From Anaerolineaceae bacterium (GTDB taxonomy: Bacteria > Chloroflexota > Anaerolineae > Aggregatilineales > Phototrophicaceae): DNA of 64,000 nt. Made by a program: the position numbers and the translations under genes. The stretch spans positions 2,052-66,051 of the forward strand of contig PABP01000035.1 of NCBI GenBank assembly GCA_002699585.1, written 5' to 3'. The number at the start of each line of letters is the position of its first letter. Positions within the stretch are counted from its first letter, which is position 1. Under the pieces are notes generated by a model that saw nothing but the letters and a program-made list of their open reading frames with translations, made no database searches and was not told the DNA's origin. This document shows positions 1-64,000 of the stretch, one piece after another.

Positions 1-272
1 TCACCGCCAGCGACGGCGACGATCATGCCATCCCAGGAGGTTTCGATGTACTCTGGCACGCAGTTGAGGCGCACGCAGATTTCATCAACAGCGTCATAGT
101 CCCAACCGACGGCGTCGCCCGTTTCTTCATCAAGGTAGTTGAAGGGTGGGTAGGCGTTTTCTACGGCGATGGTGATCGTTTCACCACCCAAGTCAGGCAG
201 CTCATCCTGCGCCTGGAGAGCGACTGGCAGCGTCAACAACAATACCAGTATCAGCAACAGCACTTTTTTCAT
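1..272 (-). CDS. ABC transporter substrate-binding protein, family 3 (partial, N-terminus only)
   Basis: The first 90 codons of a secreted solute-binding protein; the rest lies outside the window. It starts at an ATG preceded by GGAGGA and encodes a classic signal peptide (MKKVLLLILVLLLTLPVALQAQ, cleavage near residues 20-22). The mature start contains ITIAVENAYPPFNYLDEETG and then GWDYDAVDEIC, the usual opening of family 3 (polar amino acid type) binding proteins. By family knowledge it would deliver an amino acid or small polar ligand to an ABC permease, but no permease is visible here. Ligand cannot be judged. Confidence 0.8.
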   Translation of the reverse strand, partial: MKKVLLLILVLLLTLPVALQAQDELPDLGGETITIAVENAYPPFNYLDEETGDAVGWDYDAVDEICVRLNCVPEYIETSWDGMIVAVAGG

Positions 273-304
273 TAGGGTTCCTCCAAAATGGGCTTAAAAC
301 ACAA

Positions 305-323
305 GCTGACACCCTGTGTCAGC
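305..323. promoter_or_regulatory. 19-bp dyad upstream of the family 3 binding protein gene
   Basis: GCTGACACCCTGTGTCAGC is a perfect 8-bp inverted repeat with a 3-base centre, lying 33 bp upstream of the start at 272 (minus strand). Position and symmetry suit a repressor operator. The regulator is unknown and no second copy was seen. Confidence 0.3.
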
Positions 324-498
324 GTGAGCATAGCGTCATTGATAATACCAACGAACGAGACATCCGTAAAATGTAAGCCCGTACGAATGCAACCCTGACT
401 GTTTGTCGAATTTGCATAATCGTTCGTAATAGTGTTGAGGATTAGTTGGCTGTTTATAGATACAAGGCCACTTAAATGTGGGTTTCGCTAAACGTGCA

Positions 499-529
499 AA
501 GAGGCGCGTATGTGCGGTACGCGCCTCTT
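499..529. other. 12-bp perfect hairpin in the 273-775 intergenic stretch
   Basis: AAGAGGCGCGTA and its exact reverse complement flank a 7-base loop. No T-run follows on either strand, so it is not a clear intrinsic terminator. The rest of 273-775, between divergent genes, holds no convincing gene; the small open frames there have no start signal or recognisable content. Confidence 0.4.
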
Positions 530-775
530 GACAGGAGATGTACCAGTGCATGATCTGCACAAGTATGTACCCTTATCTTACTCCAAACTTTGTAAACCAG
601 ACAAGGTCTTATGGCCTTAAACCGATCCTCTGGCTGCGTGGCGCTACGTAAATTTTTCTTCCTGATGGCACATCTTAGATTGTTATCTGTGGTTTATCTG
701 CTGATTATGTGCCTTCTCTATAATGGCACTTAAGTCGTATGGGCACCGTATTTTATAGAGAGAGGACATGTCATC

Positions 776-1600
776 ATGAAGTGGATACGTCGCATCCTGA
801 TTGCCATTGTGCTGATTATCGTGTTGCTGATTGTGGGTGTGTTCGGCATTATCGCAGTCGATAGTGTTGCCGGGGATGTCGCCACCAACTATACCAACGT
901 CAGCTATCCGGCAGATGATGGCACAACCTTGAACGCCTATATGGCCACGCCCACTGGTGAAGGTCCTTTCCCGGCTGTGCTGATGGTCCATGAGTGGTGG
1001 GGCCTCAATGGCGAAATTACGGAAATGGCCGACCGCTTAGCAGAAGAAGGCTATGTTGTCCTGGCACCGGATACCTATCGTGGGCCAACCACGCGCCAGA
1101 TTCCGCGTGCGGTTTTCTTACGTGTGACCATCCCGGAAGAGCGTGTTGACCAGGATATGCTGGCCGCGTTCGCTTATCTGGCATCCCGTGATGACGTTGA
1201 TGTCGACAATATCGGCGTAATCGGTTTTTGCTATGGGGGTGGGGTAGCCCTGCGCCATGCTGTCCTCAACCCGGATATTGCTGCGACGGCCAATCTGTAT
1301 GGCGATACCATCCTCGACCCGGCTGACTTTGGTGCACTGCTAGATGCCGATGCGGGGCCTGTTCTGGGTGTTTTTGGCACCGCCGATATGCAGATTCCTG
1401 TTGAGGAAGTCGAGCAGTTTGAGCAGGCATTAGCCGAAGCGGACATTGAGCATACGGTGAACCTGTACCAAGACATGCCGCATGCCTTTATTCAGCCCGA
1501 TAACATCGATGAACCCGGCCAACCCCAGACTGCCTGGGAGGACATCAAAGCCTTCTTTGCAGCCCATTTGCAGGCTGCTGATGCCGAGCCAGGAGCCTGA
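776..1600 (+). CDS. Membrane-anchored dienelactone hydrolase family protein
   Basis: An alpha/beta hydrolase of the dienelactone hydrolase family, 274 aa. It has one N-terminal membrane segment (about residues 7-28), so the catalytic part is probably outside the cell. Family signatures are visible: HEWWG (residues 72-76, matching the E[IVW]xG substrate-binding segment), the nucleophile elbow GFCYGG with Cys152, GTAD with Asp204, and MPHAF with His236. Together these form the Cys-Asp-His triad typical of the family. A good ribosome site (GAGAGAGGA) precedes the ATG. It stands alone. The substrate is unknown, since many members cleave esters or lactones unrelated to chloroaromatics. Confidence 0.85.
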   Translation: MKWIRRILIAIVLIIVLLIVGVFGIIAVDSVAGDVATNYTNVSYPADDGTTLNAYMATPTGEGPFPAVLMVHEWWGLNGEITEMADRLAEEGYVVLAPDTYRGPTTRQIPRAVFLRVTIPEERVDQDMLAAFAYLASRDDVDVDNIGVIGFCYGGGVALRHAVLNPDIAATANLYGDTILDPADFGALLDADAGPVLGVFGTADMQIPVEEVEQFEQALAEADIEHTVNLYQDMPHAFIQPDNIDEPGQPQTAWEDIKAFFAAHLQAADAEPGA

Positions 1601-1628
1601 GTCCGGCACTCCTACCTAGTGTGATTTC

Positions 1629-1637
1629 TGTTATACT
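1629..1637 (+). promoter_or_regulatory. Extended -10 promoter element
   Basis: TGTTATACT matches the extended -10 pattern TGnTATAAT (one mismatch) 40 bp before the TTG start at 1678. No clear -35 is seen, as is common for extended -10 promoters. Confidence 0.35.
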
Positions 1638-1677
1638 CGCCCCCGTAATGGTGCCGTTTACCTAGGGGCGTTTTTCT

Positions 1678-4071
1678 TTGATAAAGCGATACTTTGCTCG
1701 GCTGGATGTGGGCCTGCTGCTGGTGATTTTGCTCAGTGGGCTGGCGGCCATGCCCTTGATTTTGCAGCCAAATGGCCTGCCCAATGGCTCCGATGTGCTC
1801 TATCACGCTTATCGCGCTGCCATGATGGACCGCGCCTGGTCGTTAGGGGATGTCTTCCCGCGCTGGGCGGATACGCTCTACTTTGGCTATGGTGCGCCGC
1901 TGTGGCAGTTTTACGCGCCCCTCAGCTACTATTTGACTAGCATCTTTTCAAGACTGTTGGCGTTGGATGCCCTGGGAGCGATCCGGGCGCTGGTGCTCCT
2001 GAGCTACTTCAGCATGGGCATCGGCATGTACTACTTCAGCAAGCGCACCGCCGGACGTCTGGCCGGGGTGCTGACGGCGATAGCCTACCTGTTTGCCCCC
2101 TATGTTTACTTCACGCTGCCTTATGCCCGTGGCGCCTATCCTGAACTGCTGGCGCTGGCGCTGTTCCCCTGGGTGATGTGGCGCTTTACCTTGCTGATCA
2201 TCACCAACAGCCGCCGTGATACCGCCCTGGCGGCACTTTGTCTATTTTTGTTGATTATCAGCCACAACCTGATGGCCGTTGTCCTGACGCTGATGCTGCT
2301 GGCCTATCTGCTGTGGCAGACCATCGCCACCATGATTGGCACAGCGAGTCATCAATGGCGAACTGACTTGCAGCCGCATTTGCGGGCGCTGCTGGCTATG
2401 GCCCTGGCTGTTGGCTTGTCAGCTTATTTCTGGCTGCCGATCTTGCTGGAAGCCAACACAGTACATTTAGAAAACCTGACTGCTGGGGCACAGCTCGACT
2501 ATCGCCAATTCTTCATCTGGCCGGATGTGCTATTTGGCCTTGCACCGTTGCCGGATGCCGGGGCCATCAATGGCCTGCGCCCGGTGACGATCCTGGGCTT
2601 GCCGCAGTGGCTTTTCGCCCTGACAGGTCTCGTCGGCATCATCTGGCTGATGGTACGCGCCCTGCGTTCTGGCCAACGTCCGCAGGGATCGCTGTATACG
2701 GGTTTCTTTTTCGCGATCTGTGCGCTGCTCTGCATCCTGCTGACTCTGCCGCTTTCTGCTTCCATATGGGATGCCATCACGCCGCTGCAATATTTGCAAT
2801 TTCCCTGGCGCTTGCTGGGACCTGCCGCCTTTGCGCTGGCGGTCCTGGTCGGCATGAACGCCCACTGGCTGACCCAATTGCCGCGTCCTACATGGCAGAC
2901 GGGCGCGATTGCCGCCCCGGTCGTGTTGATCCTGGTGCTGGCCGCGCCGCTTTTTAATGTGCAGGAATGGCGCTACACCGATCTGGATACCTCGGTGGCG
3001 GCCTATCATGACAGCGAAGTGGCGGGTGTCCAGATTGGCACAACCTTCACCGATGAATATCGTCCCTCTGATGTGCAGACGCCCCCCGGTCCGCAGCCGG
3101 ATTTGCTGGCGGATTATGCCGATGGCTACCCGGTTGACCGCGCCCATGCGCCTGATGGCGTCGATGTGTTCGCTGTCGCTAGCGGTCCGACTTCCAATGA
3201 CTGGCAGACCCGCGCCGATGAGGCCTTCACAATGGAGGTCTACACCTTCAATTGGCCCGGTTGGGTAGCTGCGGTCGATGGGGGACAGGTGGCCGTTACG
3301 TCCTCGCCCAATCACGGCTTCATCACCTTTGAAGTTCCCGCAGGCCAGCATGACGTCAGCGTCTACCTGACAGCGACCGTGCCGCGCCTTTTGGGCAACC
3401 TCATCAGCATCCTGTCGATCATCGCCTTCTTTGCCTTTATGCGCTTCTTGCCTGCGGGCGTTCCTGCCCCGGCTACCCAGCCGATGAGCGCGCGCCAACG
3501 GGTAGCGCTGCTGCTCGGGGGCTTGATTGCGCTGGCGCTCATCCTGCTGTTCCTGCCGGAGCCGAGTGTCTTCTGGTTGAACACCACGCCCGGTCGTGCC
3601 CCGGCTGGCAACGAAGTACGCTATACGTTCATGGCCGATACGGGCGATGGCGAGTCCGAGTTGGCGCGTGTCGTCGGCTACGACCTGGGCAGCACGAGTT
3701 ATGCCCCAGGCGATACGGTGCGCATCGCTATTTACTGGCAGGGCCGCCGCGACGAGTACGATGTCAATTTCAGCAGCTTTGTGCATATTGGCCAGCCGGA
3801 CGTGCCACCTTTAGCCCAGGCCGACAAGCTGCATCCCGGTGGCTATGCCATGCGCGATTGGTGGTCACCGGAGGGCTATATTTATGACCTTTATGAGATC
3901 ACGCTGCCGGACGACATGCCAGCAGGTGACTATACCGTGTTCGTGGGGCTGTATACCTGTGAACTGGCCCCGGCTGGCGAGTGCGGTAATGGCTATCGGC
4001 CAGAGGTCTTTGACGTCGATGACGCTTCCGTTGGCGATACGCTGCCGTTGACGACCCTCACCGTGCGCTAA
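1678..4071 (+). CDS. Large polytopic membrane protein, 6-pyruvoyl-tetrahydropterin-synthase-related / glycosyltransferase-like
   Basis: A 797-aa integral membrane protein with about a dozen hydrophobic segments over residues 10-430 and a further pair near 565-640. Soluble loops fill 430-560 and the C-terminal 640-797. The order (Ile/Leu-rich N-terminus, an early loop with NGSDVLYHAYRAAMMDRAWSLGD, repeated helices, then beta-rich domains) resembles the membrane proteins annotated as 6-pyruvoyl-tetrahydropterin-synthase-related, which look like GT-C glycosyltransferases. No catalytic residue is proven. The frame is blocked by a TAG at 1663, so the first usable start is the TTG at 1678. The DNA shadow frame on the other strand is long but has no gene-like content. 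Confidence 0.65.
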   Translation: MIKRYFARLDVGLLLVILLSGLAAMPLILQPNGLPNGSDVLYHAYRAAMMDRAWSLGDVFPRWADTLYFGYGAPLWQFYAPLSYYLTSIFSRLLALDALGAIRALVLLSYFSMGIGMYYFSKRTAGRLAGVLTAIAYLFAPYVYFTLPYARGAYPELLALALFPWVMWRFTLLIITNSRRDTALAALCLFLLIISHNLMAVVLTLMLLAYLLWQTIATMIGTASHQWRTDLQPHLRALLAMALAVGLSAYFWLPILLEANTVHLENLTAGAQLDYRQFFIWPDVLFGLAPLPDAGAINGLRPVTILGLPQWLFALTGLVGIIWLMVRALRSGQRPQGSLYTGFFFAICALLCILLTLPLSASIWDAITPLQYLQFPWRLLGPAAFALAVLVGMNAHWLTQLPRPTWQTGAIAAPVVLILVLAAPLFNVQEWRYTDLDTSVAAYHDSEVAGVQIGTTFTDEYRPSDVQTPPGPQPDLLADYADGYPVDRAHAPDGVDVFAVASGPTSNDWQTRADEAFTMEVYTFNWPGWVAAVDGGQVAVTSSPNHGFITFEVPAGQHDVSVYLTATVPRLLGNLISILSIIAFFAFMRFLPAGVPAPATQPMSARQRVALLLGGLIALALILLFLPEPSVFWLNTTPGRAPAGNEVRYTFMADTGDGESELARVVGYDLGSTSYAPGDTVRIAIYWQGRRDEYDVNFSSFVHIGQPDVPPLAQADKLHPGGYAMRDWWSPEGYIYDLYEITLPDDMPAGDYTVFVGLYTCELAPAGECGNGYRPEVFDVDDASVGDTLPLTTLTVR

Positions 4072-4129
4072 AGCGGATATACTTGTAGGCAGATAAGTCA
4101 TATGGGCACAGGTCACTAAAGGACGCGAG

Positions 4130-5011
4130 ATGAGCAAACGAGTCGGGATATGGGCATGGCTGATGGTGGCGCTGTTGATCGCTGCCTGTGACACGGCGGG
4201 CGATGTCGCTTTGACGCCCTCTGCCACGCCTGCGCGTTTGCTGGCGACAGCCTTCATCTCGCCAACGCCCAACCCGGACCAGGTGCGTGCCACGCAGTTG
4301 GCCATCACGCCGACCGTTGCCGTGCCGACCGCGACTGTACAGGCTTCACCATCGCCTTTTGTCGGCGTGTTCATTGGCGAGGCCGAGCGCCAGGATAGTA
4401 GTGTGCATGTGGAAGAACCCTTCTTTGCGCCGGACATCAGCGTGTTTGCCCAACCGACAGCCAATGCCAACCGCTGTGGTGTCGTGGTGGATAGCGCTTA
4501 TGTCACAGCATGGCAGACTACACCCGACGTCAATCGCGAACTGGGTTGCCCGATCCAGGCCGCGCTCGGCTTCTTCGGCACAGTGCAGATCTTCGAGAAC
4601 GGCATCATGTACCGCCGCGACGATACCCGCGAAATCTGGGCCATCACCACCGATGGCCAGCGCGGCACCTATGACTATGTAGAAAATCTGCCCCAGGTTG
4701 ACATCCAGGGCATGAGCGTGCCCAATGGGCTGCTGCCGCCCCAGGGCGATTTCGCCATCATGTGGCTGAACGTGGAAGGCTTGCGTGATCGCCTGGGCTA
4801 TGCTCGTACCGAAGCCCAATCCGATGTGGCGCTGGGAGCGCAGCGCTTTACGACGGGTACCTTCCTGCTGGATGCCAACGCTGGCCAGAGTTACGCCCTG
4901 ACCAACGATGGCCGCGTGTTTGGCCCCTTCGCCGTGCCGGAATCCGACGCAGGCACGGGCACACCTTCACCGGATGATGTGCAGGTCATCAGCACCTCGG
5001 AAGCACCCTAG
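4130..5011 (+). CDS. Lipoprotein with LGFP-like repeats
   Basis: A 293-aa predicted lipoprotein. The N-terminal hydrophobic segment ends in a lipobox (LLIAAC, Cys20). A Pro/Thr/Ala-rich linker follows to about residue 80, then a globular part with two LGFP-like units: NRELGCPIQAALGFFGTVQIF...GIMYRR and RDRLGYARTEAQ...GAQRFTTGTFLL. LGFP repeats are usually found in cell-wall or surface proteins, so an envelope role is likely. The ATG has AAAGGACGCGAG upstream. It follows the membrane protein by 58 bp and may be co-transcribed with it. Function is otherwise unknown. Confidence 0.6.
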   Translation: MSKRVGIWAWLMVALLIAACDTAGDVALTPSATPARLLATAFISPTPNPDQVRATQLAITPTVAVPTATVQASPSPFVGVFIGEAERQDSSVHVEEPFFAPDISVFAQPTANANRCGVVVDSAYVTAWQTTPDVNRELGCPIQAALGFFGTVQIFENGIMYRRDDTREIWAITTDGQRGTYDYVENLPQVDIQGMSVPNGLLPPQGDFAIMWLNVEGLRDRLGYARTEAQSDVALGAQRFTTGTFLLDANAGQSYALTNDGRVFGPFAVPESDAGTGTPSPDDVQVISTSEAP

Positions 5012-5020
5012 CATGTCGTA

Positions 5021-5100
5021 CGTAGGGGCAAGGCACTGCCTTGCCTGTGTCTGGCCAAACCGCAAAATTTTGCCGTAGGGACGCAGCACTGCTGCATCCG
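5021..5100. repeat. Two adjacent REP-like palindromes of the CGTAGGG family
   Basis: CGTAGGG followed by GGCAAGGCA-C-TGCCTTGCC (5027-5045), then 31 bp later CGTAGGGA followed by a second palindrome GCAGCACTGCTGC (5082-5094). The same GGCAAGGCA/TGCCTTGCC core recurs at 38787-38814. They occupy the gap between convergent genes. Confidence 0.6.
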
Positions 5101-5129
5101 CTGCTCCTATGCTGTTTATCGAGTTTGTT

Positions 5130-5963
5130 TTAACCCTCATACGGCTTGAGCAAATCTCGACCTGTTAGCAGGCGAGCGTTGGCGGCGTCAAGTTGTTGCT
5201 GAATAGCTAGCGGAACCTCGTCTTGCAGGGTAGCGAACACATATTGATAGCCGAGTGTGTCAGCCAGCATCAGCCCTGTTTCAATGGTGCGCTGGAGTTC
5301 CGCTACGGCCTCGTCAGTGGTCTGGAAGTTGTCTTTGCATTCCACTAGTAGGCCACTATCTTTGAGGATAAGCAGCAGGTCGATGTCGGTATGCAGGTGT
5401 CGGTTTTTGACCTCGACTGCAACGTATTTGTCCCGGAAACGCTCAGATGATTTTACTTCTTGATTGAGGGTTATGAGCGCATTGAGCAGGGTCAATCCAC
5501 CATCTTTGACAGCTTCTCGCACGAGTGGATTGAGCTTGTACTCAAGCTGTGCGTTGATGGGTAGTTGAAAGGGATGTGTGAATCCTCTGCATACAAAATG
5601 GTAAGATGGCGTGCCGCTGCTGTTGATAACCAACTCATACAGTGGGTACCAATCCACCATGCCACAGTCTGGACATTCCAGCGTGTAACCCCGCTGAAAA
5701 ATAGCTTTGGCTATTTGTGTAGCTGCCCTTGTCAGCCGCGCACTATCTTCTCCTGGCTTGACGGCCCGAATCATCTGGTCGGCTGTCAGGGTATTCCCTT
5801 TACGGAGTTGCGCGTTGCTTAGTAGCTTCACAATAAGTGGGTCACGATACACTACCTGCTGCATCAGGGTTAGCTTGATAAACGCATTCAGTCGCTTACT
5901 CACAGGCCGATCTGTGATGACATGGTAGCCAGCGTCTTTGAGTGCTTGAATGGGGTCATTCAT
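5130..5963 (-). CDS. PD-(D/E)XK nuclease-like protein with Cys cluster
   Basis: A 277-aa soluble protein not matched to a named family. The middle holds a CPDC pair (Cys97, Cys100) and Cys125, suggesting a degenerate zinc site. The C-terminal third has DIDLLLILKDSGLLVECKDN: Asp195, then Glu208-Cys-Lys210 on the next strand. This is the D...ExK pattern of the PD-(D/E)XK fold and is preceded by the acidic helix expected in that fold (Glu141 or Glu150). It is the last gene of a three-gene minus-strand operon; its ATG overlaps the stop of the DUF4269 gene by 4 bases (ATGA). A nuclease role is inferred from motif pattern alone. Such folds also occur in non-nucleases. Confidence 0.5.
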   Translation of the reverse strand: MNDPIQALKDAGYHVITDRPVSKRLNAFIKLTLMQQVVYRDPLIVKLLSNAQLRKGNTLTADQMIRAVKPGEDSARLTRAATQIAKAIFQRGYTLECPDCGMVDWYPLYELVINSSGTPSYHFVCRGFTHPFQLPINAQLEYKLNPLVREAVKDGGLTLLNALITLNQEVKSSERFRDKYVAVEVKNRHLHTDIDLLLILKDSGLLVECKDNFQTTDEAVAELQRTIETGLMLADTLGYQYVFATLQDEVPLAIQQQLDAANARLLTGRDLLKPYEG

Positions 5964-6523
5964 CGTGCAAACCTCCTGAGTAGGGTTTCGTCATCCAATG
6001 CGGCCAGGTCGAGCAGGGCGGCATAGGGATCGCCCATGATGCCAAAATACTGGCCAAAGGCGGGTTCAGTTTTGAGGCCATCGCGCTTGAGTGCCCGTAT
6101 CGCTTCTCGCGCCTCTGGAAACAAATCTAGCAATCGCGCTTCAATAAGCATGTGAACATAGCCATGCTGCTGCTCAACCGGGATGGCCTGGGCGAACAGC
6201 TCAAAGTCAAAGCCATAGGTCGTAAATCGGGCAATGTGCGCTGGCTGCCCCTTGATGACCTTGTCCGCTGCTGAAAATTCGCTGATGTGGCCATAGTGCC
6301 GCCTGACATCAGCGGCAAAGGTCGCCAGATCGGGCGCGTAACACAAAATATCCAGGTCGCTGCCGGGAACGTCAATATCGAGCGGAATGGTTCCGGCAAG
6401 TACGGGCTGATAGGTTGCGAGAGACATCATCACCTGAGCTTGCCGGATGGCGGCATCGGCGGCTTGCTGGCGATCCGTGCCCTTTTGCAGATAGCTGAGA
6501 TCGTGCCAGTTTCGGCTGGCCAT
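5960..6523 (-). CDS. DUF4269 nucleotidyltransferase-fold protein
   Basis: A 187-aa protein resembling DUF4269, a minimal nucleotidyltransferase-fold family. After LAGTIPLDIDVPGSDLDIL (residues 42-60) come two acidic residues Asp56 and Asp58 in the G-x(n)-DxD arrangement used to bind metal and nucleotide in this fold. The start at 6523 was chosen because the preceding methyltransferase stops at 6526, just two bases earlier; a longer frame would overlap that gene. Substrate unknown. It is translationally linked to the downstream nuclease-like gene (ATGA overlap). Confidence 0.6.
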   Translation of the reverse strand: MASRNWHDLSYLQKGTDRQQAADAAIRQAQVMMSLATYQPVLAGTIPLDIDVPGSDLDILCYAPDLATFAADVRRHYGHISEFSAADKVIKGQPAHIARFTTYGFDFELFAQAIPVEQQHGYVHMLIEARLLDLFPEAREAIRALKRDGLKTEPAFGQYFGIMGDPYAALLDLAALDDETLLRRFAR

Positions 6524-6525
6524 GA

Positions 6526-7293
6526 TTACTGCGTCGCCGTGACAATCGGCTGGTAAAAACTGGAGTCCTCCGGCATGTGCCAGGTGATGTTTTCCAGGCC
6601 AACCTCGGTCATCACGGCATCGATTTCCATGCGCTGCCATGCGCGTAAGCGTGTGTGCAAACTGCGCGTTTGCCAGCCGTCTGCGCCCTCGGTCATGATG
6701 AACTGCTCCATGTCATAGATTTGCATGGCCTCGTCCCAATCCCACAACTGGAACGTCACGCGCCGATTGCCGCTGTCATTGCTCCGGCGCGGTGCCGAAT
6801 AGGCCGGGGCTTCTTTGACGAAAGCGTCGTAATCACGCAGGGTGATGGCCAGCAGGCTTTTGTCGTTCATGTGCTGCTTCATGGTGTGCAGGGCGGTCGC
6901 CAGATCGTCTTCGCTCAAAAAGTGGGCAATGCTGTTATCGCCGCTGAGGACCACATCGCTGATTTGGACGGATGTCGGCGGCTGAAGCAGGTCCATCACG
7001 CTGAATGTGGGCGGTGTTTGCAGGTCAAAACGCGCTTTAAGCTGTTCTGCCTGGGCGATGGCCTGTGGACTGAGGTCACTGGCGATGACGCGATAGCCCT
7101 GCATGGCCAGTCCGAAAGCCTGTGTACCTACGCCGCAGGTGACATCGCGGACAGTAGTGGTTGATGATGCATAACCGAGCTTTTGGAGCAGTGCGCCCAG
7201 GACCTTGCCTTGATGCCCAACTGAGCGCTCCCAATCAGCGAATATGGCCGTATAGTCGCTGGCGAAATCATCATAAAACTGTGTGACTGACAT
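6526..7293 (-). CDS. Class I SAM-dependent methyltransferase, glycine/sarcosine N-methyltransferase-like
   Basis: A 255-aa methyltransferase. Motif I is VRDVTCGVGTQAFGLA, followed by VIASDLSPQAI and the motif IV region SGDNSIAHF. The last is close to the segment seen in glycine and sarcosine N-methyltransferases. The ATG at 7293 follows AAGGGGAA at good spacing, so it is preferred over the ATG 36 bases upstream. It heads the operon with the DUF4269 and nuclease-like genes. Its substrate may be a small molecule; a nucleic-acid target is not suggested by the motifs. Confidence 0.7.
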   Translation of the reverse strand: MSVTQFYDDFASDYTAIFADWERSVGHQGKVLGALLQKLGYASSTTTVRDVTCGVGTQAFGLAMQGYRVIASDLSPQAIAQAEQLKARFDLQTPPTFSVMDLLQPPTSVQISDVVLSGDNSIAHFLSEDDLATALHTMKQHMNDKSLLAITLRDYDAFVKEAPAYSAPRRSNDSGNRRVTFQLWDWDEAMQIYDMEQFIMTEGADGWQTRSLHTRLRAWQRMEIDAVMTEVGLENITWHMPEDSSFYQPIVTATQ

Positions 7294-7452
7294 GTGTTCC
7301 CCTTGTTGGTGATTGGCCCAATTTATCATACGATGTTTTGCCCTGTGGCGTAGCCTGGATAGCTTGCTTTCATGGCTATCTTACGTGCATCTCATATTGG
7401 GGGCGTATGCTTGGGCCAATCCTATCATTAGGCCCCACAAGGAGTTTTACCT

Positions 7453-7923
7453 ATGCTAGCTATTGGTGATATGGCCCCTGATTTTGCCTTGCCGAATCAG
7501 GATGGCGACACCATCAAATTGAGTGATTATCGCGGTAAAAAGGTCGTGATTTTTGCGTTCCCCAAAGCCGGGACGATGGGTTGCACCCAGCAGGCCTGCG
7601 CTTTCCGCGATGCCTTGCCTGAGTTGCAAGATGCCAATGCGGTCGTCTTTGGCGTGAGTGCTGATTCTCTGCCGGAGTTGCAGAATTTTAAGAAGAAGCA
7701 GAACCTGACATATGATTTGCTGTCGGATGCGTCCCACAAAATGCTGGATGCCTATGGCGCGTGGGCCATTGGCTTCGGCATGATTAAGCTGCCCGTCATT
7801 CGGCGCAGTGTGTGGGTGATTGATGAAACAGGTCGCTTGGTCGACATGGAAATCGGCATCGGCCCGGAAAAGAGCATGCAGCAAGCGCTGCAAACGGCCC
7901 TCAACACGAAGGTCAGCGGATGA
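7453..7923 (+). CDS. Peroxiredoxin, Bcp/PrxQ type
   Basis: A 156-aa thiol peroxidase of the bacterioferritin-comigratory (PrxQ) group that reduces H2O2 and organic hydroperoxides in the cytosol. It has the thioredoxin-fold opening [11 protein letters not shown], then [14 protein letters not shown] with peroxidatic Cys44 and resolving Cys49, the five-residue spacing of the atypical 2-Cys Bcp group. The Thr preceding the peroxidatic motif is also kept. AAGGAG precedes the ATG. A paralogue follows 93 bp downstream. Electron donor (thioredoxin or similar) is not encoded here. Confidence 0.9.
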
Positions 7924-8016
7924 TGCGGCTATAGGCATTCCGCTGTGATTTAAGCTAAAGTTGGATAGCTAGCGTTCAATAATGATCGTTTTGGTGACTT
8001 AAGGAGGAAGAGTTCT

Positions 8017-8481
8017 ATGCCAGCAGTTGGCCAACCATTCCCTGATTTTTCCCTGCCGAATCAAGAGGGTGAAACCGTCAAACTGAGTGACTTACGTGGC
8101 AAGCGCGTCATCTTGTTTGCCTATCCCAAAGCCGGGACCAGTGGTTGCACCACCCAGGCTTGCGGTTTCCGTGATGCCTTCCCGCAGATCGAAGCCGCCG
8201 ATTCGGTGGTGTTGGGCATCAGCCCGGATAAGCCGGAAGACAATAAGAAGTGGAAGATCGACGAGAATTTGCCCTACGACCTGCTCAGTGATGAGGATCA
8301 CAGCAACCTGGAAGCCTGGGGAGCCTGGGGTGAAAAATCCATGTATGGCAACACCTACGAAGGTGTCATTCGCTCGCATTGGATCATCGACGAGAACGGT
8401 ATTGTGCTCGATGAACAGATCAAGATTAGCCCCGCTAATAGCATCAAAGAGGGCTTGAAGGCGCTCGGCCTGAAAGCGTAA
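8017..8481 (+). CDS. Peroxiredoxin, Bcp/PrxQ type (tandem paralogue)
   Basis: A 154-aa peroxiredoxin, same family as the preceding gene and clearly a tandem duplicate. It has FPDFSLPNQEGE, LSDLRGKRV, and GTSGCTTQACGFRD with Cys44 and Cys49. It keeps the canonical TTQACGFRD sequence of Bcp, whereas the upstream copy has TQQACAFRD. The C-terminal half differs more (WGEKSMYGNTYEGVIRS against [16 protein letters not shown]), which suggests separate substrates or partners. A strong AAGGAGGAAGAG ribosome site precedes the ATG. Transcription ends at the terminator right after the gene. Confidence 0.92.
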   Translation: MPAVGQPFPDFSLPNQEGETVKLSDLRGKRVILFAYPKAGTSGCTTQACGFRDAFPQIEAADSVVLGISPDKPEDNKKWKIDENLPYDLLSDEDHSNLEAWGAWGEKSMYGNTYEGVIRSHWIIDENGIVLDEQIKISPANSIKEGLKALGLKA

Positions 8482-8499
8482 TTTGCTAGCAAGAAAGAG

Positions 8500-8526
8500 A
8501 AAAGGGCACCTTGTCGTGCCCTTTTT
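8500..8526 (+). terminator. Intrinsic terminator after the peroxiredoxin pair
   Basis: AAAAGGGCAC, a six-base loop and GTGCCCTTTTT form a strong stem with a T-run, 18 bases after the stop. Confidence 0.85.
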
Positions 8527-8547
8527 GCGTTATAGACGAGCATGTGG

Positions 8548-9048
8548 CTACGCTAGGAGGGTGATGATCGTTGCGAAGATCAGCGCGAAGACGATGCTCA
8601 TCACGCAGCCCTTCAAGAAGCCGTAGAAATGGAACATGTAGTTGTGATAACCAGCCGCGCCCTCTGTTCCGGGGATAGGTGGATTTTGCGGGTCAGTCAG
8701 GGCAAAGCCGAGCCAGTCCAGTGCAACCAAATCCCACAAGTTGATCGCGAAGAAAATCGCATAGCCATACAACCAGGCATTGCCGAAGCTGTAGTCGCTG
8801 CCCATCGTGGCTTTCAAGTCCCAGCCGAGTGCCAGCGGCAAGCCGAAGAAAATAACCATGAAGACCAGCCCAAGCCAGCGCGTCAGGCGTTTTTCTTCAT
8901 CGGTTTTGGGCGGGGCCATTGCCTGAATATCTGAAGGAAAGTCATGCAGCCAGATGCGTGGTTTCCACATTAGCGAACCCACGACGAAGACGGTAAACAC
9001 AACGATCATGATGATTGTGTCAATGAGTAGTGCCTGTAAGGGGAGCAT
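8548..9048 (-). CDS. Four-helix integral membrane protein, unknown function
   Basis: A 166-aa protein with four hydrophobic segments (about residues 5-27, 60-78, 95-115 and 142-165) and a soluble loop (28-58) with a conserved-looking run PSDIQAMAPPKTDEEKRLTR. I do not recognise a named family. GGAGGAGTT precedes the ATG. The AT-rich region upstream contains a palindrome shared with the divergent acetyltransferase gene, so the pair may be co-regulated. Transcription runs toward the peroxiredoxin terminator, which may act in both directions. Confidence 0.6.
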   Translation of the reverse strand: MLPLQALLIDTIIMIVVFTVFVVGSLMWKPRIWLHDFPSDIQAMAPPKTDEEKRLTRWLGLVFMVIFFGLPLALGWDLKATMGSDYSFGNAWLYGYAIFFAINLWDLVALDWLGFALTDPQNPPIPGTEGAAGYHNYMFHFYGFLKGCVMSIVFALIFATIITLLA

Positions 9049-9061
9049 AACTCCTCCTTTA

Positions 9062-9099
9062 TTTAGATTATCAAATATATAAATTTAGATTAATCTAAA
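9062..9099. promoter_or_regulatory. AT-rich palindromic operator between divergent genes
   Basis: TTTAGATTAATCTAAA (9084-9099) is a perfect 16-bp palindrome, and a third copy of the half-site TTTAGATTA stands at 9062-9070 in direct orientation. The region is much richer in A and T than its surroundings and lies 14-51 bp upstream of the start at 9048. This is typical of a dimeric regulator site (MarR/ArsR-like style). No such regulator is encoded nearby. Confidence 0.45.
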
Positions 9100-9170
9100 A
9101 ATAGCAATAAGTCAATAACGTTGCGCTAAAATAAGTATAAAGATTGTTGCAACTGTGGGAAGTGATTTGC

Positions 9171-9578
9171 ATGGTTACGTATACGGATTCGCTAAAGGGT
9201 ATCATCGCAGAGCAGCTTACAGGCTTTTTCGTTGGCTGGCCTAATCCGCCTTCGCCGGACGTGCATCTGCGCATGTTGCAGGGCAGCTATCATGTGTGGC
9301 TGGCGTTAGATGGCGAGCGGGTCGTCGGCTTTGTGTCGGCCATCAGCGATGGCGTGCTGTCGGCCTTTATCCCGACGATTGAGGTCTTACCGGATTACCA
9401 GGGGCAGGGTATCGGCAGTGAACTGATGCGGCGGATGTTGGGCAGTTTGTCGTCTCTATACAGCATCGATGTGATCTGCGATGAGGATGTGCAGCCCTTT
9501 TATGAGCGGTTGGGGATGCGGCCTTACAGCGGCATGACCCACCGTAACTATGACAATCAGTCCGGCGGTGGGCATTAG
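9171..9578 (+). CDS. GNAT family N-acetyltransferase
   Basis: A 135-aa GNAT-fold acetyltransferase. It shows the beta-strand VVGFVSAISDG, the acceptor strand FIPTIEVLPDYQ and the acetyl-CoA binding loop QGQGIGSELMRRML (Q/R-x-x-G-x-G/A). The end of the fold is FYERLGMRPYSGM. The ATG at 9171 is preferred; a TTG start at 9144 would add nine residues that do not belong to the fold. The acceptor substrate is unknown. It ends six bases before a convergent gene. Confidence 0.8.
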   Translation: MVTYTDSLKGIIAEQLTGFFVGWPNPPSPDVHLRMLQGSYHVWLALDGERVVGFVSAISDGVLSAFIPTIEVLPDYQGQGIGSELMRRMLGSLSSLYSIDVICDEDVQPFYERLGMRPYSGMTHRNYDNQSGGGH

Positions 9579-9584
9579 ATCCAG

Positions 9585-10037
9585 TTATTTGATGTAATTG
9601 CGGCGGACGGCATCGACGACATCCAGCAGCAAATTATCATCATAGGTTTGTTCGCGATGCTCTAAAATACTGGCGGCTACGGCCATGCCGCAGGCGTAGT
9701 TAAAGCGCGGCCCGGATGGCTCATTGCCGACGATGGCGATGTTGGCGCCGGGGATGTCCAGATGGCGCAGGCTCATTTCCAGGAGAGTGCCCGCACAGTA
9801 AGCGGCCCAGGTTGGCAGGGGACGGTTTGTGGTCGTGCGCTGTTGGCGCGCGCTGCGATGGTCGAAGGTAATACGTGCATCCAGGTCGGGCATGATTACA
9901 CACATTTTGCCGCCCTCGTCGATGCTGGCTGCGACCCACATTTCCCGCGCGGGGACCTGGAAAACCTGGGTTGGTTGGGCGTCGTAGGCTTCCATAAAGC
10001 TGGCGAGCAGGCGCAGGGGGGCGTTGGTGGTTTGCAT
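9585..10037 (-). CDS. Hypothetical protein with GNEPSGPRFNYACGM segment
   Basis: A 150-aa soluble protein, not recognised. The N-terminal half has the look of a small alpha/beta domain (VPAREMWVAASIDEGGKMCVIM). Near the C-terminus a glycine/proline-rich stretch, IVGNEPSGPRFNYACGMAVAAS, recalls a nucleotide-sugar or phosphate loop but matches no motif I can name. The ATG at 10037 follows AAGGAC at proper spacing. An upstream in-frame ATG at 10103 lacks a ribosome site. It is convergent with the acetyltransferase. Confidence 0.5.
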   Translation of the reverse strand: MQTTNAPLRLLASFMEAYDAQPTQVFQVPAREMWVAASIDEGGKMCVIMPDLDARITFDHRSARQQRTTTNRPLPTWAAYCAGTLLEMSLRHLDIPGANIAIVGNEPSGPRFNYACGMAVAASILEHREQTYDDNLLLDVVDAVRRNYIK

Positions 10038-10280
10038 GGGTGTCGCGTCCTTCGTAACGTCCGATGTGGCTGAGTAAACCCATCCTCGGTGAGATAACAA
10101 CATCGTTAGCAGCAGTGTATCATATCTGGGGTGCTTTGTGCCTTTAACGTGCCGACCATTTGCAGTGAATTATGCCTGCTAACGATTCACCTACTGTATG
10201 GCCTATCGCTCTCAGAGATGGCCAAAAGCATGGTACAATGACGCGCAGTTTGTTCGCCTGAGAATCGTGATCGACTATTG

Positions 10281-11801
10281 ATGCAGTGGCCTATCCGTAA
10301 CCTCATCCTGATTGTTATCCTCATCGCGCTTGCTTTAACGGCCTGTGCACCCCCGGTGCCAGGGGCCGCTCAGATTAATGAGCAGTCGATCCAGCCAACG
10401 GCAACACGCAACATTATCTACGTCACGCCGACGCAGGCGCCGACCATGATCCCGACAGTTGTGCCGCTGACGCCTTCTCTGACACCCTCCATGACGCCCG
10501 TTCCCAGCGATACGCCGGACTTCGCGGCGTTGCGGGCGCAGTGCGCCAATAACCTGGAAGCTTTCTATACCAGTGCGGGTGAAGCCTGCCTGGGCCAGCC
10601 GACAGGCTTTTTGTGTAACGGTGGCCTACCGCCAGAAATCGCGCCGGAGCAGATTACGGCTTCCATCGCCTTGCCCGGATCGCTGGTGAGCGCATCTGAT
10701 GTGGCCTGGGTGCGCGGCGAGTCGTTGATGACACAGAACAGCGGCGGTTTGATGTGGCTGCATCTGGAAGAAAATATCCATATGAACGGCATGCTCCTGG
10801 GCGATGTCGAAATACGGGATGTGACCGACCGCAGCCTGAACCTGCCGCAGTGGCAGTCATTCACAGTGATTACTCATCAGCAGGCGACGGATACCTGCGC
10901 TGATCTACCCATGAGTGCCTTCATTGTGCAGGGTGAGTACGGCGTGGCGTCGCGGCTGGTGATCAACGGCGTATCGACCGATTTGAACGGCACGCTGGTT
11001 GTGCAGACTGAAAACGATACGACGCACTTCATCATGATCGAAGGACAGGCGCGCATGATCGTCTTTGGCCAGCCGAGTGTGGTCTATGCTGGCCAGCAGG
11101 TGAATGTCTTATATGGCGACGAAACTTTCAGCAGCCCGATTACGGCCCCCAGTGAGGCCATGCCCCTGGATAGCGACCGCATTGCCCATATCCCGGTGAC
11201 GATTCTGGATCGTCCGGTGTTGCTGCCGCAGCCCGGTTATCTGCGGACGACCGCCAATGTGAATATGCGCACAGAGCCAGATATCAATTCGCGCTTGCTC
11301 TATCAGGTGCCGAGTGGGGAAGTCATCAGTATCCTGGGGCAGAATACCGAGCGTGACTGGTATCACATCCGCCTGGGCAATGGCGAAACCGGCTGGATGT
11401 TCGCTGAACTGCTGTCCGGTGAACCGGGTTTTGTCGAGACAGTTTACAATGCAACACCCGCTCCGCCGCAGCGCTCTGGTCGTCTGGGGTCCACGGGTGT
11501 CGTGAATGTCACCTTTGGTAGCAATCTACGCAGCGCGCCGGATGCCAGCTTCACGGCGTTGACCACGTTGCCGCAAGGTACAGAGGTCGAGCTATTGGCA
11601 CGCAGCCCCTATAGCCCCTGGGTGAAGGTGCGAAGTGCGCTCGGCGAAGGTTGGGTGGCGCTCTTTACGCTGGAAACACGCGCGGCGATTAACTTCCTGC
11701 CCATCGACTACGATGTACGGCTGCCAGCACGCCCAACAGCGACCCCCAACTTCTCTTATGGGGGTGGTCACGCTTATCCGAATCCGCTAGGCGGCTCCTA
11801 A
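10281..11801 (+). CDS. SH3b-domain lipoprotein
   Basis: A 506-aa predicted lipoprotein. A signal segment ends in a lipobox (LALTAC, Cys about 22) and is followed by a Thr/Pro-rich linker (residues 38-75). The central part (80-310) is a beta-rich domain that includes FecR-like wording (LVVQTEN, ARMIVFGQPSVVYAGQQV). Two bacterial SH3 domains follow: about 320-385 (ANVNMRTEPDINSRLLYQVPSG...WYHIRLGNGETGWMF) and 400-465 (NLRSAPDASFTALTTLPQG...WVKVRS). SH3b domains usually bind peptidoglycan or other surface ligands. ATG 10281 is used; a TTG sits directly before it. It converges on the glycosyltransferase fusion with a 14-bp gap. Confidence 0.75.
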   Translation: MQWPIRNLILIVILIALALTACAPPVPGAAQINEQSIQPTATRNIIYVTPTQAPTMIPTVVPLTPSLTPSMTPVPSDTPDFAALRAQCANNLEAFYTSAGEACLGQPTGFLCNGGLPPEIAPEQITASIALPGSLVSASDVAWVRGESLMTQNSGGLMWLHLEENIHMNGMLLGDVEIRDVTDRSLNLPQWQSFTVITHQQATDTCADLPMSAFIVQGEYGVASRLVINGVSTDLNGTLVVQTENDTTHFIMIEGQARMIVFGQPSVVYAGQQVNVLYGDETFSSPITAPSEAMPLDSDRIAHIPVTILDRPVLLPQPGYLRTTANVNMRTEPDINSRLLYQVPSGEVISILGQNTERDWYHIRLGNGETGWMFAELLSGEPGFVETVYNATPAPPQRSGRLGSTGVVNVTFGSNLRSAPDASFTALTTLPQGTEVELLARSPYSPWVKVRSALGEGWVALFTLETRAAINFLPIDYDVRLPARPTATPNFSYGGGHAYPNPLGGS

Positions 11802-11815
11802 CTGAAACGGCGCTA

Positions 11816-14137
11816 TTAACCGCGAGAGGTCACTTTCCACTCGCGGTCCTTCATAAACTCCTTGAGCTGCGACACACGCGCGATGGTGTTCTTATACTCC
11901 GTGTAGAAGAAGGACATCAGCATGTAATACACGAACCAGCGTTTGTGCTCTTTGATGCTCGGATGGCCCAGGCGATAGATGAAGTAAATTTGCAATGGGC
12001 CAGTCGATAAGGTCACAATCGATGTGACGATAAAAATGGGCACAGCCCAATCGATATTTTGGAAGCCCCCATTGCGGATCGCCCAGTAGATGACAATCGG
12101 AATAATCTGCATCGATACCCAGGGATAAATTTCGCGCCAGATAATCAGATGCCAGACGCCGAACTTCTGACGCAGGCTGCCCGTCGGTGAAAGCAATAGC
12201 TGGATAGCATGTTTGAGCGATACCTGGAACCAGCCCTGTGCCCAGCGCATCCGTTGGTTCCATAGGGCTTTGGGCGTTGTTGGGGCTAACTCGCGCGAGA
12301 TAATCTGAGGATCGACCTTGATGCGAAACCCTTGTTTGGTGATGCGCATCGACGAATCAATGTCCTCAGTCAGCATGAAACCCTGCATACGGGTGCTCTG
12401 GAGCAGGTCGGTGCGCCAGTAACCATTGCTGCCACCGAAAATACCAAAGCCATGCATCTGCGCCCGACCCGGATGTGAAACGGCATAAATCGCCTCAAAC
12501 TCGACCGCAACCAGCCGCGTCACCCAACTGGCGGAGCCATTGCGAATCAGACAGTGGCCTTGCACGACATCATAACCTTGGGAGAGCCACTGCCACGCCC
12601 GTGTGAAGGTATGCGGCGCGGGTTGATGGTCAGCGTCGAAGATGCCGACAAATTCGCCCGTGACGTGTTGAAGCGCCGCGTTGACATTTTGTGCTTTAGA
12701 TGTGCTGTGCTGGACGCGAATTGGCTGAAAACGCGGATCGCGGCGGGCGATGGCCTGCAAAGTTTCCTCGAAGGGCATGTCTTCGGGCGTGTTGTATGCC
12801 AGGATGATCTGGATCGGTCCGGGGTAATCTAAGTTCTGGAAGGCAGCAATGGTGGCCAGCAGCGTATCGGCTTCGTTGGGCAAATAAGCCGCGATGATGG
12901 CACTCGCCAGGGGGAACTGCGCTTTTGCCTCTGGTAGCGGTTGCTGCTGCATCGCCAGGTAGCCTTCGTACCAGATCAGCATGGCGGTCAGCAAGAGGGC
13001 TGTGACCACGCCAATATAAACCACGCCTGTAATATCGATGCCGACCGCGCCCAGACCCAGGTATACCATCAGTGGCAGGCCGATGCCGATGAAAAAAGTG
13101 GCGAATACCTGGAAGGCACTGCGGCTGCGATCCTTCAAAAAGCGTAGATAGAAAAACGATCTGAGAGTTTGCCATAGCTGGCCTATGTTCGGCAGCCAGT
13201 CGGTGACGCGCTTCTGGGTGCTGCTCAAGTAATACTTGGGGTCCAGGTCCAATTGGCTGAGGGCATCTTGTAGGGCCTGTTCTGTGTTACTTAGCGACTG
13301 CGTGACTTTGAGCTGTTTATCCAGCCGACTAAAGCCCACAACGGGCGTAAAGCGTGCGCGTTCGTTCTTGATGGTGAAATCGAAGCCTGATAGTTGTCTG
13401 ATGAGCTTTTCCAGGCGGGCTTTAGCCGCTTTGAAGCTCGTCTCTGGCATGAGCAGGTAAAAGCGGTGCTTATCATCGACTGACAGTATTTCCAGCGGTT
13501 GCTGATGCATCAAAATCTGAGCTTCGATTTGCTTGGTCAATGTGCCCATGATGCTGTCGCCTAATAGCTCCAGCAGGTGGTCCAATTCATGTAGTTGGAT
13601 ACAGACCAGGTAGGTGTTCGTGGCCCTGCGCTTTTTCGTCCGCAGCTTTTCTCGTTCGACTTCACTGAGGAAGGCTTGCCAGCGATAAATACCCAGCTCA
13701 ATGTTGGGGTCACTTGGCTGTGCCCGGAGTACGGTTGAGCGCGCGAGAATGGCATTGATACGCGCTTCCAGTACTTTTAACTGGAAAGGCTTGAAGATGT
13801 AGTCATCTGCGCCCAGATCCCAGCTTTCGAACATATTTTTCTGCTCGGAACTGGCCGTAACCATGATGATCGGGATGGCGGCTGTATCCTCGTGCGACCG
13901 CAGCCGCTTCAAAAGTTCCATGCCATTCATTCCGGGCAGCATGAGGTCCAGAATGATGAGATCCGGCGGCATCTCAACGACGATCTCTAGCGCCTCCATA
14001 CCGTTTTCTGCAAGTAATACAGCATATCCCAGGCGCGTCGCAACATCCCGCAACAGCCTGAGCGTAATGTCATCATCATCGACGATTAAGATCGTCTTCT
14101 GATCAGTATGCGTATCAATCGGTTGCGATTGGACCAT
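11816..14137 (-). CDS. Receiver - GGDEF-like - membrane family 2 glycosyltransferase fusion
   Basis: A 773-aa protein with four parts. (1) Residues 12-135: a response-regulator receiver with DDDD acid pocket, phospho-acceptor in LIILDLMLPGMNG, VTAS and KPF switch residues. (2) About 150-300: a segment with the layout of a GGDEF domain, but SVDDKHRFYLLMP stands where GGDEF should be, so it is probably not a cyclase. (3) Two membrane helices near 345-395. (4) A processive GT2 domain: AAYLPNEADTL, FDADH, TEDIDSSMRI and the QRMRW (QxxRW) motif, then C-terminal helices. GT2 enzymes of this layout export polysaccharide (cellulose-synthase-like). The kinase partner is not adjacent. No clear ribosome site precedes the ATG. 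Confidence 0.8.
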   Translation of the reverse strand: MVQSQPIDTHTDQKTILIVDDDDITLRLLRDVATRLGYAVLLAENGMEALEIVVEMPPDLIILDLMLPGMNGMELLKRLRSHEDTAAIPIIMVTASSEQKNMFESWDLGADDYIFKPFQLKVLEARINAILARSTVLRAQPSDPNIELGIYRWQAFLSEVEREKLRTKKRRATNTYLVCIQLHELDHLLELLGDSIMGTLTKQIEAQILMHQQPLEILSVDDKHRFYLLMPETSFKAAKARLEKLIRQLSGFDFTIKNERARFTPVVGFSRLDKQLKVTQSLSNTEQALQDALSQLDLDPKYYLSSTQKRVTDWLPNIGQLWQTLRSFFYLRFLKDRSRSAFQVFATFFIGIGLPLMVYLGLGAVGIDITGVVYIGVVTALLLTAMLIWYEGYLAMQQQPLPEAKAQFPLASAIIAAYLPNEADTLLATIAAFQNLDYPGPIQIILAYNTPEDMPFEETLQAIARRDPRFQPIRVQHSTSKAQNVNAALQHVTGEFVGIFDADHQPAPHTFTRAWQWLSQGYDVVQGHCLIRNGSASWVTRLVAVEFEAIYAVSHPGRAQMHGFGIFGGSNGYWRTDLLQSTRMQGFMLTEDIDSSMRITKQGFRIKVDPQIISRELAPTTPKALWNQRMRWAQGWFQVSLKHAIQLLLSPTGSLRQKFGVWHLIIWREIYPWVSMQIIPIVIYWAIRNGGFQNIDWAVPIFIVTSIVTLSTGPLQIYFIYRLGHPSIKEHKRWFVYYMLMSFFYTEYKNTIARVSQLKEFMKDREWKVTSRG

Positions 14138-14336
14138 AAAGTGAATTGAGCATCCTCTAGTTTAGCTAGTGTATTGGGTGTCCCTTTACATATATCTAGC
14201 TTATGGGGATTTTTCTGTTTTGTGATTAATGGTGGATACGTGTCACTACGTATATCAAGGGATATGGACTGCGATGGGCAATGCATCCCACTAGGGCAGC
14301 CACAAATAGATTGATTGCAAAGATTGATGTTACACC

Positions 14337-14364
14337 TTGAGTCTAAATCTGACTTTGGTATAAT
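14337..14364 (+). promoter_or_regulatory. Promoter of tRNA-Gln
   Basis: TTGAGT (-35), a 16-bp spacer and TATAAT (-10) preceded by TGG, giving also an extended -10. The -10 ends 13 bp before the tRNA. Confidence 0.7.
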
Positions 14365-14377
14365 TCTCCCTGCCCAA

Positions 14378-14450
14378 TGAGGAGTAGCTCAACTGGCAGA
14401 GCGGCGGCCTTTGGAGCCGAAGGTTGTAGGTTCGAGTCCTACCTCCTCAG
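14378..14450 (+). tRNA. tRNA-Gln (anticodon UUG)
   Basis: A full cloverleaf: acceptor TGAGGAG/CTCCTCA, D stem GCTC/GAGC, anticodon stem CGGC/GCCG with loop CTTTGGA (anticodon TTG at positions 34-36), T stem GTAGG/CCTAC with TTCGAGT loop. The outermost anticodon-stem pair is mismatched (G-A). The discriminator is G and CCA is not encoded. A decayed recombinase gene abuts its 3' end. Confidence 0.93.
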
Positions 14451-15627
14451 CATAATTGGACGTAGTCCGAACCCTGACCAGCTTGTTTGCTGGTCTTTGT
14501 TTTTTTATCTACTGCAATCGTTTCACCATTTTGCAGTTCGTTCAATAAATGACACAAATATGAACATGGTGGATGTAGATCTACCTTGACAATGATTCCC
14601 TCAGAATCGACAACAACACTTCTGATTATTTGACGAATCAGTTCTTTCTGATTACTTTGATCTAATTTCTCATACAGTATAGATGCTTTTCCAAAAAGTG
14701 TCACAGCGTCGTCCAGATTGCTTATATGAATCGTGCGGCTATTCTTCAAGGCTTCCAGACTCTGATGTATAGATCGTCGCCGATCTTGCCAGTTCGTCCA
14801 GAGGTTGTTCCAAATGTGTTCACTGATCGTGCCTTTGACATAGAGTGTTGCTGCGCGTTGTTCTTCGACATCAATTTTTTCTAGGGATTGGTCCAACCTC
14901 TTGCGTTCATCCGGCCTGAGGTGGCCAAGTTTACGAGCCAGATCTTCAGTATAGTGGTTATGCAGGACGGGAATCATGTTTGGATCAATTCGAATAGATC
15001 CTAGAACGCTAAGAATCTGTTGATCAACTCTTTTGCACAGAATATTGATGTTGCTACTGGGAATACAGTAGTACGCTGTTCAACCGCCAGAGCGATGTGT
15101 ATTCGGTTTTGATCCAGTCAGTTTTGTCAATCTGGTTTTTCCTGGTAATTGAATGTAGATAAGGCCTTTGAGTAGATAGTCATGCTGACGCCTAACAACA
15201 CGATAACGATTGCGATAGTTTAGTATCTGGATGCCTCGCTCAAATTCTTCCGTTGTCATGATTGGTATCCAATGACCTTGGACTGTTTTTGGTGGAATTT
15301 CAGCCTTCTCACTGACAACCCAGCCTGCATAGAACCAGTTATGGAAGATGTGGGAAAGCGTGCTTCTTTTAGCAGTGCGCTTTCCGTTCTTATTGATGCG
15401 TACAAACGGCCGCCCACTGCGATAATGATAACCTCGCTTATGTAGCTCCTCGCAAATGTCTGCATTGGTCCAACGGCATTGGTTGATAGTCCGAGTGAAA
15501 GCGTATCTACTACATCAAATACACGGGACAGAATCATTTCGATTTCGTGTTTCATGAATGCGGTAGGTGGGGTATCAACTAGTCTGATTTGATCTGGCGG
15601 TTGCACTGGAATATTGTCTGATTGCAA
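14447..15627 (-). pseudogene. Broken large serine recombinase (frameshift, in-frame stop, no catalytic domain)
   Basis: The remains of a large serine recombinase. Reading 3' to 5' on the plus strand: residues like MKHEIEMILSRVFDVV (recombinase domain start) are in one frame. About 15500 the match moves to another frame with TNADICEELHKRGYHYRSGRPF and TLSHIFHNWFYAGWVV, typical of the Recombinase domain. This then runs into the region of the zinc ribbon (LLKGLIYI), where the CxxC is lost. An in-frame TGA follows RSGG at about 15078, after which the same frame resumes (TAYYCIPSSN) into the coiled coil (14977-14447). No N-terminal resolvase domain (catalytic Ser) is found upstream. The final stop overlaps the tRNA 3' end. 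It is a dead remnant of an integrated element. Confidence 0.75.
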
Positions 15628-15784
15628 GGAACACCTAATTTCAGCTAATTGCGAATTATATTACATTTCTATCCCTTTATTGAACCATAAATGCTATCAA
15701 AAACCGTAACCGTTTGTTGAGTCGTGTGACTCAGATTTTTTAACCCTATGGCTCCGTTTTCCTCCGAAATTACGCTGTCACCGA

Positions 15785-15885
15785 CTGCTGGGCTTGGTGC
15801 ATCAAGCCCAGCAGACTCCGAGCGGCGCACCGTAGGCGTGGTGCGCCAAGCCTCCCTGGCGTTGAAGGGCAGGCCTTTAGCCTGC
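15785..15885. repeat. Cluster of three consecutive hairpins in the 15628-16432 non-coding stretch
   Basis: Three perfect stems in 100 bp: a 12-bp stem CTGCTGGGCTTG with 6-base loop (15785-15814), an 8-bp stem GGCGCACC (15824-15847) and a 6-bp stem GCAGGC (15869-15885). The surrounding 15628-16432 stretch (805 bases) holds no gene I can support; a 68-codon open frame at 16063 has no ribosome site or recognisable content. Confidence 0.5.
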
Positions 15886-16432
15886 GATTCGCTACGATGT
15901 AATTAGACAGTAACTTAACTCCCAAAACTGGGTCTGTGGACAATGATCTATAAGCAAAACAGCCCTGTTCATCGTAGCGTGATCAGACTGTGTGCTCAAC
16001 AGAGCCAGTTGCCCAGATGAGTCACTGTTTACCTCGTTGAGTGACGAGTAAAAACGGTTTGCTTGTCATTCGCATGGGAAAGGATCGTTAGCCTAATGCT
16101 CCTCGAGCGCCTCAGATTGTTCTTGCCGATATGCTGTTGGTTTGTGACAAGCAATGGCTTTGAAACAATGCGAAGTTATTTCAAGAAAATGTTAACTAAC
16201 CTCCAAGAATCGACGGTCTATGTTAAGGCCATGCGAGTAGAACTTAAACCAAATCGCAAACAAAGTTAACCTCGTAATCGTTTAGCGCCGATACAATCAG
16301 CCGCAATTTGAAGCTCGGATCCAGCTTTGAATTGTTGTTGCTCTGATGGGAGAGAAATACCATCTTTTTTACAATTGCATAGGGTCCTATACGGAGCCTG
16401 CAAAAATCTAACCCCTTTGAGAGGAAACTCGC

Positions 16433-18379
16433 ATGAAACGAACCACACGAATGAGCATTGTCGCGCTTTTCGTGATGCTGGCGGTCGTTGTGATGCCAAC
16501 CAGCATTTTTGCCCAATCCGACATGATGTGTGAAACATACAACGAAGCACCCGAACTGGCCGAGCGCGTTGCTGCTGGCGAACTGCCCCCGGTCGAAGAA
16601 CGCTTACCTGTTAATCCCCGCGTTGTTGACCCCTACGATAGCATCGGCACCTATGGTGGCCAGATGTTTGACCTGTATAACGGTGGCCGACTGGCCGAGT
16701 TCCGCCAGTTTGGTTACGAAAACCTGGTTCGGTGGAGCGTTGATGGCAGCGAAGTCATCCCCAACATTGCCGAAAGTTGGGAAGTCAGCGAAGATGGTAC
16801 AACCTACACTTTCACCCTGCGCGAAGGTATGAAGTGGTCCGATGGTGAACTGTTCACCGCCGATGACATCCTCTTCTGGTGGGAACAGGTCGAGACCAAC
16901 ACCGACATCAACCCTGGTGGCCCTCATAACTACTTCGTTGTGAACGGTGTTCCGGCGGAAGTCACCAAAATCGATGACCTGACTGTTGAATTCAAGTTCA
17001 GCCAGCCGAATGGCCTGTTCTTGCAGAACCTGTCGGCGTCCTATGGCGTGCGCGTCACCCAATTCCCTGAGCACTACCTCAGCCAGTTCAGCATGGAACT
17101 GAATCCTGAAGGCGTCACTACCCTGATGGAAGAAGCGGGCTTTGAGGAATATGGCCAGTGGTGGATCTCCAATGTTGGCAGCTACGGCAACGACTCCGAA
17201 TATAACGATCCTAATCGCCCAACCATGCAGCCTTGGATGACCACCGCACCCTTCATCGGTCAGGAACGCTTCACCCTGGTTCGCAACCCTTACTACTTCA
17301 AGGTAGACCCGGAATGCAACCAGCTTCCCTACATTGATGAGCGCGTCTTCACCCTGGTCACCGACCCGGAAGTCGCCCTGCTCAAGACCATTGATGGCGA
17401 AGACAGTGTTTCAGCGGAAGGCATTAGCCAACCGACCAACCGCGCCGTCTTCTTCGACAACATGACCGACGACAATTACCACTTCGTCAATGTCATCAAC
17501 AGCAACTTCAACACCATGCTGCTGCACCTCAAGCTCAACCATCCTGACGCAGAAGTCGCCAGCATCCTCCAGGACATCAACTTCCGTATTGGCCTGTCCC
17601 AGGCGATGGATCGTCAGACCGTCATCGACACCGTTTACATCGGCCAGGGCATCCCGCACCAGCAGGCCCCGCGTCCAGAATCGCCCTTCTATAACGAACG
17701 CTTGGCGACCCAGTACACCGAGTACGATGTCGATGCGGCTAATGCTGCTCTCGATATGGTCCTGCCGGAAAAAGATGCTGAAGGCTTCCGTCTGCTGCCC
17801 AACGGCGAACGCTTCACCTTCAATATCATCGTCAACGAAGGCTTCCGTTCTGACTGGGTTGACGTCATGCAGATCGTCGAGCGCAACTGGGAAGATGTCG
17901 GCATCGATACCAACCCGGTCGTCGTTGGCGACGATGTATGGCGCGTACGTGCCCAGGATGATGATATTCATGGTTACGTCTGGGCAGGGGAAAACGGCAC
18001 CGGTCTGCTACCGCTGGTCGCTGCGGGTGGCTACACACCAGAAGCTGCCTGGGGTTGGAAGGCCTGGGAATCCATCCAACTGAACCCCGATGCAGAACTG
18101 ACCGCTGAACCTGTCGAACCCCCGGCGGAGCTGCAACGCCAGTACGAAATCTTGAACGAACTGCAACAGGCCATCACACCAGAATCACAGGCGGCGCTGA
18201 TGAATGAACTGCTGGACCTGTCCGCAGATCAGTTCTTCACCATTGGCCTCAGCCTGCCGATGGGCGACTATCGCGTCGTCAGCAACAACCTGAAGAACGT
18301 ACCCGACCCGCTCATTGCTGGTTGGCTTTACCCCGGCCCGGCTCCGGCTAACTTCGAGACCTTCTACATCTCTGAGTAG
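16433..18379 (+). CDS. ABC transporter substrate-binding protein, family 5 (oligopeptide type)
   Basis: A 648-aa secreted binding protein of the peptide/nickel/opine family (SBP_bac_5). The signal peptide is MKRTTRMSIVALFVMLAVVV...IFAQ. The mature protein shows the family segments IPNIAESWEVSEDGTTYTF, LREGMKWSDGELFTADDILF (about 115-150) and a C-terminal half with QAMDRQTVIDTVYIGQG. GAGAGGAAA precedes the ATG. It heads an operon with two permeases and a fused ATPase; a terminator after it probably sets a high binding-protein to permease ratio. The ligand is not determined. The hydrolases downstream hint at a phosphorylated or glycerol-containing solute, which is inference. Confidence 0.9.
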   Translation: MKRTTRMSIVALFVMLAVVVMPTSIFAQSDMMCETYNEAPELAERVAAGELPPVEERLPVNPRVVDPYDSIGTYGGQMFDLYNGGRLAEFRQFGYENLVRWSVDGSEVIPNIAESWEVSEDGTTYTFTLREGMKWSDGELFTADDILFWWEQVETNTDINPGGPHNYFVVNGVPAEVTKIDDLTVEFKFSQPNGLFLQNLSASYGVRVTQFPEHYLSQFSMELNPEGVTTLMEEAGFEEYGQWWISNVGSYGNDSEYNDPNRPTMQPWMTTAPFIGQERFTLVRNPYYFKVDPECNQLPYIDERVFTLVTDPEVALLKTIDGEDSVSAEGISQPTNRAVFFDNMTDDNYHFVNVINSNFNTMLLHLKLNHPDAEVASILQDINFRIGLSQAMDRQTVIDTVYIGQGIPHQQAPRPESPFYNERLATQYTEYDVDAANAALDMVLPEKDAEGFRLLPNGERFTFNIIVNEGFRSDWVDVMQIVERNWEDVGIDTNPVVVGDDVWRVRAQDDDIHGYVWAGENGTGLLPLVAAGGYTPEAAWGWKAWESIQLNPDAELTAEPVEPPAELQRQYEILNELQQAITPESQAALMNELLDLSADQFFTIGLSLPMGDYRVVSNNLKNVPDPLIAGWLYPGPAPANFETFYISE

Positions 18380-18389
18380 TCCATCACCG

Positions 18390-18425
18390 CATAGGACCGC
18401 TGTTATCTGGCGGTCCTATGTTTTT
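18390..18425 (+). terminator. Terminator/attenuator after the binding-protein gene
   Basis: CATAGGACCGC and its exact complement form an 11-bp stem with a 9-base loop, followed by TTTTT. It lies between the binding protein and its permeases, so read-through must supply the downstream genes unless a second promoter exists before 18495. Confidence 0.8.
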
Positions 18426-18494
18426 CCTGTCAAATTTAACGATTTCTTGTCGACCCTGATACACAGCAACCGATAGTCAGTAAGGTCTGGCCAG

Positions 18495-19484
18495 ATGGTC
18501 CAATATATTCTCAAGCGTTTTCTCTACATGATTCCGACGCTGTTAGCCGTGTCAATCGTGTCCTTCATTATTATTAACCTGCCCCCCGGCGATTTCGTTG
18601 ATGCCTTGATTGCGCAGCGTCGTGCGGAAAGCGGCGAGAACGTCACGCCGGAAGAAGAAGTGGGTTTGCGTAAGTTTTACCATCTCGATCAGCCTTTGCC
18701 CGTGCAATATGTGGACTGGATAACAGGTATCATCCTTGAAGGCGACTTTGGCATGTCGCTGCGTTGGAATCGCCCGGTGGATCAGCTTATCTGGGAACGG
18801 CTGGCGATGACCTTCGCGCTGTCTTTATCTAGCATGCTGTTTATCTGGGTGGTGGCTATCCCAATTGGCGTTTACTCAGCGGTCAACCAGTATTCTATTG
18901 GCGATTACCTGGCGACATTCGTTGGTTTTATCGGCCTGGCGATTCCTAACTTCTTACTGGCGCTGGTCCTGCTGTATATCTCATTTCGTTTTTTTGATCA
19001 GAGCGTCGGCGGCCTCTTTTCACCGGAGTACATTGACGCCCCCTGGAGTTTGGCCAAGGTCGCAGATTTGTTCAGCCATATGTGGATACCGATGGTGGTG
19101 CTCGGTACCGCTGGCACCGCCAGCCTGATCCGCACCCTGCGTGCCAATCTACTTGATGAATTGCGCCGCCCCTATGTGACGACCGCTCGTACGAAGGGCC
19201 TGCCGGAGTACTGGCTGCTCATTAAATATCCGCTGCGCCATGCTCTGAACCCCTTTGTCAGCAGCCTGAACGACATCTTTGTCAATCTGGTATCCGGCGC
19301 GACGATTGTGTCGATTGTGCTCAGCCTACAGACGACCGGGCCGTTGCTGTTCGATGCCTTGCGTAACCAGGATATGTACCTGGCGGGTAGTGCCATCATG
19401 ATGCTGAGTGTGCTCACAGTGCTCGGCACCCTGTTTTCAGATTTGTTATTGGCGTGGCTGGACCCGCGTATTCGCTTCAGTTAA
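18495..19484 (+). CDS. ABC transporter permease, DppB/OppB type
   Basis: A 329-aa inner-membrane permease with six hydrophobic segments. The N-terminus MVQYILKRFLYMIPTLLAVSIVSFIIINLPPGD is the standard DppB opening. The EAA loop that contacts the ATPase is at about 220-250 (LRRPYVTTARTKGLPEYWLLIKYPLRHALNPF). Forms a heterodimer with the next permease. Confidence 0.92.
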   Translation: MVQYILKRFLYMIPTLLAVSIVSFIIINLPPGDFVDALIAQRRAESGENVTPEEEVGLRKFYHLDQPLPVQYVDWITGIILEGDFGMSLRWNRPVDQLIWERLAMTFALSLSSMLFIWVVAIPIGVYSAVNQYSIGDYLATFVGFIGLAIPNFLLALVLLYISFRFFDQSVGGLFSPEYIDAPWSLAKVADLFSHMWIPMVVLGTAGTASLIRTLRANLLDELRRPYVTTARTKGLPEYWLLIKYPLRHALNPFVSSLNDIFVNLVSGATIVSIVLSLQTTGPLLFDALRNQDMYLAGSAIMMLSVLTVLGTLFSDLLLAWLDPRIRFS

Positions 19485-19522
19485 CTGGCGACCGACCTTT
19501 TCACAATTTTGGAATTCTACTC

Positions 19523-20674
19523 ATGAGTACATTACAGACCGCCACCCCATCTGCCGCCGCGTTGGACAGCAACAAGACGGATGAATCGATTGCCGTCGTT
19601 GCCAATCAGTGGCAGCTTATCTGGTGGAAATTCAGGAAGCACAAGCTGGCCATGCTGGGTGGGTCGGTTACCTTCGTCATTTACTTCGTGGCCCTATTTG
19701 CGGACTTTTTCGCACCGTTCCCGCCCAATGCCTATGCATCGAACTATACCTACGCGCCGCCGCAGCAGTTGCACATCCTCGACCAGACCGAAGACGGTTT
19801 GCGCTTACAACCCTATGTCAATGGCTACAAGGTCGAAATCGACTACAATGCCGGACGCCGCAACTTCGTTGTCGATCCTGAAGTTAAAATTCCAGTGGGT
19901 TTCTTCGTTGAGGGCGAGCCGTACAAGATTCTGGGCTTGATTGACGCCAATATACACTTGATTGGCCCACTTCATGCCGATGACCCCATGTATCTCTTAG
20001 GGGCGGACCGCCTGGGGCAGGATGTGTTCTCGCGCACGATTTATGGCGCGCGTATCTCGATGACCATTGGTCTGGTCGGTGTGGCCATGAGCCTGGTCTT
20101 TGGTGTGTTGTTAGGCGGCATCAGCGGTTATTTCGGCGGCTGGGTGGATACGCTCATCCAGCGTGTGATTGAGTTTTTGCAGTCGATCCCGTCTATCCCA
20201 TTGTGGATCGGCCTGGCGGCTTCCATCCCGGTTGATGTACCGCCGCTACAAGTCTACTTCCTGATTACGATCATTCTGTCCGTCATCGGCTGGACGGGGT
20301 TGGCGCGTGTTGTGCGTGGCAAATTTTACGCCCTCAAATCGGAGGATTTCGTCAAAGCGGCTCGGCTCGATGGCTGTAGCAGCCTGCGCATCATTCTGCG
20401 CCATATGGTCCCCTCATTCCTCAGCCACATTATCGCGGTTGTGACGCTGGCCATCCCCGGCATGATTATCGCCGAAACGTCCCTTAGCTTCCTGGGCATT
20501 GGTTTGCGCACTCCGGTTGTCAGTTGGGGTGTGCTGCTGCAAGAAGCTCAGAATATCCGGGCGATCTCGACAGCGCCCTGGCTGTTCTGGCCGGGTGTCG
20601 GTGTGGTTATCGCCGTGCTGGCATTGAACTTCCTGGGCGATGGCCTTCGTGATGCTGCCGACCCTTATGCATAA
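19523..20674 (+). CDS. ABC transporter permease, DppC/OppC type
   Basis: A 383-aa permease. The N-terminal helix (about 40-60, KLAMLGGSVTFVIYFVALFADFFAP) is followed by an unusually long periplasmic loop (65-150) before the LLGADRLGQDVFSRTIYGAR signature. The EAA loop is LKSEDFVKAARLDGCSSLRIILRHMVPSF, with SLSFLGIGLR near the end. The ATG at 19523 is chosen because the frame upstream overlaps the DppB gene. Loop length compared with ordinary DppC is extended by roughly 50 residues. Confidence 0.9.
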   Translation: MSTLQTATPSAAALDSNKTDESIAVVANQWQLIWWKFRKHKLAMLGGSVTFVIYFVALFADFFAPFPPNAYASNYTYAPPQQLHILDQTEDGLRLQPYVNGYKVEIDYNAGRRNFVVDPEVKIPVGFFVEGEPYKILGLIDANIHLIGPLHADDPMYLLGADRLGQDVFSRTIYGARISMTIGLVGVAMSLVFGVLLGGISGYFGGWVDTLIQRVIEFLQSIPSIPLWIGLAASIPVDVPPLQVYFLITIILSVIGWTGLARVVRGKFYALKSEDFVKAARLDGCSSLRIILRHMVPSFLSHIIAVVTLAIPGMIIAETSLSFLGIGLRTPVVSWGVLLQEAQNIRAISTAPWLFWPGVGVVIAVLALNFLGDGLRDAADPYA

Positions 20675-20707
20675 CCATCAACAAGACACATCTGACAAGG
20701 CATAACG

Positions 20708-22825
20708 ATGAGCACTCCGGTCGATAACTTACTAGAGATCAATAACCTGCATACGCACTTCTTCACCGACGAGGGGGTTGTCAAAGCGGTGGATGGCGTC
20801 AACCTCGCTATCCCGCGCGGCAAAACGCTGTGCGTCGTTGGCGAATCGGGCTGTGGCAAGTCCGTCATGGCCCGATCCATCCTCCAGGTTGTGGATCGTC
20901 CAGGTCGCATTGTTGAAGGCGATATTCTGTTTAAACCGGGCGCGGGCGAAACCACTGATTTAGCCAAGTTGGACCCGCACAGCCGGGAAATCCGCGCCAT
21001 ACGCGGTAAAGACATTACCATGATTTTCCAGGAGCCGATGACTTCGCTATCGCCGCTGTATACCATCGGCAACCAGATCATCGAAGCGATTCGCTGGCAC
21101 ATGCCCGTTAGCAAACAAGAAGCGCGCCAGATGACCATCGAAGCTCTGCGCAAAGTCGGCATCCCGCGCCCCGATGAACTGGTCGATGCCTACACCTTTG
21201 AGCTATCCGGTGGCATGCGTCAGCGCGCCATGATTGCGATGGCCCTGGTCTGCGAACCCAAGCTGCTCATCGCTGACGAGCCGACCACTGCGCTTGATGT
21301 CACGACCCAGGCCAATATCCTCGATTTGATCCGTGAACTACAGACGGAAATGGGCATGTCGGTGATGTTCATCACCCATGATTTAGGCGTCGTCGCGGAA
21401 ATCGCCGACGAGGTGGCTGTCATGTACCTGGGGTCAGTGGTGGAACATGGCACAGTAGACGAGGTCTTTACCGAGCCTAAGCATCCTTATACCCGCGCCT
21501 TGTTGCGTTCAATTCCAAAGATGTCTCTCCGCAAAAAAGCGCGTCTGGATGCCATCCGGGGGATTGTGCCCCACCCACTCAATCGGCCCGGTGGCTGTGC
21601 CTTCCATACGCGTTGCGATTTCGCCCAAGCAGGCATCTGCGATACCTTGGTGCCGCCCATCACGACGCTTGCAAGTGGCCGTCAGGTCCGCTGCCTGATC
21701 TACGACGAGAACCAACCCGTTTCGTTCGAGTCCTTCACTGCTGATGATGATGCTCAGGAAGATGTGCAGGAACGGGCCATCTCAGAAGACGTTATGCTCA
21801 AGGTCAACGGCCTCAAGATGCACTTCCCGATCACAGCCGGATTTTTCAATCGGGTAGTGGGCCATGTCAAAGCGGTCGATGGCGTATCCTTTGAGATTTA
21901 CGAAGGCGAAACACTGGGCCTCGTTGGCGAATCCGGCTGCGGCAAGACGACGCTTGGCCATAGCATCATGCGCCTATACGATCCGACAGCGGGCGATATG
22001 CTCTACCGCGAAGAAAACGGCGCTACGGTCGATCTGGCCAAGCTCAATCAGCGTGACCTCAAGCGCTACCACCGCGACATTCGCATGGTATTCCAGGACC
22101 CGCATTCGTCGCTGAATCCGCGCTTACCTGTCATGGAAATCATCGGCGAGTCGCTCAAGGTCAATAAGCTGGCCCAGGGCAAAGACCTTGAAAAACAGGT
22201 GCGCGATCTATTGGAGCGCGTTGGCCTGCGACCCGAATATATTCGTCGCTATCCACATGCCTTTAGCGGTGGCGAACGTCAACGTATCGGGATTGCCCGC
22301 GCTCTGGCCCCTAACCCACGCCTGGTCGTCGCTGATGAACCCGTTTCCGCGTTGGATGTTTCAGTTCAGGCGCAAATTCTCAACCTGCTAAAAGACTTGC
22401 AAGCCGAGTACAGCCTGACATACCTGTTCATCGCCCACGACCTGAGCGTCGTCGCCCATATCAGCGACCGCGTAGCCGTGATGTACGTTGGCAAAATCGT
22501 TGAGTACGCGCCCACCGAAGAGCTGTTTTTGCATCCGCAGCATCCTTATACGGAAGCGCTGTTGTCTTCTGTGCTGATCCCTGACCCGCGGGCGCGTCAT
22601 GAAAATCGCATTCGCCTGGAAGGAGATGTCGCTGACCCGGCCAATCCGCCCAGTGGGTGTGCCTTCCATCCACGCTGCCGCTATGCTCAGGATCGTTGCA
22701 TGACAGAAACGCCACATCTACGAGAAACACGCAGTGGTCATGTCACTGCCTGCCATTTTGCTGAAGAACTGGAACTAGCGGGCGTCACTGTGCAGGATGA
22801 GATCGCCCCCATAGAATCCACCTGA
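20708..22825 (+). CDS. Fused ABC transporter ATPases, DppD-DppF type
   Basis: A 705-aa protein made of two ATP-binding cassettes in one chain. The first half (about 1-335) has Walker A GESGCGKS, signature LSGGMRQR and Walker [13 protein letters not shown], plus the oligopeptide-type C-terminal extension with Cys-rich [13 protein letters not shown]. The second (about 360-700) has [17 protein letters not shown] and [11 protein letters not shown], and its own [11 protein letters not shown]. Each extension resembles the Cys motif region of DppD/DppF proteins that can carry an Fe-S cluster. It energises the two permeases. Confidence 0.93.
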
Positions 22826-22873
22826 TTCGATGAAAATAGAAAAGATGAAAATAGATAAAGAGAGGAGTGTCAG

Positions 22874-24253
22874 ATGACGACGGATACAGCGACCCAATTT
22901 CACTTCAGCGGCGAACTAACCAAAGACGATTCCAAGACCTATCATCCATATACGTTCAACGTGCCAGAAGGCACGACCAACATCCACATTGATTTCAAGT
23001 TCGAGCCGTTCTACGCGACCGGGCGCATCCATCGTAATCAGATTGACCTGTCGGTCAACGACCCCGATGGGATTCGTGGCGTGTGGAACATTGTTAAGGC
23101 CGAAGGCGCGAATATCAACGGCGTCTATTCTACACCAGGTATTGGCTCCTGGCCGATTCAGCCCGGTACATGGACGGTATTTGTTGCTGCGCACCGCATC
23201 TTGCCACCGGATAACGTGACCTATGAAATCACCATTACACTTAGCGACGAACCTGTAACCATTACAGCCCCCGAATACGATGGTTCGCAGCGTGTGGCTA
23301 AAGCCGAACTTGGCTGGTATCGCGGCGATTTACATGCCCATACGATTCATTCGGATGGTAGCTGGGATATTCCTGAGTTTACAGCTTACATGCGTGGCTT
23401 AGGCCTGGACTTCGTCACCCTCAGTGACCATAACACCGTCACGGGCTTGCCCCAGCATCGCAGTCAGACTGAGGATGGCTTTTTGGCGATGGGCGGCATG
23501 GAACTGAGCACATTCAATGGGCACATGCTGGCTTTGGGCGGCGACAGTCTGTATGAGTGGCGACTCAACATCAGCGAAGGCATGGACGTCAACCGTATCA
23601 TGAAGCAGGTCATTGATCAGGGCGACATGCTCATCATTGCTCATCCCATGTCGATAGATGAACCTTTTTGCTCTGGCTGCATGTGGCAGTTCGAAGATGC
23701 CCGCCCTGGTGTGGCTCTCGGCGTCGAAATATGGAACGGCTTTTGGCATCTGTTCAACGAAGAGGGCTTGCAGCAGTATTATCTGTGGCTGACACTGGGC
23801 AACAAGCTGGTCTGTACTTCCGGCACGGATATTCATCGCGAGCCACCTGCCAATATTCCGCGCCGAGTTGGCTTTAATGTCGTCTATGCTGAAGCTCTCA
23901 GCGAGCAAGCGATTCTGGATGCCGTTCGCAAGGGACATTCCTACGTCAGCGCCGGACCGGAACTGATCTTCACTGCGGAAGCGGCATCCGGTGAAAAAGC
24001 GATGTGTGGTGATGTCTTACCCGTAGGTGAAGCAAGCCTGAATGTAAAGTGGGCTAATGCTCACGAGGGCGATGTTTTACGGCTCATTGTCAACGGCAAA
24101 GTCAAAGAGGAAATGCTCGCCATGCAAGCAGGTGAGCAAAGCTGGCCACTTGCATTTGAGGAAATGGTCTGGTGCACGGTTGAGCTGCGCGATGCTCAGA
24201 ATGATCTGTGGGCCGTTAGCAATCCGATCTTCTTTGGCAGTGATTGGACGTAA
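22874..24253 (+). CDS. CehA/McbA-type PHP domain metallohydrolase
   Basis: A 459-aa protein. The first 130 residues are a beta-rich domain (CBM or PPC-like, PYTFNVPEGTTNIHIDFKFE). The PHP catalytic domain follows: GDLHAHTIHSDGSW (His154, His156), LSDHNTVTG (Asp185, His186), IIAHPMS and GTDIHREP. This is the metal-binding set of the polymerase and histidinol phosphatase fold as seen in CehA/McbA hydrolases. There is no signal peptide, so it is probably cytosolic and acts after import. Its stop is one base before the ATG of the phosphoesterase. PHP proteins usually cleave phosphoesters, but CehA/McbA members are also known as carbamate or carbaryl esterases, so the bond is not certain. Confidence 0.8.
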   Translation: MTTDTATQFHFSGELTKDDSKTYHPYTFNVPEGTTNIHIDFKFEPFYATGRIHRNQIDLSVNDPDGIRGVWNIVKAEGANINGVYSTPGIGSWPIQPGTWTVFVAAHRILPPDNVTYEITITLSDEPVTITAPEYDGSQRVAKAELGWYRGDLHAHTIHSDGSWDIPEFTAYMRGLGLDFVTLSDHNTVTGLPQHRSQTEDGFLAMGGMELSTFNGHMLALGGDSLYEWRLNISEGMDVNRIMKQVIDQGDMLIIAHPMSIDEPFCSGCMWQFEDARPGVALGVEIWNGFWHLFNEEGLQQYYLWLTLGNKLVCTSGTDIHREPPANIPRRVGFNVVYAEALSEQAILDAVRKGHSYVSAGPELIFTAEAASGEKAMCGDVLPVGEASLNVKWANAHEGDVLRLIVNGKVKEEMLAMQAGEQSWPLAFEEMVWCTVELRDAQNDLWAVSNPIFFGSDWT

Positions 24254-24254
24254 G

Positions 24255-24995
24255 ATGGAAGTGTTGACCGAGTCCATCACGATCTTTGGCGACATTCACG
24301 GCAACCTACCCGCGTTGGAAGCTATATTTGCCGATATGGAACAACGTAACCTGAGCAATCTCTATTGCCTGGGTGATCTGGTTGGCTATGGCACCTTCCC
24401 TAATGAAGTTGTTGAGTTCATTCGGGAACGCCAGATTCCAACGATTATGGGCAACTACGATCAGGGCGTAGGTCATGACAGTGACGATTGCGGTTGTGCC
24501 TATAAGACCGAAGTTGAGCAGCAGCGTGGTGAGCAATCTATCGCCTGGTCAAATGCACATACGACAGAAGATAACAAAGCCTATTTGCGATCTTTAGACG
24601 ATCAGATCCCCGTGCAATTATGTGATCTGAAAATCCTGCTGGTGCATGGTAGCCCACGCAAGATCAACGAGTATCTGTACGAGGATCGAAGCGACGCCAG
24701 CCTTGAACGGATTATGGATGGGATTGATGCCGATGTCCTGGTATGCGGTCATACCCATCTTCCATATCACAAGTCCCTGCCAAGTGGTCGCCAGATTATC
24801 AATGCTGGCAGCGTGGGCAAGCCAAAAGACAACAACCAAGACGCCTGTTACGTCGTGCTGAAAGCTGATGGAAAACAACTCGCCGTTGAGTTCGTCCGGG
24901 TTGCCTATGATGTCGAACGGATTGCCAGTGCCATCGAAGCAACGGATGGGATGCCAGATGTCTTCGCTCAGATGTTACGCGATGGTCGCGGTTAG
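24255..24995 (+). CDS. Calcineurin-like metallophosphoesterase, YfcE/MJ0936-like
   Basis: A 246-aa phosphodiesterase. The five metallophosphoesterase motifs are present: FGDIHGN (Asp13, His15), LGDLVGYG, MGNYDQG, LLVHGSP and VCGHTHLPY. The start at 24255 was chosen because it lies one base after the PHP stop and opens with the beta-strand that precedes motif I; the longer frame would overlap the PHP gene. Substrates in this subfamily are small phosphodiesters. It is coupled to the PHP gene, so the two may act in sequence. Confidence 0.88.
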   Translation: MEVLTESITIFGDIHGNLPALEAIFADMEQRNLSNLYCLGDLVGYGTFPNEVVEFIRERQIPTIMGNYDQGVGHDSDDCGCAYKTEVEQQRGEQSIAWSNAHTTEDNKAYLRSLDDQIPVQLCDLKILLVHGSPRKINEYLYEDRSDASLERIMDGIDADVLVCGHTHLPYHKSLPSGRQIINAGSVGKPKDNNQDACYVVLKADGKQLAVEFVRVAYDVERIASAIEATDGMPDVFAQMLRDGRG

Positions 24996-24997
24996 GG

Positions 24998-25714
24998 ATG
25001 CACATGGACAGATGGTTACTCCGTCGAACAGGTGCTGAACTCCTGGGAACATATGCGCTTGTCACCGCTGGTTGTGGCGCAATCATGGTCGATGCTCAGA
25101 CGGGTGCACTGGGTCACATTGGCATTGCTGCGACATTCGGGCTGGTCATTATGGTGATGATTGCCGCGACTGGGCATATCTCCGGTGCTCACTTCAATCC
25201 AGCTGTTACCTTCGCCTTTGCCTTGACACGGCATTTTCCCTGGCGTGAAGTCCCGTTTTATGTAGGTGGGCAATTTCTTGGTGCGTTTCTGGGCGCGGGA
25301 ACATTACGCGTTCTACTAGGTGACTTAGCTAACCTGGGTGTCACATTACCGAGTGGATCAGTGGCACAATCATTTGGACTGGAAGTTTTGCTAACGGCCT
25401 CACTCATGTTTGTGATTATTTCGGTAGCGACAGATACGCGGGCAGTGGGCGAAACGGCAGCCATAGCCATTGGGGCAACGGTCGCCGTTGATGCGTTGTG
25501 GGCAGGCCCGATCAGTGGGGCATCGATGAACCCTGCACGGTCACTTGGTCCCGCGCTGGTTGCAGGCATAGGGACGGATCAGTGGCTCTATGTCATAGCC
25601 CCAATCATTGGCGCTGCAATCGGAGGCTTGGTTTATCAGGTGATCCGGGGTGAGCAAAACAGTCTCAATACAGCGGGCAACGAACCGGTCGCTAACGCAG
25701 CAGATGATGAATAA
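24998..25714 (+). CDS. NIP-type aquaporin (MIP family channel)
   Basis: A 238-aa channel with six membrane helices and two NPA boxes: GHISGAHFNPAVTFAFALTR (Asn67) and ISGASMNPARSLGPA (Asn178, Arg181). These segments, and the stretch HFPWREVPFYVGGQFLGAFLGAGTLR, read like plant nodulin-26-like proteins. NPARS rather than NPARD argues against a classical GlpF glycerol facilitator. NIP-like channels pass water, glycerol or neutral metalloid acids. It starts two bases after the phosphoesterase stop and is the last gene of the operon. Confidence 0.88.
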   Translation: MHMDRWLLRRTGAELLGTYALVTAGCGAIMVDAQTGALGHIGIAATFGLVIMVMIAATGHISGAHFNPAVTFAFALTRHFPWREVPFYVGGQFLGAFLGAGTLRVLLGDLANLGVTLPSGSVAQSFGLEVLLTASLMFVIISVATDTRAVGETAAIAIGATVAVDALWAGPISGASMNPARSLGPALVAGIGTDQWLYVIAPIIGAAIGGLVYQVIRGEQNSLNTAGNEPVANAADDE

Positions 25715-26001
25715 AGGTGCCCTCTACCAGCGAAGATACTTCTTTTCTGGTAGAAGGCAGCATTCAAGCTCTGTGTGATCAGGAACTAGTTCTCAAGATA
25801 ATCCAACATCTCCAGCAAGGCATTGGTATCCAATGAACGTCAAGCGCATGTTAAGCAATGGCTTTAAAACAAGCCTGTTTGTTATGATTTGGCCAAAAGC
25901 GCTTAATAAATCGGAGGAACAGTGTCTGCTGCACAAAGCTTGACATCTGCGGCATAGAAAATGTGTAGTTTGTTCATTCAGAGTTGAGTATTACGGCTGC
26001 T

Positions 26002-26685
26002 TTAACGATGCGCATCCAGCTTGTATTCACGATGCAGTCGATAGTGGGTCTCGTCATCATCGCGGACAAGGAGGCATATGCTGTTCACTGTGAGCGGTTC
26101 AGGCGGAAATAACTCAAGTAGGGACTGTTTTGTCGCTTCGGGTTGCGAGCCCGTATAAGGGTACATCAGCGAAAAATGACATTCCCAGCCATCAAGCATA
26201 TAGGGCGTATGAAAGTGCTTAACGCGCATCGCCTTGACCGGATCAGTTTGTTCTGGATCGACATTCGAGCTTGTGCCATAGGGATTGATGCGGGCCGTCA
26301 GCATAGTGTGCAGCATGAGCATCGCCGGGTTTGGCTGATAGTGCAGGACGACAATATTGTCATGCCAAAACGGGATGGGGTCGGCGGCTGGCGTGAGTTC
26401 AAAATGCATCCCCTGTCCAAAACATCCGACCACGACTTCCATCTCGGCTTCGATTGCTGCCAGAGACGCTGGGTCATAATAAAGCGAATAACCCGTCGTC
26501 ATGTGGAAGCCATAGGTTTGTGGCTTCTCAACCCACTGTGGTTCAAACTCTGGCAAAGCAGCCCTGGTAGCATTGTCTTCCGGCAAAAATTGCCCCGTGC
26601 GAACATCATATCCCAGCATTTCCGAGCCGCGCTGGTATAGCAGGCTGTCTGCTGGAGGAATGGTATAAACAGCGAATTTTGCCAT
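26002..26685 (-). CDS. DUF1045 family 2H phosphoesterase of phosphonate loci
   Basis: A 227-aa protein matching the DUF1045 phosphonate-metabolism family. It opens KFAVYTIPPADSLLYQRGSEMLGYDV, close to the family start. The two 2H motifs are YGFHMTTG (His61, Thr63) and CHFSLMYPY (His170, Ser172). 2H enzymes open cyclic phosphates or cleave 2',5'/cyclic phosphodiesters. It is the last gene of the minus-strand phn arm, joined to the preceding EEP gene by a TAATG overlap. A role in processing the cyclic ribosyl phosphate formed by C-P lyase, replacing PhnP, is a reasonable but unproven idea. Confidence 0.75.
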   Translation of the reverse strand: MAKFAVYTIPPADSLLYQRGSEMLGYDVRTGQFLPEDNATRAALPEFEPQWVEKPQTYGFHMTTGYSLYYDPASLAAIEAEMEVVVGCFGQGMHFELTPAADPIPFWHDNIVVLHYQPNPAMLMLHTMLTARINPYGTSSNVDPEQTDPVKAMRVKHFHTPYMLDGWECHFSLMYPYTGSQPEATKQSLLELFPPEPLTVNSICLLVRDDDETHYRLHREYKLDAHR

Positions 26686-27464
26686 TAGGCAAAGTCCAGT
26701 TCGGTGAGGATTGGATAATGGTCACTGGGGTAAATGGGTGGGGCTTCGTCGGTGATGACCTGAAAGCCAGATGTCTGCACAGCGCCTTTGGTCAGTATCC
26801 AGTCGATGCGCAGACCGTTGTATGCAACCTCACGTCCGTGGAAACCATGAAACGTATTGACATCCTCGGTATGCCCTGCTGCCGTATAGCTATCCACATA
26901 GCCAGCTTCCATAAAAACGCCGTAGGCCGCGCTGCTGGGAATGGCGTTAAAATCCGCCATAACAATAACTGGCATCTGACGAGACAAAGGGGCTAACTTC
27001 TCGACCACGACGGCGGCACAGTTGGCACGGGTCTCATCCTGATCCAGCATGTGCGGGAAGTGCGTATTCAGGATGCTGAATTCGCGGTTGGTCTGCATGT
27101 CCAGCAGTGTGACCCAATTGGCCGAACGCGCAAAGGTCGCGCCCCAGCCGATGGACCATACATCGGGCGTTTCACTCAAGTAAAAACCGCCGCTGTTAAC
27201 CAGGGCGTAGCGCTCGCGTCGCCAGAAGATAGGCACATGATGATGGTCATCGGCTTTACGGACCGCTACTGGCCCTAGATTGTAAGCATATTCTGGCAGT
27301 TCATTGGCATAGTCTGCTAAATTGCCGCTCTGGGCTTCCTGGAAGCCGATAATGTCGGGATTGTATTTCTGGATAGTGGCGATGTTCAGATCGCGGCGTT
27401 TGGGCCAGTCGTTATCACCATCATCGTGGAACGACCCGCGTATATTGAAGCTCATCACGCGCAT
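26685..27464 (-). CDS. Endonuclease/exonuclease/phosphatase (EEP) family hydrolase
   Basis: A 259-aa metal-dependent hydrolase of the EEP superfamily. Motifs in order: MSFNIRG, IIGFQEAQ (metal-binding Glu), LNTHFPH, VIVMADFNAIP, and the C-terminal PSDHYPI (catalytic Asp-His). The start at 27464 (AGGAGA upstream) is used; a longer frame would overlap phnL. It sits five bases after phnL and overlaps the DUF1045 gene. EEP enzymes include nucleases, sphingomyelinases and inositol phosphatases, so a cyclic ribose phosphodiesterase role is only inferred from context. Confidence 0.75.
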   Translation of the reverse strand: MRVMSFNIRGSFHDDGDNDWPKRRDLNIATIQKYNPDIIGFQEAQSGNLADYANELPEYAYNLGPVAVRKADDHHHVPIFWRRERYALVNSGGFYLSETPDVWSIGWGATFARSANWVTLLDMQTNREFSILNTHFPHMLDQDETRANCAAVVVEKLAPLSRQMPVIVMADFNAIPSSAAYGVFMEAGYVDSYTAAGHTEDVNTFHGFHGREVAYNGLRIDWILTKGAVQTSGFQVITDEAPPIYPSDHYPILTELDFA

Positions 27465-27468
27465 AAAA

Positions 27469-28179
27469 TTAATCTCCTGGGACGCCGTTGGCATGGACAG
27501 CGATTGGGGCCAGTTCAACCTGATCGTCGATTAAATGCTGCACGTCCTCAGGATGATGGAAAACGCCAATCATAGCAACCCCCTGGTCTTTGAGTTCACC
27601 CAGGCGATTGGCTAACGATTCACGGGTGGCGATATCGAGCGAGGCGGTCGGCTCGTCCAGAAGCAGCAGGCGGCGCGGTGCAACCAGCGCCCGCGACAAA
27701 TTGACTTTCTGCTGTTCGCCGCCGCTGAAGGTAGTCGGGTAGGCATCCCACAATTCGCGCTTGAGGCCGAAGTTCGACAGCAAGTCACGGGCTTGTTGGA
27801 AGGCTTCCGCTTCATCGATACCGGAGCCTAAAAGGGGTTCCGCGACCAGTTCCAGGGCACTGACGCGCGGACGCGGGCGCAAGAACTGGGTCACAAAGCC
27901 GATTTCCTCGTTGCGCAGCGTCAAAATGTCGATGTCAGACGCGCGGGCCAGATCAATCGGACCATAGCTGCTATCAAAGATAGCCTGACCACTGGAGGGC
28001 AAGTAGCTACGGAACAGGCAGCGCAGCAAGGTCGATTTACCGATGCCGTTAGGCCCGCTGACGAGCAAGAACTGTCCGGCCATCAGGTCAAAAGTCAGGT
28101 GCTGGAATACGGGTATCTGACGGCCCAGGTGGTGAATTTCAAAGATTTTACTGTAGTCATTGACCGCTAACAGGGGCAT
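27469..28179 (-). CDS. phnL: Phosphonate C-P lyase system protein PhnL (ABC-type ATPase)
   Basis: A 236-aa ATPase-like subunit. Walker A GPNGIGKSTLLRCL, signature TFSGGEQQKVNLSRAL and Walker B LLLLDEPTASLD are intact, and the N-terminus LAVNDYSKIFEIHHLGRQIPVF is PhnL-like. In E. coli PhnI, with PhnG, PhnH and PhnL, transfers methylphosphonate to ATP. It is not thought to be part of a membrane transporter. 21 bp from phnK. Confidence 0.9.
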   Translation of the reverse strand: MPLLAVNDYSKIFEIHHLGRQIPVFQHLTFDLMAGQFLLVSGPNGIGKSTLLRCLFRSYLPSSGQAIFDSSYGPIDLARASDIDILTLRNEEIGFVTQFLRPRPRVSALELVAEPLLGSGIDEAEAFQQARDLLSNFGLKRELWDAYPTTFSGGEQQKVNLSRALVAPRRLLLLDEPTASLDIATRESLANRLGELKDQGVAMIGVFHHPEDVQHLIDDQVELAPIAVHANGVPGD

Positions 28180-28200
28180 GGTATCTCCTCGCCTGTGGGA

Positions 28201-29037
28201 TTATAGCTTCGCATGGACAAGCTGCTGCGTGTACGGGTCTTGGGGGTCTTCCAGTATCTGATCGGTCAGGCCCTGCTCCACCACACGGCCATTGCGCATG
28301 ACCATCACACGGTCAGCCAGGGTACGGATGACGCCCAGGTCGTGCGAGACAAGAATCATAGTAATGGTGCGCAGGCGTTGGATGCGCTTGAGCGTATCGA
28401 GCACAGTGGCCTGGATAGAAACATCCAGCCCGGTGGTGGGTTCATCGAGAAGGAGCAGTTCCGGTTGCAGGGCGATGGCCTTCGCCAACTGGACGCGTTG
28501 CTGCATGCCGCCGGAAAGCACACTGGGCGGGTCGTCAACGCGGTCTATCGGGAATTCCGAGGCTTGCAGGCTGGCGTTGCTTTTGCTGCGCAGCGTGCCA
28601 AAGGTCCGTTCACCCGTGATGAGCAGGCGTTCCGCGACGTTGCCGCTGGCGCTGTAGCGCATACGCAGGCCCAGGTGCGGGTTCTGGTAGACGATGCCGA
28701 TATGATGTACACGGACATCGCGCTTATCGAAGCGGTCCAGGTCGAACAGGTTGGTATTGGCCAAGCTGTTGATCTGCAAATGATAAACGCCACCATTTGC
28801 CGGTTCTTCCAAGTTCAGCAGGCGCAAAACAGTCGATTTACCGCTGCCGGACTCGCCAACGATGCCCAGGATTTCGCCAGGGTAGGCGATGACATCCACG
28901 CCATCGACGGCCTTAATCGAGCCATAGTATTTTGTCAGGTTACGGGCGACCACCAGCGGCGGCACCCGGTTGATGATGGGCGCGTCAAGCATCGGGTGAC
29001 TCTTGACGACTGCGCCGGGGTTTGAGGTATCCGTCAT
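28201..29037 (-). CDS. phnK: Phosphonate C-P lyase system protein PhnK (ABC-type ATPase)
   Basis: A 278-aa ATPase-like subunit that in E. coli binds the PhnGHIJ core through PhnJ. Walker A GESGSGKSTVLRLLN, signature LSGGMQQRVQLAKAI, Walker B LLLLDEPTTGLDVS. The start at 29037 follows AAGGAC. It lies 53 bp inside the end of phnJ; starts at 29055 and 28992 are also possible. The N-terminal 30 residues before RNLTKYYGS are not seen in E. coli PhnK. Confidence 0.88.
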   Translation of the reverse strand: MTDTSNPGAVVKSHPMLDAPIINRVPPLVVARNLTKYYGSIKAVDGVDVIAYPGEILGIVGESGSGKSTVLRLLNLEEPANGGVYHLQINSLANTNLFDLDRFDKRDVRVHHIGIVYQNPHLGLRMRYSASGNVAERLLITGERTFGTLRSKSNASLQASEFPIDRVDDPPSVLSGGMQQRVQLAKAIALQPELLLLDEPTTGLDVSIQATVLDTLKRIQRLRTITMILVSHDLGVIRTLADRVMVMRNGRVVEQGLTDQILEDPQDPYTQQLVHAKL

Positions 29038-29950
29038 GGTAGAACTGTCCTTCTGAATCATAGTAAGTGGTGCCGATGGTGACGTCTTCGCCACGCTGAT
29101 GGTTGACGAGTTTTTCCATATAGCCCGTGTCCGATAGCTCGAATACGGAGGAGCCATCGTCCTGCGGCAATTCGTTCATGAATTTATTGCGTTCGCCCGT
29201 GGTGCGGCAGGCCCACTCGCTCTGATCTTCCACCTCGAAGGGTACATCGGTGAATTCCAGCGGGTAGACGTTGGTATAGGGCGGCACAGCGTACAGGCGT
29301 TTTTCGCGGCCTGCGGAGAGCAGCGTCAAATGGGCCGATTGGTGCAGATCGGGGGTATCCCAGCGTGGGATCGGGCTGGGAGCCATGACGAAACGCTCAT
29401 GGACCATGACCGGGTAGCTGGCCCCTTGTATGTAGCGCCCAAAGCGCACCAACTGTTCGTACAGGACAAGCCACATCTGGCCGTAGTCCGCATCGGCATG
29501 CAGGATGCGCGCCTTGGCCATATCGGGTTCCACACGCCGCAGCGGCTCCGGGTTGGGGACTTGCAGCACGAGCGTCTGTCCTTCCCGCAGGATTTCTTCT
29601 GTGATGCGGTGGCGGCTCTGGATGATGGTCGCTTGGTTGGCATCGGTGGTGGTTTCCGCGCCAGACATGCGCGTGATGAAGCGGCGCAAATTGGCGGCAT
29701 TGACGGAGTCATCCGCGCCCTGGTCGATAACTTTGACGGTATCATCCGGCCCAACCAGGCTGAGGGTGACTTGCAGGCCACCCGTCCCCCAACCGCGCGC
29801 GATGGGCAGTTCACGGCTGGCATAAGGGACTTGATAGCCCGGTATGGCAATCCCCTTGAGGATGCGCCGCCGCAATTCGCGCTTGGCGAAGGCATCCAGG
29901 AAGGCATAGCTGTAGCCCTGATTCGGTTGGGCAAGCTCGATTAATGACAT
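28985..29950 (-). CDS. phnJ: PhnJ homologue lacking the Fe-S cluster cysteines
   Basis: A 321-aa homologue of the C-P lyase catalytic subunit. The conserved path is intact: AIPGYQVP (Gly38, equivalent to the glycyl-radical Gly32 of E. coli), GWGTGGLQVT, KVIDQGADD, QSRHRITE, VPNPEPLRRVEP, HERFVMAPSPIPRWD, GREKRLYAVPPYTNV. In E. coli the C-terminal part carries CxxC...C...C (Cys241, 244, 266 for the cluster and Cys272 as thiyl). Here the corresponding text is EWACRTTGERNKF...SSVFELSDTGYMEK. Only Cys248 remains, and it is the only cysteine in the protein. The frame is continuous and flanking residues align, so this is not a sequencing slip. A C-terminal tail of about 35 residues follows. Chemistry may be altered or lost. 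Confidence 0.88.
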   Translation of the reverse strand: MSLIELAQPNQGYSYAFLDAFAKRELRRRILKGIAIPGYQVPYASRELPIARGWGTGGLQVTLSLVGPDDTVKVIDQGADDSVNAANLRRFITRMSGAETTTDANQATIIQSRHRITEEILREGQTLVLQVPNPEPLRRVEPDMAKARILHADADYGQMWLVLYEQLVRFGRYIQGASYPVMVHERFVMAPSPIPRWDTPDLHQSAHLTLLSAGREKRLYAVPPYTNVYPLEFTDVPFEVEDQSEWACRTTGERNKFMNELPQDDGSSVFELSDTGYMEKLVNHQRGEDVTIGTTYYDSEGQFYHDGYLKPRRSRQESPDA

Positions 29951-30045
29951 GGTTTTTCCTATCGGTTTGCTATGTGTTTGACCGAGTGCTTCATCGGCCA
30001 GCTAACAAAAGCGATTCTGTAAATTGCTGAGGACGGAGTGCCTCT

Positions 30046-30063
30046 TGCTGAGCGCACTCAGCA
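30046..30063 (-). other. 7-bp hairpin between phnI and phnJ
   Basis: TGCTGAG-CGCA-CTCAGCA lies in the 118-bp gap between phnI and phnJ, just after the phnI stop. No T-run; it could stabilise the phnI 3' end or mark an mRNA processing site. Confidence 0.35.
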
Positions 30064-30068
30064 CTGCA

Positions 30069-31211
30069 TTACATGGTGTCTTTGGTAACGACCTCGCTCG
30101 TCTTGGATTCCTCGGCTTCAACTTCGCGGTCATCGGCATCTTTGCCCGCTGCGGCAGCCCCGTACAGCACGTTGATGACCTTGCGCATGTTATCCATACC
30201 GCTGCTAAACGTGACGTAGTGCGGCAGCTTGAAGTGAATGCAGAAACCGGATGATTCAATGGGTTCCGTGTGGTAGAGCACGAAATCCTCATTGAGCGCG
30301 GGGTGTGGGTCAGCCTGACTCATTTCCATATCGAGCGTGGCCCCGGCAATCAGCTTGACTTCGTTCCAGCCCATCGTGGCGGTGAAGCCGATTTTGTAGG
30401 TCGATTTGCCTTTGGTGACGACCTCGGCCTGACTGACGCGAACGCGGCCCGCGCTGAAGGGTTCGCCAGTGACTGGGTGCTTGACCTGCACATCGGCATA
30501 GGCCAGTCGCAGTTCGTTGACGGTTGGGTGGATGAAGCCATAGCCGCGCATACTGGCATACCCTAGCGCCAGGACACCGCCCGTATCGGCACGGGCCAGG
30601 GCTTGCAGGCGATGGGCACGCGGGGCTGGCATCATGACCGGGTCGCGGGTCACATCTGGGATGTCAGCGGCGTCGATTTCTTCCGGCACGTCGATAGCGG
30701 CTATCATGCCCTGCTGACGGAGCCAATCAGCGACCAGCGGGTAACGGGTCGCAGCGGGTTTTTCGGCGGCTTCGACCTGCGTGTCTTCGTCGTCTTCGCT
30801 GGCCGCGATGCCATCGAGAATGTTCAAATCCAGAATGCGGTGACTGTAATCCAGCGAAGGGCCGAGCACTTGCCCGCCAGGAATGTCCTTGAAGGCGGCT
30901 GAAATGCGGCGCAGGGTCAGCATATCATCGACGGTGATGGGTTTGGCATAGGCCAGTCGCGGCTGCGTTGAGCGATAGGCACGCAATAGCAAAACCGCTT
31001 CGTACAGGTCGCCGCCGGATTGGGCCAGCGCTAATGCGGCCAGTTCCGGGGCATAGAGTGAGCCTTCGCCCATCACGCGGTCCACCAGATAGGGCATGGT
31101 GTCCATAATTTCCTGGACAAATTCCGGCGTGACGGGTTTCTTGAGCTGGTGATAGAGTTTTTCGGATTCCTGGATGGCTTTTTCGCCACCCTTAGTCGCT
31201 ACATAGGCCAT
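30069..31211 (-). CDS. phnI: Phosphonate C-P lyase subunit PhnI
   Basis: A 380-aa subunit, slightly longer than E. coli PhnI (354). It starts MAYVATKGGEKAIQESEKLYHQLK, the family's N-terminal sequence. Later segments AALALAQSGGDLYEAVLLLRAYRST, YASMRGYGFIHPTVNELR, and CIHFKLPHYVTFSSGMDNMRKV are also PhnI-like. PhnI catalyses replacement of adenine of MgATP by the phosphonate to give ribosyl-phosphonate triphosphate. A charged insert at about 135-150 (ASEDDEDTQVEAAEKPA) and a Glu-rich tail are extra. Confidence 0.92.
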   Translation of the reverse strand: MAYVATKGGEKAIQESEKLYHQLKKPVTPEFVQEIMDTMPYLVDRVMGEGSLYAPELAALALAQSGGDLYEAVLLLRAYRSTQPRLAYAKPITVDDMLTLRRISAAFKDIPGGQVLGPSLDYSHRILDLNILDGIAASEDDEDTQVEAAEKPAATRYPLVADWLRQQGMIAAIDVPEEIDAADIPDVTRDPVMMPAPRAHRLQALARADTGGVLALGYASMRGYGFIHPTVNELRLAYADVQVKHPVTGEPFSAGRVRVSQAEVVTKGKSTYKIGFTATMGWNEVKLIAGATLDMEMSQADPHPALNEDFVLYHTEPIESSGFCIHFKLPHYVTFSSGMDNMRKVINVLYGAAAAGKDADDREVEAEESKTSEVVTKDTM

Positions 31212-31215
31212 TGTG

Positions 31216-31770
31216 TCAGCCTCCTATGGTGATGATGGTGGTTCGTGGTAGGCCAACGATGCTGCTGCCATCGACCAGATAAACATCCCAGCCGCGTGGA
31301 TAGCGATTCTTGCTATCGCGCAGGTCCCAGAATGTGTCTGGAATGCCGCTGACGTGAATCGTCATGGACTGTGCCGGTGGAATACCGGGGCCAGTCAGGG
31401 ACAGCGGTGTGTCACCATCAAGGTTGCAGCCGATAAACAGGGAAGCGCCCTGGTCGGGGTAAAGCAGTGTGCCATTGGTAGCCCGTTCAACGATGTCCAG
31501 CATGTCGGACATTAGCTGCGGATAGAAATGATAGTCGGCACGTTCGGCGGAAACATCGCGGGCGCTGTTGCGGCCCAGATACAGTGCCAGATCGCTATCG
31601 GGTGTATAAAAAGTCGTTTCCAGGTCGAGCAACGTATCAGCAATGGCATGGAACGGATCGCTGTTTTCCGGCAATTCATAGATGCGACCCGGATAACTCA
31701 GCGACCACATCAGCGCCAGAAAGGTAGCACGGGTGAGTTGTTCGTCGAGGGTAAAAGCGGGATGGCTCAT
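31216..31770 (-). CDS. phnH: Phosphonate C-P lyase subunit PhnH
   Basis: A 184-aa core subunit. The family text is visible: RATFLALMWSLSYPGRIYELPE near the N-terminus, LLDLETTFYTPD, DQGASLFIGCNLDGDTPLSLTGPGIP and FWDLRDSKNRYPRGWDVYLVDG. PhnH is needed with PhnG, I and L for the first step. Its ATG overlaps the phnG stop by one base (TGATG). Confidence 0.9.
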   Translation of the reverse strand: MSHPAFTLDEQLTRATFLALMWSLSYPGRIYELPENSDPFHAIADTLLDLETTFYTPDSDLALYLGRNSARDVSAERADYHFYPQLMSDMLDIVERATNGTLLYPDQGASLFIGCNLDGDTPLSLTGPGIPPAQSMTIHVSGIPDTFWDLRDSKNRYPRGWDVYLVDGSSIVGLPRTTIITIGG

Positions 31771-32195
31771 CAGAAGGTTTCCATTTCTACACGGGTGGAT
31801 TCAACCATTTTGAGCAGGTGGTCATCGTCAGCGGCTTGCTGTTGTTGCTGTTCATCGACCAACTGGATGATGGTTGCTGTCTGGTGGCCCAGCGCCAGCG
31901 CGAGGTCGATGACGGCCAGGGCCATCGCCTGCACCACATCGCGCCCGACGACCATGCCGTAGCCTTCCTGCCCCTGGGCTTCGATGTGGGCTTCCGCCAC
32001 TAAAATTTCACCCAGGTGGAAGGTCGTGCCCTGGGCGCTGTCGGTATAGGGCAGCATGACCAGACCAGTCTGATTTTTCAGCACGCGGATGTCGCCCAGT
32101 TCATCCAGGAGCGAATCGGCAAGGGCTTTAACGATAGGAGCCGGGGCTTTGGTCAGGACGCTGAGGGCGTCCGCACGGGAGCGAGTTTGCGGCAT
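31770..32195 (-). CDS. phnG: Phosphonate C-P lyase subunit PhnG
   Basis: A 141-aa first subunit. LVMLPYTDSAQGTTFHLGEILVAEAHI and GYGMVVGRDVVQAMALAVIDLAL are PhnG-like (the HLGE region and the GRD turn are conserved). The start at 32195 follows AAGGATT; an ATG at 32216 lacks a ribosome site. A Gln-rich stretch (QQQQQ) near residue 120 is unusual. It heads the minus-strand arm, downstream of the shared promoter element at 32279-32378. Confidence 0.88.
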   Translation of the reverse strand: MPQTRSRADALSVLTKAPAPIVKALADSLLDELGDIRVLKNQTGLVMLPYTDSAQGTTFHLGEILVAEAHIEAQGQEGYGMVVGRDVVQAMALAVIDLALALGHQTATIIQLVDEQQQQQAADDDHLLKMVESTRVEMETF

Positions 32196-32278
32196 AAATA
32201 ATCCTTTTGGTGGCATGATGCTGCCGACTCATCATCGAGCGCAGCATCAACGTCCATTTGCGAGCATGAATACGGGGC

Positions 32279-32378
32279 GAATTGTAGGGGGTTTCACACG
32301 ATCTTAAATCAGTAGTGTGATGTCGGATGCTGCTGTCACATGGTTGGAGGACAGCCTTTGTCCGTCAAATGGGGGACA
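32279..32378 (-). promoter_or_regulatory. phnG promoter: 30-bp operator and TACAAT -10
   Basis: Minus strand, read toward phnG: half-sites TGTCC-N10-GGACA-N5-TGTC (32378-32349), then, counted from GGACA, 72 bp to TACAAT (32286-32281) inside CCCTACAATTC. No TTGACA-like -35 is seen. The same arrangement, with the same spacing, stands before the plus-strand phn arm. It is also 104 bp upstream of the sensor-kinase start on the other strand. Confidence 0.7.
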
Positions 32379-32481
32379 CATGGCCAAAGTTTAACAAGCT
32401 AATAACATGGGCTTGATCAAACCCTAAAATGGTTTCTGTTTTTGCGGGGTAGGATTACGGCAATATTGATTCTATGCTGGT

Positions 32482-34380
32482 TTGATCGTGGTCAGACAGA
32501 CTGCACCCACCGACATCCTGCACCATTACCGTACTTTGGCCCATATGCTGCCGAATTACGCAGTGCTTCTATTGGATGCCAAGCTACAGATCATCCTGGC
32601 CAGTGGGCAGTCGCTGCGGTCCATCTTCCAGATTGAACCCGGTCCTAGCAATTATTCCCTGCAAGACATCTGGCCCAACTATTTGTTGGGGTCCACGCTG
32701 GTCAAGCTGCATGATGTCGCCAAAGGCATCCCACAGACGTGGCGCATGCAAACCCTGGAACGCACGCTCGAACTCCATGCCATCCCCATCATCGACCCAG
32801 AATCGGCCATTTTGATGGTGGTGCGCGATGCGACCCAGGAGCAGAAAGAAATCGACCTGCTGCGCAGCGATGCAGCCCGTTATAAAGCCATTGTCGAAGA
32901 AAACCACGAGTTGCAATGCCGCATGACCGTCGATGGGGTGCTGACATTCGCCAATGGAGCCTTATGCCGCCAGAGCCAGCAAACAGCCGACCAGTTAATC
33001 GGCACCTCGTTTTATGGGCTGTGCCTGGAGCGTGATGTGCCATTGCTGCGGCATACCTTCCGCTCGCTATCAGGGACCAAGCGCGACCTAGCTTTGGAAA
33101 TCCGTATGCGCAGCGTGGGTGCGATCCAGCGCTGGGTGCGCTGGTCGTTCCATCCGGTGATGGATGCCGGCGGCAACATCGCGGAAATTCAGGGATCGGG
33201 TTATGACATCACCGACGAGGTACGCGCCCATACCGCCGAAAAGAAGCAGCAAGACCTGATGAAAGCCCTGCGCGACATCGCCTCTGTGCTGAACAGCACG
33301 CTCGACCTCAACGAAGTGCTCGACCACATCATGGACATCATCGATCTGGTGGTCAGCTACGATACGGTCAACGTGATGCTGGTGCAGGATGACATGGCCC
33401 AGGTTGTCAAAGGCAAAGGCTATGAGGCGCATCACATCAAGGGCGTGATGTCGCTGAACTTGCGCATCAAGCGCGTACCCCATCTGCGCTATATGTGGGA
33501 GACACGCAAAGAACTGGTGATTTCTAATGTGCCCCTGGCCAACACACCCGGCCTGGATGTGCCGGAATTGGCCTGGGTACAGAGTTACGTCGGCGCGCCG
33601 ATTGTCTCAGAAGACAAGGTGATCGGATTTTTGAACCTGGAAAGCGTGACGCCGGATTTTTTCAGTGCTGATGATGGCCGCGGGATACGGGCATTTGCTG
33701 ATACATCTGCCCTGGCGATCCGCAATGCGCAACTTTTTGAGCAGGCAAAGGCGGTCGCGGTCATGGAAGAAAAGCAGCGTTTGGCGCGTGAACTGCACGA
33801 TGCCGTCAGCCAAACCCTATTTAGCGCCAATATGATCGCAGATGCTATTCCGCTCATGCTGGAAAAGCACCCGGAAGATGTCCCCAAGCAGTTGCGGCTC
33901 TTCCGGCAGCAGACGCAACTGGCAATGGCTGAACTACGGGCGATGCTGTTCGAGCTGCGGCCCAGCGCCCTGGAAGATGCCGATATTCAAAAGCTGCTGG
34001 AGCAGATGATCCAGGCTATTGGTGGCCGGACGCTGATGAATGTCCAGCTAGAAACGCGCGGCGAAGCCTATCTGGACCTGACGCTGGACGTCAAAGTGGC
34101 GCTGTACCGCATCGCGCAGGAGGGCATCAACAACGCCATCCAACATGCCAGCGCATCGTCGATGCTGATTTCGTTATATGCGACGGAAGACTTCGTAGAG
34201 CTGACGATCAGCGATAACGGGCGCGGCTTTGATTCCAGCAAGCGGTATCACGGCCATATGGGGCTGCACATCATGCAGGAACGCGCCCAGTGGATCGGCG
34301 CGAAATTGACAATCACCAGTCAGGTCGGCCAGGGTACGACGATTGATGTGATTTGGACACGACATGCGCAAAACTCATAA
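32482..34380 (+). CDS. Soluble sensor histidine kinase, PAS-PAS-GAF-HisKA_3
   Basis: A 632-aa cytosolic kinase of the NarL-partner class. The layout: a PAS-like region (about 20-120), a second PAS (130-245, ending in GSGYDITDEV), a GAF domain (265-420) and a HisKA_3 dimerisation domain with ARELHDAVSQTL (phospho-acceptor His439). An HATPase follows with EGINNAIQHA, DNGRGF and GLHIMQERA. No membrane segment is found, so it senses an internal cue. TTG at 32482 is the earliest start; a GTG at 32488 is equally possible, and the ribosome site is poor. It is followed by its response regulator. Confidence 0.85.
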   Translation: MIVVRQTAPTDILHHYRTLAHMLPNYAVLLLDAKLQIILASGQSLRSIFQIEPGPSNYSLQDIWPNYLLGSTLVKLHDVAKGIPQTWRMQTLERTLELHAIPIIDPESAILMVVRDATQEQKEIDLLRSDAARYKAIVEENHELQCRMTVDGVLTFANGALCRQSQQTADQLIGTSFYGLCLERDVPLLRHTFRSLSGTKRDLALEIRMRSVGAIQRWVRWSFHPVMDAGGNIAEIQGSGYDITDEVRAHTAEKKQQDLMKALRDIASVLNSTLDLNEVLDHIMDIIDLVVSYDTVNVMLVQDDMAQVVKGKGYEAHHIKGVMSLNLRIKRVPHLRYMWETRKELVISNVPLANTPGLDVPELAWVQSYVGAPIVSEDKVIGFLNLESVTPDFFSADDGRGIRAFADTSALAIRNAQLFEQAKAVAVMEEKQRLARELHDAVSQTLFSANMIADAIPLMLEKHPEDVPKQLRLFRQQTQLAMAELRAMLFELRPSALEDADIQKLLEQMIQAIGGRTLMNVQLETRGEAYLDLTLDVKVALYRIAQEGINNAIQHASASSMLISLYATEDFVELTISDNGRGFDSSKRYHGHMGLHIMQERAQWIGAKLTITSQVGQGTTIDVIWTRHAQNS

Positions 34381-34445
34381 TACCCCACATCTCTCACCTG
34401 AAAACTCATCTCATCAAAACACCCTAAAACAGGATTACTACGCAT

Positions 34446-35081
34446 ATGGAACCCATTCGAGTCATGCTGGTTGATGATCATGCGATGGTACGGCAGGGAT
34501 TGCAAACCTTTTTGTCCCTGCATGATGACATCGAAGTCGTTGGTACAGCGGCATCCGGGAATGAAGCCGTCGAAGTTTATCCGGAGCTCAAGCCAGATGT
34601 TGTGTTGATGGATCTGATTATGCCCGACCTCAGCGGCGTGGACGTTATCCGCCGGATTGCCGAGCAGGACAGCCACATTTGTGTCATCGCCCTATCGAGC
34701 TTTGGTGAAAAAGAACTGGTACGGGCGGCGTTAGAAGCAGGCGCACGCGGTTATCTGTTAAAGGACATCGGCGGTGATGAACTGGCGGCGGCGGTGCGTA
34801 AAGGTGCAAAGGGCGAACCGGTGCTATCGAACGATGCCACCAGCGCCCTGCTGGATGCCATGAAGCACAGCGTCAAAATATCGCCGTTTGAGCTGAGTGG
34901 CCGCGAACGCGAGGTACTGCGCTATATCGTCGATGGCAGCAGTAATTCCGAGATTGCCTATAAGATCGGCGTCAAGCAATCGACTGTGAAAACGTACGTC
35001 AGCCGCATTTTGGCCAAGCTAGATGTCAACAGCCGTGTGGAAGCGGCCACGATGGCCATCAAATACAAGCTAGTCGAGTAA
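34446..35081 (+). CDS. Response regulator, NarL/FixJ family
   Basis: A 211-aa regulator. Receiver domain with VDDH, phospho-acceptor Asp56 in VLMDLIMPDLSG and KDI, then a LuxR-type HTH (about 145-205: LSGREREVLRYIVDGSSNSEIAYKIGVKQSTVKTYVSRILAKL). It is cognate to the preceding kinase. The pair sits precisely between the two copies of the phn operator, which makes it the natural candidate for binding them; this is inference. Confidence 0.9.
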   Translation: MEPIRVMLVDDHAMVRQGLQTFLSLHDDIEVVGTAASGNEAVEVYPELKPDVVLMDLIMPDLSGVDVIRRIAEQDSHICVIALSSFGEKELVRAALEAGARGYLLKDIGGDELAAAVRKGAKGEPVLSNDATSALLDAMKHSVKISPFELSGREREVLRYIVDGSSNSEIAYKIGVKQSTVKTYVSRILAKLDVNSRVEAATMAIKYKLVE

Positions 35082-35105
35082 CCCTATTTACTGTCCACGA
35101 CCCCG

Positions 35106-35135
35106 CTGCTGAGCGCCTTGCGCTGAGCAGTTTTT
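35106..35135 (+). terminator. Terminator of the kinase/regulator pair
   Basis: CTGCTGAGCGC-CTT-GCGCTGAGCAG (11-bp stem with one G-G mismatch, 3-base loop) followed by TTTTT, 24 bases after the regulator stop. Confidence 0.75.
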
Positions 35136-35159
35136 GATTCCCCTGTGCGCGTCGTCATT

Positions 35160-35259
35160 TGTCCACCATCTGGCGGACAGAGGTTGTCAGCCTGATTGTG
35201 GAACCCGCGATTGTCCCCCGTATTGCTGATGTAGCCTTGCCTGGGCTTCCCTACAATTC
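35160..35259 (+). promoter_or_regulatory. Plus-arm phn promoter: 30-bp operator and TACAAT -10
   Basis: TGTCC-N10-GGACA-N5-TGTC at 35160-35189, and TACAAT at 35252-35257 inside CCCTACAATTC. The gap between GGACA and TACAAT is 72 bp, identical to the copy before phnG; 24 of 30 operator bases match. The start of the next gene is 49 bp after the -10. Confidence 0.7.
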
Positions 35260-35306
35260 CCTTCGTGCTGGATGGCACATGAACCGCAATCCAAGAATGG
35301 CTCGTT

Positions 35307-35972
35307 ATGCAGTACATCGACGTATATCCAAAGAGCGATGAACGCCTCAAAAAATATCGTGACAAGCAACTCGGCGACGACCCTTTTTTCCATGAAGGGG
35401 TTTTCGTGCGCGATAGCCAGGTCGGCGCGTATACCGAGCTGGGGCGCGGTACGTGGCTGAATGAATCCACATTTGGCGATTACAGTTATGCCGCTGGCGA
35501 TGACCAAATTACCTATGCCGACATCGGCAAATTTTGCTCGATTGCCTCACAGGTACGCATCAACCCTGGCAATCATCCCATGTGGCGCGTCACGCAGCAC
35601 CATATGACCTACCGCCGCAAGCAGTACGGCTTCGGTGAAGATGGCACGGAAGTTTTTGAATGGCGGCGCAGCAAGCGCGTGACTATCGGCCATGATGTGT
35701 GGATTGGCCACGGGGCGACAATCATGCCCGGTGTGACCATCGGCACGGGGGCTGTCGTTGGCTCCGGCGCGGTCGTCACCAAAGATGTGGCCCCGTATGC
35801 GATTGTCGGCGGTGTGCCTGCCAAGCTAATCCGCATGCGCTTTTCCGATGAGATCATCGCCCAATTGCTAGGCATCGCCTGGTGGGAGTGGGATCGGCAG
35901 ACGTTGGAAGCCCGTTTCGAGCATCTTTACGACATGGATACCTTCCTCAAGTTGTATGGATCGGCACAATGA
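35307..35972 (+). CDS. Hexapeptide-repeat acyltransferase of phosphonate loci
   Basis: A 221-aa left-handed beta-helix acetyltransferase, close to the family labelled phosphonate metabolism protein, transferase hexapeptide repeat family. It shows STFGDYSYAAGDDQITYADIGKFCSIASQVRINPGNHPM and then RVTIGHDVWIGHGATIMPGVTIGTGAVVGSGAVVTKDVAPYAIVGGVPAK, the hexapeptide rungs. Such genes recur beside C-P lyase genes and may acylate an aminophosphonate. It overlaps the HAD gene by 4 bases (ATGA). Confidence 0.85.
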   Translation: MQYIDVYPKSDERLKKYRDKQLGDDPFFHEGVFVRDSQVGAYTELGRGTWLNESTFGDYSYAAGDDQITYADIGKFCSIASQVRINPGNHPMWRVTQHHMTYRRKQYGFGEDGTEVFEWRRSKRVTIGHDVWIGHGATIMPGVTIGTGAVVGSGAVVTKDVAPYAIVGGVPAKLIRMRFSDEIIAQLLGIAWWEWDRQTLEARFEHLYDMDTFLKLYGSAQ

Positions 35973-36649
35973 CAGCCTTGATCTTCGACATGGACGGCGT
36001 GCTGGTCGAAACGGTTGAGCTGCACTTTGCAGCTTGGCGGCAAATCGCGGCCCAGGTGGGCAAAACCCTGGAACCCCACGATCTAGAAGCCATGCGTGGC
36101 CTACGGCGCGATGACTGCCTACGCCGTATTTTTTCCCCAAGAGAGCTTACAACCTATGATCTGAACACCTACAGCGCCGTCAAAGATGAGCTGTATCTGG
36201 GGGCATTGCGCGATATTGAGCCAGAGGCACTCATCACGCCGGGTACGGTCGCTTTCCTGGAGCAAGCCCGTGAGCGCGGCCTGCGGCTGGGTGTCGCGTC
36301 ATCGAGCGTGAACACTTTCCATGTGCTGGAACACACACAACTTATTGAGCATTTCGACGTGATCGCGGATGGCAACACGGTTGTCCGCAGCAAACCGCAT
36401 CCCGATGTGTTTCTGTGGGTCGCTGGCGCGCTGGGCGTTCCGGCCCACGAGGCGATCATTTTTGAGGATGCCCAGGCGGGGATTGAAGCGGCACAAGCGA
36501 TTGGGGCCTTTGTCGTTGGCATCGGCGAGGGCGAGGCCGCGCGGAAAACAGCCTGGTATGCCCCGCATCTGGCCGATATTGACCTACTGCAACTGATCGA
36601 GCAGGCCAAAAACCGAGAAACAAGTTTGCCTGTAATCAACCCATTATGA
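35969..36649 (+). CDS. HAD superfamily hydrolase, beta-phosphoglucomutase-like
   Basis: A 226-aa hydrolase. Motif I is IFDMDGVLVET (nucleophile Asp, then Asp). Motif II is GVASSS, motif III region SKPHPDVFLW, motif IV IIFEDAQAGIEAA. The helical cap at 15-85 is of the beta-phosphoglucomutase kind; there is no Lys typical of phosphonoacetaldehyde hydrolase that I can place. The chosen ATG overlaps the acyltransferase stop. In this setting it may dephosphorylate a ribose phosphate product of C-P lyase, but the substrate is not known. Confidence 0.8.
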   Translation: MTALIFDMDGVLVETVELHFAAWRQIAAQVGKTLEPHDLEAMRGLRRDDCLRRIFSPRELTTYDLNTYSAVKDELYLGALRDIEPEALITPGTVAFLEQARERGLRLGVASSSVNTFHVLEHTQLIEHFDVIADGNTVVRSKPHPDVFLWVAGALGVPAHEAIIFEDAQAGIEAAQAIGAFVVGIGEGEAARKTAWYAPHLADIDLLQLIEQAKNRETSLPVINPL

Positions 36650-36704
36650 CCGTAACACGAACACGAGTGACATCAACCAAGAAGGCGATAGAGGAGTCTA
36701 CCGC

Positions 36705-37523
36705 GTGTTAGAAATCAAAGATGTTCGGGTGGTGTACCCCAACGGGACAGAAGCCCTCAAATCGGTAACGATGACCGTCCAGACGAATGAGATTGTGGCG
36801 ATCATTGGGCGCTCTGGCGCAGGCAAATCGACCCTGTTGCGGGCTATCAATGGCTTACAACCCGTGACATCCGGCAGCATCACCCTGGATGGGGTCGAAG
36901 TCACCAGCCTGCCGCCTAAAGAACTGCGCAATATCTTCCGGCAAGTGGGCTTCATCTGGCAGGAGCACAATCTGGTCGGGCGGCTGACAGCCAATATGAA
37001 CGTGCTGACAGGTCGGCTGGGTTACAACAGCGGCTTATTAGCGGCGCTGGGTTACTTCAACCGGGAGCATCGGCAGGTAGCTATGCGCAGCCTGGAGCGC
37101 GTCGGGATGCTGCACCGTGCCAAATATCGTGCGGATCGCCTGAGCGGTGGCGAAAAACAGCGCGTCAATATCGCGCGGGCGATTTCCCAGGAGCCAAAGG
37201 TGCTGCTGGCCGATGAACCCGTCGCCAGCCTGGACCCGGAACTGTCATGGACGGTGATGGCCGACCTGGCGCGGGTCGCCCGTGAAGAAGGCGTGCCGAC
37301 GCTCATCAACCTGCACCAAGTTGAACTGGCCAAATCATTTGCCGACCGTCTGGTGGGCATCGCCCAGGGCGTGGTCGTGTTCGATGGCCCGCCGGGGGAC
37401 CTGACCACGGAAGCCGAAGCACGCATCTATCGCTTCGACCGTCCTAACGCCGAGAACAATGGCGCCACCGCTGAAACAGCACTCGATGAAGCCGAAGCCT
37501 ATGAAATGATGGGGGAAGCATAA
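36705..37523 (+). CDS. phnC: Phosphonate ABC transporter ATP-binding protein PhnC
   Basis: A 272-aa ATPase of the phosphonate importer. GTG start at 36705 after AGGAG. Walker A GRSGAGKSTLLRAING, Q-loop VGFIWQEHNLV, signature LSGGEKQRVNIARAI, Walker B VLLADEPVASLDP. PhnC-typical TANMNVLTGRLGYNS is present. Stop and next start overlap (TAATG). Confidence 0.92.
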   Translation: MLEIKDVRVVYPNGTEALKSVTMTVQTNEIVAIIGRSGAGKSTLLRAINGLQPVTSGSITLDGVEVTSLPPKELRNIFRQVGFIWQEHNLVGRLTANMNVLTGRLGYNSGLLAALGYFNREHRQVAMRSLERVGMLHRAKYRADRLSGGEKQRVNIARAISQEPKVLLADEPVASLDPELSWTVMADLARVAREEGVPTLINLHQVELAKSFADRLVGIAQGVVVFDGPPGDLTTEAEARIYRFDRPNAENNGATAETALDEAEAYEMMGEA

Positions 37524-38770
37524 TGCTGGCCAACGCCCAGAACCGAGCTAACAAGAAAGAAACGAAGGTCAAGAACGAAGACCTCGACAGCATCCGCGAG
37601 AGCATTTTACGACCGCTGCCACGCCTGACGATTGGTTTCCTGATCACGATGGCCATTACGCTGGCGGTCCTCGGCTGGAGTGTAGCCGGTACTGAAGCCA
37701 ACCCGGAAAAATTCGTAAATGGCGTCCCGACGCTGGTTGATTTTGTGCTGCGGCTGATGCCACCGGAATTCGAATTTGAAGATGGCAGCGAGCGCATTAT
37801 TTCGCTATCGCCCCTGGAGATACGCGATGTGTCGCGCACGCTCAAGGCCGACCGGGCACGTAAAGCCAATGCCGACGACATCGATGCCATGACCGAGGGG
37901 CAATCCCTGATGTATGTGCTACGGCTGACAGGTGCCGACGATGCCGTCATCATCACACCGGAAGAAGCGCAAAATTATAACAAGGACGATGTCCATACGC
38001 TGAACGCCTATATTTCCGAGCCGGGTTATACGATTGTGCTCGATGATTGGGATAACAGCGTGATTACAGTCGAAGATGGCTATCGCTCGGCCTATTCGGT
38101 GCCCTATCAGGGTGATCAGATGGTGGTCGCCAAGCGTTATGTGCTGGAACCGGGCGAAATGCTGATTGGTTTCCCGGTCATCATCTACTCCATCATTGAA
38201 ACAATCCAGATTGCGATTGTGGGTACGCTGGCCTCCGTGTTGGCATCGATTCCGTTTGCGCTGCTGGCCGCACGCAACGTATCACCCCATCCACTGATTT
38301 ACCAGGGAACGCGCCTGTTCCTCAACCTGATTCGCTCGATCCCGACACTGATTTACGCGCTGATTATGGTGAGCGCCGTCGGCCTGGGACCATTCGCAGG
38401 TGTGCTGGCGCTGGTGATCGGCTCGATTGGTTCGCAGGCCAAATTATTCGCAGAGAGCTTTGAGCAGATCGACCCCAACCAGGTATCAGCGGTGCGGGCA
38501 ACCGGGGCAAACGGCATGCAGGTCTTCAACTTTGCGGTGCTGCCGCAAGCCTTCCCACTATTGGCAACCTACTCGCTGATTACATTCGAGGTCAACGTTC
38601 GCGCTTCCACCATCCTGGGCATCGTCGGCGCGGGTGGTGTGGGCTTCATCATCCAAAAGTATACGGCCCTGTTCCAGTTCCAGCGGTTGATGGGTGCCGT
38701 ACTCATTATCGCCATCCTGGTGACGGTGATTGACCGCGTCAGTGACGCCTTCCGTAAGCGGATTATTTAG
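37523..38770 (+). CDS. phnE: Phosphonate ABC transporter permease PhnE with a ~125-residue insertion
   Basis: A 415-aa permease, much longer than the usual 260-290. After the first helix (about 35-57) and the PhnE text VDFVLRLMPPEFEF (72-86), about 125 residues of soluble character are inserted (86-210, with SLSPLEIRDVSRTLKADRARK and GYTIVLDDWDNSVITVEDGYRS). The transporter core then resumes: PVIIYSIIETIQIAIVGTLASVLASIPFALLAARN, LIRSIPTLIYALI, GSIGSQAKLFAESFEQIDPNQV, STILGIVGAGGVGFII. The insertion lies where a periplasmic loop is expected. Confidence 0.88.
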   Translation: MLANAQNRANKKETKVKNEDLDSIRESILRPLPRLTIGFLITMAITLAVLGWSVAGTEANPEKFVNGVPTLVDFVLRLMPPEFEFEDGSERIISLSPLEIRDVSRTLKADRARKANADDIDAMTEGQSLMYVLRLTGADDAVIITPEEAQNYNKDDVHTLNAYISEPGYTIVLDDWDNSVITVEDGYRSAYSVPYQGDQMVVAKRYVLEPGEMLIGFPVIIYSIIETIQIAIVGTLASVLASIPFALLAARNVSPHPLIYQGTRLFLNLIRSIPTLIYALIMVSAVGLGPFAGVLALVIGSIGSQAKLFAESFEQIDPNQVSAVRATGANGMQVFNFAVLPQAFPLLATYSLITFEVNVRASTILGIVGAGGVGFIIQKYTALFQFQRLMGAVLIIAILVTVIDRVSDAFRKRII

Positions 38771-38786
38771 TCGTAACTACATGTTT

Positions 38787-38814
38787 GTAGTGGCAAGGCA
38801 TGCCTTGCCACTAC
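38787..38814. repeat. 28-bp perfect palindrome between phnE and phnD
   Basis: GTAGTGGCAAGGCA followed directly by its exact reverse complement. It shares the GGCAAGGCA/TGCCTTGCC core with the element at 5027-5045. No T-run follows. Lying between permease and binding-protein genes, it could protect mRNA or shape relative expression. Confidence 0.7.
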
Positions 38815-38910
38815 TACGGAATATTTAGTGCTTGTTACAAGGGGCTTTATGGGGAAGGGAACCCAGAGCCAATTAAGAATCACTTTCAACATATGAGAGG
38901 ATTGTACAAA

Positions 38911-39975
38911 ATGAAGTTGATCGTTCGTTTGATAGCTGTCGTGGCTTTAGCCGCTGTTTTGGGTGCGACACTGGTCGCCCAGGATGATGTAGACCGTACT
39001 GACTGGCCAGAAGTCTTCAGCTTTGGTCGTTTCGCCGGTGATGACAGCTCCGAAGCCCTGCTCAACGCTGAACCCATTCGCGCTTACCTGGAAGCCGAAC
39101 TGGGCATGCCCGTGACCGTCAATGTCGGCAGCACCTACACCGCCGTCATCGCCGCCATGGCCGCTGGCCAGGTCGATGCTATGGAAGTTGGCCCTTTCAG
39201 CTTCGTCATCGCTGAACGCGAAGCCAATGCCGAGCCGATTGCCGTTGGCGCCAGCGAAAGCTCCCTGGATGCTGGCGAAGTCGCGGTTTATGATCCCGAA
39301 ATTCGCCCCTTCTACTACAGCGTTTTCGTCACCAAGAAGGGCAATGTCAACCCGGTTACGGGCAACCCGATCCGCACCCTGGCCGACCTGGAAGGCATCG
39401 ACTACGCTTTCGTTGACCCGGCTTCCACCAGTGGCCGCAACGCACCTGTGATGCGCCTCATCAACGAAATCGACGGCCTGGAAACCCCTGGTGATGTCGA
39501 TGAATGGCTGAACCCAATCTTCGCTGGCAGCCACCCTAGCGCCATGCTGGCCCTCATCAACGGCGACGTTCTGGCTGGCTCTACCTACGAAGGCAACCTG
39601 ATCAACCAGCGCACAGAAGGCTTGGCTGAGGTCTGCGGTTTTGAAGACGACCAGACCGGCGTCACCCTGACGCAGGACACGCTTGACGAAATTTATGACG
39701 ACTGCCCCGATGGCAGCCTGGTTGTGATCGCCCAGACCGCACCCATCCCGAACACACCAGTTGCTATCCGCGCTGACCTGCCGCAAAGCTTCAAGGATGC
39801 GGTCCAGGATGCGCTGCTGAGCATCAAGGACAAGCCGGAAGTGCTGGCTGAAATTGGTCGCTGGTATGTTGATCCGTCTACCGATGACGTGCTGGCTGAC
39901 GAACTTGGCCTGGAAACACTCAGCGACTTCTACGATGTCGTGCGTGACATCGCAGCTGTGACCGCCGAGCAGTAA
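38911..39975 (+). CDS. phnD: Phosphonate ABC transporter substrate-binding protein PhnD
   Basis: A 354-aa secreted binding protein. Signal peptide MKLIVRLIAVVALAAVLGATLVAQ. PhnD-like text: GMPVTVNVGSTYTAVIAAMAAGQVDAMEVGPFSFVIA, YYSVFVTKKG, FVDPASTSGRNAPVMRL, and the C-terminal VIAQTAPIPNTPVAI. ATG 38911 is preceded by AGAGGA and opens the signal peptide; an earlier in-frame start would run into the palindrome. Binds phosphonate (or phosphite) outside the cell for PhnCE. Confidence 0.92.
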   Translation: MKLIVRLIAVVALAAVLGATLVAQDDVDRTDWPEVFSFGRFAGDDSSEALLNAEPIRAYLEAELGMPVTVNVGSTYTAVIAAMAAGQVDAMEVGPFSFVIAEREANAEPIAVGASESSLDAGEVAVYDPEIRPFYYSVFVTKKGNVNPVTGNPIRTLADLEGIDYAFVDPASTSGRNAPVMRLINEIDGLETPGDVDEWLNPIFAGSHPSAMLALINGDVLAGSTYEGNLINQRTEGLAEVCGFEDDQTGVTLTQDTLDEIYDDCPDGSLVVIAQTAPIPNTPVAIRADLPQSFKDAVQDALLSIKDKPEVLAEIGRWYVDPSTDDVLADELGLETLSDFYDVVRDIAAVTAEQ

Positions 39976-40032
39976 ATTACACTTGAGAGGCCTCAGCCCA
40001 ACACAGACCTGACACCATCATATGGGCTGAAC

Positions 40033-40068
40033 GGGGGCACAGACTTGTGATGTGCCCCCACATTTTTT
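40033..40068 (+). terminator. Terminator after phnD
   Basis: GGGGGCACA, a 9-base loop and TGTGCCCCC, then ACATTTTTTG: a 9-bp stem with a T-run. It separates phnCED from phnM, so phnM probably has its own promoter. Confidence 0.85.
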
Positions 40069-40176
40069 GAAAAGTTTTATTGGAAGAAACGACCTCGCAA
40101 AAGAATCGTGAAGCCGTCAAATGAGTTGAATAAATGCTTTGGAAATTGAACGAGGTATCCAATCAACACCTAACTC

Positions 40177-40293
40177 GGACCCCACCCCTAAATCCCCTCC
40201 CCGTGAGGTGAGGGGACGTGTGCCTGCTATCAAGCCGCCAAGAAAGGCATCCTTCCACCTCATGGGGGAAGGACTGAGGATAGGGGTCTGGCC
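40177..40293. repeat. Dispersed ~115-bp repeat, copy 1
   Basis: Begins CGGACCCCACCCCTAAATCC and ends GGACTGAGGATAGGGGTCTG. It matches, in reverse complement, the element at 59851-59971; the longest shared stretches are the two ends (CCCCTAAATCCCCTCCCC and AAGGCATCCTTCCACCTCAT). It fills most of the 39976-40372 gap before phnM, with the terminator above. Confidence 0.8.
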
Positions 40294-40372
40294 AACGATC
40301 CTCATATAGTTACTTAGTAGTTTACGACTTGCTTGGACATCTGAAATCAACTGTACCTGAGGGAGTAACGCC

Positions 40373-41593
40373 ATGTGGCTCAGTGATCTAAAAATCGTGA
40401 CGCCGAATGCGGTGATCGAACGCGGTTCGCTCTTAATCGAAGAAGGCAAAATCGCGAAAATCATCGAAGGTCCGGCCCCCATCAACGTGCCCAGTTTGCA
40501 GGGGCTGACGTTGATCCCCGGCATGATTGACCTGCACGGCGATATGCTGGAACGCGATGTGCAGCCACGGCCTTCGGCACGCTTCCCAACCGAGCTTGGC
40601 CTGTTTGAACTGGACAAGCGGTTGGCTGGGGCAGGTATCACCACCGCTTTCTGTGCGATCAGCTTTGCATGGCGCAATAATGACTTGCGTTCCCAGGAGA
40701 GCGCGACCGAGATGATTGAGACAGTCAACCGCATGAACAGCCAGACGCTGGTCGATATGCGAGTACATGGCCGCTTTGAGGTCAATAACACGGAAACCGC
40801 GCCCATCCTCAAAGGCTTGCTGGAACGCGGCTTGCTGCAACTGGTTTCGATCATGGACCATACGCCCGGTCAGGGGCAGTACAAGGACGTGGATCGTTAT
40901 TTGAACTTCATGCATCGCTGGCTGGGGATGGACATCAGCGTACTGGGCACATCCAGAGAAGATATTTTAGAGCGCATGAAGTCCAATATCCTGGAATATG
41001 CCGAAGCCCCACGCGATTGGGAGGTCATTGCTGAGGTGTTGAAGGTCGCCATCGAATATGGCATCCCGGTATCGTCACACGACGATGACACCGCCGACAA
41101 AGTCAGCTTGCAGGCCAAGATGGGCGTGAGCATCAGCGAGTTCCCGGTCAGCTTGGAAGCGGCCCAGGCAGCGCACGAGCATGGCATGTGGATTGTCATG
41201 GGTGCTCCCAACGCGTATCGCGGCCAATCGACTTCGAACAACCTGAGTGCAATGGATGCCATCGAGGCCGGATTGGTCGATATTTTGGCGACAGATTACT
41301 ACCCAGCAGCGATGTTACATTCTGCATTCAAATTGGCTAAACAGGGCACGATGCCACTTAATGAGAGCGTCAAACTGGTCAGCACCAACGCCGCCAGAGC
41401 AATGCACATGGATGACTTGGGTAGCATCGAAGTGGGCAAGGCCGCAGATATGGTCATCGTGCATGAGGCTGATGATTTCCCCCGAGTCCATGGTACGATT
41501 CGGGCAGGGCATCCCATCTACTGGGATAATCATCTCGCTTCGTTATCACAGCTCAATCAGCTATTTCAACTGGCATCAGCCTCTATAACTTAG
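40373..41593 (+). CDS. phnM: Alpha-D-ribose 1-methylphosphonate 5-triphosphate diphosphatase PhnM
   Basis: A 406-aa amidohydrolase-fold enzyme that removes pyrophosphate from the ribosyl-phosphonate triphosphate made by PhnI. PhnM text: LTLIPGMIDLHGDMLERDVQPRPSARFP (metal-binding His-x-Asp), AGITTAFCAISFAW, LMDHTPGQGQYKD, SSHDDDTADKV, STNAARAMHMDDLGSIEVGKAADMVIV. A terminator and the dispersed repeat lie between it and phnD. Five bases after its stop comes the end of the ParA-like remnant. Confidence 0.92.
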   Translation: MWLSDLKIVTPNAVIERGSLLIEEGKIAKIIEGPAPINVPSLQGLTLIPGMIDLHGDMLERDVQPRPSARFPTELGLFELDKRLAGAGITTAFCAISFAWRNNDLRSQESATEMIETVNRMNSQTLVDMRVHGRFEVNNTETAPILKGLLERGLLQLVSIMDHTPGQGQYKDVDRYLNFMHRWLGMDISVLGTSREDILERMKSNILEYAEAPRDWEVIAEVLKVAIEYGIPVSSHDDDTADKVSLQAKMGVSISEFPVSLEAAQAAHEHGMWIVMGAPNAYRGQSTSNNLSAMDAIEAGLVDILATDYYPAAMLHSAFKLAKQGTMPLNESVKLVSTNAARAMHMDDLGSIEVGKAADMVIVHEADDFPRVHGTIRAGHPIYWDNHLASLSQLNQLFQLASASIT

Positions 41594-41598
41594 AGTTT

Positions 41599-41943
41599 CT
41601 ATATATGGGTCATTTGCGTTTCCATTCGCTGACGTAAATTCATAGGATTGGGGCTACGTGCGTCCAGGCGTTGGATACTTGTTCGTTGCAATGTTGGGTC
41701 TGAATCGGTACATGCGAAGACTTTCATAAGCAGATCGAGACGGCCCCTATTTGTTTCGACCGACCATATATGAAACATGCCTCGTCACACGCAAGGAGGC
41801 GTGGTTCAATTGTTACGGTCGGCAAACAAATTGCGATTTTATGACTCAATGAAATCCGCATACTTGCCCTGAGCGATATTCGTCGCTGATGTCGACTTTC
41901 CGACGCCACCTTTGTGGTTCGTGAGTACAAAAGTACGTTTCAT
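41599..41943 (-). pseudogene. Broken ParA/CobQ-type P-loop ATPase
   Basis: The ATG at 41943 (GGAGGGA upstream) starts MKRTFVLTNHKGGVGKSTSATNIAQG, the deviant Walker A of ParA-type ATPases. After 34 codons it meets TAA at 41839. Further down, another frame reads NRGRLDLLMKVFACTDSDPTLQRT up to a stop at 41599; this may be the old downstream part after frameshift and internal deletion, though that part is not recognised. ParA-type genes come with plasmids, phages and mobilisable elements, so this is probably a trace of one. Confidence 0.6.
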
Positions 41944-42238
41944 TGCAAAATCCCTCCACATAAAATTGTGAGTGCAACTCAAAACTGTCTGAAAACACTG
42001 TGAAACACACGAACAAGAAGCCTTGTGCTATTGTGTTGAGGGAGATCGCTCACCCTCCGCAGCGGTGTTCCGCAGTGGGGCAGGAGAGATAGCCACTCCT
42101 GTCCCATCTACATCACAAAATCAGTCTTCTATTGAGAGTTGTGTGAGTGCTTCGCGTTGAGGGAATGCCAGTTGTTTTAGGAAATCAGCAGTAGGAGAGT
42201 TCGGTCGTTCGTATTGTGTCCAATCAGAGCAGACAAAT
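41944..42238. other. AT-rich intergenic stretch with an imperfect hairpin
   Basis: About 300 bp without a gene between the ParA-like remnant and the SH3b protein terminator. At 42077-42107 a hairpin TGGGGCAGGAG...CTCCTGTCCCA (one G-T pair) is present. Nothing else stands out. Confidence 0.4.
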
Positions 42239-42271
42239 AAAAACCAGTGACACACTTGTCACTGGTTTTTT
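42239..42271. terminator. Bidirectional terminator after the SH3b protein gene
   Basis: A 14-bp stem built from AAAAACCAGTGACA and its complement with loop CACT, flanked by A/T runs, so it works in either direction. It ends the minus-strand gene whose stop is at 42294. Confidence 0.85.
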
Positions 42272-42293
42272 GATTTCTACCGCTAACAGGGAC

Positions 42294-43085
42294 CTATTCA
42301 CAAAATACATAAATAGTTGTTTCGCCTGTTTCCTGCAAATTGAAGGCCAAGAGTCTTTGGATGCCTCCGCGTTCAAGGGAGATTTGGTATGTACCAAGGG
42401 GCCAATATGAACTTCTATAGACCTGATGAATGTAGGGATCACCCGTGTCTACAAAGGTTTTGTCATATTGGCGCCAGACTGTTTCTGGGTTATTAGTATT
42501 TGGCCGATAAATGTCTACAATAACTTCATTTCTACCACTGCCGGCAATAGCAATATCAATACCACTTGAAGTGCTTCTACCCACAGTTGCCTGGGTCCCA
42601 CATGTCATCGCATCATCGACATACCCCTCATAAATATTGATGAGTTCGTCGGGACCAGGTTCTGTCAGCCACGAAGCAATGAATGCAGTCTCACCATTTC
42701 CGATTTCGATTTCATACCAATCGCCATCTTCACCAACGACAGCAAATACTTGACCTGCACTAGATGTCATTACAAGGTCGCAAGAAGCATCGCTACAACT
42801 GCGGATGTTGACGCGGCCTGTTGTTTTGATATTGAATGTATCTTCTGTTTCATTGTTGTCGACAGAACCAGAGCAGGTAGTGATGTAGTTGTCAATTAGT
42901 GTATTGATCTCATCTGTAAGTGTGAGAATTTGTTCGTAGGTAGCATCTGCGATTTCATTTGCGTATTCATGTAGGGTATCGCCTAGAAATTCAGACTCAC
43001 AGGTATCTGCATCAGTCTGAGCCTGTAGGGGGATAGCCCAAAGCGTTAAAATTAGCAGTAATATGATCGAGAATTGTTTTTGCAC
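42294..43085 (-). CDS. Secreted SH3b-domain protein
   Basis: A 263-aa secreted protein. Signal peptide MQKQFSIILLLILTLWAIPLQAQ. An SH3b domain lies at about 88-145 (GRVNIRSCSDASCDLVMTSSAGQVFAVVGEDGDWYEIEIGNGETAFIASWL). Its C-terminal domain (150-263) is beta-rich and cysteine-containing, unknown. Base composition is richer in A/T than the neighbouring operons and it stands beside the ParA-like remnant, so it may have been acquired. It opens divergently from the LacI-family gene. Confidence 0.75.
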   Translation of the reverse strand: MQKQFSIILLLILTLWAIPLQAQTDADTCESEFLGDTLHEYANEIADATYEQILTLTDEINTLIDNYITTCSGSVDNNETEDTFNIKTTGRVNIRSCSDASCDLVMTSSAGQVFAVVGEDGDWYEIEIGNGETAFIASWLTEPGPDELINIYEGYVDDAMTCGTQATVGRSTSSGIDIAIAGSGRNEVIVDIYRPNTNNPETVWRQYDKTFVDTGDPYIHQVYRSSYWPLGTYQISLERGGIQRLLAFNLQETGETTIYVFCE

Positions 43086-43291
43086 AGTAAGTTGTCCTTA
43101 AAATAATCGATAAGACCTTTCATATATTAATATTTTTTTGATCGGCTTAGAATTAACGTTAGCGGCAATGCGAATATTCCAATTGCGAATGTATAAATAA
43201 GTAGCTGGAAAGAGTTTTGCCTTTGCATATTTATCCTGATTCTGCATGAAGTGCTTGACAGACTTGCCAATCCTTGCTAATCTTTTGCTAA

Positions 43292-43307
43292 TTGAGAGCG
43301 CTCTCAA
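43292..43307. promoter_or_regulatory. LacI-type operator upstream of the lacI-family gene
   Basis: TTGAGAGCGCTCTCAA is a perfect 16-bp palindrome with central CG, the usual form of LacI/GalR-family operators. It lies 64 bp before the regulator start, so autoregulation is likely. A second copy is at 44498-44513. Confidence 0.8.
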
Positions 43308-43370
43308 CACTTTTTCAGAATAAACAAGACCTTGGGATATGAGCGCAATCCCTTTATGTGTGCAAATCTT

Positions 43371-44384
43371 ATGCAACGGTTGACTTTAGAAAAAATAGGG
43401 GAGTTGGCGGGCGTATCACGGGCGACCGTGTCGCGTGTCATCAACCATCACCCTAATATCAGCTCGGAAGTCCGCGAACGTGTCGAGCGTATCATCGCGG
43501 AAACCGGGTATCAACCGAACCAGGCTGCCCGTTCATTGGCTTCCAACCAGTCGAACGTCATTGGCCTGGTGATTCCTAATGTTGTCCAGGCCGTCTTCAC
43601 CGATCCATACTATCCACGCCTGACACAGGGCATTTCCGCTGCCTGTAATCAGCTTGACTACACACTGGCGTTGTTTTTGTTCCATAGCCCGGAAGAAGAA
43701 CAGTTTGCTGTCCGTCGCTTTAGCAACAACAGCCTCATCGATGGCCTGATTATTACGGCGGATAATCATATCAACCCATTTATTCCGCAGTTGGTGAAGC
43801 GCAACGTGCCCTTCGTCTATATTGGTCGCCCTGAAACCACCGAGAGCGTGACGTACATTGACGTCGATCACATCGGCGGCAGCTACATCGGGACTAAACA
43901 CCTGATCGACCTGGGGTTCAAACGGATTGCCCAATTGAGTACCAAACACAATACCGCTGGCGTGGACCGCGATAAGGGCTTTCGTCAGGCGATGGCGGAG
44001 GTCGGCTATGCGGTCGATGAGGATTATGTGGTCTATGGTGATTTTACCGAGCGTAGTGGCTACGAAGCCATGCAACATCTGATTCCGCTGCGGCCCGATG
44101 CTGTCTTTATCCAATCGGATACGATGGCACTAGGGGCGATGCGCGCGCTACGGGATGCGGGTTTAAGCGTCCCTGACGATATGGCGATTGTCAGCTTTGA
44201 TGATTTGCCACCTGCTTTGTTGACGGAACCGCATCTGACGACGGTCCGCCAACCTGTGCATGACGTGGGTATGCTGGCTGTAGAAACCTTGATTGAGCGT
44301 TGCGCCAATCCGGGCCAGCCACCGAAGCACGTCGTCTTACCAACCGAGTTAGTTATCCGTGGCACTTGTGGCGCGGCTAATTAA
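43371..44384 (+). CDS. LacI family transcriptional regulator
   Basis: A 337-aa repressor. HTH and hinge: LTLEKIGELAGVSRATVSRVINHHPNISSEVRERVERII, then the hinge helix QAARSLAS. The ligand-binding domain is of the periplasmic-binding type (VIGLVIPNVVQAVFTDPYYPRL, GYEAMQHLI, DDMAIVSFDDLPPALLTEPHLTTVRQP). Start 43371 gives a normal LacI N-terminus; earlier TTG/ATG starts (43332, 43356) would add residues. The inducer is probably a beta-glucan oligosaccharide, judged from the target operon. Confidence 0.9.
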   Translation: MQRLTLEKIGELAGVSRATVSRVINHHPNISSEVRERVERIIAETGYQPNQAARSLASNQSNVIGLVIPNVVQAVFTDPYYPRLTQGISAACNQLDYTLALFLFHSPEEEQFAVRRFSNNSLIDGLIITADNHINPFIPQLVKRNVPFVYIGRPETTESVTYIDVDHIGGSYIGTKHLIDLGFKRIAQLSTKHNTAGVDRDKGFRQAMAEVGYAVDEDYVVYGDFTERSGYEAMQHLIPLRPDAVFIQSDTMALGAMRALRDAGLSVPDDMAIVSFDDLPPALLTEPHLTTVRQPVHDVGMLAVETLIERCANPGQPPKHVVLPTELVIRGTCGAAN

Positions 44385-44497
44385 GTTTTTTATCTGTAAG
44401 TTTTGTCTGTAAGTAAGGAACCGGGAGCGTATGTACTGACCCTGTGTTAGATGTTGGGGCCGTGCACCAAGATGCGATGTCGTTTTTTTGACCCGCT

Positions 44498-44513
44498 TTG
44501 AGAGCGCTCTCAC
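44498..44513 (+). promoter_or_regulatory. LacI-type operator of the glucan operon
   Basis: TTGAGAGCGCTCTCAC, 15/16 identical to the operator before the regulator gene. A TTGACC hexamer (44488-44493) is just upstream, so the site would cover the promoter. About 280 bp of leader separate it from the binding-protein start at 44795; the 44385-44794 stretch has no other gene I can support. Confidence 0.75.
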
Positions 44514-44794
44514 AGAGTATTCGTTCATTCGTTGTCCGCGCACTCGTCCTGCGCAATTGAGTGAGTGTTTTTGCAAACTAGCTAAAGGGGGACGTCAACC
44601 AGGATTGACTTTTTACCAGAGGGCGTGCTCCGCGCTAGGAACGGTATCTCATCCGTTGTTGCAGCAGCGCTCCCAATCAGTGTTCTTTTGTCAGGGACAT
44701 ACGCTATATCGTGTGTGTTCATCGCCTGCAGGTTTGCGCCTGCTATAAGTTAAAAGAGTTGTACTGAGATTTTCAGATTAGGAGACATCTTAAA

Positions 44795-46168
44795 ATGTCA
44801 AAACGTTATTACACACTCTTCCTGGCCGTTGTGCTCATGATGCTGATGAGCATCAGCACGGCTGCCCAGGAACGCACAACCATTCGCTGGTTCGTTGGCC
44901 TGGGTGCTGGTACCGATGCCCCCCAGATCGAAGCCCAAGAAGCTATCGTTGAAGAATTCAACAATTCACAAGATGAAATCGAACTCGTCCTGGAAATTGT
45001 TGATAATGACCAGGCTTTCGGCATTCTCAGCACGCAGATTGCTGCTGGCAACGCCCCGGACATCGTTGGTCCCGTTGGCGTGCGTGGTCGCTCCAACTTC
45101 CCCGGCGTCTGGCTCGACCTCACCGAGCTGCTGGAAAGCACCAACTACGACCTGACTGACTTCGACCCCGATCTTGTCGAGTTCTACAACATCGAAGGTG
45201 AAGGCCAGATTGGTCTGCCGTTCGCTATTTTCCCCTCCTTCTTGATGTATAACGAAGAACTGTTTGACGAAGCTGGCATTCCTTACCCGCCACGCAACTA
45301 TGGCGACCCGTATGTGGACTGGAATGGCGAAGAGCGCGAATGGAACATGGAGACCCTGCGCGAACTGGCTATGATCCTCACCGTCGACGGCGAAGGCACC
45401 GACGCAACGATGGATGAATTCAATCCTGATGAGATCGTTCAGTTTGGTTATGGCACTCAGTACACCGACATCCGTGGCCGTCTGACCCTATTTGGTGCGG
45501 GCAGCTTCGCCGATGAAGATGGCAACGCGCAGGTTCCTGAGCACTGGCAAGAAGGCCTGGACTGGTACCAGAAGGCCATGTGGGAAGACTGGTTCTACCC
45601 CAATGGCGTGTATGGTGGCGCAGACTTCATGGGCGGCGGCAACTGGTTCGAGAGTGGCAACATGGCAATGGTCACCATCCACCTGTGGTACCTGCCGTGC
45701 TGTACCTGGGGCCTGGAAGGCGTCGACTATCAACTGGCACCCGTGCCGAGCTACAACGGCGTCACCACCGCCAAGATGCATGGTGATACCTTCAGCATTA
45801 TGGAAAGCACCGACCACCCGGTAGAAGCTTTTGAAGTTTTGACCTACCTGCTGGGCGAAAAAGCCAATGAATTGGCGACCCTCTACGGCGGTATGCCGGC
45901 TCGCCTGAGCCTACAACCGGACTACTTCGACACAATTGGCCAAAACGATCCGCTGGCTGGCCGTGACCTCAACTGGGACATCGTCGTCGCCGGTATGGCA
46001 TATGCCGATAACCCCAGCCACGAAGGCCCGCTGCCGAACTTGCTGGAAGCCGAAGATGTCTACAACACCTGGACGGGTAACCTGGATAACGATCCTGATT
46101 TCGATCTGGATGCCGGCATTCAGGAACTCATCGATGCGTTGCAAGACGTGTTTGACGAAGCTCAGTAA
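44795..46168 (+). CDS. Sugar ABC transporter substrate-binding protein, family 1
   Basis: A 457-aa secreted binding protein of the SBP_bac_1 (maltose-type) family. Signal peptide MSKRYYTLFLAVVLMMLMSISTAAQ. Family text: TIRWFVGLG, IVEEFNNSQDEIELVLEIVDNDQAFGILSTQIAAGNAPDIVGPVG, GLPFAIFPSFLMYNEELFDEAG. Aromatic-rich segments (NWDIV, HLWYLPCCTWGLEG) would stack on a sugar. It starts an operon with two MalFG-type permeases and two glucosidases, so a beta-gluco-oligosaccharide ligand is likely. The ATPase is not in the window. Confidence 0.92.
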   Translation: MSKRYYTLFLAVVLMMLMSISTAAQERTTIRWFVGLGAGTDAPQIEAQEAIVEEFNNSQDEIELVLEIVDNDQAFGILSTQIAAGNAPDIVGPVGVRGRSNFPGVWLDLTELLESTNYDLTDFDPDLVEFYNIEGEGQIGLPFAIFPSFLMYNEELFDEAGIPYPPRNYGDPYVDWNGEEREWNMETLRELAMILTVDGEGTDATMDEFNPDEIVQFGYGTQYTDIRGRLTLFGAGSFADEDGNAQVPEHWQEGLDWYQKAMWEDWFYPNGVYGGADFMGGGNWFESGNMAMVTIHLWYLPCCTWGLEGVDYQLAPVPSYNGVTTAKMHGDTFSIMESTDHPVEAFEVLTYLLGEKANELATLYGGMPARLSLQPDYFDTIGQNDPLAGRDLNWDIVVAGMAYADNPSHEGPLPNLLEAEDVYNTWTGNLDNDPDFDLDAGIQELIDALQDVFDEAQ

Positions 46169-46188
46169 CAGCACTTTTCCGTAAGCGT

Positions 46189-46217
46189 GAGGGGCATCGC
46201 TGTCTGCGGTGCCCCTC
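46189..46217 (+). other. 12-bp hairpin after the sugar binding-protein gene
   Basis: GAGGGGCATCGC-TGTCT-GCGGTGCCCCTC (one T-G pair). No T-run follows, so it is more likely an mRNA stabiliser that keeps the binding protein message abundant. Confidence 0.6.
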
Positions 46218-46248
46218 ATTCATAAGACGTTACTGGAGCGCATAACGC

Positions 46249-47235
46249 ATGGATATGGTATCGGCATTTTCAGAGGTACGGAAAGAGCGTTTTTCCTGGC
46301 GTAACTGGTCACCAGCGCGCCGTCGAGAAGCGTTATGGGGTCTGGGTTTCATTAGCCCCTGGCTCATCGGCTTCTTGATTTTCTATCTCGCCCCGATGAT
46401 TGCTTCGCTGGTTTTTTCGACAATGAACTTTGAATTGACCAAGCCGGACGGAGCGACCTTCATCGGTTTGCAAAACTGGCAGCGCCTGCTCAACGATGAC
46501 ACGATGTGGCTGGCGATGAGCGTCACCTTTGTTTTTGCGATCATCAGCTTGCCCATTGGCATGATCTCGGCATTTTTGCTGGCTGTGCTGCTGAACTCTG
46601 CTAATTTAATGGGTCGCAGTCTGTTTCGCACCCTTTATTACGCGCCAACGATGGTTCCACTCATTGCGAGCACACTCATCTGGGCGCAGGTGCTCAACCC
46701 CAGCGATGGCTGGATCAACCGATTTATCGAGATATTTGGCTTCGATGTGCGCGGCGTGGATGGCCTGCGCTGGCTCAATGATCCTGCTCATCCTAACCTG
46801 GTGTTTATCGCCTATTCGTTTATTGGCTTGTGGACCATTGGTAACGCGATGCTGATTAATCTGTCGGCCTTGCAGGGCGTCCCGTCCGAGCTGTACGACG
46901 CCGCCCGTGTAGATGGTGCCTCCTGGTTGAATCGCCTGTGGTCGATCACCATCCCGATGGTATCCCCGGTGATTTTTTATAACCTGGTCCTCAGTGTCAT
47001 TGGCTTATTGCAATATTTCATCGTTCCCTGGGTGCTGACGGGTGGCAGTGGCGACCCGGAAGGCCGCACGATGTTCTATATGATTCACTTCTTCAAGCAG
47101 GGCTTTATCTTCAATAAGCTGGGCTATGGTGCCACCCTGGCATGGCTGATGTTTGCCGTTGCACTGGTCATCACAGTGATGCTTTTCGGCAGTGCCCGCT
47201 ACTGGGTACATTATGCGGGGGATTCAAGATCATGA
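46249..47235 (+). CDS. Sugar ABC transporter permease, MalF/UgpA type
   Basis: A 328-aa permease with six hydrophobic segments. N-terminus WGLGFISPWLIGFLIFYLAPMIASLVFSTMNFEL is the standard UgpA-type opening. EAA loop: SALQGVPSELYDAARVDGASWLNRLWSITIPMVSPV. Partner of the following permease. Confidence 0.92.
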   Translation: MDMVSAFSEVRKERFSWRNWSPARRREALWGLGFISPWLIGFLIFYLAPMIASLVFSTMNFELTKPDGATFIGLQNWQRLLNDDTMWLAMSVTFVFAIISLPIGMISAFLLAVLLNSANLMGRSLFRTLYYAPTMVPLIASTLIWAQVLNPSDGWINRFIEIFGFDVRGVDGLRWLNDPAHPNLVFIAYSFIGLWTIGNAMLINLSALQGVPSELYDAARVDGASWLNRLWSITIPMVSPVIFYNLVLSVIGLLQYFIVPWVLTGGSGDPEGRTMFYMIHFFKQGFIFNKLGYGATLAWLMFAVALVITVMLFGSARYWVHYAGDSRS

Positions 47236-48314
47236 CCGCTATCACCAAATCCAAGTCCAATGCTGATGTCTATCAGTTGCGCCGCCGACAGGAGACCATC
47301 ACGGCCCTGATGGTGACGAGCGTGGCTATCATTATTCTGCTGATTTACTTGATGCCGATGGGCTATGCGCTGGTCACATCGCTGAAGAGCAAAGCTCAGA
47401 CCTCAGAGGTCAATGCACCGATTTTGCCCTCGACGCCGCGTCAATTTGAGTACGATGGTGAGACCTACGACATCATGTTGGTGCCGCAGGAAGATGGCAC
47501 CATTGCTGAATGGGGGCTGGTCCAGGCCCGCCGTCGCGGGGCCAGCGATTTCATCGACCCGGAAAACCCGGAAGCAGGTATCATCCAATGGGAGGGCAAC
47601 TGGCGTACCCTGGAAAAAGCCTGGGAGCCAAACGTCCAATGGGATAATTATCCAGATGCCTGGAACTTCATCCGTTTTGGGCGCTTGTTGATGAATACGC
47701 TGGGTTATGCGCTGGTGACGATGGTCGGCATGGTGTCGGCATCGGCATTGACGGCCTATGGCTTCGCTCGTTTCCGCTTCCCTGGTAAGAATATTCTGTT
47801 CCTGATGGTGCTTTCGACGATGATTTTGCCGCCGCAAGTCACCGACTTGCCCAAGTATGCGTTCTTCGTCAATGTGCTGGATTGGGGCGGCACCTGGTGG
47901 CCGCTGATCGTCCCGGCCTTTTTTGGCCATGCTTATCATGTATTCCTGTTGCGCCAGTTCTTCCTGACCATCCCACGCGAGATGGAGGAGGCCGCTTCTA
48001 TCGATGGTGCTGGCCCCATGACGACCTTCATCCGGGTTATCTTGCCGCAGGCTGTCCCGGCGCTGACGGCGTCGGCCCTGTTCCACTTCTTCTATGCCTG
48101 GAACGACTACTTCGGCCCGTTGATCTACCTGGCTGGCAACCGTGATGCTCAACCCATCAGCATTGGTCTGGCAGAGTTCAATGGCTTGTACAGCAGCGAA
48201 CCCCAGCTCATTCTGGCGGCAGCCATCATTACGATGATCCTCCCGCTGGCAATCTTCTTCATGGCGCAGCGCATTTTCGTACAGGGTATCGTGATTACAG
48301 GCGTTGACAAGTAA
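47232..48314 (+). CDS. Sugar ABC transporter permease, MalG/UgpE type
   Basis: A 360-aa permease. The ATG at 47232 overlaps the stop of the upstream permease (ATGA), so this start is preferred over the longer frame. A long periplasmic loop (about 50-140) follows helix 1. EAA loop: IPREMEEAASIDGAGPMTTFIRVILPQAVPAL; the C-terminus is QRIFVQGIVITGVDK, near the classical ending of MalG-type proteins. Confidence 0.92.
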   Translation: MTAITKSKSNADVYQLRRRQETITALMVTSVAIIILLIYLMPMGYALVTSLKSKAQTSEVNAPILPSTPRQFEYDGETYDIMLVPQEDGTIAEWGLVQARRRGASDFIDPENPEAGIIQWEGNWRTLEKAWEPNVQWDNYPDAWNFIRFGRLLMNTLGYALVTMVGMVSASALTAYGFARFRFPGKNILFLMVLSTMILPPQVTDLPKYAFFVNVLDWGGTWWPLIVPAFFGHAYHVFLLRQFFLTIPREMEEAASIDGAGPMTTFIRVILPQAVPALTASALFHFFYAWNDYFGPLIYLAGNRDAQPISIGLAEFNGLYSSEPQLILAAAIITMILPLAIFFMAQRIFVQGIVITGVDK

Positions 48315-48385
48315 GTGGCTATCGGGTGTGATTAGCCGCGCTATGACCAATCACACAGACTGGTTTAAACAAAAGGCGGACAACA

Positions 48386-50182
48386 ATGCAGCAAACGGAA
48401 CAAACAGTTTATCAGGATGCATCACGCTCGGTTGATGAGCGGGTACAAGACCTGTTGGCGCAGATGACCCTGGCGGAAAAAATCGGCCAGATGACGCAGG
48501 TCGAAAAGAACAGCATCACGCCAGAAGAAGTCACCCAGTACTTTATTGGCTCCATACTGAGCGGTGGCGGTGGCAACCCGACGCCCAATAACGTCCATGA
48601 GTGGCGCAAGATGGTGCTGTCCTTTATGGATGCTTCGCTCCAGACGCGCCTGGGCATTCCCATGATCTACGGCGTGGATGCGGTACATGGCCACAGCAAC
48701 GTTGTTGGGGCGGTCATCTTCCCGCATAACGTGGGCCTGGGGGCCACCCGCGATGCCGATCTCGTCGAACGCGTCGCGCAGGTGACAGCCAGCGAAGTGC
48801 TGGCGACCAATGTGCATTGGGACTTCGCCCCGGCAGTAAGCGTCCCTCAGGATGTCCGCTGGGGACGCAGCTATGAGGGCTTTAGCGAAAATACTGAGCT
48901 GGTCACGGAAATGGGTGTCGCGTATCTACGCGGGTTGCAGTGCAAAAACGAGCACGGCGAATGGGTGCTGGCGTCGGTCAAGCACTTCGCTGGTGATGGC
49001 GGTACGGAATGGGATTCCCGTAAGGACATGCCCTATTCCTCATCGACCAACTGGCAGGCGGCTTCCCTCAACTGGCGCATCGACCAGGGCGATACGCGCG
49101 TCGATGAAGCGACGCTGCGCAAAATCCACCTGGCACCTTACAAGCAGACCATCGACGCTGGCGCGGAAAATATCATGGTGTCGTTCTCTAGCTGGAACGG
49201 CCTCAAGATGCATGCCCATGAATACCTGCTGACACAGGTTATCAAAGGCGAATGGGGCTTTGAAGGCTTCCTCGTTTCTGACTGGATGGCGATTGATCAG
49301 ATTTCAGAAGACTACTACGAGGCGGTGACGACCTCCATCAATGCTGGCCTGGACATGATTATGGTGCCATTTGACCATAAGAAGTTCATCACCACGCTGA
49401 CCGAAGCGGTCCAGAAGGGGGATGTCACCCAGGAACGCATCGACGATGCTGTGTCACGCATTCTGCGGTCTAAATTCAATCTGGGCCTGTTCGAGCAGCC
49501 CATTACTAATGAAAGCCACGTCGAAGCATTCGGCAGCGATGCCCACCGGGCACTCGCGCGGGAAGCTGTGCAAAAATCGCTGGTCCTGCTCAAGAATGAT
49601 GGCGTCCTGCCGTTGCCCAAGTCGGCGAATGTCGCGCTGGCGGGCCTGCCCGCTGATGACATTGGCTTCGCCTGCGGTGGCTGGACCATCGACTGGCAGG
49701 GTAAACCCGGCCCGATTACGCCTGGGGCATCCCTGTTCGAAGGGCTTCAAATACAGCTTGATGAAGGTGTCGTCTACAGCAAAGATGGCGACTTCGGGGC
49801 TAAGGCGGATATATCGGTGGTTGTCATTGCCGAGCTACCTTATGCGGAAGGCGAGGGCGACCGTGCCGACCTGACCCTCAGTGAAGCCGATCAGGCACTC
49901 ATCAAGAAGGTGCGCGGCCAGTGTGATAAGCTGGTGCTGGTCATTTATTCCGGTCGTACGCTGGTGATTACGCCTGTGGTTGACCTGTGCGATGCGATTG
50001 TCGCTGCATGGCTGCCAGGGACCGAAGCCAATGCCATCGCCGATGTGCTGGTGGGTAATGTGCCCTTCACGGGCAAGTCGGCTTATACCTGGTATAAGTC
50101 GATGGATCAGCTCCCGCTGAGCAACTTGCAAGCCAGCGGCGAAGACCCCCTTTATCCCTTCGGGCACGGCCTCACTTACTAA
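48386..50182 (+). CDS. Cytosolic glycoside hydrolase family 3 beta-glucosidase
   Basis: A 598-aa GH3 enzyme without signal peptide. N-terminal barrel: MTLAEKIGQMTQVEK, IPMIYGVDAVHGHSN, VKHFAGDGGTEWD and GFEGFLVSDWMAID with the nucleophile Asp299. Domain 2 (about 390-595) ends LYPFGHGLTY, without the fibronectin III domain often found in GH3 enzymes. It would hydrolyse imported beta-gluco-oligosaccharides. Its sequence is close to the GH3 part of the next gene, so they are tandem paralogues. Confidence 0.93.
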   Translation: MQQTEQTVYQDASRSVDERVQDLLAQMTLAEKIGQMTQVEKNSITPEEVTQYFIGSILSGGGGNPTPNNVHEWRKMVLSFMDASLQTRLGIPMIYGVDAVHGHSNVVGAVIFPHNVGLGATRDADLVERVAQVTASEVLATNVHWDFAPAVSVPQDVRWGRSYEGFSENTELVTEMGVAYLRGLQCKNEHGEWVLASVKHFAGDGGTEWDSRKDMPYSSSTNWQAASLNWRIDQGDTRVDEATLRKIHLAPYKQTIDAGAENIMVSFSSWNGLKMHAHEYLLTQVIKGEWGFEGFLVSDWMAIDQISEDYYEAVTTSINAGLDMIMVPFDHKKFITTLTEAVQKGDVTQERIDDAVSRILRSKFNLGLFEQPITNESHVEAFGSDAHRALAREAVQKSLVLLKNDGVLPLPKSANVALAGLPADDIGFACGGWTIDWQGKPGPITPGASLFEGLQIQLDEGVVYSKDGDFGAKADISVVVIAELPYAEGEGDRADLTLSEADQALIKKVRGQCDKLVLVIYSGRTLVITPVVDLCDAIVAAWLPGTEANAIADVLVGNVPFTGKSAYTWYKSMDQLPLSNLQASGEDPLYPFGHGLTY

Positions 50183-50204
50183 GTACCATCCAATAGGACT
50201 ATCT

Positions 50205-50232
50205 GGGGCGGGAGCATTCTCGCCCCTTTTTT
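50205..50232 (+). terminator. Terminator between the two GH3 genes
   Basis: GGGGCGGG / CTCGCCCC stem (one G-T pair) with a 6-base loop and a TTTTTT run. The secreted enzyme downstream is thus partly uncoupled from the transporter operon. Confidence 0.8.
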
Positions 50233-50244
50233 GAGGAGACTTTT

Positions 50245-53200
50245 ATGCGCCTGCGTTTCTTTTTCATTCTATTACTCATGCTCATCATCTCGACCGCTAT
50301 CAGTGCCCAGAGTGATGGGCTTCCGTATCAGGATGCCGAGTTGCCCGTCGAGGAGCGCGTCGCCGATTTGCTGGGGCGCATGTCCCTCGCGGAAAAAATC
50401 GGCCAGATGACGCTCATCGAGAAAGGCAGCATCGACCCACAAGCGGTCACCGACTATTTTATCGGTGGCGTGTTGAGCGGCGGCGGTGGCTACCCAACAG
50501 GTGACAATTCGCCGGAAGGCTGGCTGGATATGGTCAGCGCCTATCAGGATGCGGCCCTGGCGACGCCCTTGGGCATCCCCATGATTTATGGCGTGGATGC
50601 CGTACATGGCCATGCCAACCTATCCGGCGCGGTCGTTTTCCCGCAGAACGTGGGCCTGGGTGCGACGCGCAACCCCGACCTGCTGGAAGAAATCGGGCAG
50701 GTGACAGCGCTGGAAATGATCGCTACGGGTATCTACTGGAATTACGCGCCCGTGCTGGCTGTTCCGCGGGATATTCGCTGGGGACGCACTTACGAGGGCT
50801 ACAGCGAAAATACCGACCTGGTGACGGAGCTTTCGGCAGCGATGCTGCGTGGTTTGCAAGGCGATGACCTGGCCGCGCCGACCACTGTCCTGGGTACGCC
50901 CAAGCACTTCGTAGGTGATGGCGGCACCGAATTTGGCACGTCGCCGCTGGATGGCGGCCTGCTCGACCGCGGCAATACCAACGTCGATGAAGAAACCCTG
51001 CGCCGTGTGCATCTGGCCCCCTATATTACGGCCATCGAAAATGGCGCGCGCAGCATCATGGTTTCGTATTCAAGCTGGCTGGGCGAGCGCATGCATGGCA
51101 ATGCGTATCTCATTCGGGATGTGCTGATTGACGAACTCGGCTTTGAGGGCTTCATCGTGTCCGATTGGGCGGGAGTGGATGACGTCGCCAGCGATTACTA
51201 TGACGCGGTGGTGCAGTCGACCAATGCCGGCGTCGATATGAACATGGTGCCCTATGATTACGTGCGCTTCATCAACACGCTGACGGAAGCCGTTGAAGCG
51301 GGTGATGTCACACAAGAGCGCATCGACGAGGCCGTTAGCAACATCCTCATGGTGAAATTTGAAATGGGCCTGTTCGAGCGGCCTTTTGGCGATGCTGATT
51401 TAATCGCCAGCGTGGGTTCAGACGAGCATCGTGCCCTGGCGCGGGAAGCGGTCAGTCAATCGCTGGTGCTGCTCAAGAACGAAAACGCCGCTTTGCCGCT
51501 GGACGCCAATACCGAGCAAACTGTGTTCATCGCCGGGGCGGCTGCCGACAGCGTCGGTATTCAGTCCGGCGGCTGGACCATCGAATGGCAGGGTTCCACC
51601 GCTAACCTGACCGAAGGCACGACCATCCGCCGCGCCCTGCAAAATGGCTTCGGCGAGGATGTCACCGTGCGTTATAGTCGTCTGGGTCGCTTCAGTGATG
51701 ACAATGGCGATCCACAGCATGGCGATGTCGGTATCGTGGTCGTCGGCGAGCCGCCTTATGCCGAGTATTTCGGTGATGATGCCGGGTTGACGCTCGGTAG
51801 CCGGGACCGCGGTCTGATCGAAGACTTACGGCCCCAGGTCGATACGCTGATCGTCGTTCTGCTGTCGGGTCGGCCCCTGGTGATTGATGAGTCGCTCAAC
51901 CTGGCGGATGCCTTTGTCGCTGCCTGGTTGCCAGGGACTGAGGGGGCAGGCGTGGCCGATGTCCTCTTTGGCGAACGCGATTTCGTCGGGCTACTGCCTT
52001 ATACCTGGCCGCGTAATGTGGAGCAACTGCCGTTTGACTTCGACAATGTGCCGATGACTGACTGTGATGCGCCCCTGTTCCCCTATGGTTACGGCCTGAC
52101 TTATGCTGACAATAGCGCTTCAGCCGATTGGCTGTCTCTGGCAGTCGAATGTGCCCCGGTGAAGGTGGAAGTTGAAACGGTCGAGGTTGCTATCCCGGAT
52201 GCTGACCTCATCGCGCCGGAAGGCGAATATGGCATCAGCTATGTGGCGCCCTTCAATGTACCGATTACGCTGGATGGCCAATTCGAAGATTGGGCAGGTG
52301 TGCCGACTGTGACCATGCCCCAGGGCGCGGACCTGACTTCTAGCGAATCGGCTGTCACCTTTGGCGCTGCCGCCGATGCCGACAACCTGTATTTCTTCGC
52401 CAACATCATTGATGACAACATCATCAGTGGCGAACATGCTGAAAATTACTGGAACGAAGATTCGGTTGAGTTTTATATCAACGCAACCGGCGACCTGAGT
52501 CTGGCCAGTTATGAGGATGGTGTCGCTCAGATCACTATCCCGGCGCTGAACATCAATAATCCCGAAGAGGACGTGATCTCCGGGGTACAGGGTGCCAGCG
52601 CCAATGCCGATGTCGTCGCCGTGAAGACCGAAGCGGGTTGGGCGGTCGAGGTGGCGGTGCCACTGCAAAACGACGTCTGGAGCATTGAGCCTGTGCAGGA
52701 TGGTGTGCTTGGTTTCCAGGTGCATCTCAACATCGCCTCGGATAGTGACCGTGATAGCAAGCTGATCTGGTCTGCCGCTGATGTCGGCGATACCTCTTAC
52801 CAGACCCCCAGCGTCTTTGGTGAACTGATCTTTTATGATGTGAATGGTGGGGCAGCAGGTGAGGAGACAAATGAGTCATCGAGCAGTTCCGCAGGCGACG
52901 AGCCTGTGGAGATCATGAATCTGGATGATGATGGGCGCGAATGGGAACTCGTCTGGCAGGACGAGTTCTCTGGTGATGTGATCGACTCTATAAAATGGGG
53001 CTATGACACGGGCGGCAATGGCTTTGGCAACAATGAACTGCAATATTATTCGGATCGTCCGGATAACAGCTATGTCGAAGACGGCCATCTGGTGATTGTT
53101 GCCCAGGAAGAACGTTACCGTCTGCGCGATTACACCTCGGCCAAATTATGGACCCCGGCGACGATGTCCCTGCGTTATGGTCGCATTGATATACGCGCGC

Positions 53201-53664
53201 AGCTCCCACAAGGACAGGGTATCTGGCCCGCTTTCTGGATGCTGCCTGCCCAAAACCGTTACGGTGGTTGGCCTTCCAGCGGGGAAATTGACATTATGGA
53301 ACTGGTCGGCCATCTCCCCGCGACGGTTTACGGGACGCTGCATTATTCCAGCGATACATTCGGCAGCCACGAATATACTGGCGATAGCTATACCCTGGAT
53401 GAGGGCATCTTCGCCGATGATTTCCATTTGTTTTCATTGGTGTGGGAAGAAGGCCGCATCGAGTGGTACGTCGATGGCCAACTGGTCCAGGTCCAGACGG
53501 AATGGCAAACGGCTGGGCGCGACTTCCCGGCACCGTTTGACCAGGAATTTTACTTGATCCTGAACCTGGCTGTGGGCGGTGACTGGCCGGGAAGCCCCGA
53601 TGAAACCACCATTTTCCCACAGCGTATGTTGATCGACTACGTGAGAATCTACCAGCAGAGCTAA
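50245..53664 (+). CDS. Secreted GH3 - CBM9-like - GH16 beta-glucanase fusion
   Basis: A 1139-aa secreted enzyme. Signal peptide MRLRFFFILLLMLIISTAISAQ. GH3 part (about 25-625): IPMIYGVDAVHGHAN, GFEGFIVSDWAGVDD with nucleophile Asp307, FPYGYGLTY. Then a CBM9/DOMON-like region (about 665-865: VPITLDGQFEDWAGVPTV, ADADNLYFFANIIDDNI), a Ser-rich linker, and a GH16 domain (about 890-1139): WQDEFSGDVIDSIKWGYD, GQGIWPAFWMLP and GEIDIMEL (nucleophile Glu1014, Asp1016, acid/base Glu1019). GH16 would cut beta-1,3 (mixed) glucan and GH3 would release glucose from ends, both outside the cell. No LPXTG-type anchor is seen. Confidence 0.92.
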   Translation: MRLRFFFILLLMLIISTAISAQSDGLPYQDAELPVEERVADLLGRMSLAEKIGQMTLIEKGSIDPQAVTDYFIGGVLSGGGGYPTGDNSPEGWLDMVSAYQDAALATPLGIPMIYGVDAVHGHANLSGAVVFPQNVGLGATRNPDLLEEIGQVTALEMIATGIYWNYAPVLAVPRDIRWGRTYEGYSENTDLVTELSAAMLRGLQGDDLAAPTTVLGTPKHFVGDGGTEFGTSPLDGGLLDRGNTNVDEETLRRVHLAPYITAIENGARSIMVSYSSWLGERMHGNAYLIRDVLIDELGFEGFIVSDWAGVDDVASDYYDAVVQSTNAGVDMNMVPYDYVRFINTLTEAVEAGDVTQERIDEAVSNILMVKFEMGLFERPFGDADLIASVGSDEHRALAREAVSQSLVLLKNENAALPLDANTEQTVFIAGAAADSVGIQSGGWTIEWQGSTANLTEGTTIRRALQNGFGEDVTVRYSRLGRFSDDNGDPQHGDVGIVVVGEPPYAEYFGDDAGLTLGSRDRGLIEDLRPQVDTLIVVLLSGRPLVIDESLNLADAFVAAWLPGTEGAGVADVLFGERDFVGLLPYTWPRNVEQLPFDFDNVPMTDCDAPLFPYGYGLTYADNSASADWLSLAVECAPVKVEVETVEVAIPDADLIAPEGEYGISYVAPFNVPITLDGQFEDWAGVPTVTMPQGADLTSSESAVTFGAAADADNLYFFANIIDDNIISGEHAENYWNEDSVEFYINATGDLSLASYEDGVAQITIPALNINNPEEDVISGVQGASANADVVAVKTEAGWAVEVAVPLQNDVWSIEPVQDGVLGFQVHLNIASDSDRDSKLIWSAADVGDTSYQTPSVFGELIFYDVNGGAAGEETNESSSSSAGDEPVEIMNLDDDGREWELVWQDEFSGDVIDSIKWGYDTGGNGFGNNELQYYSDRPDNSYVEDGHLVIVAQEERYRLRDYTSAKLWTPATMSLRYGRIDIRAQLPQGQGIWPAFWMLPAQNRYGGWPSSGEIDIMELVGHLPATVYGTLHYSSDTFGSHEYTGDSYTLDEGIFADDFHLFSLVWEEGRIEWYVDGQLVQVQTEWQTAGRDFPAPFDQEFYLILNLAVGGDWPGSPDETTIFPQRMLIDYVRIYQQS

Positions 53665-53667
53665 ATT

Positions 53668-54195
53668 CTACGTCTCGGCTTCAAATTCGGGGACGGGGCG
53701 GCTCTCGGCATCGGCGTCGGTGGCGGCGATGCCATTTTCGGCAATGTCTTTTAGCAACCAGTCCATCTCTTTAATTTCGCGGCGCTGGGCGGCAATGATG
53801 CCATCGGCCAGTTCGCGTACGCGCACATCTTCGATTTGCGCATTTTCGCTGGTCAAGATGGCAATCGAGTGGTGCGGAATCATGGCGCTCATGTAGGATT
53901 GATCGCCGACGGTCGTTTGGCTGCGGACTAAAAATAGCGCAATCACAAATACAATGATGCTGCCAGCATAGATCGCCAGATTGACTTTGAGGTCTTTGTA
54001 CATTCCCCACATAAAACTGAGCATGACGACAGCCATTGCCGCGCCCATGATGAGCGTCATGTACAGGCGTGTCTCGCTAAATCGTACATGATCAACGACA
54101 TAAGAGTTGAGGTACGTCAAGATAAACATGACGATCATCGACGTCAAAATCATCGCCCCAAACCGAATATAGCTAGTCAGCTTATTCTCGTTCAT
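53668..54195 (-). CDS. DUF305 domain membrane protein
   Basis: A 175-aa protein with three N-terminal membrane segments (about 10-33, 40-62, 72-92) followed by a DUF305 helical part: MSAMIPHHSIAILTSENAQIEDVRVRELADGIIAAQRREIKEMDWLL. The MIPHHxxAI pattern is the family hallmark and often relates to metal handling. AGGAAGG precedes the ATG. The stop is three bases from that of the GH3-GH16 gene (convergent). Confidence 0.85.
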   Translation of the reverse strand: MNENKLTSYIRFGAMILTSMIVMFILTYLNSYVVDHVRFSETRLYMTLIMGAAMAVVMLSFMWGMYKDLKVNLAIYAGSIIVFVIALFLVRSQTTVGDQSYMSAMIPHHSIAILTSENAQIEDVRVRELADGIIAAQRREIKEMDWLLKDIAENGIAATDADAESRPVPEFEAET

Positions 54196-54329
54196 AGCGG
54201 CCTTCCTTATTTATAATCAGTAAGTAGGTTATCCTGAGCCTAACGCGCGACAATTTGTAATTGCCGAATAAGGCGCTAGAAGTGCGTCAAAAGAAATAAA
54301 TGCCAGTTAAGCTGGGGCTGTAGCGTGGT

Positions 54330-55784
54330 CTAAACCTGGATGTGGTCGGGCTTGAGGGCCTTCATTTGTTTGGTGGCCGGTAGAAGCGGGAAGCTCACAC
54401 GGAAGGTCGCACCTTTGTCCTTATCGCTGGTCACGCTGATGTCACCGTGATGGGCTTTGACGATCCACCAGACAATGGATAACCCCAAACCAGCGCCGTC
54501 ATTGTCGTCGCGCTGCGTGCGCGAGTAATCCGCTTGGAAGAAGCGATCAAAAATGTGCTGTTGATCGTGCTTGCTGATGCCAATGCCCGTGTCTTTGATC
54601 TCAAAAATGGCCAGATCTTCTTCCGGGTAAGTTGCTAGCTCAATCGTGCCGCCATCCGGCGTAAACTTGATGGCATTACTTAGCAGGTTGAGCATAAGCT
54701 GCTTGACGCGGTCGTAGTGGGCTTCAATGCGGGCGGGTTCTAACTTGCCTAGCTTGATCGTCAGGTCGCGTTTTTGGGCCAGCACATTGGCATACTCATA
54801 GACTTCCAGCGTGATGGACTCAAGGTCAGTTGGGCTGAGTTCCATCAGGATTTCGCCATTATCGGCGCGCGCCAACATCAGCAAGTCATTGACCATACGC
54901 GACATGCGCTCGGCTTCTCTGTGGACGGCATCCAATGACTCTTCGTCGTAGCCGTAGCGCTTCATCAATTCCAGGTTGCCCAGGATGGAGGTTAGCGGGG
55001 TACGCAGTTCATGGGAGACATCGCCCACAAAGCGCTGCTGCACAGCAAATAATTGCTCCAGGCGCTCCATCATGTGGTTGAAGACGTTGCTCAGGCGGCC
55101 CAGTTCATCGATGGGGCCTTCCCAGGTTAAGCGCGTGGAAAGGTCCTCGGCGGCGGCGATGCTGGCAGCGGCTTCCGTAATGCGGTTGACAGGCTTGAGA
55201 GCGCGGTCGGCCAGCCACATGCTGGACATGATGGCAATGATAATAGAAATGCCAGCAGCAACGGCGGTGATGACGATCAGAGCATCGTTGGCATGCTGGA
55301 CTGGCTGAATGGATGAGGCGACCTGTATCAGTCCAATTTGCTGATTTCTGTGATAGTACGGCCTGGAAATTACCCGTTCTGTGACGTGGCTGATCTGATG
55401 CGTGGTATATAGTAGCTGGGTCGTGCTTAAGGTATTGGTATCCAGCGGAATGGTGTTGCTGGTACTCAGCGAACTTGAAAGCAAAACAGGCTGGTCCAGG
55501 GGCCCATCTGCGTTGTGGGTTTTCCACACCTGGATATCAATCCCGGCTGCACCGAACAGCTCGGTGCTTTCCAGGATGACGGTTGGCTCGGTCCTGCCGT
55601 CCCCGGCGGGGGTAGAGGCAATGACGATGTTATCAATGACATCTGATGCCGTATCATATAAGACCTGGTCGATGGTATGTAGGATCGTGACGCGGCTGAT
55701 GGTGATCACGACCAGGCTTAGAATGATGATGACAGCGATAATGAGACCGCTGTACCACAGCGCCAACCGTTTGCGAATGGTCAT
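54330..55784 (-). CDS. Sensor histidine kinase, HAMP-HisKA, membrane
   Basis: A 484-aa kinase with two membrane helices (about 12-32 and 168-190) around an extracellular sensor domain, then HAMP (ADRALKPVNRITEAAASIAA), HisKA with phospho-acceptor His258 in FVGDVSHELRTPLTS, and HATPase motifs (MLNLLSNAIKFTPDGG, EIKDTGIGI, GAGLGLSIVWWIV). ATG five bases after the regulator stop. Pairs with the OmpR-type regulator upstream. Signal unknown. Confidence 0.93.
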   Translation of the reverse strand: MTIRKRLALWYSGLIIAVIIILSLVVITISRVTILHTIDQVLYDTASDVIDNIVIASTPAGDGRTEPTVILESTELFGAAGIDIQVWKTHNADGPLDQPVLLSSSLSTSNTIPLDTNTLSTTQLLYTTHQISHVTERVISRPYYHRNQQIGLIQVASSIQPVQHANDALIVITAVAAGISIIIAIMSSMWLADRALKPVNRITEAAASIAAAEDLSTRLTWEGPIDELGRLSNVFNHMMERLEQLFAVQQRFVGDVSHELRTPLTSILGNLELMKRYGYDEESLDAVHREAERMSRMVNDLLMLARADNGEILMELSPTDLESITLEVYEYANVLAQKRDLTIKLGKLEPARIEAHYDRVKQLMLNLLSNAIKFTPDGGTIELATYPEEDLAIFEIKDTGIGISKHDQQHIFDRFFQADYSRTQRDDNDGAGLGLSIVWWIVKAHHGDISVTSDKDKGATFRVSFPLLPATKQMKALKPDHIQV

Positions 55785-55789
55785 GGGGC

Positions 55790-56470
55790 CTATTCTTCTC
55801 GCAAGACATACCCCACACCACGAACAGTATGGATCAGGCGACTTTCACCCTCTTGCTCGGTCTTCTGGCGCAGGTAACGGACGTATACTTCAATGATGTT
55901 GCTCTCTCCGCCGAAGTCATAACCCCATACACGGTCGAAGATGACGTCGCGCGTCAGGACCTGGCGCGGGTTGCGCATGAACAGTTCCAGCAGTTCGTAT
56001 TCTTTAGCTGTCAGGTCGATGGCGCGTTCACCCCGATGGGCGCGATGTGTCCCGGTGTCCAGTGTGAGTTCAGCGAAGCGCAAAATTTCCGGGCGTGAGG
56101 TGGGGGTCACCCGCCGGAATTGGGCGCGTACACGAGCCATGAGCTCATCAATGGAGAAAGGCTTGACCAGATAGTCATCGGCACCGGCGTCGAGGCCAAT
56201 CACGCGGTCTTTGACGTCGTCTTTGGCTGTGAGCATGACGATGGGCACATCGCTAGCAGCACGCAGCCGTTTACAGACTTCCAGACCATCTAGCCCTGGC
56301 AGCATCCAGTCGAGTATGACCAGATCAGGCGGATTGTCACGGGCAATTTGTAACCCGGTTTGGCCATCACGCGCGACATTGACGCGGTAGCCCTCATAAA
56401 TTAAACCGCGCTCGACAAATTGTGCGATGCGCGCTTCGTCTTCAATGATTAGGATGCGCTCCCCGGACAT
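55790..56470 (-). CDS. Response regulator, OmpR/PhoB family
   Basis: A 226-aa regulator: receiver with IEDE, Asp54 in [19 protein letters not shown] and VKPFS; winged-helix domain (about 130-225) with [34 protein letters not shown] and [38 protein letters not shown] stands close before the ATG. First gene of the kinase operon. Confidence 0.95.
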
Positions 56471-56627
56471 GGAATCCTCCTTAGCGAACGCCAGATTATT
56501 ACTAAAACTCGGTTGAGTATATCCTGCGTCAATGAGTAGCGAGTGAGTGCTAACAATAGATTTATTTAATTTTTTTGAAATGGGCCTGTTCTATTACAGC
56601 CCAACTAACAAAAACCATTCCGGGCGC

Positions 56628-58721
56628 TTAATTCCAGCGAAATGAAGTCGCGCCTTCGATGCCGCGCAGGCGGTTGCGGCTCATATCGCCCAGGTCGATG
56701 CGGACCAGCATGCCGCCAGGGTGCGTCAGGCCGATGACCATATTGCCATTGGGTGACAGGCGCGGTGAATTGATATAGCCGATGTCCGCCAGAACGGTAG
56801 GTGCGCCGCCATTGGCCGGGGCATCCATCACGGCAATGGTTCCGGGCTGCAGCTGTTGGACCAGCACCCGCAGGCTACCATTATCGCGTTCGATGCTGTC
56901 CAGAATGGTCCAGCCTTCCAGCACATTGAGCAGCGTCGTGGGCGGCGCGGTCAGCGCGTTGATGTCGATGCGATGCAGGCCCGGTAAGCCTCCGCTAGAG
57001 AGCGTCCCTTGGATCAGCAAATTGCTGCCGCGCAGCCATTGTGCCCGTTGGAAGCCGCCAATCGGTTGCAGGGTGCCGCTGCCTGGGTCATATAGCTCGA
57101 ACTGGGTGCTAGTGGCGCTTTCACTACGGACTAGCAAAGCCCCCACACCGGGCGCGGGTTCCGCTGAAACATAGGCTTTGCCCGCTTCGGTATCCGGCAA
57201 AACCAGTTCCGGCGCATAGTCCGGCAGCACCAACGCGACCGCCTCTACAGTCGGCGTGATGGTCGGCACAAAGGTCGGGATAACCGTTGGCTCCGCTGTT
57301 TCATTCGGGTTGACGGTGGCCGTGGCTGTTGGCTGGCTGACCTCATCGTTGGTTTCCTCAGTCGGCTGCGCTGTCGGACGCGGCGTGGGTTCGGCAGGCA
57401 TCTCAATGGCGGTCAAATCCAATTCCCAGATGCCGCTGCCCGCTTCCTGCACATCCCGATAAAACAGGTGCATGCCATCGGCGCTGAAGGCTGGGTTGAT
57501 GTTGCGGTCGATCCCCAGACGCACCAGTTCCAGCGGGGCGGCGTTGCTGCCAACCGTATGCAGCCACAGGCTGCTATTGCTGACGTAGGCCACGCGCTCG
57601 CCATCGAAGGACATGGCATATTCGGTGACATCGACCACCGCCGGGGTGATGGTCACGGGTAGTTGACCGGATTGCATGTGCCATGCCTGGGCGACACCGG
57701 TTGAGTTGCCAATCGCGATAAAGGACGCGGGTGAGGGCAAGTCCAGCGTATCGACGGGGTCTGGTGGGACAATGCCCCAGTCGTAAGTGGAAATGCCATT
57801 AAAGGGCAGGGTGAAGCCCTGGCCGTTCAAGGGGTTGACCAGCGCCAACGCGCTTCCCTGGAACGCCAGCAACCAGTCGCCTTCTGGCCCCCAACGCAAA
57901 GCGCGCAGTTCAACATCCAGCTCGCTGATGGGTTCGACGCTGCCATCCAGCAGCACGCGCAGCAGGCGACCCGTGGGCACGGTTTCGTCAACGGTCGTGC
58001 TCAGGTAGACCTCGATGCCCTCGCCATCCCAATGCGGCAGATAGTAGACGTTCTCCTGGGGCAGCAGGACGGTCTGAATATTGCCCTGGGCCATGTCCAT
58101 CAGGATGATACCGCCTTCCGGTGGCGCGAAGGCCAGCTTACTGTCATTCACCCAGGCGGTGCCGACCGATGTTGGTATCGCGCTGACCAGCACCATACCT
58201 TCGGCATCGCGCCGGAAAATCCACCAGACGTTTTGCTCGGCTTCTGCGGCTAAATACGTACCTTCTGGCGACCATACTACATTGATCAGATTGGGCGTGA
58301 GCAGGTCGGTATACACGCCGCCTTGCTGCCAGACGCGCCCACCATAGAGCGTGGTATAGGCCAGCGCCTTGCTATCCGGTGACCAGGCTAAAGTTGCCCC
58401 GCGCCCACGTATGAAAGGCACGCTGGCACGGCTGTCTTCAATCGGCTGCGGCAGGGCGTTGCTGTACATATTCACCAGCATGATGCCGTCCTGCGTGCGG
58501 TAGGCCAGCCAGTTGTCATCGGGCGCGACTGCGAAATCCAGCACGAAGACATCGTCGGGCGTCACTTGTGCGATGCCACTACGTCCCAGCCCGACCCGCT
58601 GCACAATGCCTTCATTCAGCAGCAGATACAGATCGGCAGGCAGATCAATGCCATCCTGGGCTGATGTTGGCATGATGAACAGTAACAAACCAAGCAGTGC
58701 AAGGACGATGCGTCTGTTCAC
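56628..58721 (-). CDS. Secreted TolB/WD40-like beta-propeller protein
   Basis: A 697-aa secreted protein. GTG start at 58721 gives a signal peptide (VNRRIVLALLGLLLFIMPTSAQ); an upstream ATG at 58793 would place 24 polar residues before it. The body shows repeated propeller-like blades (LAWSPDSKALAYT, VWSPEGTYLAAEAEQ, FSADGMHLFYRDV, LSPNGNMVIGLTHP). A Pro/Thr-rich linker (about 460-510, PTPRPTAQPTEETN) splits the protein into two propeller-like parts. Function unknown, probably envelope. Confidence 0.7.
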   Translation of the reverse strand: MNRRIVLALLGLLLFIMPTSAQDGIDLPADLYLLLNEGIVQRVGLGRSGIAQVTPDDVFVLDFAVAPDDNWLAYRTQDGIMLVNMYSNALPQPIEDSRASVPFIRGRGATLAWSPDSKALAYTTLYGGRVWQQGGVYTDLLTPNLINVVWSPEGTYLAAEAEQNVWWIFRRDAEGMVLVSAIPTSVGTAWVNDSKLAFAPPEGGIILMDMAQGNIQTVLLPQENVYYLPHWDGEGIEVYLSTTVDETVPTGRLLRVLLDGSVEPISELDVELRALRWGPEGDWLLAFQGSALALVNPLNGQGFTLPFNGISTYDWGIVPPDPVDTLDLPSPASFIAIGNSTGVAQAWHMQSGQLPVTITPAVVDVTEYAMSFDGERVAYVSNSSLWLHTVGSNAAPLELVRLGIDRNINPAFSADGMHLFYRDVQEAGSGIWELDLTAIEMPAEPTPRPTAQPTEETNDEVSQPTATATVNPNETAEPTVIPTFVPTITPTVEAVALVLPDYAPELVLPDTEAGKAYVSAEPAPGVGALLVRSESATSTQFELYDPGSGTLQPIGGFQRAQWLRGSNLLIQGTLSSGGLPGLHRIDINALTAPPTTLLNVLEGWTILDSIERDNGSLRVLVQQLQPGTIAVMDAPANGGAPTVLADIGYINSPRLSPNGNMVIGLTHPGGMLVRIDLGDMSRNRLRGIEGATSFRWN

Positions 58722-58992
58722 AGTGGCGGACCCTTTCCCGTTACCTATTCCTGTTACCCAATGCTGCCCCTGAGTATACCGTATTTCTAACAAACCGTAT
58801 TTCTAATAGAGGGCAATTGATGCTTCTATGGTCGGATACCTGGCTGAAGTCTTGGAATCTTGTTGGATAACTGAAGTTAAGGTGAATAATCCCGGTAATC
58901 TCTGGCTATTGGCGTGTCTTTTGTTGTAAACTACCAATAAATACATCATGCTTTTTGGTAGATACCGCTAAAAATATCATTGGAGGGTTCGT

Positions 58993-59745
58993 ATGTTGGC
59001 AAACCTGACGACCACCCATCAAAACATCTATGACGCACTTGCAGAGCAGGGCTATGCCTTAGTTCCTGCTGACGCTTTCCCGTTTTTGCCAGAGCTAGAC
59101 GACGCTTGGCAGGCGATACGGGATGAGTATGCGACGCTGCCGCCGGATAAGTTTTTGCCGGGAGGCGGTGCTTATCGTTTTCGTCGTTATGACAGTTTCT
59201 ATTTCCATCCGGCGACCGGGGAACTGCGTGTCATGCCCCATGAAGATTACTTCCAGGATACGGACATCAACGCGGTGACCGGGGGTATCGTGCGCACATT
59301 CGCGCCGCTGACGCCGGAGACCATCGCCAATCCATTTTTGCAGGCGCTGATTCGCTTTGACTTCGCTCAATTCCCATTGAATGATCCGGCCCAGGCGCAG
59401 CATCCCTGGCAAGTCGATGTGCATCAGATTCACGTCATCGCCCAGCCAGAGGGAACCGCCCATCCAACGCCGGAAGGCGTCCACCGCGATGGTGCGGATT
59501 TCGTGACGGTGCATCTGGCGCAGCTAGAGAACGCGACCGGGGGCTTGGTCACGGTTTACGATGATGACAAGCAGCCCTTGGAGAGCTTCCAGCTCCATAA
59601 CATTCTGGATAGCTACCTGTTTAACGATGCCATCCTGTGGCATGGTGTGACGCCCATTCATTCTGATGATGGCGTCAACCCGGCTCAGCGCGGCATTTTC
59701 ACCTTTGACTTCCACCCCATGCCGGATTTACAAAAGCCGGAATAG
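58993..59745 (+). CDS. 2-oxoglutarate/Fe(II) dioxygenase (isoleucine-4-hydroxylase-like)
   Basis: A 250-aa oxygenase of the 2OG-Fe dioxygenase family related to free amino-acid hydroxylases. Fe ligands: VHRDGADF (His164, Asp166) and ILWHGVTPI (His217); the 2OG-binding Arg is probably Arg233 (QRGIFTFDFHP). GGAGGGTTC precedes the ATG. A single gene followed by a terminator. Substrate not known. Confidence 0.8.
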   Translation: MLANLTTTHQNIYDALAEQGYALVPADAFPFLPELDDAWQAIRDEYATLPPDKFLPGGGAYRFRRYDSFYFHPATGELRVMPHEDYFQDTDINAVTGGIVRTFAPLTPETIANPFLQALIRFDFAQFPLNDPAQAQHPWQVDVHQIHVIAQPEGTAHPTPEGVHRDGADFVTVHLAQLENATGGLVTVYDDDKQPLESFQLHNILDSYLFNDAILWHGVTPIHSDDGVNPAQRGIFTFDFHPMPDLQKPE

Positions 59746-59778
59746 ACGTATCGTGTCTCCTAATATCTTCTCTGAGAG

Positions 59779-59804
59779 AAAGCCAGCCTATGGGTTGGCT
59801 TTTT
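59779..59804 (+). terminator. Terminator after the dioxygenase gene
   Basis: AAAGCCAGCC-TATG-GGTTGGCTTTTTC: 10-bp stem with one G-T pair and a T-run. Confidence 0.8.
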
Positions 59805-59850
59805 CTATTTGGGCAGTTATTTGAGAATCTGACCCAGCAAGTTTTGTTCT

Positions 59851-59971
59851 CAGACCCCTATCCTCGGTTCTTCCCCCATGAGGTGGAAGGATGCCTTTCT
59901 GGGGCACTTGGAAGTAGAAAAAAGTCCCATCCCCTCATGGGGAGGGGATTTAGGGGAGGGGTTCGGTGGCC
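59851..59971. repeat. Dispersed ~115-bp repeat, copy 2 (inverted relative to copy 1)
   Basis: CAGACCCCTATCCTC... to ...GGGGATTTAGGGGAGGGGTT: reverse complement of the element at 40177-40293 at both ends, with a divergent middle. It lies between convergent genes, next to the stop of the PMT-like gene. Confidence 0.8.
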
Positions 59972-59986
59972 TATTGGGTGATCTTT

Positions 59987-61714
59987 CTATTGGCGTACCA
60001 GCCTGTAAACCGTCGTCAGCGGATAGTTGGCGATGGCTTCCGGCTCACTATACAGGCTGGCGTCGATGCCACTTAACCGCATGACCGTTTCCGGTGTTTG
60101 TGGGTACTCCGTGTTGACGACCACATACAGCGTCTGTGGGCTGATGCCACCCTGGCTGATGGCATCCCCCGGCAAGCCGTGTCGCCGCGCATAATAATGC
60201 AGCATTTCCCCGGATGGATGCTCATAAACAATACGGGCGTCCGGGTCGTTGGCGATGAGCGTTGTGAGGTCGATTATGACCGCCTCAGCATCACGGAACG
60301 TGCCCGTTTCCAGTGACCAGTAGGGACTGTCGCTGCTGACTACCAGACCAGCTCCCCAGACCAGCCCGATGAGGGCTACACCTGTATATACGACCCTGGC
60401 TTGTGGCAGATGGTCGATCAGCCAGACGAGGCCCGCCGTCGCCACGCCAAAGTACAGCGGCAGCAGATACAGCCACACGCGCGTAAATGGGGCCACTTGC
60501 TGCACAGTAATCAGTACGATAGCGACCAGCAGCAGCGGAACCACAATCGTCACGGGATAATCGGCTAGCTTGCGATGCGTCACCAGCGCGATCACCAAGC
60601 CGACCAGCAGGAGCAATGCAATCGGCAGCGGCAGACTGGTATGCCACTGGGCGAGGGTCGCTTGCAGCATGTCGCCCACACTGCTCAGGAACAGCGGGAA
60701 TTCCAGCGCTGTGACATAGGTATTGCTGGTCAATGAGCCGAGGCCCGTCACGATCAGTACCGGGGCATACAACAAGGCGGTGATGGCGACCATCAGTACG
60801 CCGCTGACGATCAGTGCGCCCAGCCGTTTAAGCCAGTCGCTTTGGCGCTCCAGCACGATATTAGCAGCCAGCCACAGGAAAATACCCGATACGGCATACA
60901 GTCCGGTCGGGATGGTGTAGAGCGCCAGGGCCAACACCAGGGCGAAGGCCGCCCATAAGGCCCTATTCCATGAGACACGTAACGAATAAGCCATGCGCAA
61001 GCCGAGGAAGATCAGCAGCATTTGCAGGCTGTAGCCGCGGGCATTGGTGGCGTATTCGATCAACACGGATGAGATAGCCACCAGTCCGGCGGTCAGCAGG
61101 GCGGCACGTTTGTTATATAGCACCCGCACCAATTCAAAGCTGATGGGCACGATCAGTACGCCTCTGACGAAACTGGTCAGGCGCAGCGCGGCCTCGGAAT
61201 TGCCGAACAGGCGCGTGGCGATCCAGGCCCAGAATGTGTGGAACAGGTGGTTATTCGGTGCGGAGTAATCGCTGATGGCCAGGTAAATCGGCTTGCTGAC
61301 GTAGTTGAGGAAGGTCAGCGATTCGTCAGTGCGCATGGGCTGGTTGATATACATCAGCCGCAAGATGGCCGCCAATACGGATAGTGCCAGTACGATCAGC
61401 AGGTAGGGGCGATTGGCAGGCGCAAAAGCCGAGCGCAGCAGCTCACTGGCGCTGGTGACGGCCTCACGGGCATCCCCTAGGAAAGCGTCCACAAGGCGTG
61501 CCAATGGCCGTGCAAAAATCGCCATGCCGATGCAGATGGCAATCAGAGCAATGGCCAGTAGACGCAATCCGGCCAGCGTATCCTCAGACAGGGATTCTGC
61601 TGGCAGTAATGCGCCTAAATTCATCAGCAGCAGGCTTGTTACAATGCCGATGCCTGCAATGCCATAAATCGCAATGCGTGCAAACTTTATACGTGACGCG
61701 GTGCGTGTCTGCAT
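59987..61714 (-). CDS. PMT/GT39-like polytopic glycosyltransferase
   Basis: A 575-aa membrane protein with about eleven hydrophobic segments. Near residue 135 the loop MRTDESLTFLNYVSKPIYLAIS...NNHLFHTFWAW carries the Asp-Glu typical of GT-C enzymes (ArnT/PMT-like), which transfer sugar from a polyprenyl carrier on the outer face. Start 61714 follows GAGGGAC; the longer frame from 61789 is less likely. The C-terminal segment (about 475-575) is soluble (ETVMRLSGIDASLYSEPEAIANYP). Acceptor unknown. Confidence 0.75.
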   Translation of the reverse strand: MQTRTASRIKFARIAIYGIAGIGIVTSLLLMNLGALLPAESLSEDTLAGLRLLAIALIAICIGMAIFARPLARLVDAFLGDAREAVTSASELLRSAFAPANRPYLLIVLALSVLAAILRLMYINQPMRTDESLTFLNYVSKPIYLAISDYSAPNNHLFHTFWAWIATRLFGNSEAALRLTSFVRGVLIVPISFELVRVLYNKRAALLTAGLVAISSVLIEYATNARGYSLQMLLIFLGLRMAYSLRVSWNRALWAAFALVLALALYTIPTGLYAVSGIFLWLAANIVLERQSDWLKRLGALIVSGVLMVAITALLYAPVLIVTGLGSLTSNTYVTALEFPLFLSSVGDMLQATLAQWHTSLPLPIALLLLVGLVIALVTHRKLADYPVTIVVPLLLVAIVLITVQQVAPFTRVWLYLLPLYFGVATAGLVWLIDHLPQARVVYTGVALIGLVWGAGLVVSSDSPYWSLETGTFRDAEAVIIDLTTLIANDPDARIVYEHPSGEMLHYYARRHGLPGDAISQGGISPQTLYVVVNTEYPQTPETVMRLSGIDASLYSEPEAIANYPLTTVYRLVRQ

Positions 61715-61811
61715 ATGTCCCTCGCCCCAGGTGCTTGATCGCCAATGCTGCCATTTTAATGCGAACGAGGGTGGCTTTCCTACCGTCACCTGGATGCGGT
61801 CATTAAACGCA

Positions 61812-61837
61812 AAAAAGGCCCGATGAAGGGCCTTTTT
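61812..61837 (-). terminator. Terminator after the HtrA gene
   Basis: AAAAAGGCCC-GATGAA-GGGCCTTTTT, a 10-bp stem with T-runs on both strands, 26 bases after the htrA-type stop. Confidence 0.85.
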
Positions 61838-61862
61838 CGCTATGAGATAGGTCTTGGCTTAT

Positions 61863-62942
61863 TTAGCTGGCTGACTGTGACGGACGGGGTGTCAGGCGCA
61901 CATCCAGGGTCACATTGGAGCCATCACGATAGACCGTCAGTTGGACCGTATCGCCAGGGGCGGTTTCACGGGCTAGGTAGGCGATCAAGTCTTCCATGCT
62001 GGTCAGTCTAAAACCATTGATGGCGGTGATGATGTCCGTACCCTGTAGCTGTTCCACGCCGTTACCATCGGTCATGACTTCTGGGCCTTGCATGCCAGCA
62101 CGGGCCGATGGGCCGCCCTGGACAACCTGGGTCACGACGACGCCACGTAGGTCTTCCGGCAGATTCAATTCCTGGATCAGGCGCAGGCTGACATCTGTGC
62201 CTTGAATGCCCATGTAGCTGTACTCAACGAAACCGTCATCAATCAACTTCTGAGAGATACGTGATGTCAGATTGCTCGGAATGGCGAAACCGACGCCGCT
62301 GTTGCTACGGCTATCGCTCAGAATCTGCGAATTGACGCCGATGACTTGACCGTTCATGTTGAGCAGCGGGCCACCGCTGTTGCCGGGGTTGATGGCGGCA
62401 TCGGTCTGGATAGCTTCGCCAATGCTGAAGCCCGTCAAGCCACGGATGCTGCGGTTGGTCGCGCTGACCACACCGGTCGTCAGGGTGAATTCCTGGCCGA
62501 AGGGGCTACCAATCGCGATGACGGGTTCACCCGTATACAACGCGCTGGAATCGCCAAAGCTCAATGGATGCAGCTTTTCTGCTGGTAGGTCAACTTTGAT
62601 GACAGCTAGATCGCTATCCGGGTCAAGGCCAACGATCGTGCCTTCTGCCAGAGTGCCGTCGATGAATTCGACTTCGATGAACGTGGCGCCATCGACAACG
62701 TGGTTGTTGGTGACGATATGGCCGTTGGTATCAATGACGAAGCCTGATCCCTGTCCGCCACCCATCTGGGTTTCGACAGTGATCGACACGACTGCCGAGC
62801 TGACTTCATTGAAGACCTGTGCTTCGCGCGTCAGAGCGGAATCCTGTGCCAGGGTAGTCTGGCCCATCACGGGTGCGAATATAAATGCGCCAAGCGCAAT
62901 GGCGCCGATAATGGTCAGTAACCATTTACTCAGGTGTTTCAT
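61863..62942 (-). CDS. HtrA/DegP family serine protease with PDZ domain
   Basis: A 359-aa secreted or membrane-anchored protease. An N-terminal hydrophobic segment (about 8-25) is followed by a trypsin-like domain with the triad His81 (VTNNHVVDG), Asp111 (DPDSDLAVIKV) and Ser189 (NPGNSGGPLL). One PDZ domain follows (about 245-345: RGVVVTQVVQGGPSARAGMQG, DIITAINGFRLTSMEDLIAYL). It degrades or refolds damaged exported proteins. Single PDZ means DegS/HhoA-like rather than DegP-like. A ~300-bp AT-rich stretch (62943-63247) lies upstream and has no other gene. Confidence 0.95.
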   Translation of the reverse strand: MKHLSKWLLTIIGAIALGAFIFAPVMGQTTLAQDSALTREAQVFNEVSSAVVSITVETQMGGGQGSGFVIDTNGHIVTNNHVVDGATFIEVEFIDGTLAEGTIVGLDPDSDLAVIKVDLPAEKLHPLSFGDSSALYTGEPVIAIGSPFGQEFTLTTGVVSATNRSIRGLTGFSIGEAIQTDAAINPGNSGGPLLNMNGQVIGVNSQILSDSRSNSGVGFAIPSNLTSRISQKLIDDGFVEYSYMGIQGTDVSLRLIQELNLPEDLRGVVVTQVVQGGPSARAGMQGPEVMTDGNGVEQLQGTDIITAINGFRLTSMEDLIAYLARETAPGDTVQLTVYRDGSNVTLDVRLTPRPSQSAS

Positions 62943-63190
62943 TTTGCGTTACCCCCAAAGGTATGCACATACATTGTGAATTTATCTTGTAACCGATACA
63001 TCATTGTTTTTTATCATTGAGGTTACATGTTATGTAACGGCTATAGTGTGCATCTTGGATGTATGAAAAGAATAAACAAGCTGTAAAGAGAGTGTTACCC
63101 GTTTGCAAACATTGTATTTTGTACGGCGTATTTCATTAATCTCGTGATAAGAAAGGCCACAAATGGCCTGAAAATGGGCTAAAACAACAA

Positions 63191-63215
63191 AAAAGCCCGC
63201 CAATTGACGGGCTTT
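63191..63215 (-). terminator. Terminator of the coiled-coil membrane protein gene
   Basis: AAAGCCCG-CCAATTGA-CGGGCTTT; read on the minus strand the second arm runs into TTTTTTG. It lies 33 bases after the stop at 63248. Confidence 0.85.
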
Positions 63216-63247
63216 CCTGAAATTTCTTTCTGAAGTGAGTTAAGACG

Positions 63248-64000
63248 CTATTGCAGGCGCAGGCTCTGCATTTGAACCTCGTCCATGGCGTCGAGGGTAT
63301 CTTGCAGGCTGGCGACCTCGTCTTGAATTTCCAGGCGCAGGCGTTGGGCGCGGGCGCTGTCGACTTCCTTGGTCCCTAGCAGGGACATCTGCGCATAGAC
63401 GGTACCCAGCGAGGCCAGCGTACTCTCTAGCTGGATTTCCGCGCGTTTGACGCTGTTGCGCGTGGCCTCAAGGTTGGCACGCTGCTGCTCGAGTTGGCGC
63501 AGTTGGCGCTCCAAATCTTGCTTGACCAGCGGGTCTTCCTCGCGTTGAATGCGGTCGATGGTGCGCTCTATTTTGATGGGCACATCTTTCTGGTCGCGCC
63601 GCATGATTTCATTGCCTTTTGAGGCGTCGATATGCGTGGCCAGGTCGTACATATGGGCGATCCAGTCGTTGACGTCCTCGACCGTCTGGCGCAGATTGGT
63701 GCGCATCGACCCCTGATGGCGCTTAGACAGCTTGAGCATATCGCGGCGATATTCCAGCGCCTTACGCAGTTGATCGCGCGAATTTTCTGTGCGGATATGG
63801 CTCAGGTCATACTGGCTCTCGAATTCGCGGGCCATGGCTTCCTGGGCTTCGTTGGGGTCGGTGATGGTTGATGCTACCAAAGCCCCTTCCACCAGTCCGC
63901 CCAGCACCAACCAGAACCAGGGCTGCCACTCGACCCCCAGTACGCTGATGTCATTGACAAACAAAAACAGGATCGCCGTCACCATAATCGTGACCAGGCT
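63248..64000 (-). CDS. Membrane protein with long coiled coil (probably partial)
   Basis: At least 245 aa from the first ATG at 63985; the frame is open to the window edge (SLVTIMVTAILFLF continues the helix), so the true start may lie outside. Two hydrophobic segments (about 1-12 and 22-38) precede a long helical, charged part (60-240) with heptad-like runs: RTENSRDQLRKALEYRRDMLKLSKR, IERTIDRIQREEDPLVKQDLERQLRQLEQQRANLEATRNSVKRA. I do not recognise a named family; membrane-bound coiled-coil scaffold is as much as can be said. Confidence 0.6.
   Translation of the reverse strand, partial: SLVTIMVTAILFLFVNDISVLGVEWQPWFWLVLGGLVEGALVASTITDPNEAQEAMAREFESQYDLSHIRTENSRDQLRKALEYRRDMLKLSKRHQGSMRTNLRQTVEDVNDWIAHMYDLATHIDASKGNEIMRRDQKDVPIKIERTIDRIQREEDPLVKQDLERQLRQLEQQRANLEATRNSVKRAEIQLESTLASLGTVYAQMSLLGTKEVDSARAQRLRLEIQDEVASLQDTLDAMDEVQMQSLRLQ

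Follow-up and report, generated by a model that had tools for sequence, protein, structure and literature searches.

The DNA analysed here (the window) is a stretch of 64,000 nucleotides from an Anaerolineaceae bacterium (contig PABP01000035.1, positions 2,052 to 66,051). It carries a phn locus in two arms, with genes and features as follows.

26002-26685, minus strand: possible 2H phosphoesterase (2_5_RNA_ligase2, a weak match of 23.8 bits against a cut-off of 27; the phn-operon profile TIGR03223 matches over its first quarter only, 51.1 bits against a cut-off of 248.95)
26685-27518, minus strand: accessory protein of the endonuclease/exonuclease/phosphatase family (EEP; PF03372, 68.8 bits)
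27469-28179, minus strand: phnL, ABC ATPase, assigned by position and best match (TIGR02324, 228.7 bits, below the cut-off of 256.3)
28201-28992, minus strand: phnK, ABC ATPase, assigned by its position after phnJ and best match (TIGR02323, 223 bits, below the cut-off of 302.85); the start ATG at 28992 is inferred and overlaps the phnJ stop, while the listed reading frame begins at 29157
28985-29950, minus strand: phnJ, cysteine-poor form, 321 amino acids (PF06007, 409.2 bits)
30069-31211, minus strand: phnI (PF05861, 377.6 bits)
31216-31770, minus strand: phnH (PF05845, 95 bits)
31770-32216, minus strand: phnG (PF06754, 81.1 bits)
32482-35081, plus strand: putative histidine kinase and response regulator, read from the open reading frames, between the two phn arms
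35307-35972, plus strand: hexapeptide transferase of phn operons (TIGR03308, 277 bits, above cut-off)
35957-36649, plus strand: HAD hydrolase of the beta-phosphoglucomutase family, start inferred (TIGR02009, 167.8 bits, above cut-off)
36705-37523, plus strand: phnC, importer ATPase (TIGR02315, 290.4 bits, above cut-off)
37523-38770, plus strand: phnE, importer permease (TIGR01097, 258.3 bits, above cut-off)
38800-39975, plus strand: phnD-type binding protein (PF12974, 144.9 bits; TIGR01098 above its cut-off, TIGR03431 PhnD below)
40373-41593, plus strand: phnM, triphosphate diphosphatase of the pathway (NF011990, 385.1 bits, above cut-off)

The window thus holds phnGHI, phnKL and phnM, with PhnK and PhnL scoring under the NCBIfam cut-offs, and the complete phn locus claimed in a preliminary description of this DNA was confirmed by the family matches. 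Homologues of the putative kinase and regulator lie at the equivalent position in a related locus (L050), and the pair is possibly the regulator of the phn locus.

The window PhnJ matches PF06007 over profile positions 2-272 of 275, at 409.2 bits against a cut-off of 25, and this whole-domain match places it in the PhnJ family. Its translation contains a single cysteine in 321 residues, as had been described. In E. coli PhnJ, regarded as a radical [4Fe-4S] enzyme, Cys241, Cys244 and Cys266 serve as cluster ligands and Cys272 as the proposed thiyl residue; two reports hold that the enzyme needs SAM, its cluster and Cys272 (PMC9947105, PMC11978286). The preliminary description had equated the sole cysteine with Cys241, given the other three as Thr, Leu and Met, and reported the glycyl-radical residue as kept. 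These assignments were reproduced by a phmmer alignment to E. coli PhnJ (4xb6_D, 284.7 bits), which pairs Cys248 with Cys241, Thr251 with Cys244, Leu272 with Cys266 and Met278 with Cys272, by the codons, and by column mapping, which pairs Gly38 with Gly32. The corresponding positions in the window are listed below.

28985-29230, minus strand: part of phnJ from residue 241, the C-terminal domain, which holds the four-Cys site in E. coli
29209-29207, minus strand: Cys248 codon TGC, read directly
29198-29200, minus strand: Thr251 codon
29137-29135, minus strand: Leu272 codon CTA, read directly
29119-29117, minus strand: Met278 codon ATG, read directly
29837-29839, minus strand: Gly38 codon (E. 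coli Gly32)

Homology continues in frame beyond the four-Cys site. A second, canonical phnJ elsewhere in the genome had been named as a finding that would make this copy redundant, and none was present in the host assembly (6.7 Mb, 96.17% complete), where PF06007 has one match only. NCBIfam gave no name to the cysteine-poor PhnJ, nor to E. coli PhnJ used as a control, so this library does not discriminate between the two. A C-terminal extension of the window protein (28985-29080) with a TYYDxxGxFY-like motif occurs in most of its cysteine-poor relatives and is absent from the copy in Thermus thermophilus HB8.

An alignment for relatives with the same losses showed that the window protein is not a single odd case. 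We aligned 107 distinct PhnJ sequences of at least 230 residues and dropped one split by a frameshift (L088), which left 106. All four cysteines are present in 41 of these (canonical PhnJ), while 65 lack the cysteines at positions 244, 266 and 272 (the variants), and there are no intermediates. In the variants, position 241 is Cys in 54 and Asp in 11, position 244 is Thr in 54 and Ser in 11, position 266 is Leu, Ile, Val, Met or Ala, and position 272 can be any residue. A quick maximum-likelihood tree, calculated with the C-terminal domain cut, placed the 65 variants on one side of a branch with an SH-aLRT of 100. This tree requires one change for the split from canonical PhnJ and carries a long-branch warning for L147. 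Among 351 variant pairs with dS < 1.2, the median dN/dS was 0.27, the highest value was 0.65 and none reached 1; the 11 pairs with dS < 0.5 gave 0.02-0.65. By these comparisons, variant phnJ is under purifying selection. We rejected gene decay and faults in sequencing or assembly as the source of the losses because 65 distinct sequences share them at the same three positions, the frames are open and selection is purifying; we regard their probability as negligible. Judged from the sequences compared, the cysteine-poor PhnJ is not an artefact but a large clade, which belongs to the PhnJ family and falls outside the E. coli definition of a radical [4Fe-4S] enzyme: Cys244, Cys266 and Cys272 are kept in none of the 65 variants. 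For the C-P step in these proteins, a [4Fe-4S] cluster bound to PhnJ and a thiyl radical on Cys272 are therefore unavailable. In our literature search, with most subscription papers outside its reach, no report of a PhnJ without these cysteines was found, in line with the unexpectedness noted earlier.

In the E. coli structures (PMC9947105), the cluster site and the glycyl radical site are ~30 Å apart, and a ligand resembling the product occupies a separate, zinc-containing site. Arg107, Gln124, His108 and the loop 47-50 of PhnJ hold this ligand, which was modelled as PRcP. The zinc on His328 and His333 of PhnI also holds PRcP, and His219 joins in the open state (PMC9947105). This site between PhnI and PhnJ is kept in the variants. 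Arg107, His108, Gln124 and Gly47-Trp48-Gly49-Thr50 are identical in all 65 variant PhnJ sequences, as is Gly32 of the glycyl radical site. In variant PhnI, His328 and His333 are present in 66 of 66 sequences and His219 in 65, with one gap. The window PhnI retains both zinc ligands as His326 and His331, and Cys324 lies two residues ahead of His326. Outside the C-terminal domain of PhnJ, 54 of the 60 canonical positions conserved at ≥95% stay in at least 90% of the variants; inside it, one of six strongly conserved canonical positions is kept.

Some residues around the site have changed with the loss of the cysteines. PhnJ Phe37, in a loop that lines the pocket, is Tyr in 62 of 65 variants. PhnI has gained Trp279 (66/66) and, two residues before the zinc ligand His328, Cys326 (62/66 variants versus 1/33 canonical sequences). 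These changes were chosen post hoc from the positions that divide the two groups (18 in PhnJ and 16 in PhnI). The Thermus branch of four sequences (L125, L131, L135, L150), the first to split among the variants in the quick tree, lacks PhnI Cys326 and, except in L131, PhnJ Tyr37. The two residues are therefore not a general replacement for the lost cysteines, and Cys326 was rejected as a new thiyl residue on the same ground.

The AlphaFold model, built with 42 variant sequences, was of modest quality overall (mean pLDDT 66.4). Residues 241-290 were predicted at pLDDT 82-96, and residues 1-50 at 37-47, including the Gly38 region at 37-42. Model residues 28-284 were aligned with residues 13-278 of E. 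coli PhnJ (7z19_D) with a Z score of 22.3 and 3.4 Å over 238 aligned residues. In the superposition made by Foldseek itself the fit was loose (TM 0.63-0.65, rmsd 7.3-7.7), and Foldseek matches ranked under PhnJ and PhnH were disregarded. The model has the PhnJ fold, and its C-terminal domain is predicted to keep that fold without the metal ligands.

The variants are found in phnGHIJKLM operons. Of 51 named variant loci, 39 have the whole set. Eleven of the 12 incomplete ones reach a contig end at the missing gene, and the remaining one (L050) stops at phnD, beyond which phnM lies in the window. PhnN and DUF1045, which act on the product side, were matched beside four of 11 operons of the alphaproteobacterial type (L151, L152, L191 and L195, the last with weak matches). 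Their presence, like the kept PRcP site, is indirect support for C-P cleavage. With the same seeds, PhnN, PhnP and DUF1045 gave no match in the 51 named loci, and none of them was found near the other seven alphaproteobacterial-type operons; PhnP adjoined none of the variant operons examined. If PhnJ were a scaffold that breaks no C-P bond, ribosyl phosphonates would be the end product or would be passed to another enzyme. The loss of all catalytic cysteines from a retained fold fits such a role, which the preliminary description had considered as a structural PhnJ. However, the residues that bind PRcP are kept without exception and product-side genes accompany four operons, so that we consider this explanation very unlikely.

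The preliminary description had also considered a cluster supplied by a partner. Its statement that the thiyl cysteine and the cluster ligands are gone stands, and a cluster from another Phn subunit is unlikely given the few cysteines in the complex: in T. thermophilus HB5008 (L135) PhnG, H, I, J, K and L contain 0, 0, 0, 1, 1 and 1. HB8 shares with this strain the accessions of PhnG, H, I and J, and one further variant PhnJ (L100) contains no cysteine at all. A related explanation is that the radical is loaded onto Gly32 by the product of a gene outside the locus, either an activating enzyme or an iron-sulfur protein, with another thiol in the place of Cys272. The invariance of Gly32 is what this would predict; the scarcity of cysteines speaks against it, as does, more weakly because many contigs are short, the finding that gene families other than phn each occur in at most six of 53 clustered variant loci. 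We regard it as improbable.

Several neighbours were rejected as specific partners or substitutes. The hexapeptide transferase is present in 36 of 51 loci but also in canonical operons, and the EEP gene in two of 51 and also in a canonical operon. A 2H gene of the window type was found in one of 51 loci, and a supposed 2H gene near some Chloroflexia loci had no Pfam or NCBIfam match and was left aside. Canonical PhnK has a CxxC insert in its N-terminal part, mostly CPxCGTVxAC-like and ahead of the Walker A region, in 26 of 33 rows (L101-L116, L119-L123, L144-L146, L153 and L156), and no variant row has it. A tie between this insert and the cluster was dismissed, since PhnK of E. coli, Sinorhizobium, Nostoc and Acidovorax lacks it despite a canonical PhnJ.

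The variant hosts belong to Chloroflexota, Deinococcota and Alphaproteobacteria. In the family of the window, PhnJ was found in 19 of 98 genomes; 18 copies are full-length, all of them variant, and one is truncated. In its phylum, 37 of 400 genomes have PhnJ, and all were read: 12 variant and 25 canonical. For the phylum to which a Meiothermus MAG belongs, the corresponding numbers are 14 of 111 genomes, with 11 variant and three canonical. A scan of named species genomes with three short patterns of the variant C-terminal domain, which is not exhaustive, found at least 51 loci, chiefly in Anaerolineae, Chloroflexia (Oscillochloris, Ca. Chloroploca) and Deinococcota, with some in MAGs under other labels. 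These MAGs are labelled Bacteroidetes (L055), Pleurocapsa (L067), Gammaproteobacteria (L070), Verrucomicrobia (L088) and Gracilibacteria (L096); the labels of L055 and L067 are probably wrong. Among 215 plasmid records with PhnJ, 16 are 60-80% identical to the window protein, and all ten of these that were examined are variant. They come from T. thermophilus HB8 (pVV8), HB5008 and SNM1-1, two Rhizobium, Sinorhizobium sp. B11, Mesorhizobium, Nitratireductor, Microvirga and Haematobacter. In a Pseudomonadota sample, 83 of 398 genomes match PhnJ, and among the best 30 loci five are variant, including G500 (titled Gammaproteobacteria); the other four resemble the alphaproteobacterial plasmid copies.

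Variant and canonical PhnJ coexist in some of these hosts. Four of the five variant genomes in the Pseudomonadota sample also contain a canonical PhnJ, which was read in all four, and the Haematobacter plasmid carries both kinds of operon together. The coexistence hints at a distinct job for the variant. It also counts in favour of a different net reaction, in which the usual ribosyl intermediates are formed from substrates that can be cleaved without a radical, such as those with stabilised-carbanion leaving groups, and the radical machinery was dropped because such substrates do not need it. The changes near the His site (PhnJ Tyr37 and PhnI Cys326) also agree with an altered reaction. However, none of the searched Chloroflexota and Deinococcota genomes contains both kinds, and whole-genome searches of twelve hosts of variant loci gave one PhnJ each (one split across two frames). 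Moreover, no recurring operon gene in the 53 clustered loci indicates a substrate, and Gly32 is kept throughout although it is given no radical role, unless it is structural. A changed reaction is the most serious rival, and we consider it possible but less probable than an unchanged pathway.

Our tentatively favoured explanation, which we hold with slightly less than even confidence, is a cluster-free ("C-minus") form of C-P lyase that retains the net pathway and carries out a putative cleavage chemistry at the His site. PhnCDE would import the phosphonate, and PhnI with PhnG, PhnH and PhnL would couple it to ATP-derived ribose. PhnM would then trim the ribosyl intermediate. The carbon part would be lost at the His site, which contains zinc and lies between PhnI and PhnJ, and the resulting PRcP would be salvaged to PRPP. 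The kept product site, the full operons, the purifying selection and the predicted fold count for a cluster-free C-P lyase. The reported need of the E. coli enzyme for SAM, the cluster and Cys272 counts against cluster-free cleavage. Other points against the favoured explanation are the absence of PhnJ Tyr37 and PhnI Cys326 from the Thermus branch, the coexistence with canonical copies, the absence of product-side genes from the 51 named loci and seven of the 11 operons, and the modest quality of the model with its low pLDDT around Gly38. It is rather unlikely, in our estimation, that a branch of C-P lyases breaks unactivated C-P bonds at the PhnI-PhnJ zinc site without a cluster, a SAM radical or a thiyl cysteine in the complex. 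If one does, cleavage in E. coli itself might likewise take place somewhere other than the canonical four-Cys site.

The variants share with E. coli C-P lyase the gene set, the PhnJ fold, Gly32 and the residues of the PhnI-PhnJ zinc site. They differ from it in the three lost cysteines, in the Asp that replaces Cys241 in 11 sequences, in the gained Cys326 and Trp279 of PhnI and, in most cases, in the C-terminal extension of PhnJ. Zinc-ribbon ribosomal proteins occur as C+ and C- pairs, with a four-Cys metal site in one and a metal-free fold in the other. The four-Cys metal site of PhnJ likewise appears to have been swapped wholesale; the metal of the C+ ribosomal proteins is structural, whereas a catalytic [4Fe-4S] cluster is attributed to the PhnJ site. 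The phn operon on plasmid pVV8 of T. thermophilus HB8 was reported by Ohtani et al. 2012, as cited in PMC5529391. This operon is itself of the cluster-free form. HB8 PhnJ (L138; PF06007 at 415.8 bits) is identical to that of HB5008 and, unlike most variants, lacks Tyr37; its PhnI lacks Cys326.

The mechanism of C-P bond cleavage by C-P lyase is unsettled, and the variant clade bears on whether the cluster site is needed. A clade that lacks the cluster ligands but retains the product site allows the two roles to be told apart and amounts to a natural experiment, which is open to testing because the clade includes rhizobia and those T. thermophilus HB8 stocks that carry pVV8; this plasmid has disappeared from many stocks kept in laboratories (PMC7694296). 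When phnJ is used as a marker for methane formation from methylphosphonate, two kinds of protein are mixed.

Other phn loci also stood out. The 1.4 Mb plasmid of Microvirga sp. VF16 (NZ_CP069355.1) has nine PF06007 matches, two of which were read, one variant (L152) and one canonical (L188). A third kind of phn locus is present on a Proteus mirabilis plasmid (L147), in a Dysgonomonadaceae member (L148) and in Agrobacterium vitis (L155). It combines phnGHIJKL with a small hypothetical gene and an ABC importer of the iron type, with phnM not in the stretch, and its PhnJ keeps the four cysteines but has Gln at position 108. On a plasmid of Nostoc sp. ATCC 53789 (L143), a canonical phn operon contains genes for an HD-domain phosphonate oxygenase and for a protein like fosfomycin thiol transferase.
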